Assembly: GCA_017412025.1 (NCBI GenBank)
Contig: JAFQOY010000129.1
Coordinates: forward strand, 1 to 26,479
Direction of reading: 5' to 3'
Origin: Clostridia bacterium
Lineage (GTDB): Bacteria > Bacillota_A > Clostridia > Christensenellales > Aristaeellaceae
Length of the DNA: 26,479 nt
Every line of letters begins with the position of its first letter. The first letter of the stretch is position 1. This document shows positions 1 through 26,479 of the stretch, piece by piece. The translations under genes were made by a program, and so were the position numbers. The notes under the pieces are model-generated. The model did not search any database. It was not told the origin of the DNA and saw only the letters and a list, made by a program, of their open reading frames with translations.

Positions 1-1
1 C

Positions 2-1474
2 GAGCTGGAGCCGACCACGGGCGATGTTGTGATCACGCCCGGCGAGCGCATGGCCGTCCTCAAGCAGAACCATTTCGAATTTGATGAATACGAAGTCCTG
101 ACGACGGTCATCATGGGTCATAAGCGCCTGTATGAGATCATGAAGGAGAAGGACGAACTCTACGCGAAGGTTGATTTTACCGATGAAGACGGTGAGCGCG
201 CCAGCATTCTGGAAGGTGAGTTTGCCGAGCTGGACGGCTGGAACGCCGAAAGCAATGCGGAGATGATCCTGACCGGCCTGGGCATCAGCTTGGATCTGGA
301 GCATACCCTGATGAAGGAACTCGACGGCAGCCAGAAGGTGAAGGTCCTGCTTGCTCAGGCGCTCTTCGGAAGTCCGGACATCCTGCTGCTGGACGAGCCG
401 ACCAACTATCTGGATATTCAGTCCGTCCGCTGGCTGGAAAACTTCCTGCTGGATTTCCCCAATACCGTTATTGTCGTCAGCCATGACCGTCACTTCCTCA
501 ACAAGGTCTGCACGCATATCTGCGATATCGACTTCGGTAAGATCCAGATGTATGTCGGCAACTACGATTTCTGGTATGAGTATACCCAGATGGCAGCCCG
601 CCAGCAGAAGGATCTCAACAAGAAGAACGAGCAGAAGATCAAGGAACTGCAGGCCTTCATCCAGCGCTTCTCTGCCAACGCCAGCAAGCATAAGCAGGCG
701 ACCAGCCGAAAGAAGCTGCTTGACAACCTTCAGATGGAAAACTTCACGCCGTCTTCCCGCCGCTATCCGTATGTTGCCTGGAAGCCGGATCGCGACATCG
801 GCAACGATCTGCTGACGGTGACGAACCTTTCCAAGACGGTCAATGGCCGGAAGGTGCTCAATAACATTTCCTTTGTCCTTACGCCTGGCGACAAGGTTGC
901 CTTTGTCGGCACGGACGAGCTTGCGCGCACCACGCTGTTCCAGATTCTCATGGGCGAAATGGAGCCGGACGAGGGCAGCTTCAAGTGGGGCGTCACGACG
1001 TCTCAGAGCTATTTCCCCAAGGACAACGGACCGTATTTTGATGATTGCGAGTATACGCTCATCGATTGGCTGCGCCAGTTCTCTGTCAGCCAGTATGAGA
1101 GCGATATCCGCGGCTGGCTGGGCCGCATGCTCTTCTCCGGCGAGGAAGCGCTCAAGAAGGCGAAGGTACTCTCCGGCGGCGAGAAGGTGCGCTGCATGCT
1201 TGCGCGCATGATGCTCTCCGGTGCAAATGTGCTCGTTCTCGACGAGCCGACCAACCATCTTGACCTCGAGTCGATCACCGCGCTGAACAAGGGCATGATC
1301 GAGTTTACCGGCTCCATGCTCTTTGCTACGCAGGATCATGAATGCATCCATACCGTGGCAAACCGCATCATGGAGATCCTGCCGGGCGGACTGGTTGATC
1401 GCCGCGAGAGCTACGACGATTATCTGGACAGCGAGATCGCCAAGCAGCAGAGAGAGGCTCTGATGCAGGCGTAA
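2..1474 (+). CDS. ABC-F family ATPase (YbiT-like), 5'-truncated by the window edge
   Basis: Soluble tandem-ATPase ABC-F protein. Members act on ribosomes (translation factors or antibiotic protection) rather than as transporters, and there are no membrane segments here. The frame is open from base 2, so the start and the first Walker A lie upstream. Visible parts in order: first signature as LDGSQ (320-334), first Walker B ILLLDEPTNYLD, a charged linker helix rich in K and Q (about 590-740), a second nucleotide-binding domain with signature LSGGEK (1169-1186), and Walker B VLVLDEPTNHLD. About 490 codons are visible, so only some 40-50 residues are likely missing. The second Walker A is odd: G-T-D-E-L-A-R-T-T (908-934), with arginine (926-928) where lysine is expected. 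The degenerate first signature resembles what I recall of YbiT-type members. Family assignment is secure; the ribosomal role is inferred from the family. Confidence 0.93.
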   Translation, partial: ELEPTTGDVVITPGERMAVLKQNHFEFDEYEVLTTVIMGHKRLYEIMKEKDELYAKVDFTDEDGERASILEGEFAELDGWNAESNAEMILTGLGISLDLEHTLMKELDGSQKVKVLLAQALFGSPDILLLDEPTNYLDIQSVRWLENFLLDFPNTVIVVSHDRHFLNKVCTHICDIDFGKIQMYVGNYDFWYEYTQMAARQQKDLNKKNEQKIKELQAFIQRFSANASKHKQATSRKKLLDNLQMENFTPSSRRYPYVAWKPDRDIGNDLLTVTNLSKTVNGRKVLNNISFVLTPGDKVAFVGTDELARTTLFQILMGEMEPDEGSFKWGVTTSQSYFPKDNGPYFDDCEYTLIDWLRQFSVSQYESDIRGWLGRMLFSGEEALKKAKVLSGGEKVRCMLARMMLSGANVLVLDEPTNHLDLESITALNKGMIEFTGSMLFATQDHECIHTVANRIMEILPGGLVDRRESYDDYLDSEIAKQQREALMQA

Positions 1475-1632
1475 TACCGCGCTGTTTCCTTCATATGGTC
1501 AATTGACGGACTCATATTCATTTCTGTTTTGCCGCACATTATGTGGGAGCGCCGGGCCTCTGAAAGCCGCTGTGTTTTGCGCAGGGATTTAGGGGGCGGA
1601 CTGCGGGCGTTGAAGCGCCGGACGGGAATGGA

Positions 1633-2196
1633 GTGAGGGGGATGACCTTGGAGATGCTGCGCTCGGAGCGTACGCTTAATGCAGCCAATCTGCTGACAGT
1701 CATGCGGCTTGCGCTGCTGCCGGTGATTGTTTGGCGCTTTAGCGAAGGCGACCGTCTGGGTGCGCTGGCCGTTTACGTCGTATCGATGCTGACGGATATT
1801 GCCGACGGCATATGCGCACGCAGATTCAATCAGGTGACGAGCGTCGGCAAGCTGCTTGATCCGCTTGCCGACAAGCTTACGCTGCTTGCGCTGCTGGCTT
1901 TGTTCACGGCCGACGGTCAGATTCCCGGATGGGTATTGATCGTCATGCTGGGCAAAGAGCTTCTGCTCGTGCTTGGCAGCGGATTTGCGCTGCGGCGCGG
2001 TGTGGTTGTTCATGCGCTTCCGATCGGCAAGGCGTCGACCCTGTGCTTCGTCGTTTCCATGACGCTTCGCTTTTTGCAGCAGTTCCGTGTGGCCGATGCG
2101 CTGCTTTTTGCGGCGGTGGCGCTTTCCCTGGCTGCGCTTGCGCATTATATTGCGATCGGCGCAGACAGGATCCGGCTGACGCAGGCAAGCAGATAA
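1633..2196 (+). CDS. pgsA: CDP-alcohol phosphatidyltransferase (phosphatidylglycerophosphate synthase-like)
   Basis: Integral membrane enzyme that transfers a phosphatidyl group from CDP-diacylglycerol to an alcohol, most likely glycerol-3-phosphate for phosphatidylglycerol synthesis. The full family motif is present: D55-x2-D58-G59-x2-A62-R63-x8-G72-x3-D76-x3-D80, whose aspartates bind the metal ions. The rest is hydrophobic with several membrane segments. At 187 residues the length matches bacterial PgsA and is short of PssA. The start is uncertain: GTG at 1633 has GGAG directly before it, while in-frame ATGs at 1642 and 1654 are alternatives (GAGGGGG lies upstream of the latter). It lies 158 bp after the ABC-F gene, where I see no clear promoter or terminator. 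The exact alcohol substrate is inferred; a cardiolipin synthase of the same fold is possible. Confidence 0.85.
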   Translation: MRGMTLEMLRSERTLNAANLLTVMRLALLPVIVWRFSEGDRLGALAVYVVSMLTDIADGICARRFNQVTSVGKLLDPLADKLTLLALLALFTADGQIPGWVLIVMLGKELLLVLGSGFALRRGVVVHALPIGKASTLCFVVSMTLRFLQQFRVADALLFAAVALSLAALAHYIAIGADRIRLTQASR

Positions 2197-2208
2197 ACCC
2201 AATCAAAC

Positions 2209-2240
2209 AACGCAGACGGTGTATAAATCGTCTGCGTTTT
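2209..2240. terminator. Intrinsic terminator, probably bidirectional, between convergent pgsA and dapA
   Basis: A perfect 10-bp stem AACGCAGACG (2209-2218) pairs with CGTCTGCGTT (2229-2238) around a 10-nt AT-rich loop. TTTT ends the plus-strand arm and a T-rich stretch follows on the minus strand. An outer pair, CCCAATC (2198-2204) with GATTGGG (2254-2260), could extend the structure. It sits between the stops of two convergent genes. Confidence 0.8.
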
Positions 2241-2273
2241 ATGATATCTGGCAGATTGGGCAAAAGCGGACGC

Positions 2274-3176
2274 TTATTCGCTTTCTGAAGCAAGACCGCT
2301 GCGGATAAGCAGCGCTTTCAGCGCTGCCCTGTACGGCTCTTCAAGCGGCGTCAGAGGAAGGCGGAGCGTCTCTTCCATGAGTCCCATCATGGAAAGCGCA
2401 GCCTTGACCGGTATGGGATTGACCTGAGCAAACAGCGCGCGGATCAGCGGCGTCAGCGCGCACTGAGCCTGCTGCGCTTCATCAAAGCATCCGGAGAGAC
2501 ATGCATGCGTCATGGCGCGTGTCTGCGCCGGCAGGATATTGCTGCATACGCTGATGGCGCCTTTTGCGCCGCAGGCCATCAGCGGCACGATGATGTCATC
2601 GTTTCCGCTGTATACGGCAAGTTCTCCATGCGTTTTCTGCAGCACATGAAGCGTGTACGCGGGATCTCCGCTCGCCTCTTTGATGCCTGCGACCTGCGGA
2701 TGGCGGGAAAGCGCAGCGGCGGTATCCTCCGAAATGCTCATGCCTGTTCTGGAGGGTACGTTGTAGAGAATCATGGGAAGACGGCAGCTGTCCAGAACGG
2801 CTTCAAAGTGTCTGATCAGGCCGGTTTGTGTCGTTTTGTTGTAATAGGGCGTTACACACAGCTGTCCCTGAGCGCCAAGGTCCGCAGCTTGTCTGGCATA
2901 TTCAATGGCTTTGCGCGTATCGTTTGATCCTGTGCCGACGATCACGGGTACGCGGCCTTCAGCGCATGTCACGGCGGAGGTGATGATGCGTTCGCGTTCG
3001 TGCATGCTCAGCGTACTGGGTTCGCCTGTCGTCCCAAGCACGACGAGCGCATCAATACCTGCGCTGAGCTGCCTGAGCAGCAGCCGGATGAAGGCGTCTT
3101 CATCGAGGGATCCGTCAGGATGAAAAGGGGTTACCAGCGCCGTGGCGCAGCCGGAGAAAAGAAGGGAAGCGGACAT
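2274..3176 (-). CDS. dapA: 4-hydroxy-tetrahydrodipicolinate synthase
   Basis: Condenses pyruvate with aspartate semialdehyde, the first committed step of diaminopimelate/lysine synthesis; in spore formers it also feeds dipicolinate. A class I aldolase TIM barrel of 300 residues, the normal length. Visible active-site residues: the T49-T50 pair in GTTGEPSTL, Y112 in TPYYNK, Y138 in ILYNVPSRTG, R143 of the same loop, and the Schiff-base lysine K166 in GIKEAS. The ATG at 3176 is chosen because GGGAGGA precedes it at normal spacing and the protein then begins just before the conserved CATALVTPF. A longer reading to 3251 would run through a terminator-like hairpin and is rejected. It lies downstream of asd, whose product is its substrate, in the same direction. 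Confidence 0.96.
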   Translation of the reverse strand: MSASLLFSGCATALVTPFHPDGSLDEDAFIRLLLRQLSAGIDALVVLGTTGEPSTLSMHERERIITSAVTCAEGRVPVIVGTGSNDTRKAIEYARQAADLGAQGQLCVTPYYNKTTQTGLIRHFEAVLDSCRLPMILYNVPSRTGMSISEDTAAALSRHPQVAGIKEASGDPAYTLHVLQKTHGELAVYSGNDDIIVPLMACGAKGAISVCSNILPAQTRAMTHACLSGCFDEAQQAQCALTPLIRALFAQVNPIPVKAALSMMGLMEETLRLPLTPLEEPYRAALKALLIRSGLASESE

Positions 3177-3206
3177 ACAGGCATTCCTCCCGGTCAAAAG
3201 GGCATA

Positions 3207-3258
3207 CGAAAAAGCCGCATGATGAAACGACGTCTTCAGTGTTTCCATCATGCGGCTT
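3207..3258 (-). terminator. Terminator-like hairpin between asd and dapA (possible attenuator)
   Basis: On the minus strand a long stem is formed by AAGCCGCATGATG-GAAAC and GTTTC-ATCATGCGGCTT (plus-strand arms 3212-3228 and 3241-3257, one bulged base), followed by TTTTTC. This is a strong rho-independent terminator shape placed about 30 nt after the asd stop and about 35 nt before the dapA start, leaving little room for a separate dapA promoter. Confidence 0.8.
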
Positions 3259-3287
3259 GAGCATGTATCAGGTTTTCGGCGATGAGT

Positions 3288-4373
3288 TTACTTCCTGGGG
3301 ATATATCCCTGCGCGCAGAGCAGCTCGGCGATGAGCACAGCGCCGCCGGCAGCGCCTCTAAGCGTATTGTGAGAAAGGCCGACAAACCGCCAGTCAAACA
3401 GGGAATCGCCGCGCAGGCGGCCCATGGAGACGCCCATGCCGCGCTCAAAGTCGCGGTCAAGGCGCGTCTGCGGACGGTTATCCTCTTCGCAGTACTGGAT
3501 GAACGGATGCGGTGCGCTCGGCAGATTCAGCTTCTGCGGCAGGCCTTCAAAGCTTCGCCAGCGCTCGATAATCTCTTCTTTGGATGCAGGCTTGTCAAAG
3601 CTGGCCCAGCATGCCGCCATGTGGCCGTCTGCGACGGCGACGCGGATGCAGTGCGCGCTGATGATGGGCGCTTTTGCAGGCACGATGACGCCGCCTTCGA
3701 CCTTGCCCCAGATTTTGAGCGGCTCTTTTTCGCTCTTTTCTTCTTCGCCGCCGATGTAGGGGATGACATTGTCGACCATCTCAGGCCAGCGCGCGAAGGT
3801 CTTGCCCGCTCCGGAAATCGCCTGGTAGGTGGATACGACCACGCGGGAAGGGCAGAGATCTTTCAGCGCAGTCAGCGCCGGCACATAGGACTGGATAGAG
3901 CAATTGGGCTTCACGGTGACAAAGCCGGTTTTCGTACCCAGACGCTTCTTCTGATACTCGATAACGTCGGCATGCTCCGGGTTCAGCTCCGGCACGATCA
4001 TCGGCACGTCCGGCGTACCGCGGTGGGCGGAGTTGTTGGAGACGACCGGCGTTTCGGTTTTAGCATAGGCGTCCTCCAGTGCGCGGATTTCGTCCTTCTT
4101 CATGTCGACGGCGCAAAAGACAAAATCCACCTGGCTGGTAACCGCTTCGACCTGTGCGGCGTCCTGAACGGTCATGCCTTTGATGTGCGCGGGAATCGGC
4201 CAGGCAAACGCCCAGCGGCCGGATACGGCTTCTTCATAGGTCTTTCCTGCGCTCCGCGAAGAAGCGGCCAGGACGGCAACCTCAAACCAGGGGTGATCGG
4301 CAAGCAAAGAAATAAAGCGCTGGCCCACCATACCGGTAGCGCCGACAATCGCAACGCGCCATTTACGCTCCAT
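3288..4373 (-). CDS. asd: Aspartate-semialdehyde dehydrogenase
   Basis: NADPH-dependent reduction of aspartyl phosphate to aspartate semialdehyde, the branch point to lysine, threonine and methionine. At 361 residues it resembles the archaeal/fungal-type Asd. It begins with the Rossmann signature VAIVGATGMVGQ, carries the catalytic cysteine C158 in KPNCSIQ, followed by the SGAGKTFARWPEM segment, and has the substrate/catalytic ISAHCIRV and RLRGD segments. The ATG at 4373 is chosen because GAAAGGATGG lies upstream at good spacing and the Rossmann motif then starts at residue 7; extension to 4460 would cross the promoter at 4432-4460. dapA follows in the same direction, giving two consecutive pathway steps in a probable transcription unit broken by a hairpin. 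Confidence 0.96.
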   Translation of the reverse strand: MERKWRVAIVGATGMVGQRFISLLADHPWFEVAVLAASSRSAGKTYEEAVSGRWAFAWPIPAHIKGMTVQDAAQVEAVTSQVDFVFCAVDMKKDEIRALEDAYAKTETPVVSNNSAHRGTPDVPMIVPELNPEHADVIEYQKKRLGTKTGFVTVKPNCSIQSYVPALTALKDLCPSRVVVSTYQAISGAGKTFARWPEMVDNVIPYIGGEEEKSEKEPLKIWGKVEGGVIVPAKAPIISAHCIRVAVADGHMAACWASFDKPASKEEIIERWRSFEGLPQKLNLPSAPHPFIQYCEEDNRPQTRLDRDFERGMGVSMGRLRGDSLFDWRFVGLSHNTLRGAAGGAVLIAELLCAQGYIPRK

Positions 4374-4397
4374 GTTCAACCATCCTTTCCGTATACG

Positions 4398-4417
4398 CGC
4401 TTTATCAAGATAAAGCG
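4398..4417. promoter_or_regulatory. Perfect palindrome in the asd leader (candidate operator)
   Basis: CGCTTTATC-AA-GATAAAGCG is a perfect inverted repeat with 9-bp arms. It lies about 8 bp downstream of the predicted asd transcription start and about 25 bp upstream of its start codon, a typical place for a repressor site. It could instead act as an mRNA leader hairpin. No regulator is identified. Confidence 0.55.
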
Positions 4418-4431
4418 AATGATATTGCACC

Positions 4432-4460
4432 ATGATAGCATCAGAAACGTGCATTGTCAA
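4432..4460 (-). promoter_or_regulatory. Sigma-A promoter of asd
   Basis: Minus strand: TTGACA (4460-4455), 17-bp spacer, TATCAT (4437-4432), with TG one base before the -10 (extended -10). The predicted start is near 4425, giving a leader of about 50 nt that contains the palindrome. Confidence 0.8.
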
Positions 4461-4518
4461 GAGCGCTGACCCGCCTGATAAAAAATACGTCGCGCTCTGC
4501 AGAAATGTGCATGCCGGC

Positions 4519-4547
4519 TTTTCAATTTTGCATGATTGTGATACAAT
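4519..4547 (+). promoter_or_regulatory. Promoter of the M20 amidohydrolase operon
   Basis: TTTTCA (4519-4524), 17-bp spacer, TACAAT (4542-4547), with an extended -10 (TGA just before it). Predicted start near 4554. The leader then holds a hairpin: GCTGAA (4561-4566) pairs with TTCAGC (4589-4594), and ATGCG (4573-4577) pairs with CGCAT (4583-4587). Confidence 0.7.
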
Positions 4548-4613
4548 AAAAGATAACTGAGCTGAAAAGAGAATGCGTTCTTCGCATATTCAGCATGAAA
4601 CGAGAGGGATCTT

Positions 4614-5765
4614 ATGGGCTTTCGCGAGTGGGAGAATCAGGCGTCTGCATATCTTGAACAGCTTCGCGCGCATCGCCGCGCGCTGCATCAGATTCCTGAG
4701 ATTGGCGAAAAGGAGTATAAAACGCAGGCGTATCTGCTTGCGCAGCTGAAGGCGCTTGAGCCGCACGCGCTTGATGTATATGCAGATACCGGTGTTCGCG
4801 CGGTTTTCAGGGGAAATGGAAAAGGGCGCGTGCTGGCGTTCAGAAGCGATATTGACGCGCTGCCTGTCAGAGAAGAGACCGGATGTGATTATGCGTCAAG
4901 GCATGACGGCTGTATGCATGCCTGCGGACATGACGGGCATATGGCCAACCTGCTGGTATTTGCCGCCTGGCTGTCGCACAACAGGGATCGGCTTTGCGAC
5001 GACGTTGTGCTGCTCTTCCAGCCTGCAGAGGAGACCGTCGGCGGCTCAAAGCGCATGATCGATGAGGGCGCGCTTGAGAATCCGCATGTTGACGTCGTAT
5101 ACGGCATGCACATGATGCCGGATATTCCGAAAGGAAGAATCGCCTCCTGCGCCGGGCCGATCATGGCGCAGACGTGCGAGATGGATTTTGTGATTCACGG
5201 AAAGAGCGCGCACGGCGCGACGCCCCATCTGGGCCGGGACGCGATTACCGCAATGGGGCATCTGCTGACGCTCTTTCAGACGACGGTCGCGCGCAGTGTC
5301 GATCCCTGCCAGCAGGCCCTGCTGACCATCGGAAAAGTCCGGGCAGGCAGGCAGCGGAACATTCTTGCCGATACGGCGGAGATGGAAGGCATTGTGAGAA
5401 CGTTTTCCAATCGCGTGTACGAAGGGCTGGAAGAGCGTATCCGGGCTGATCTGGCCGGAATTGAAATGGCGTTTGACGTAAAGACGGAGTTCATCAAGCG
5501 CGTATACTATCCCTGTGTAGAGAATGATCCTGCGGAATTTGCTCGCATACAGTCGATTCTGGGTGATTGCTTCCTGCAGGCGAAGCCACGTATGACAGCG
5601 GAGGATTTTTCCTATTACCAGCTGAGCGTCCCCGGGGTTTTCGTTTTCTGCGGATGCATGGATGAAGAGCATTGCGCGCCGCTGCATGCGCCGACATTCG
5701 ATTTTGACGAAGAAGCACTGATTCCGGGCCTTGCGCTGTTTATGGCGCTGGTCAGCATGAACTGA
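4614..5765 (+). CDS. M20D-family amidohydrolase (N-acyl amino acid / N-acetyl-diaminopimelate deacetylase-like)
   Basis: Cytoplasmic metal-dependent hydrolase that removes an acyl group from an N-acylated amino acid. 383 residues, the usual M20D length. Metal-site features in order: D81 in RSDIDALP, C104 and H106 in HACGHDGHMAN, the glutamate pair in FQPAEE (139-140), H165 in YGMHMMP, and the late histidine in APLHAPTFDF. The lid/dimerisation domain shows GKSAHGATPH. The start has GAGAGGGATC just upstream and no signal peptide. It lies divergent from asd-dapA, so N-acetyl-L,L-diaminopimelate deacetylase is attractive, but hippurate, IAA-amino acid and peptide aminoacylase relatives share every visible motif. 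The next gene follows after 19 nt. Confidence 0.88.
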   Translation: MGFREWENQASAYLEQLRAHRRALHQIPEIGEKEYKTQAYLLAQLKALEPHALDVYADTGVRAVFRGNGKGRVLAFRSDIDALPVREETGCDYASRHDGCMHACGHDGHMANLLVFAAWLSHNRDRLCDDVVLLFQPAEETVGGSKRMIDEGALENPHVDVVYGMHMMPDIPKGRIASCAGPIMAQTCEMDFVIHGKSAHGATPHLGRDAITAMGHLLTLFQTTVARSVDPCQQALLTIGKVRAGRQRNILADTAEMEGIVRTFSNRVYEGLEERIRADLAGIEMAFDVKTEFIKRVYYPCVENDPAEFARIQSILGDCFLQAKPRMTAEDFSYYQLSVPGVFVFCGCMDEEHCAPLHAPTFDFDEEALIPGLALFMALVSMN

Positions 5766-5784
5766 AGATCAAGGAGAGAAATCA

Positions 5785-6750
5785 ATGGGTATTTTTGACA
5801 GACTGTATTACGGCAAAGCTGGGCAGCGAGATTATACGGAAATGGATATGCCCAAGAATCGCGTGTCTCTGTTTTTCCAGGTGCTCAAGGATCATTTCTT
5901 TGATCTGATCAAGGTGAACTTTCTGCAGCTGATTTTCTGGATTCCGTTTCTTCTGTGGACGTACATCAATCTGATTGCGATTCAGAGCATCGATACGCAG
6001 GCGATTCTGGGCGGCGAGGGCGGTTCACAGGCGTTTACCAGCACCGTCAGCGGCTATGTGTCCATGTGGCTGTTGGGGCTTGTTCCCTGTTTGGCAATTA
6101 CCGGTCCGTCTTCGGCGGGCGCTGCATATATTATGCGCAACTGGGCGCGCGATCAGCATGCGTTCCTGTGGTCTGACTATAAGGACGCCTTCAAGGGCAA
6201 CTGGAAGCAGGCGCTGGCGACCTCGGTGTTTACGGCGTTCGTCCCGATTCTCGCGTACACCGCCGTCATGTTCTATAGTGAAGCGTCCAAGATGAATATG
6301 ATCATGATCGCACCGATGGTCGTGGTGCTTTCCGCTGTTTTCCTCTGGACGATTATGCTTCCGCTGATGTATCCGATGATGGTCGGCTACGAACTCAAGC
6401 TGAAGGATATGATCAAGAATGCATTCATCATGGCGACCGCCGGGCTTCCGCGCATGATCCTCGCCCGCGTGATCACCTTCATTCCGGTGGCGGCTATGCT
6501 GGTTGGCCTGTTTGTTGGCAACGGCATTACGATTCTGGTTGTATCGCTGTATTATTTGCTCTTTGGCTTTGCGTTTTCCCGTCTTGTGTACGCATCCGTG
6601 GCGAACGGCGTGTTTGACAAGTACCTCAATCCGCATATCGAGGGCGCCGTTACCCGTCAGGGTCTCAGACCGCAGACGGATGACGAGCTTTTTGACGATG
6701 ACGATGAAGAAGATGAAGACGATGCGTATGCGGAGGATTCGGACGACTGA
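5785..6750 (+). CDS. DUF624 (YesL-like) membrane protein with an acidic C-terminal tail
   Basis: Predicted polytopic membrane protein, 321 residues. Hydrophobic segments are at about 44-66, 92-115, 142-164, 172-200, 224-245 and 248-268. The stretch TGPSSAGAAYIMRNWARD followed by a WSDYKDAFKGNWKQA-like segment matches what I know of DUF624/YesL proteins, whose function is unclear (often near sugar transport genes). The C-terminus (about 299-321) is almost entirely Asp and Glu, which is unusual and faces the cytoplasm if the N-terminus does too. AAGGAGAG lies upstream, and the gene is only 19 nt after the amidohydrolase, so the two are probably cotranscribed. Family assignment is by pattern only. 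Confidence 0.75.
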   Translation: MGIFDRLYYGKAGQRDYTEMDMPKNRVSLFFQVLKDHFFDLIKVNFLQLIFWIPFLLWTYINLIAIQSIDTQAILGGEGGSQAFTSTVSGYVSMWLLGLVPCLAITGPSSAGAAYIMRNWARDQHAFLWSDYKDAFKGNWKQALATSVFTAFVPILAYTAVMFYSEASKMNMIMIAPMVVVLSAVFLWTIMLPLMYPMMVGYELKLKDMIKNAFIMATAGLPRMILARVITFIPVAAMLVGLFVGNGITILVVSLYYLLFGFAFSRLVYASVANGVFDKYLNPHIEGAVTRQGLRPQTDDELFDDDDEEDEDDAYAEDSDD

Positions 6751-6802
6751 TCCGGCATGAAAGCACATATCTTCGGAGAGGATAACCTTCGGAGGTGAGT
6801 GA

Positions 6803-6982
6803 ATGCATGGCAGATTTGCGCCGCCTTCAGCTCAGCTGAAATTGAAGTATCGTGCTGCGCGGGAGGCGGGGCTTCTCGATCGCGTGATGGAAGTCGGCTG
6901 GGCCGGGCTCTCGGCCAAAGAGAGCGGGAAAATCGGCGGCATACTGGCACATATGGTATCAAAGGAAGAGACAGATGTATGA
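6803..6982 (+). CDS. Small acid-soluble spore protein, alpha/beta type (divergent)
   Basis: A 59-residue gene. The product contains QLKLKYRAAREAGLLD followed by GWAGLSAKESGKIGGIL, matching the two conserved blocks of clostridial alpha/beta SASPs (first helix LKYE-A-E-G, second helix with S-x-x-x-G-x-x-G-G). These proteins coat and protect DNA in dormant spores and are degraded at germination. GGAGGTGA is placed 5-6 nt before the ATG. The last 8 nt overlap the next gene's start, indicating translational coupling. It is divergent: the glutamate usually present in the germination-protease site (LKYE-type) is arginine here (LKYR), and the C-terminal Lys-rich block is weak. Expression in the forespore would normally need sigma-G; I did not find a convincing sigma-G site. 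The CDS is sure; the family is likely. Confidence 0.8.
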   Translation: MHGRFAPPSAQLKLKYRAAREAGLLDRVMEVGWAGLSAKESGKIGGILAHMVSKEETDV

Positions 6983-7745
6983 TGATTTCGCCGGCGTGTA
7001 TGATACGCTGATGGATGACTATGACTATGATGCGTGGAGCAGATACTATCTTAATCTGATTGAGCAGCAGTACGGCGGCTTGCCGCATAGCGCCGCCGAA
7101 TGCGCCTGCGGCACCGGAAGCCTTACGGTACGCCTTGCACAGGCCGGGCTTCGCATGACTGGCGTGGATCTTTCCGCGTCGATGCTCAGGCGTGCCGAGG
7201 CTAAAGCGCGCAAATGGGGCGTGGAGACAGCGTTTGTCAGGCAGGATATGCGAAAGCTTTCGCTCACACGCAGGACTGGAGCGGTTCTTGCCACCTGCGA
7301 CGGCGTCAACTATCTGACCGCGCCTGAGGATGTGAAGGCGTTCTTTGCATCGGCATTTGCCTCGCTGGAACCGGGCGGCGCACTGTGCTTTGATTGTTCC
7401 AGCAGGCATAAGCTGGAGCGCGTCATGGGGGATTCCTTTTTCGGCGAAGAGCGCGACGGCATCGCAACGCTGTGGCAGAATAAACTGAATGCGGAGACGC
7501 ACGTTCTTACCATGGACGTGACTTTCTTTGTCCGCGAAGAAGATGGCAGATACCGCCGCTTCAGGGAACAGCACAGGCAGCGCGCGCACAGCCGTGATGA
7601 AATTTGCGCTTGGCTTCAGGAAGCTGGATTTGAGCATATCTGCGTCTATGGCGGCATGCGCTTTGATGAGCCGAAAAGCGATGATATCCGCATACACTAC
7701 ACTGCGCGCAGGCCAAAGCCCGTGCAGGCGGATTTTGAACTGTAA
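6975..7745 (+). CDS. Class I SAM-dependent methyltransferase
   Basis: Soluble 256-residue methyltransferase of the Methyltransf_25/YqeM-like group. The N-terminus MYDDFAGVYDTLMDDYDYDAW is typical of these enzymes. The SAM-binding motif I is AECACGTGSLT (residues 41-51) and the ribose-binding acidic residue is D65 in MTGVDLSASM. An adenine-side motif RQDMRKL and a motif IV-like region ATCDGVNYL follow. The substrate is unknown. ATG at 6975 has AGGAAGAG upstream and overlaps the spore protein gene by 8 nt. The stop TAA at 7743-7745 lies just before hslO. Confidence 0.85.
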   Translation: MYDDFAGVYDTLMDDYDYDAWSRYYLNLIEQQYGGLPHSAAECACGTGSLTVRLAQAGLRMTGVDLSASMLRRAEAKARKWGVETAFVRQDMRKLSLTRRTGAVLATCDGVNYLTAPEDVKAFFASAFASLEPGGALCFDCSSRHKLERVMGDSFFGEERDGIATLWQNKLNAETHVLTMDVTFFVREEDGRYRRFREQHRQRAHSRDEICAWLQEAGFEHICVYGGMRFDEPKSDDIRIHYTARRPKPVQADFEL

Positions 7746-7762
7746 TGACTGGAGGAACATCT

Positions 7763-8656
7763 ATGGAACAGAAGAAAGCAAGATTGCTGCGTATGACGCT
7801 CATGGGCGGTCAGGCGCGCGTTTTTCTTTGCGATACGACGGAGATGGCGCAGCAGGCGCGGGATATGCACAATGCGAGCAACACCTGCAGCGCAGCTATG
7901 GGCAGAATGATCGCAGCGGCAGCCATCATGGGCGCCGGGCTCAAGAGCGAGGGGGACAGAGTGACCCTTACGATCAACGGCGGCGGTCCCGCCGGTCCGC
8001 TTTGCGCGGTTGCTGGTCCCAACGGCAGCGTCAAGGTGACGATTGAACACCCGGAGATTGAATTGACGTCCAAACCCAATGGGAAGCTCGACGTGGGCGG
8101 CGCTCTCGGTTGTGACGGGCAGTTGACGGTCATGCGTTCCTTTGGCTATGGCGAGCCGTATATCGGACGGGTGAATCTGGTATCCGGCGAAGTGGCGGAA
8201 GATGTGGCGATGTACTATCTGGAATCTGAGCAGACGCCGTCTCTTTGCGCGCTGGGTACGCTGGTTGGTGAAGATATCCTTGCGGCGGGCGGTATTCTGA
8301 TTCAGGCGATGCCGGGCTGCTCTGACGAGCTGCTCGATGCGCTTGAGATCCGTGCAGAACTGTTTGGTTCGATATCCCAAATGCTTCAGGAAATGTCGCT
8401 AGAGGAGATTGTTTCCGGCTGCTTCCGTGGCCTTGAGCCGGAAATCCTGGAGGAAATCCCGCTTGAGCTGCGCTGTGACTGCTCCAGAGCGTATATTGAG
8501 CGCGTGCTTCTGTCCATGGGCGAGGAAGAGATCCGCGATTTGATCCGTACGCAGAACGGATGCGAGGTCAGCTGTCATTTCTGCCGCAGCCATTATGCTT
8601 TCTCCGGGGAAGAGCTTGAGCATCTGCTTGAACAGGGACTGACTGAAGAGGACTAA
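7763..8656 (+). CDS. hslO: Hsp33 redox-regulated chaperone
   Basis: Cytoplasmic holdase chaperone activated by oxidation. 297 residues, the family length. The C-terminal zinc switch is complete: C238-D-C240 and C271-H-F-C274, with an extra C267. The N-terminal domain has the family pattern NTCSAAMGRMIAAAAIMG and later GGPAGPLCAVAG. The start at 7763 is chosen because GGAGGA lies six bases upstream; the ATG at 7745, overlapping the previous stop, has no such site. It is part of the plus-strand run and follows the methyltransferase by 17 nt, so oxidative-stress protection is probably coexpressed with its neighbours. Confidence 0.95.
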   Translation: MEQKKARLLRMTLMGGQARVFLCDTTEMAQQARDMHNASNTCSAAMGRMIAAAAIMGAGLKSEGDRVTLTINGGGPAGPLCAVAGPNGSVKVTIEHPEIELTSKPNGKLDVGGALGCDGQLTVMRSFGYGEPYIGRVNLVSGEVAEDVAMYYLESEQTPSLCALGTLVGEDILAAGGILIQAMPGCSDELLDALEIRAELFGSISQMLQEMSLEEIVSGCFRGLEPEILEEIPLELRCDCSRAYIERVLLSMGEEEIRDLIRTQNGCEVSCHFCRSHYAFSGEELEHLLEQGLTEED

Positions 8657-8687
8657 TCAGACAACAACGGTGCAGGGGAGTGACGCC

Positions 8688-10379
8688 ATGAGCAACGTGG
8701 TGCAGATAGAGCGTTCATGTGCATATCTTGTTAACCGCGCTGCAAGACATCGACGGTCGGGACGATATGACGAAGCGATGGCCCTTCTGACGAAGGCAAA
8801 GGATCAGTTCGGTTTTCATGAGGAGATTGAGCTGGAAACTGCGCTCGTCTATGAAGAGATGGGCTGCGACGAAGAGGCCTCGCGCTCGTATCTGCGCGTC
8901 GTCCGCGCGGATGGTGCGCACAAGGGTCAGGCATTGTTTCATCTGGCGCTTTCTGCGCTGCAGCGGGGAGACGCCGTGCGCGCCGCATCGTATTATCAGC
9001 TGTATTGTGCTTCGCCGCAGGACGGGATTTCCAGAGAAATGACCGTGCTTCTCGCCCGGCAGCTTGACGCGCAGCTTGTGCGCGCTTTGCCGTCAGGAAG
9101 AAAAGGCCGTGCCGCGCAGCTGCGGCAGCGCGCGCTTGTGCGCATACAGCAGGGAAAGGCAGCCTCGGCGGCTTATGCGCTCAGGCATGCGCTGAAGCTT
9201 CACCCGTCAGCGCAGGGCTATATGCTGCTTGCCTGCTGCCATCTGCTGAGAGGTGAAACCAACGAAGCGCTTACCAATGCTAAACTGGCGCATCAGAAGT
9301 CGCCCGCGCACGTACAGGCGCTCTGTGTTCTGGCGGATACATACCTGGCCTGCGGCGAGAATGCTCTGGGAAGGCGTTCTGTGTATCTGGCGGCGCTCCG
9401 TGCCCGGTCTGCAGAGGATCTGCATGCCGCAGCCATGGAAAGCGCAAAACATGGCGAGGACCGGTTGACGCTTTATTTGACCCGCAGGCTGCTCAGAAGA
9501 GAGCCTTTTCATACGCAGGGCATGATGCTGCGCGCCTGCGCCATGATCAACCTGGGAAACGTGCAGGACGCTGCGCGTCTGATGGGGCGTCTCTGCGGGC
9601 TTTTGCCTGAAAATTCTGTGTGCGAAGCATATTTCAGAAAAATCAGGGAAGGAGAAGCGCCTGAAGAACGTCTGGATATTGGACTTGAAATCACCCGGCA
9701 GGAGGGTATTGACCGCGCATCGGAGCTGATTTCGATGCTTTATGAGGCTCCGGAGACCATCTGCAGCGACCGTATCCGTCTTAGAAACGCCTGCAGATAT
9801 GGCGCATGGGCGATACGATCCGGCATGGCAGGCGCGAGAATCACAACTGTCGCGCTGATTCTGCTGTGCTCGCTGCCCGCAAGAGAGGCCCGCGAAACGC
9901 TTCTGGACGCGCTTGCCGATCCAGCCATCGCGGATTCGCTTAAGATGTCCATCCTTCAGGTGCTTACGGGCAAGGAAGGCTTTAAACCGTACTGGGTTGA
10001 CTATGAAGGAAAGCTTGTGCGTCTGGCTGCGGGCGGCGTCAGCAGCAGGGCGATGAACAGCGAGCACAATTCCCGGATTGTGCAAAGGGCATGCGATGCG
10101 CTTGGCGGCCGTTTTCCGGATGCCCCAGGCGTGCTTTTGCCCATTTATCTCGGGTATCTGGATCGATATGGCGAGGTGAAGAGGCGTCAGGAACCTGCAT
10201 GTGCAGCGGCGCTTGAGTATATCTACCATCATCTGAAAAACCATGAGCAGGTCTTGCCGGATCTGCTTGCACAGCGTTACGGGGTTACAGTCAGAATGTG
10301 CTGCGTGTATATCCGCAGGCTGACGAGAGTGTGCGCTGCGCTCCGCAGCGAAGAAAAAAGAACGGAGGATGAACGATGA
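8688..10379 (+). CDS. Tetratricopeptide-repeat protein, large, uncharacterised
   Basis: A 563-residue soluble, alpha-helical protein without a signal peptide or membrane segment. The N-terminal two thirds show TPR-like pairs: ARHRRSGRYDEAMALLTKAK, LETALVYEEMGCDEEASRSY, ALFHLALSALQRGDAVRAASYY, GYMLLACCHLLRGETNEALT, ALCVLADTYLACGENALGRR. The remainder is helical. The last part (about 523-545, LLAQRYGVTVRMCCVYIRRL) has the look of a helix-turn-helix. ATG at 8688 has GGGGAGTGA upstream; an earlier in-frame GTG at 8670 does not. It overlaps the next gene by ATGA (10376-10379), so the two are translationally coupled. Function unknown; a scaffold or regulator is conceivable. Confidence 0.75.
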   Translation: MSNVVQIERSCAYLVNRAARHRRSGRYDEAMALLTKAKDQFGFHEEIELETALVYEEMGCDEEASRSYLRVVRADGAHKGQALFHLALSALQRGDAVRAASYYQLYCASPQDGISREMTVLLARQLDAQLVRALPSGRKGRAAQLRQRALVRIQQGKAASAAYALRHALKLHPSAQGYMLLACCHLLRGETNEALTNAKLAHQKSPAHVQALCVLADTYLACGENALGRRSVYLAALRARSAEDLHAAAMESAKHGEDRLTLYLTRRLLRREPFHTQGMMLRACAMINLGNVQDAARLMGRLCGLLPENSVCEAYFRKIREGEAPEERLDIGLEITRQEGIDRASELISMLYEAPETICSDRIRLRNACRYGAWAIRSGMAGARITTVALILLCSLPAREARETLLDALADPAIADSLKMSILQVLTGKEGFKPYWVDYEGKLVRLAAGGVSSRAMNSEHNSRIVQRACDALGGRFPDAPGVLLPIYLGYLDRYGEVKRRQEPACAAALEYIYHHLKNHEQVLPDLLAQRYGVTVRMCCVYIRRLTRVCAALRSEEKRTEDER

Positions 10380-11203
10380 ACTGCATTGATTTTGACAAGA
10401 AGTTTGAATCGTATATGCGCATCTGGGTGAAGAACAACAGCGAAAGATACAAGAACAACATGGACGTCATTGAAGCAATGATGCCTGACATTTATATGTC
10501 CTTCCTGAGCAAGCCTGCCACCTGGCTTGGCGGCAAGGCGCCTCAGGCCTACTTTGAACAGTTCAGCGACGCGAAGATGCTTGTGGACTGGATGTGCCAG
10601 TACTATAAGGAGAAAATTCCCGTTCCGGATCTGCTCCTTGAGCGCATCACTGAGCTGGGCGCTGACGCCGAAAAAGCGCTTGCTGCGCTTCCGTTTGGCA
10701 AGGGGGTTCATGAGGAAGCTGCGCTGACCGCGATCACCCTGCTGACGGAAATGGAGAGTACGGCGATGCTCGAGCAATATGTCGCCTATATCGCTTCCCT
10801 TGAGGAATCCTGCGAGAAGGGAGATATGTGCGCGGAAGCGCTTGTTTCCATGGGTGAGACGGCGGTAAAGCCTATTCTTGACGCACTTGATGGCGCAAGC
10901 GAAACGGGACGCGATATTTTTGCGGATATTCTTTGTAATTTCCCGGGAGACGAGCGTATTCTGGCGCTTCTGCTCGATCGCTTTGAGCATGCGCATCAGC
11001 AGCGCGCGCTGTTTGCTTCCTATCTGGCGAAGCTCGGCGACGAGCGCGCGCTGCCTGCGCTGCTCAAAGCCGCTCTGGATGATCATATCAATTATCTTGA
11101 CTATGTCGAGGTTGTCAACGCGATCGATGCGCTTGGCGGAGAGCGTCCGCCGGAGCGCGACTTCAGCGGCGATCCGTACTACGAATCGCTCAAGCGCGTC
11201 TGA
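10376..11203 (+). CDS. HEAT-repeat-like helical protein, uncharacterised
   Basis: A 275-residue soluble protein, entirely helical by composition. Its N-terminal half contains a block (YMSFLSKPATWLGGKAPQAYF) that I associate with uncharacterised clostridial proteins. From about residue 110 there are HEAT-like repeats, with phrases such as ALVSMGETAVKPILDALDGA and YLAKLGDERALPALLKAALDD. There is no signal peptide, membrane span or catalytic motif. The start codon lies inside the previous stop (ATGA), with GGAGGATGAACG upstream. It is probably a partner of the TPR protein, since both are protein-interaction folds and coupled. Function unknown. Confidence 0.72.
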   Translation: MNCIDFDKKFESYMRIWVKNNSERYKNNMDVIEAMMPDIYMSFLSKPATWLGGKAPQAYFEQFSDAKMLVDWMCQYYKEKIPVPDLLLERITELGADAEKALAALPFGKGVHEEAALTAITLLTEMESTAMLEQYVAYIASLEESCEKGDMCAEALVSMGETAVKPILDALDGASETGRDIFADILCNFPGDERILALLLDRFEHAHQQRALFASYLAKLGDERALPALLKAALDDHINYLDYVEVVNAIDALGGERPPERDFSGDPYYESLKRV

Positions 11204-11293
11204 TGACGAACATGTATCATATGCCGACACGCAGCCTGAGGAGTTTTGGGGCGCCTGCCGGCCTGCAATGCATTTGGAGGAGGTGCTGCTTTC

Positions 11294-13252
11294 GTGATTT
11301 GTCCCAATTGCGGTAAGGAACTTCCGGATACTGCGCGTGTTTGTTCCAGATGTTCTGCGGTGCAGCGTGTGTTCCGGCGCAGGCATGCGGATGCCGATCT
11401 GCCGGAGCCTGACCAGGCTGTGCGCGTTCAGAGCAGAGTTGCGCCTGAACAGCGCGAGGCCATGCGCAGGAGAGAGCCCTCTGAAACGCAGAATGCACGA
11501 TCTCCTGAGGCAGTGCCCGTTCGCGGTGCGAGAGATGAACACCTGTATCAAAGGCAGGCGGACAGCGATGTGCCGATCGGTCTGATCAGGCAGCAGGAAC
11601 GACAGAAGGCGAAGGTGAGGCATGTCCGCCGCGCGCCGGATCATAAGCGGGCCAAGGTGGATGCGCAGCCCAAATTGGTGGATCCGCCGATCTATCGCAA
11701 ATCCCATAAGCGCCTGCTCCGCGCACTGTTTGTGCTGATGCTGGTGCTCATGTTTATTGGAGCCGTATGCGGCTATATGCTGTTCCGTACGGAAAACGGA
11801 CAGCGCCTGATGGCGACGTGGGGCTGGTCAGTTGCCAGGACGGACGCCTATGTGACGCTTGGCAGGGAACTGTATGAGCAGGCGTATTTTTCCCGTGCGC
11901 TTGAAAAACTGGAAGTGGCTGTGGAGCGCGAACCAAACAACGTGGACGCGCTGGTGCTCATGGGCCAGGCTTATACAGAGCTGATGCGGACCGATGAAGC
12001 CGTTGCCATTTATGAGTCGCTGATCAATCGGATTGCGCCGTCGCATCCCAGCGCCTACAGGAATCTGATCCGCATTTATCAGAGCCAGGGCTATAATGCC
12101 GAGGCGCTGGCGCTGATGAAGGTCGCCTCGGAAAAGGCAAACAGCACGCAGGAGTTTACCGTCATGCTCCGCGAATATACGCCGGAGCCGCCTGAGTTTT
12201 CTTACACGGAGGGTCGATATACGGAGGAGATTGACGTGACCATCTCCGTACCTGAAGGCGAGACGGTGTATTATTCGATTGACGGCACGGATCCTTCTGA
12301 GTCTGGTCTTGTCTATGAGGCAGGCACCAAGATTCATATTCCGGAAGGAAAGATGACGATTAAGGCGATCGGATTTACGCAGAACGGTATGCCCAGCGAG
12401 CAGATTACGGCCAATTATACGGTTATCATTCCCACGCCGTCTGCGCCGAAATCCAACTACGCTTCCGGCGTTTACAAGAAAGCGCCGAAGGTTTCGCTTC
12501 GCCCCGGTTCGGAGGATAAGAAGGAGAATGCGCAGATCGTAGCGATCTACTATACGCTTGACGGCAGACAGGCGACGACGGACTCGACGCTGTATACGGA
12601 GCCGATTCAGCTCCCCGTCGGCGATTCACGCCTTCGGGCGATTGCTGTTCATAAGAACGGCAAAATCAGCTATGAGATGAACGTCACCTATAAGGTCGAG
12701 GGCAATCTGAAAAAGATGTTCGGGGCAAGCGACGTGTTCAAGAACATGGAGCTATACAAGACCGGCTATAAGACGTTCACCAAGAACTGGGGTACGCCGC
12801 AGTCCTACGAAGCGCTTCCGGAGGAAGAATGGTATGATCCGGATATGGAAAGCTACGAGGCAAAATACAGCTGGGGAAGCGCAAGGTTCTGTATTAAGAC
12901 CAAGGATGGAAGCCCGGTGCTGTATTATCTGGATACGACGAACAGCAAAATGACTGCGCCACGCACGACAAAAGTGGGCATGGCTGCAGAAAAGGTACTG
13001 GAAAAGTATCGTGATCTTGGACAGGCCGCGCTTGATTCGCACGGAAACAGGCTGCTGTACAATTATAATTCGGGCAATTATCAGTTTGGCACTTACAGGC
13101 GTGAGGCCGATGGAAAATACGCGATTCACTATTATTATCCGATCGGCGAGAAGCACGATATCTTTGTCGAACTCTCGTACTATCTCGATGCGGAGAACAA
13201 GGTGGAACGCATCGTCTGGCAGCGTTATCTTTCCGAGATCACGGGAAGCTGA
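11294..13252 (+). CDS. Membrane protein: zinc ribbon, TM helix, TPR, and two chitobiase-C-like domains
   Basis: 652 residues. An N-terminal zinc ribbon CPNC...CSRC (3-20) is followed by a charged disordered region (21-138), one membrane helix (about 142-164), TPR repeats (about 183-282), two beta-sandwich repeats like the chitobiase/beta-hexosaminidase C-terminal domain (about 297-377 and 384-467; each has a YYSIDGTDP- or YYTLDGRQAT-type phrase, then IKAIG or LRAIA), and a tyrosine-rich C-terminal domain (470-652). The topology is likely zinc ribbon inside and TPR plus beta domains outside. GTG at 11294 is chosen because GGAGGAGGTG lies about 10 nt upstream and the protein then begins MICPNCGKEL. 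A role in the envelope or spore coat is possible but unproven. A promoter and T-box follow immediately. Confidence 0.82.
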   Translation: MICPNCGKELPDTARVCSRCSAVQRVFRRRHADADLPEPDQAVRVQSRVAPEQREAMRRREPSETQNARSPEAVPVRGARDEHLYQRQADSDVPIGLIRQQERQKAKVRHVRRAPDHKRAKVDAQPKLVDPPIYRKSHKRLLRALFVLMLVLMFIGAVCGYMLFRTENGQRLMATWGWSVARTDAYVTLGRELYEQAYFSRALEKLEVAVEREPNNVDALVLMGQAYTELMRTDEAVAIYESLINRIAPSHPSAYRNLIRIYQSQGYNAEALALMKVASEKANSTQEFTVMLREYTPEPPEFSYTEGRYTEEIDVTISVPEGETVYYSIDGTDPSESGLVYEAGTKIHIPEGKMTIKAIGFTQNGMPSEQITANYTVIIPTPSAPKSNYASGVYKKAPKVSLRPGSEDKKENAQIVAIYYTLDGRQATTDSTLYTEPIQLPVGDSRLRAIAVHKNGKISYEMNVTYKVEGNLKKMFGASDVFKNMELYKTGYKTFTKNWGTPQSYEALPEEEWYDPDMESYEAKYSWGSARFCIKTKDGSPVLYYLDTTNSKMTAPRTTKVGMAAEKVLEKYRDLGQAALDSHGNRLLYNYNSGNYQFGTYRREADGKYAIHYYYPIGEKHDIFVELSYYLDAENKVERIVWQRYLSEITGS

Positions 13253-13267
13253 CGGAGCGCTTTCTGC

Positions 13268-13296
13268 TTGACAAATACCATAAAAAACCCTATAAT
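13268..13296 (+). promoter_or_regulatory. Perfect sigma-A promoter of metG
   Basis: TTGACA (13268-13273), exactly 17 bp, then TATAAT (13291-13296): full consensus. The predicted start near 13303 is the beginning of the T-box leader, so expression is presumably set by the leader rather than by promoter strength. Confidence 0.93.
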
Positions 13297-13302
13297 AGAC
13301 AG

Positions 13303-13529
13303 GTATATTGACTGCTGAGAAGAAGAGAGCAGCCGCAGAGCGCGTCTAAAGAGAGCCGGGCAGGGTGAAAGCCGGCGGCGTCGTGGCGGCTGGTATGGCT
13401 TTGGAGCATCTGTGATGAATAAGCGCAGCGGGCGGCTCCCGTTACAGGGCATTGAGGCAGGCTCTTGCCTGCAAAACAGGGTGGTACCACGATATATTCG
13501 TCCCTCGCTTTTTGCGGGGGACGTTTTTT
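13303..13529 (+). promoter_or_regulatory. T-box leader (methionine), tRNA-sensing
   Basis: A leader that binds uncharged tRNA and lets transcription continue into the synthetase gene. The T-box itself is AGGGTGGTACCACG (13478-13491), containing the UGGU bulge able to pair with the ACCA end of a tRNA with discriminator A, as in tRNA-Met. The antiterminator pairs AGGG and ACGA with TCGTCCCT. Upstream lie AGAGAGCC and GTGAAAGCCGGC (stem I region). An ATG at 13395-13397, followed by GCTTTGGAGC, is the candidate Met specifier, consistent with metG downstream. The specifier position is my inference without folding. Confidence 0.92.
13499..13529 (+). terminator. T-box regulatory terminator
   Basis: CGTCCCTCGC (13499-13508), a short T loop, and GCGGGGGACG (13514-13523) are followed by TTTTTT. 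The left arm overlaps the antiterminator pairing, giving the mutually exclusive structures of a T-box. Confidence 0.92.
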
Positions 13530-13543
13530 AAGGAGAGGGAATC

Positions 13544-15520
13544 ATGAGCGAGAAACAGAAATTCTACATTACCACGCCGATTTATTATCCCAGCGATAAT
13601 CTGCATATCGGCCACAGCTACTGTTCTACCGCGGCTGATACCATGGCGCGCTTCAAGAAGCAGACCGGGTATGACGTATTCTTCCTGACCGGTACGGACG
13701 AGCACGGCCAGAAGATTGAGCGCAAGGCACAGGAAGCGGGCGTGACGCCCCAGGCTTACGTCGATCATATCGTTGCCGGCATCAAGGATCTCTGGAAGCT
13801 GATGGATGTTGAGTATGACGATTTTATCCGCACAACGGACGAGCGCCATGTCAAATCCGTGCAGAAGGTGTTCAAGAAGCTGCATGATCAGGGCGATATC
13901 TACAAGAGCGAATATGAGGGCTGGTACTGCACGCCGTGCGAATCCTTCTGGACGGAGCTGCAGCTCAAGGACGGCTGCTGCCCGGACTGCGGCCGTGCTG
14001 TTGAAAAGACCCGTGAAGAGAGCTATTTCTTCCGTCTTTCCAAGTATCAGGACTGGCTGATTGATTATATCAAGACCCATCCGGATTTCATCCAGCCGGC
14101 TTCCCGTGCGACGGAGATGCTCAACAACTTCCTGATTCCGGGTCTGCAGGATCTGTGTGTGTCCCGTACGAGCCTGAAGTGGGGTATTCCGGTCGATTTT
14201 GATCCGAAGCATACCGTATACGTTTGGGTTGATGCGCTGACCAACTATATCAACGCGCTGGGCTATGGCTCCGACGATGATACGCTGTATCAGAAGTATT
14301 GGCCGGCAGATATCCATCTGGTTGGCAAGGAGATCGTCCGTTTCCACACCATCATCTGGCCGATTATGCTTCACGCGCTGGGGCTCCCGCTGCCCAAGCA
14401 GGTATTCGGTCATGGCTGGCTGGTCATGGGCGGCGGCAAGATGAGCAAGTCCAAGGGCAATGTCGTCGATCCGGTCAAGCTCTGCAACCGTTATTCCTCC
14501 GACGCTGTGCGTTATTTCCTTATGCGCGAGATGCCGTTCGGTTCTGACGGTGAGTTCACCAATGAAGCGCTGATCAAGCGCATTAACTCCGACCTGGCGA
14601 ACGATCTGGGCAATCTGGTCAGCCGCAGCGTCGCGATGATCGAAAAGTATTTCGGCGGCGTCGTTCCGGCTCCGGCGGAGTATAACGAGCTTGATCAGAA
14701 GCTGATTGAGCAGGCTTCTACGCTCTGGCAGCGTGTGGAGAAGAGCATGAATGCGCTGCAGTTCTCCAGCGCTCTGGTTGAAATCTGGAAGCTGATTGGC
14801 GATTGCAACAAATACATCGACCTGACGACGCCGTGGATTCTGGCCAAGAACGAAGCGGATCGCCCGCGCCTTGGCACGGTTATGTACGTGCTGCTTGAGT
14901 GCGCGCGTATTGTTGCTGTGCTGATTGCGCCGACCATGCCGCGTACGCCGGAACGCATCTTTGCGCAGATCGGCGTCACTGAAGATGAATTCAAGGTATG
15001 GGATTCCGTCAAGGCGTTCGGCAGCGCGAAGCCGGGCAGCATGGTGAAGAAGGGCGAAGCGCTCTTCCCGCGCATCGACATCGCCAAGGAGCTTGAACTC
15101 CTGGAGGCTGAACGCCAGGCGGCGATGGCGGCTGCGCAGAAAGAAATTCCTGCGCCTGCGGATGAAGAAAAGACCGTATTTACGCAGAAGGATCTGTGCC
15201 AGTTTGCGGACTTTGAGAAGGTGCAGCTCGTCGTGGCCAAGGTGCTCAAGTGCGAGAAGGTGCCCAAGGCGGATAAGCTGCTGATGTCCACGCTGAAGGT
15301 CGGCGATACGGAGCGCGTTGTTGTGTCCGGCATTGCCAAGTTCTACACGCCGGAAGAGATGGTGGGCAAGAAGGTTGTGCTTCTTGCGAATCTTGCTCCG
15401 CGAAAGATCCGCGGCGTGGAATCCCATGGTATGCTCCTTTGCGCTGCCAATGCGGACGACAGCAAGCTCAGCCTGCTGACGGTTGACTCCGATATGGAAG
15501 ACGGCTGCGAGATTGGCTGA
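13544..15520 (+). CDS. metG: Methionyl-tRNA synthetase with C-terminal tRNA-binding domain
   Basis: Charges tRNA-Met, both initiator and elongator. 658 residues. The class I signature HIGH is at 21-24 and KMSKS at 299-303. One zinc knuckle is formed by C129-x2-C132 and C146-x2-C149. The anticodon-binding domain is followed by a C-terminal OB-fold tRNA-binding domain (about 553-658: FADFEKVQLVVAKVL through GVESHGMLLCA), the form found in dimeric bacterial MetRS. AAGGAGAGGGA lies just upstream of the ATG, right after the T-box terminator, so regulation by uncharged tRNA-Met is well supported. tatD follows after 1 nt. Confidence 0.98.
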   Translation: MSEKQKFYITTPIYYPSDNLHIGHSYCSTAADTMARFKKQTGYDVFFLTGTDEHGQKIERKAQEAGVTPQAYVDHIVAGIKDLWKLMDVEYDDFIRTTDERHVKSVQKVFKKLHDQGDIYKSEYEGWYCTPCESFWTELQLKDGCCPDCGRAVEKTREESYFFRLSKYQDWLIDYIKTHPDFIQPASRATEMLNNFLIPGLQDLCVSRTSLKWGIPVDFDPKHTVYVWVDALTNYINALGYGSDDDTLYQKYWPADIHLVGKEIVRFHTIIWPIMLHALGLPLPKQVFGHGWLVMGGGKMSKSKGNVVDPVKLCNRYSSDAVRYFLMREMPFGSDGEFTNEALIKRINSDLANDLGNLVSRSVAMIEKYFGGVVPAPAEYNELDQKLIEQASTLWQRVEKSMNALQFSSALVEIWKLIGDCNKYIDLTTPWILAKNEADRPRLGTVMYVLLECARIVAVLIAPTMPRTPERIFAQIGVTEDEFKVWDSVKAFGSAKPGSMVKKGEALFPRIDIAKELELLEAERQAAMAAAQKEIPAPADEEKTVFTQKDLCQFADFEKVQLVVAKVLKCEKVPKADKLLMSTLKVGDTERVVVSGIAKFYTPEEMVGKKVVLLANLAPRKIRGVESHGMLLCAANADDSKLSLLTVDSDMEDGCEIG

Positions 15521-15521
15521 T

Positions 15522-16337
15522 ATGAGCAAGCATAGAGAGGTGGTTATCCCCGACCTTCCGCCGCTGATTGGGCTGTTTGACACGCATGCGCATCCCAATG
15601 ACGCAAGATTTGATGCAGATCGTGATGACGTTTTTGAGCGGATGCGTCAGGGGAATATGCTCTGTGTCTGCGCAGGCGCGGATATGGCTTCAAGCGCAGC
15701 GGCAGTCGAGCTGGCAAAGAGCAATCCGATGTTTTATGCATCCGTCGGCGTACATCCGCACGATGCGAAGGAATTCTCGGAAAGCGACGTGCCGGTGCTG
15801 ACCAAATGGCTTACGAGCGAGGAAAAGGTCGTGGCGCTCGGTGAGATTGGTCTTGATTACTATTACGATCTTTCTCCCAGAGACGTCCAGCGCGATGTGT
15901 TTGCGCGCCAGCTGGATCTGGCCTATGAGCTGGACAAGCCCGTGATTCTCCATATCCGCGATGCGCATGGCGACGTCACGGATATCCTGCGTGCGCATAA
16001 AAACAGACTGCCGAATTGCGTCGTGCATTGCTGCTCGGCCAGCTGGGAAAGCGCCAAGGTATATATGAGCCTTGATTGCATGATTTCCTTTGCAGGACCG
16101 GTGACGCTCAAGCGCTCTGTCAATCTGCATGAGGTGGCGATGAATATGCCGCTTGACAGGATGATGATCGAGACGGACAGCCCCTATCTTGCGCCCGAAC
16201 CCGTAAGGGGAAGACGCAACGATCCGACTAACGTGGCCCATATCTGCAGGTTTATTGCATCGCTGCGCGGCATGGACGCCCAGCAGCTCTGCGATGTGAC
16301 CCGGGAAAATGGAAAGCGCTTTTACAGAATCAAATAA
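15522..16337 (+). CDS. tatD: TatD-family metal-dependent deoxyribonuclease
   Basis: A 271-residue amidohydrolase-fold nuclease. Metal ligands are all visible: H22 and H24 in FDTHAHPND, E108 in ALGEIGLDYYYD, H144 in LHIRDAHGD, H169 in VVHCCSAS, and D219 in IETDSPYLAP. The histidine motif usually reads HCFSGS; here it is HCCSAS, a mild difference. The ATG at 15522 is one base after the metG stop, and its ribosome site is weak (GAG), so translation is probably coupled to metG. The metG-tatD order is common in Bacillota. Confidence 0.94.
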   Translation: MSKHREVVIPDLPPLIGLFDTHAHPNDARFDADRDDVFERMRQGNMLCVCAGADMASSAAAVELAKSNPMFYASVGVHPHDAKEFSESDVPVLTKWLTSEEKVVALGEIGLDYYYDLSPRDVQRDVFARQLDLAYELDKPVILHIRDAHGDVTDILRAHKNRLPNCVVHCCSASWESAKVYMSLDCMISFAGPVTLKRSVNLHEVAMNMPLDRMMIETDSPYLAPEPVRGRRNDPTNVAHICRFIASLRGMDAQQLCDVTRENGKRFYRIK

Positions 16338-16341
16338 TACG

Positions 16342-16378
16342 AAGCCCTGCATGACCGTGTGACGATCATGCAGGGCTT
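16342..16378. terminator. Hairpin between convergent tatD and mntP
   Basis: A perfect 13-bp stem AAGCCCTGCATGA (16342-16354) pairs with TCATGCAGGGCTT (16366-16378) around an 11-nt loop. Only a short T run follows on either strand, so termination strength is uncertain, but the placement is right for both genes. Confidence 0.72.
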
Positions 16379-16419
16379 TGCTATGGTTGAATACGGAGAC
16401 GGATGCAGGCCGTTCAGTA

Positions 16420-16977
16420 TCAGAAGAACAGATGCTCGGCGAGTATCTTGACGCCCATGAGCATCAGAACGACGCCGCCAAAGAGTTCCGCGCGGGATCT
16501 GTATCTGCTGCCAAATACGCTGCCGATCTTCACGCCAAAAACGGAGCAGACAAATGTGATAAGCGCGATAAAGGCAACGGCTGGAACAATGCTGACTTTG
16601 AGAAACGCAAACGTGACGCCCACGGCAAGCGCATCGATGCTGGTAGCGATGGCCAGGGGAACCATGGCCTTGGGGGAGAAATCGTCGTCAGCGCTGGCGT
16701 CCTCTTCCTCGCGTGACTCCCTGATCATGTTGAATCCGATGACGCCCAGGAGGATAAAGGCTATATACGGCGCGATGGACGTGACCAGCGTTTTGAACTG
16801 GCAGCCGAGCAGATAACCGATCAGCGGCATGCCGCCTTGAAAAAGGCCGAAGTACAGACCGCAGATGAGCATATGTTTCAGACTGCAGCGGCGGACAGAC
16901 AGGCCCTTGCAGATGGACACGGCGAAAGCGTCCATTGAAAGACCGAGTGCGATGACAAATAACGCCCAAAGACTCAT
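16420..16977 (-). CDS. mntP: Manganese efflux pump MntP
   Basis: Small membrane exporter that removes excess Mn2+. 185 residues, the standard length, with six hydrophobic segments. The two internally repeated acidic motifs are present: D16 in [10 protein letters not shown] and D115 in [10 protein letters not shown]. The loop between helices 3 and 4 is acidic ([10 protein letters not shown]). The start at 16977 has AGGAGGT upstream. The leader contains a yybP-ykoY element, which ties the gene to manganese control. Confidence 0.96.
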
Positions 16978-17021
16978 GATGTTTACCTCCTACGGCTGAT
17001 TCACAATAAGCGGCAGGGCGC

Positions 17022-17062
17022 AAAAAAAGACCAATCCGCTGCCTCAGTGCTGCAGATTAGTC
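17022..17062 (-). terminator. Riboswitch expression-platform terminator upstream of mntP
   Basis: On the minus strand GACTAATCTGC (17062-17052) pairs, with G-U pairs, with GCGGATTGGTC (17039-17029), followed by seven Ts. The 5' arm can alternatively pair with the start of the aptamer: ATTAG (17160-17156) with CTAAT (17060-17056). Confidence 0.88.
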
Positions 17063-17162
17063 TCGTCATTTCAAATAAAGCCAGAGGCATGCCTCAGTAT
17101 GTTGGCCTTACTGCATCCGGACTGCTCGTCTGCGAGGCCGGATGCCGACTACTCCCTAATTC
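17063..17162 (-). promoter_or_regulatory. yybP-ykoY (Mn2+) riboswitch aptamer
   Basis: Two signature segments are present on the minus strand at normal distance: AGGGAGTAG (17157-17149) and CCAACATACTGAGGC (17105-17091). Between them is a hairpin arm GCATCCGG (17145-17138) with CCGGATGC (17119-17112). With Mn2+ bound, the family's conserved loops dock to form the metal site. The terminator arm's complementarity to the aptamer start argues for an ON switch. Located directly ahead of the manganese exporter. Confidence 0.93.
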
Positions 17163-17168
17163 TCTGAT

Positions 17169-17197
17169 ATTATACAGGGCATTTACGGTTCTGTCAA
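17169..17197 (-). promoter_or_regulatory. Perfect sigma-A promoter of mntP
   Basis: Minus strand TTGACA (17197-17192), 17-bp spacer, TATAAT (17174-17169). The predicted start near 17162 coincides with the aptamer start. The -35 begins only 10 bp from the terminator of the upstream transporter operon. Confidence 0.92.
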
Positions 17198-17206
17198 GAA
17201 TTAGAA

Positions 17207-17235
17207 ATCCGCTGTACGTTGGAAGTACAGCGGAT
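17207..17235 (-). terminator. Terminator of the BMP transporter operon
   Basis: A perfect 11-bp stem ATCCGCTGTAC (17207-17217) pairs with GTACAGCGGAT (17225-17235) around a 7-nt loop. On the minus strand it is followed by TTTCTAATTCTT. It lies 16 bp beyond the second permease stop. Confidence 0.8.
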
Positions 17236-17251
17236 GACATGCGATGGATGA

Positions 17252-18238
17252 TCAGCGTTCCTCGCGGAAATAGGGGAGACCAAGGCCTGCAGGCGGCTGG
17301 TCCTCACGCTTCTTGCGCATGGAAGTCGCCACAAGGACAATGATCGTGACGACATAGGGAACCATCTGAATCAGATCGGTGACATAACCCGGAACGCTGA
17401 AACCAAGCAGTGTAGGCAGGAACTGATAGAGCCAGTACAGCGTACCAAAGAGATAAGAACCCCAGATCGCATTGAGAGGCTTCCAGGTCGTGAAGATGAC
17501 CAGCGCAACGGCCAGCCAGCCCAGCGCTTCGATCTGCCCCGTGGTCGCCCAAATGCCCTGATTATAGTCAAGCACATAGTACAGACCGCCGAGGCCGGAG
17601 ATTCCGGCGCCAAGGCATGTCGCCCAGTATTTATACCTGGTGACATTGATGCCGGCAGCGTCGGCAGTTGCCGGGTTCTCTCCGATTGCGCGAAGATTCA
17701 GACCGGTACGTGTATGATTGAGGAAGTGATGGAGGATGACGGCCAGGATGATCGCCGCGTATACCATAAAGCCATATCCGAACAGGATCCTGCCAGGCGT
17801 GCCAAGACCGGAGAGAAGGGGAATCTTCGTCTGAAAGGTCTTGTATACCATGCTCTGCGTTGCAGTCCGTCCGTCGAGAATATACACGCCGAAGAAGTTG
17901 GCGACGCCCATGCCGAAGGTGGTGAGCGCAAGGCCGGTGACATTCTGATTGGCGCGCAGCGTGATGGTCAGGAAGCTGAAAATCAGGCCGCCGAGCATCG
18001 AGGCGATGAACGCACAGACGAGGGCGAGCGCGACGCAGAAGAGCATGCTGGGTTCTGCCACGCTGTTTTCATACAGATATGCGCTGGCAAAACCTGCAAA
18101 ACCGCCCAGATACATGATACCGGGTACGCCGAGGTTCAGGTTGCCGGACTTCTGGGTGATAATCTCACCCATCGCGCCGTACATGATGATCGTACCAAAG
18201 GGGATGGCGCGAAGGATCCATGCAATCAACGTTTCCAT
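17252..18238 (-). CDS. BMP-family ABC importer permease 2 (NupQ-like)
   Basis: Membrane subunit of a nucleoside/purine ABC importer. 328 residues with about 9-10 hydrophobic segments, BPD_transp_2 family. Characteristic phrases are GAMGEIITQKSGNLNLGVPGI near the N-terminus, LRAIGENPATADAAGINVTRYKYW in the cytoplasmic coupling region, and ALGWLAVALVIFTTWKP. Its start codon overlaps the stop of the other permease by one base (TGATG), so the two are translationally coupled. It is last in the operon. Confidence 0.93.
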   Translation of the reverse strand: METLIAWILRAIPFGTIIMYGAMGEIITQKSGNLNLGVPGIMYLGGFAGFASAYLYENSVAEPSMLFCVALALVCAFIASMLGGLIFSFLTITLRANQNVTGLALTTFGMGVANFFGVYILDGRTATQSMVYKTFQTKIPLLSGLGTPGRILFGYGFMVYAAIILAVILHHFLNHTRTGLNLRAIGENPATADAAGINVTRYKYWATCLGAGISGLGGLYYVLDYNQGIWATTGQIEALGWLAVALVIFTTWKPLNAIWGSYLFGTLYWLYQFLPTLLGFSVPGYVTDLIQMVPYVVTIIVLVATSMRKKREDQPPAGLGLPYFREER

Positions 18239-19344
18239 CAGCCCACCTCCTTGTTAAGGCTCATATGCCTGCTGCGGAAAACAGGTTTGTAGTTGATGAA
18301 GAATTCACTGCCAAGAATGAAGAAGAGGATAATGCCGGCGATGATGTCGGAGGCAAAATCATTGAGGTTAAAGGCGGAGGCGATTTCTCCGGCGCCCTTT
18401 TGCAGGAAGATCAGCAGGAAGGAAATCAGCGCCATATAGAACGTATTGAACTTGGCAAGCCATGCAACAATGATAGCGGTAAATCCGTTGCCGCCCGCCG
18501 TGCTGGTGGATACGGTCTGGTCGCGTCCGCCGACGATCAGGAAACCGGTCAGTCCGCAGAGCGCGCCGGAAATGATCATCGTGCGGATGATGACCCTGCC
18601 GACGTTAATGCCGGCGTAGCGCGCCGTATTCTCGCTCTCACCGACAACGGCGATCTCATAGCCCTGCTTGGAATAACGCAGATAGCAGTACATCAGCACA
18701 ACGAGGATAACGACCACGATGAGGTTGATGTTATAGCGCTGGCCGAAGAACTGCGGAAACCAGCCGGCCTTGCTGCGCATGTTCAGCTTGCCCAGGCCGG
18801 AAGCCTGACCACGCCAGATATTGACGCAGCATGCGACGAGCTGAATGGCGATGTAATTCATCATCAGCGTGAACAGCGTCTCGTTTGTGCCGAGCCTGGC
18901 CTTGAACCAGCCGGGAATAAAACCCCAGAGCGCTCCGGCCAGCACGGCAGAGATGAGCATGAAGGCATACAGCACAGAATTGGGAAGCTTTCCGCCGTAA
19001 TACACCATGACGGCAGCGGTCGCCAGCGCGCCCATGAGCACCTGGCCTTCAGCGCCGGTGTTCCAGAAACGCATCTTAAACGCCGGCGCAAGCGCGACGC
19101 CGATCAGCAGCAGAGAGGCAAGATCGCGAAGCATCCAGGAAAAACGCATCGGGGTAGAGAAGGAGCCGCGGATCATGGTCGCGTAAACATCAATGGGATT
19201 AAGGCCGGTAATGAAGAAGATAAACAGCGCGTCAACCAGAAGCGCCAGAAGAACAGCGGCGAAGCGAACCAGAATCTTGCTCCTGAAAGTTGTGCCGTCA
19301 CGCTTGACAATGCGTACCAGCGGTTCATGCGATATTCCAGCCAT
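18238..19344 (-). CDS. BMP-family ABC importer permease 1 (NupP-like)
   Basis: Second membrane subunit, 368 residues. Typical features: an N-terminal cytoplasmic segment then a first TM (about residue 30), FWNTGAEGQVLMGALA, LGTNETLFTLMMNYIA, and the coupling region AVVGESENTARYAGINV. ATG at 19344 is chosen because GGAGGT lies upstream and it overlaps the ATPase stop by one base; an in-frame TTG at 19350 lacks such a site. Intact despite the amber codon in the upstream ATPase. Confidence 0.93.
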   Translation of the reverse strand: MAGISHEPLVRIVKRDGTTFRSKILVRFAAVLLALLVDALFIFFITGLNPIDVYATMIRGSFSTPMRFSWMLRDLASLLLIGVALAPAFKMRFWNTGAEGQVLMGALATAAVMVYYGGKLPNSVLYAFMLISAVLAGALWGFIPGWFKARLGTNETLFTLMMNYIAIQLVACCVNIWRGQASGLGKLNMRSKAGWFPQFFGQRYNINLIVVVILVVLMYCYLRYSKQGYEIAVVGESENTARYAGINVGRVIIRTMIISGALCGLTGFLIVGGRDQTVSTSTAGGNGFTAIIVAWLAKFNTFYMALISFLLIFLQKGAGEIASAFNLNDFASDIIAGIILFFILGSEFFINYKPVFRSRHMSLNKEVG

Positions 19345-20900
19345 CAGCAAGCACCTCCCTGCCGGTTGTTTTCATTTTGCTGCAGCCTGGTCATCAGCAG
19401 ACCCACTTCTTCCTTGTTGGTTCTGCGTCCGTCAAGGATGCCGTTGTTCTTGCCGTCGCAAAGTACAAGGATTCTGTCACAAAGATCAAGCAGAACATCC
19501 AGATCTTCGCCGACATAGAGAATGGCGACGCCCTTTTTCTTCTGCTCATTGAGCAGATGGTAAATGGTATAGCTCGTATTGATGTCAAGGCCGCGTACAG
19601 CATATGCAGTCATCAGCACAGAGGGGGCGGCGGCAATTTCGCGACCGACCAGTACCTTCTACACATTGCCGCCGGAGAGGCGGGATACAGGGGTGATGAT
19701 AGACGGCGTGACAACGCCCAGTTCCTTCTTGATCGATTCAGCCAGCAGGCGCGGTGAACGACGGTCTGCAATGAAAGAATGGCCTTCATTGTAGCTCTTG
19801 AGCATCATGTTGTCGATCATGCCCATCGAACCGACCAGACCCATGCCGAGGCGATCTTCAGGAACAAAGGAAAGATGGACGCCCATATCGCGGATATCCT
19901 TGGGCGTTTTGCCGATCAGCTGTTCGGCGGTAGAATCGCGGTCGTCATCCGGATAATACACGACGCTGGAATCTTTGTCCGGATGCTGCAGACCGGCGAT
20001 TGCCTCCAGCAGTTCTTTCTGGCCGTTGCCGGAAATACCCGCAATGCCGAGAATCTCTCCGCTGAAAGCATCAAAGGAGATCTGATCGAGCACCTTGATG
20101 CCTTCCGCATTGGTGATGGACAGGTTGTGTACGCTCAAGCGGATATGCGGGTTGACCGGCTCCGGACGCTCAATGTTCAGTTCCACCTTTTTGCCGACCA
20201 TCAGTTCGGTGAGGATGGACTCCGTTGCGCAATCGGTTTCTATGGTACCGGCATACTCGCCCTTGCGCAGAATGGCTACGCGGTCGGAGATGGACAGCAC
20301 TTCATGAAGCTTATGTGTGATGATGATGATGGATTTTCCATCCTTCTTCATATTCCGCATGACTTCGAAAAGATGCTCGGTCTCCTGCGGCGTCAGAACG
20401 GCGGTCGGTTCGTCAAGAATCAGAAGCTGAGCGCCGTGATAGAGCATCTTGATGATCTCAAGCGTCTGCTTCTGGCTGACGCTCATCTCATAGACCTTCT
20501 GATTCAGATCAATTTCAAAACCATACTTGTCGCAGATGGACTGCGCCTTGGCTTTGATGGCTTTCAGGTCATATTTTTCATGCTTGTCCAGCACGAGCGC
20601 GATGTTTTCGGCAGCGGTAAAGACGTCAATCAGTTTGAAGTGCTGATGTACCATGCCGATACCATAGGCATAGGCGTCCTTCGGGCTGCGAATCTCGGCC
20701 AGCTTTCCATCAACAATGATTTCGCCGCTGTCCGGATAGTAGATGCCGGAAATCATGTTCATCAGCGTGGTCTTGCCGCTGCCGTTCTCACCGAGCAGGG
20801 AAAGAATCTCGCCCTTGCGAACATTCATGGAGACGTCGTGATTGGCGATAACGCGTCCAAAGGTCTTGGTAATGTGATGCAGTTCGATGGCATATTCCAT
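19344..20900 (-). pseudogene. BMP-family ABC importer ATPase (NupO-like), interrupted by one in-frame TAG
   Basis: Tandem ATPase of the importer; 518 residues if codon 414 (TAG, 19661-19659) is read, the normal length. NBD1: Walker A GENGSGKTT (37-45), Q-loop VHQHFK, signature replaced by MSVSQKQ, Walker B LLILDEPTAVLTPQE. NBD2: GIAGISGNGQKEL, then RLSGGNV-TAG-KVLVGREIAAAPSVLM, then VRGLDINTSYTIYHLL and VAILYVGEDLDVLLDLCDRI. The stop falls on the position where relatives carry Gln (LSGGNxQK), one transition from CAG. No frameshift: the frame continues for 104 sense codons to TGA at 19344. No ribosome site supports restarting downstream. If not read through, NBD2 loses its Walker B and the transporter is dead. 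AAGGAGTGG precedes the start. Filed as interrupted because sequence alone cannot prove readthrough. Confidence 0.9.
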
Positions 20901-20937
20901 GTGTGCCGCCCACTCCTTGTCGTTTGTTAAAACGGGG

Positions 20938-20966
20938 AAAAGGGAAGCGCATAATGCTTCCCTTTT
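20938..20966 (-). terminator. Stem-loop between the binding-protein and ATPase genes
   Basis: AAAAGGGAAGC (20938-20948) pairs perfectly with GCTTCCCTTTT (20956-20966), and the minus strand continues CCCCGTTTT. Such a leaky terminator or mRNA-stabilising hairpin after the first gene typically gives more binding protein than membrane subunits. Confidence 0.7.
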
Positions 20967-20984
20967 CGAGTTGTGTGGTTAGAA

Positions 20985-22220
20985 TTACTTGATCTCGGTG
21001 ATGCCATCGATGCGCAGCGCGAAGTACGGAGCGCTGCGGAAGGCGGACTCTTCAAAAGCGCCATCCACGATCGCTTCGTAGGTCTCGCCCTGATAGGCAA
21101 CGGTCATGGTCGCCCAATCCATGATGGTCATGTCGACCGGAGCGGAAGCCATCGCCTGACCGCCGACAGTGAAGGTGTCGGCAGCGAACGGCTTAACGGT
21201 GCCGGCCTTGATCGCAGCCTCGATCTCGGCAACCTTCTCAGCGGTGCCCGCAGCGCAGGAAGAGCCCAGCGCAGTGATCTTGACGGCGTCAGAGGCGTAA
21301 CCCTTCGCCCAGTCGGCGGCGACAGCTTCGCCGTTCATCATGGACTGGAACAGCTCGGTATAGAACACGGACCAGACGTTGGTCGGGGAGGTCAGCGCGG
21401 CGGTCGGAGCGGTCGGCAGCATGTCGATGTTATAGCCGACGCAGTAGCACAGCGTGCCGGCGTCCTGCAGCTTCTGGGTGGCAGCCGGAGCGCCGGTGGA
21501 GTCGGCGTGCTGGCCGATGATGACGCAGCCCTTGGCGATGAGCGCTTCAGCGGCAGCGGCTTCCTTGTCGATATCGAACCAGGAATTGGTGTAGTTGACT
21601 TCCATGGCGACGTTCGGAACGACAGAACGGATACCCAGGAAGAAAGCGGTGTAGCCGGAAACAACCTCAGCGTAGTCAAACGCGCCGACATAGCCGATCT
21701 TCACGTTGCCGTCGGCGTCGAAAGAATTCGGCTGCTTTCCCGGAGAGAGCTCGCCGGAAGCGAGGAGCTCGGCAACCTTCATGCCGGCAACAACGCCGGA
21801 GACGTAGCGGGCTTCATAGATCTTGGTAAACGCGTTCTTGAAGTTGTCAAGACCGGTCAGCGCAGCGAAGTCGCCGGTCATGGACACGAAGGTGGTGTCC
21901 GGATACTCTTCGGCAGCGAGAACCATGTAGGTCTGATGGCCGTAAGAGTTGGAGATCACCAGATTGCAGCCCTGGCCGATGCAGTCAAGCGCCGCGTCAT
22001 AGCAGGTCTGATCTTCCGGCGTCTTGTACTTCCAGATGATCTGGCTGTCGGCGATGCCGAGGCTCGCGGCGGCTTCCTTGATGCCGTTCATGTGAGAAAG
22101 GGTGTAGCCCTCGGTCTCGTCGCCGACGAGGATGACGCCGATCTTGAGATCCTGAGCCATCGCGGCACAGGCGAACATGCACAGCACGCAGGCCAGAACC
22201 AGAGCGATAAACTTCTTCAT
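20985..22220 (-). CDS. BMP-family substrate-binding protein (nucleoside/purine importer)
   Basis: Extracytoplasmic binding protein of the importer, 411 residues. A signal peptide MKKFIALVLACVLCMFACAAMA ends in an AMA-QD cut site. The mature part begins LKIGVILVGDE and shows BMP features: a GYVGAFDYAEVVSGYTAFFLGI segment, GCVIIGQHADSTGAP, and LCYCVGYNIDM. Relatives bind purine nucleosides, though some bind other small molecules. The start at 22220 has AGGAGGAAAAACC upstream. I see no canonical lipobox, which is unusual for a Gram-positive binding protein. It is first in the operon and followed by a hairpin. Confidence 0.93.
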   Translation of the reverse strand: MKKFIALVLACVLCMFACAAMAQDLKIGVILVGDETEGYTLSHMNGIKEAAASLGIADSQIIWKYKTPEDQTCYDAALDCIGQGCNLVISNSYGHQTYMVLAAEEYPDTTFVSMTGDFAALTGLDNFKNAFTKIYEARYVSGVVAGMKVAELLASGELSPGKQPNSFDADGNVKIGYVGAFDYAEVVSGYTAFFLGIRSVVPNVAMEVNYTNSWFDIDKEAAAAEALIAKGCVIIGQHADSTGAPAATQKLQDAGTLCYCVGYNIDMLPTAPTAALTSPTNVWSVFYTELFQSMMNGEAVAADWAKGYASDAVKITALGSSCAAGTAEKVAEIEAAIKAGTVKPFAADTFTVGGQAMASAPVDMTIMDWATMTVAYQGETYEAIVDGAFEESAFRSAPYFALRIDGITEIK

Positions 22221-22270
22221 TGGTTTTTCCTCCTGAATCAATCACATGGTGTAAAAGGAATACGAGAGTA

Positions 22271-22299
22271 ATGATACTGCAACTTCTGATTGTTGTAAA
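22271..22299 (-). promoter_or_regulatory. Promoter of the BMP transporter operon
   Basis: Minus strand TTTACA (22299-22294), 17-bp spacer, TATCAT (22276-22271): each hexamer 5 of 6. Predicted start near 22265, giving a leader of about 45 nt. I see no purine riboswitch in this leader. Confidence 0.75.
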
Positions 22300-22371
22300 G
22301 CATAAAAGAATTACAGAATGATGAATTTCGAATAATAACGATCTGTTTTTTACATAATGTTCGGTTATTGA

Positions 22372-22740
22372 TCAGCGGACGGGGATGATTTCAAGCCAGT
22401 AACCGTCCGGATCGGCGATGAAATAAATGCCCATCGCTTCATTTTCATAGCAGATGCAGCCCATTTCCTTATGAAGCGCATGCGCAGCCTCAAAGTCGCT
22501 GGCACGGAAGGCCAGATGGAACTCACACTCTCCAAGGTCATAACGCTGAGGATGATCGCGCAGCCAGGTCAGCTCCAATTCAAAATCTGAAGTATCATTC
22601 TTCATGAATACGATGATGAACGAACCGTCCGAGGCGGTCTTGCGGCGCGCTTCATGCAAGCCGAGCGCCTTTTCATAAAAAGCAATGGAGGCGTCAAGGT
22701 TGCTGACGTTGTAGTTTTCGTGAATCATGGTGAAGTTCAT
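22372..22740 (-). CDS. VOC-family metalloprotein (glyoxalase I-like)
   Basis: 122-residue cytoplasmic protein of the vicinal oxygen chelate fold, two beta-alpha-beta-beta-beta modules. The four expected metal ligands are H7 (IHENYNV), E56 (FELELTW), H75 (EFHLAFR) and E117 (YWLEIIP). This is the lactoylglutathione lyase layout, which would detoxify methylglyoxal; other VOC enzymes share it. It is monocistronic, with AAAGGGG upstream of the start and its own promoter divergent from the MATE gene. Confidence 0.88.
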   Translation of the reverse strand: MNFTMIHENYNVSNLDASIAFYEKALGLHEARRKTASDGSFIIVFMKNDTSDFELELTWLRDHPQRYDLGECEFHLAFRASDFEAAHALHKEMGCICYENEAMGIYFIADPDGYWLEIIPVR

Positions 22741-22788
22741 TGGCAGGCCCCTTTCTTGCTATTGGTTATTTGTTCAGCAGATAAAGCC

Positions 22789-22817
22789 AGTATAGCATAT
22801 GATTCTCCGGTTTACAA
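22789..22817 (-). promoter_or_regulatory. Promoter of the VOC gene
   Basis: Minus strand TTGTAA (22817-22812), 17-bp spacer, TATACT (22794-22789) with an extended -10 (TGC before it). The -35 overlaps that of the divergent MATE promoter. Confidence 0.72.
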
Positions 22818-22839
22818 ACCATTTTAAATATGATATAGT
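22811..22839 (+). promoter_or_regulatory. Promoter of the MATE gene
   Basis: TTTACA (22811-22816), 17-bp spacer, TATAGT (22834-22839) with an extended -10 (TGA before it). The -35 overlaps the VOC -35 on the other strand by five bases. Confidence 0.75.
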
Positions 22840-22880
22840 AATTCGCATGTGCAAATCCCCGAACTACGGAGGGTAATGAT

Positions 22881-24302
22881 ATGAATAAGCAGTCTGTTCG
22901 CGATCTCCGCTCAACGGTCGTTGGTGACCGGGCGTTTTACCGTGAAGTGATTTCGATTGTTCTGCCGATCATTATACAGAATACGGTTTCAAACGTCGTA
23001 AGCCTGCTGGACAACGTGATGGTCGGCAGGGTGGGTACGCTCGAAATGTCGGCTGTGGCGATTGCCAATCAGCTGTTCTTTGTGTTTTATCTGTGCATAT
23101 TCGGCGGTTTGGCCGGAGCGGGCATTTTTGCGACGCAGTATGCCGGAGCAAGAGACGAGGAGGGCGTCAGGCATTGCTTCAGAATCAAATGGATGATTGC
23201 TGCTGCGATGCTGCTTTGTGCTTTCGCTGTGTTCCTGCTTTTGCCGCGTCAGCTGCTGAGCATGTATCTTGCAGAGGGTACCGGCGCATCCGATGCGGAG
23301 TTGACGCTTGGCTTCGGGCTTGAATACATCCGAATCATGCTGGTTGGTCTCGTTCCCTTTGCGATTGCGCAGATTTATGCCAGCACGCTTCGCGAGGTCG
23401 GTGAAACGAAACTGCCGATGGTCGCCAGCATTGTGGCGATTCTGGTCAATCTGGTTTTCAATTATCTGCTCATCTTTGGTCGATTCGGGTTCCCGAAGCT
23501 TGGCGTTGCGGGCGCTGCGATCGCAACTGTCCTTTCCAGATATGTGGAAACGGCGATCATCATGGTCTATACGCATGCCCGCGCGGATCATTTTGCATTT
23601 ATCCGCGGCGCGTATCGAAGCCTGTTTGTTCCGGCGCATTTGCTTGGCGACGTATTCAGGCGCGGTATGCCGCTGTTGGTCAACGAATTCTTCTGGTCCT
23701 CGGGCATGGCCGTTCTGCTTCAGTGTTATTCCGTCCGCGGCCTGGACGTCGTGGCTGCGTGCAACATCGCCTCCACGGTCAGTAATCTGTTCAAGGTTGT
23801 TTTCCTGTCCATGGGCAATGCCGTTGCGATCATGGTCGGTCAGGCGCTCGGCGCAAACGAGATCGACAGGGCAAAGAAAACCGCATGGAGGTTGATGGCT
23901 CTGTCTGTCGCTTCCAATCTGCTGATGAGCATGCTGCTTTTTGCGCTCTCTCCGGTTATTCCGCAGATCTACAATACGCAGGCGCATGTGCGTGAAATTG
24001 CTATGAAGATGCTTTGGGTTGTAGCCTTGATGATGCCGGTGTATGCTTTTGCGCACTGCTGCTACTTTACGCTCCGTTCCGGCGGAAAGACGGTGATGAC
24101 CTTCATCTTTGACAGCGGTTTTACCTGGGGCGTCTGCGTACCGGTTGCTTATCTGCTTGCCAATGCGACGGCGATGCCCATTGTACCGATGTACCTGGCT
24201 GTTCAGATGCTGGAACTGCTGAAGGTGATCATTGGTTTTGTGTTGGTTAAAAAGGGCGTCTGGATCCATAATATTATACAGAATGCACCGGCGGAGGGAT
24301 AA
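22881..24302 (+). CDS. MATE-family multidrug/cation-coupled exporter
   Basis: Integral membrane exporter, 473 residues, about 12 TM helices. The MATE pattern is visible: LPIIIQNTVSNVVSLLDNVMVGRVGTLEMSAVA in the first two helices (polytopic family signature), repeated in the second half by MPLLVNEFFWSSGMAVLLQC and MGNAVAIMVGQALGANEIDRA. The substrate is unknown. GGAGGGTAATGAT precedes the ATG. A GNAT gene follows after 8 nt in the same direction. Confidence 0.93.
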   Translation: MNKQSVRDLRSTVVGDRAFYREVISIVLPIIIQNTVSNVVSLLDNVMVGRVGTLEMSAVAIANQLFFVFYLCIFGGLAGAGIFATQYAGARDEEGVRHCFRIKWMIAAAMLLCAFAVFLLLPRQLLSMYLAEGTGASDAELTLGFGLEYIRIMLVGLVPFAIAQIYASTLREVGETKLPMVASIVAILVNLVFNYLLIFGRFGFPKLGVAGAAIATVLSRYVETAIIMVYTHARADHFAFIRGAYRSLFVPAHLLGDVFRRGMPLLVNEFFWSSGMAVLLQCYSVRGLDVVAACNIASTVSNLFKVVFLSMGNAVAIMVGQALGANEIDRAKKTAWRLMALSVASNLLMSMLLFALSPVIPQIYNTQAHVREIAMKMLWVVALMMPVYAFAHCCYFTLRSGGKTVMTFIFDSGFTWGVCVPVAYLLANATAMPIVPMYLAVQMLELLKVIIGFVLVKKGVWIHNIIQNAPAEG

Positions 24303-24310
24303 AGAGAACT

Positions 24311-24877
24311 ATGAAGCTTTCGCCGATGAATGAGGAGCAGATTAAGCGGCTCTATGAAGCTCATATGCGCAGGGACTTTCCGCCCAGCGAACTCAAATCT
24401 CTTTCGTCCATCCTGCGCATGGTCGCAGCGGGATGCTATGATGTGCTGGGCGCATACCAGGATGGCGAGCTTGCTGCGTATGCGCTGGTCTACTGTCCCA
24501 GGGGAGAGCGCTGTGTGCTTCTGGATTATCTGGCAGTGCCCCCGGAACTGAGGGGCAAGGGGATCGGGAGCGCGTTTGTCTCCGTTCTTCGCCGCTATTA
24601 CAGCAGCAGGGCGGACGTGCTTCTGATTGAATGCGAAAGACCAAAGACGGCGCCGGATGAGTCCGAAGCCAGAAACAGAATCCGGTTTTATACGCAGGCT
24701 GGCGCAAAACTGACAAGCGTGCGGATCTGGCTTTTTGAGGTGGAATACAGCATCTTGGTTCTGCCTTGCGAAAAGTACGTTCCTGAAAAGGACTGGGCTG
24801 AGCAGATGCTGTCCATGTACAGGCAGATGCTGCCAGCGGAACTCTACGCTCAATATGTCAGGCTGATCAGAGCATAA
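24311..24877 (+). CDS. GNAT-family N-acetyltransferase
   Basis: 188-residue soluble acetyltransferase. The acetyl-CoA-binding motif A is LDYLAVPPELRGKGIGSAFV (R81-G-K-G84-I-G86), followed by a beta strand DVLLIECERP and RIRFYTQAGAKL, the usual motif B. The acceptor is unknown. Just downstream of the MATE exporter (8 nt), probably cotranscribed; drug or metabolite modification is possible but not shown. Confidence 0.87.
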   Translation: MKLSPMNEEQIKRLYEAHMRRDFPPSELKSLSSILRMVAAGCYDVLGAYQDGELAAYALVYCPRGERCVLLDYLAVPPELRGKGIGSAFVSVLRRYYSSRADVLLIECERPKTAPDESEARNRIRFYTQAGAKLTSVRIWLFEVEYSILVLPCEKYVPEKDWAEQMLSMYRQMLPAELYAQYVRLIRA

Positions 24878-24897
24878 AACGCTCAATGCAATAAAAG

Positions 24898-24936
24898 AAT
24901 CCCTTCGGGCGCGCGTGCAGGGCGTCCGAAGGGATT
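24898..24936. terminator. Bidirectional terminator between the GNAT and cupin genes
   Basis: AATCCCTTCGG (24898-24908) pairs perfectly with CCGAAGGGATT (24926-24936), and the stem can extend inward through GCGC. The minus strand is followed by CTTTTATT; on the plus strand TTGTGCTTTATT follows. It lies between convergent stops. Confidence 0.82.
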
Positions 24937-24946
24937 TGTGCTTTAT

Positions 24947-25294
24947 TCAATCATCGAAGTATTCATCCGCCGGATCAAAAGCCGGAATCGGAACGTTGAC
25001 AACTTTCATTTCGCCGATTGCCCGATGCCGGCAAAGCGGACGGATGAAGATGGCGTCCATCGGCTTGACAGGGAAGCGTCCGCCGTCGAGCTCCATCAGG
25101 CCTTCTCCTTCCAGAATCAGGTAGATTTCCGTCATCTGTTTGTGATAATGCGTTCGGGAATCCTTTTTGATGTCAACCAGGTGGATAGAAGCCGTCTTTT
25201 CGGGCAGCTGTACAAAAGCCCTTTTGGAATAGCCGCAGGGGCAGGGCGTAGGGGAAATATCTGAAAAAGACGCGATTTCAAATCTCCGCTCCAT
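24947..25294 (-). CDS. Cupin-domain protein
   Basis: 115-residue single-domain cupin. Cupin motif 1 is THYHKQMTEIYLILEGEG with ligands H49, H51 and E56. Motif 2 is FPVKPMDAIFIRPLCRH with H90. An N-terminal CPCG pair (18-21) may be structural. No DNA-binding domain is visible. GGGAGTGA sits before the start and the gene begins 22 nt after clpB, so it is probably cotranscribed with the chaperone. Substrate unknown; similar small cupins are sugar isomerases or sensors. Confidence 0.85.
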   Translation of the reverse strand: MERRFEIASFSDISPTPCPCGYSKRAFVQLPEKTASIHLVDIKKDSRTHYHKQMTEIYLILEGEGLMELDGGRFPVKPMDAIFIRPLCRHRAIGEMKVVNVPIPAFDPADEYFDD

Positions 25295-25316
25295 CCAATC
25301 ACTCCCGATGCAATCT

Positions 25317-26479
25317 TTATACGACGGTCACGTCGTCCGTATATATACAGAGTTTACCATCGATATAATCAACTGTCAACGTCGTTCTGGGCAGAACGTC
25401 ATCTGCAATCAGCTTGCGCGCAATCAGCGTTTCAACTGCCCGCTGCATGAACCGCTTGAGCGGACGTGCGCCGTATACGGGATCATATCCCTGATCGACG
25501 ATGTACTGGCGCGCGCTGTCGGTCAGCTTCATGGTCAGCTGCTTGTCTCGCAGTCTGCGGTTGAGATCGCTTGTCTGCAGATCGACAATCCGATCGATCT
25601 CGCTGCGGCTCAGAGGCTTATAGAACACGATCTCGTCAAGTCTGTTCAGGAATTCGGGACGGAAATGCGTTTTGAGCATCATATCGACCTGCCTGCGGGC
25701 TTCATCCCGAATCTGGCCGTTTGCGTCGATGCCATCAAGAATGGCGCTGGAACCGAGGTTGCTTGTCAGAATGATGATGGTGTTTTTAAAGTCGACGGTT
25801 CGCCCCTGAGAATCCGTAATCCTGCCGTCGTCCAGTACCTGAAGCAGGACGTTGAATACGTCGGGATGCGCCTTTTCTACCTCGTCAAAGAGGATGACGG
25901 CATAGGGTCTGCGGCGCACAGCCTCTGTCAGCTGCCCGCCTTCGTCATAGCCCACATATCCGGGAGGCGCGCCGATCAGCCTGGAAACGCTGTGCTTTTC
26001 CATATATTCACTCATGTCGATGCGGACCATGTTCTTTTCATCGTCAAACAGCGCCTGGGCCAGCGCCTTGGCCAGTTCGGTCTTGCCAACGCCGGTCGGG
26101 CCGAGGAAGAGGAAGGAACCGATTGGCCGATTGGGGTTCTGGATGCCCGCCCGGCTGCGAAGGATGGCTTCGCAGACCTTCTGAACGGCTTCATCCTGAC
26201 CGATCACGCGCTGATGAAGCGTATCGTCAAGGTGGAGCAGCTTTTCGCGCTCGCCTTCCATAAGCTTGGAAACCGGGATGCCCGTCCATCTGGCGATGAT
26301 TCTTGCGATCTCTTCTTCGCTGACCTTATCGCGCAGCAGCGTGTTGTCGGATTTTGCTTCTTCTGCCAGCTTTTCTTGTTCCTCCAGCTCTTTCTGCAGC
26401 TGGGGCATACGGCCGTATTTGAGTTCTGCTGCCTTGTTCAGGTCATAGCGCCGTTCAGCTTCTGCGATCTCGCCGCCCA
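25317..26479 (-). CDS. clpB: ATP-dependent disaggregase ClpB, C-terminal part (5' end beyond window)
   Basis: 386 residues are visible, covering the end of the coiled-coil middle domain ([21 protein letters not shown]) and the second AAA+ domain. Walker A is GPTGVGKTE, Walker [14 protein letters not shown], and the substrate-gripping pore loop GYVGYDEGG. Sensor and arginine-finger regions are intact, and the C-terminal domain ends [20 protein letters not shown]. The middle domain before the Walker A separates ClpB from ClpC, with the NBD2 entry [29 protein letters not shown]. ClpB works with DnaK to rescue aggregated proteins after stress. Stop TAA at 25317-25319. Confidence 0.96.

Follow-up and report, generated by a model that had tools for sequence, protein, structure and literature searches.

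Importers of the NupNOPQ type (BMP/PnrA family) use as their ATPase NupO, in which two nucleotide-binding domains (NBDs) are fused in the RbsA manner, and the passage on this protein in PMC11466899 describes its second Walker A and Walker B motifs as degenerate. Two further kinds of system bear on a stop codon inside such a gene. One is the reassignment of UAG to glutamine, which a passage of PMC8629427 records for eukaryotes, and the other is the strain-level nonsense allele or very young pseudogene, where a single in-frame stop stands in a gene that has an intact twin on record and no clear further decay.

In the window, by which we mean the whole 26,479-base stretch of DNA analysed here, the ATPase gene of an importer operon is interrupted by an in-frame TAG at codon 414. 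The operon shares with the NupNOPQ type the degenerate second site of two NBDs, and it has the same two PF02653 permeases and PF02608 binding protein adjoining on one strand; by analogy, the window importer may take up nucleosides. It differs from that type in that its ATPase copy is stopped at codon 414 and reaches no listed NCBIfam cut-off. As in UAG-to-Gln reassignment, TAG stands where homologues have Gln, but at one site only in the window, and the relatives have TAG stops and prfA, with no CUA tRNA found by a class-I pattern. The single in-frame stop, the intact twin on record and the lack of clear further decay match those of a strain-level nonsense allele or a very young pseudogene, provided that the stop is no artefact. 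We judge it likely that one strain of an uncultured Clostridia species near Candidatus Ventricola carries, in its gene for the ATPase of a NupNOPQ-like importer of the BMP family, an amber nonsense allele that is ordinary and of very recent origin.

The importer operon and its interrupted ATPase gene

The features of the operon are collected in Table 1. PF00005 matches two stretches of the intact database protein P0001, and likewise of the cut database form P0102, which corresponds to two ABC NBDs in one chain, and beside the ATPase gene PF02653 is matched twice and PF02608 once, all above gathering scores. The second NBD is degenerate, with GISGNGQKE at the Walker A position (residue 288) and VLMTAYAVRGLD at the Walker B position (residue 428). 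Among the 25 NCBIfam families listed for the ATPase (of 189 matched), RbsA, XylG and a B6 transporter included, none is over its cut-off, and the best score among those listed is to NF047930, at 387 of 670 bits. A sequence search of solved structures returns other ABC transporters as its best matches (best 60 of 574). In the binding protein the best PF02608 stretch is confined to the residues given in the table, and no NCBIfam family matched.

Table 1. Features of the importer operon, in positions of the window
Feature	Position	Strand	Remarks
NupO/RbsA-like fused two-NBD ABC ATPase gene	19344..20900	-	519 codons including the terminal TGA; in-frame stop at codon 414
In-frame TAG, codon 414 of 518	19659..19661	-	two residues past the LSGGN signature of NBD2
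413-aa open part, with the whole of NBD1, and NBD2 as far as the signature motif	19662..20900	-	identical to P0102
Downstream remnant ORF, 91 aa from GTG	19344..19619	-	in the database the called gene, P0121 (89 aa), begins two residues further on
First importer permease (PF02653)	18238..19350	-	ATG overlaps the ATPase TGA by one base; mechanical ORF begins at an upstream TTG
Second importer permease (PF02653)	17252..18238	-	PF02653 match
BMP/PnrA-type substrate-binding protein	20985..22241	-	PF02608 over residues 175-319 of 412 aa scanned

The relatives of this DNA are mostly metagenome-assembled genomes of uncultured Clostridia, Candidatus Ventricola among them, and in the nearest genomes compared the operon is at about 81% DNA identity. 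In the plasmid collection nothing closely matches the region, the five pattern matches in viral_contigs include no relative, and no Rfam element in the window reaches its gathering threshold. Elsewhere in the window, a 718-aa mechanical ORF (13442-15598, minus strand) runs antisense to a gene that we take from its sequence to be metG-like, and it is probably a shadow of codon bias.

Read on the minus strand from position 20900, the interrupted frame passes through ...LSGGNV-TAG-KVLVGREI..., with 413 sense codons before the TAG and 104 after it, and then TGA. The terminal stops of the 23 genes in our hand-made list for the window are TGA in 12 cases, TAA in 11 and TAG in none, and the window genes use 252 CAG and 12 CAA codons. 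The preliminary description had reported a TAG at codon 414, a frame open on both sides and no TAG among the window's stops, and all of this is borne out by our reading of the ORFs. Since the list of window ORFs is free of internal stops by construction, we also compared the window with ORFs of its relatives. These matched 20 of the 23 listed genes, some of them partly covered and the other three without a match, and the alignments show no stop within a listed gene but the TAG at codon 414; every other stop in them is outside these genes, ahead of a start. All 26 of the relatives' ORF alignments that show the site have Gln opposite the TAG.

If translation ends after residue 413, as the stop would dictate, the product would keep NBD1 and the part of NBD2 up to LSGGNV, and would be without the rest of the signature helix, the strand at the Walker B position and the C-terminal 104 residues. 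A structure model (mean pLDDT 77.5, pTM 0.57, residues 396-413 under 50) was read only for the secondary structure around codon 414. In this model residue 414 is placed inside a predicted helix, 410-422, past the signature, and the cut would remove most of that helix together with the predicted strands 428-433, 459-464, 476-481 and 484-490. The function of the cut ATPase would thereby probably be lost.

Conservation of codon 414 and copies of the gene on record

Residue 414 is Gln in all 118 full-length homologues examined, these being the 120 listed matches minus the reference P0001 and the cut form P0102, and the expectation that the homologous residue is a conserved Gln thus holds. At the DNA level, codon 414 is CAG at 65 and CAA at 27 of 92 loci, and TAG at none (the last 12 of these loci, L081-L092, partly repeat genomes already in the set). 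The signature motif as written matches 294 of 356 proteins, with Gln in 293 and Pro in one (P0321). How striking a stop at a conserved Gln should appear depends on what else one transition could have hit. Counting codon 414 as CAG, the ATPase gene has 16 one-transition paths to a stop, all at Gln codons (15 CAG and 1 CAA), and Gln makes up 97% or more of 10 of its 16 Gln columns, so a conserved Gln is the target to be expected; across the whole protein, agreement with P0001 reaches 97% or more in 276 of 518 columns. According to a passage of PMC8629427, stops in pseudogenes are mostly single transitions from certain codons.

Recurrence of the TAG in other organisms was sought in three ways and is rejected as an interpretation, P0102 and its remnant P0121 being the only instances seen. 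A DNA pattern for the TAG form of the motif matched none of 396 genomes of the order, where the Gln form matched 148. In a length-limited search with proteins over 505 aa left out, P0102 alone is cut at the codon-414 site among the best 120 of 7,995 matches, a list that includes many full-length 504-aa proteins from other groups. Among C-terminal fragments (best 120 of 1,745) there is no recurrent TAG besides P0121, although those fragments that start past the Gln are uninformative without their DNA.

The same searches turned up other breaks near this site. P0245 (416 aa, on a 45,572-base contig), which ends in ...LSGGMCRRCW, and P0268 (428 aa, on a 2,068-base contig), which ends in ...LSGGTCRRCWSAVSWPPTPLC, both come from other species and look like frameshifts inside the same signature motif. 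Ten of the 120 listed C-terminal fragments begin at the V just before the Gln, as MQKV... (P0122, P0125, P0126, P0129, P0137, P0150, P0159, P0160, P0161 and P0175). P0160 occurs on 22 contigs, the longest of 237,279 bases, so that in some other species the ATPase may have become permanently split; alternatively, gene callers may have a preference for this internal start. One idea is that the LSGGN codons might act as a Shine-Dalgarno-like site for internal starts at V413.

Intact copies of the window's own protein are on record. Apart from a Gln at residue 414, P0001 (518 aa, on four contigs) does not differ from the window protein; P0002 (on one contig) shares that Gln and has a single difference elsewhere. 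Both were seen as proteins, and they are near-identical intact alleles at that level. Because such copies exist elsewhere, the window TAG needs one mutational event, and because they are copies of the same protein, the gene is better described as a loss-of-function variant than as a recoded gene. For the cut form P0102 (413 aa), as for the remnant P0121 (89 aa), the database lists a single contig, of 22,089 bases in both cases. Against the 26,479-base window, this contig may be the same strain assembled a second time, or a record with other end points. The database gene calls split that contig at the TAG, which suggests that the codon is not read as Gln there.

Recoding readings and the genetic code of the relatives

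The window strain might read UAG as Gln, through a suppressor tRNA or partial reassignment, and so make the protein in full. In its favour are a TAG at an invariant Gln, no TAG among 23 window stops and the rarity of TAG as a stop in the relatives, where 112 orthologues of window genes end in TGA 73 times, TAA 37 times and TAG twice. Yet those two TAG stops also count against it, as do the TAG ends of 23 of 263 homology-supported ORFs in the relatives (12 of 133 in the 400-kb subset); the 263-ORF set includes doubly counted loci, such as L004 and L110, and possible shadow ORFs, and the count over 112 orthologues is the cleaner one. In the ClpB-like gene of L007, TAG stands at the same end as TGA or TAA in the four relatives shown. 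At these rates the absence of TAG from 23 window stops has a chance probability of 0.66 (2/112), 0.12 (23/263) or 0.11 (12/133), and is unremarkable. All 13 relatives' genomes examined score above the cut-off for the release factor gene prfA. With the anticodon CUA, a class-I tRNA pattern matched 24 times, in 23 of 29 relatives; 22 of the matches are tRNA-Arg(UCU) and two are not tRNAs, leaving no class-I tRNA-CUA in the 29 relatives by this pattern. The same pattern with CUG finds a common tRNA-Gln core in 26 of the 29 by hand count (a tally of 28 includes chance matches); it replaced a first, stricter pattern, which gave 0 of 29 and was too strict. Nor is the TAG one of several. It is the single in-frame stop in those window genes, 20 of 23, for which the relatives allow a comparison, against 252 CAG and 12 CAA codons in the window genes as listed, and in the relatives no in-frame stop appears in 201 alignments of orthologues of window proteins (70,300 residues, 1,924 of them at a query Gln), made by tblastn with 22 window proteins and P0001 against 25 loci that partly repeat genomes; since a tblastn alignment may break off where a stop occurs, this zero is not absolute. 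A scan whose queries were mechanical ORFs from 250 aa upwards, among them antisense frames, gave 306 in-frame stops that are uninterpretable, and it was discarded. Finally, an otherwise identical protein with Gln exists (P0001), and the bacterial code changes then known are all placed at UGA in the Introduction of PMC8629427, a later passage of which adds new ones at arginine codons. Taken with these observations, reading of UAG as Gln in the window strain is very improbable.

Pyrrolysine has nothing to recommend it here beyond the in-frame TAG itself, and we regard its insertion as practically negligible. PylS is over its curated cut-off in none of 29 relatives, and the weak sub-cut-off matches in 26 of them resemble those in the control genomes (13 of 14 matched, 12 weakly below the cut-off and one over it). 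The site is moreover a conserved Gln, the otherwise identical protein carries Gln there, and no recurrent TAG at the site was found by the length-limited protein search or the 396-genome pattern. A narrower proposal is that the window strain has an amber suppressor of its own, for example a mutant tRNA-Gln, which would yield some full-length ATPase with no clade-wide change of code; the nonsense allele would then be conditionally silent. We give this very little credence. The preliminary description had called suppression, reassignment or pyrrolysine less far-fetched in view of the missing TAG stops; P0001 with its Gln and, in the relatives, the TAG stops, prfA, the PylS result and the lack of a CUA tRNA lend none of these readings support when they are tested through the relatives.

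Nonsense allele, artefact and the fate of the cut protein

A recent nonsense mutation and a base error, both of which had been named as options, fit the presence of P0001 with Gln on four contigs. The TAG may be a base-call or assembly error, or the consensus of minority reads, in one metagenome contig, with the organism's gene intact. We consider this possible but unlikely. It would account for an otherwise identical Gln protein on four contigs versus one for the cut form, and for the lack of any other change in 518 residues or of clear decay past the stop. Against it, the 22,089-base contig has the same cut form, so that TAG would have been assembled twice if that contig is a separate assembly, and the absence of any other stop from 20 of 23 window genes (three unmatched, some partly covered) means that the window does not look error-rich. 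A nonsense allele is supported by the same solitary stop in the comparable genes and by the absence of TAG from the 92 loci and the 396 genomes. We also compared amino-acid change before and after the stop at five loci, a sixth (L083) having been set aside for its length difference. The changed codons number 51/413 before and 9/92 after the stop against L082, 60/413 and 8/94 against L086, 59/413 and 12/96 against L085, and 38/246 and 12/95 against L084; against L081 the change is higher past the stop (57/413 and 18/96), which counts against the allele. Like change on both sides of the stop, together with the identity to P0001, indicates a stop that either arose very recently or is spurious. 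As no decay has set in past the stop and the operon is otherwise open, the sequence cannot date the event or separate a mutation from a base error.

Should the nonsense allele be real, the cut protein could in principle still work, as NBD1 is whole and NBD2 keeps the LSGGN with which the catalytic site would be completed. In keeping with this, the second Walker A and B motifs of NupO are degenerate according to the passage in PMC11466899, as they are here, and residues 408-413 are kept. Such activity is nonetheless extremely unlikely. Most of helix 410-422 and the four predicted strands would be lost in the model, beyond the stop there are columns, Q453 and K454 for example, that do not vary among the 36 sequences of A1, and no other protein ends at the site among the 120 matches listed.

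The favoured interpretation thus remains a nonsense allele, and this loss-of-function variant is probably transient. It also carries a caution, as a lone in-frame TAG at a conserved Gln resembles recoding and yet is here the necessary look of one nonsense transition. Were the suppression reading true, a gut-type strain of Clostridia would harbour a natural amber suppressor. A real allele would mean that part of a population has lost one BMP-type uptake system.
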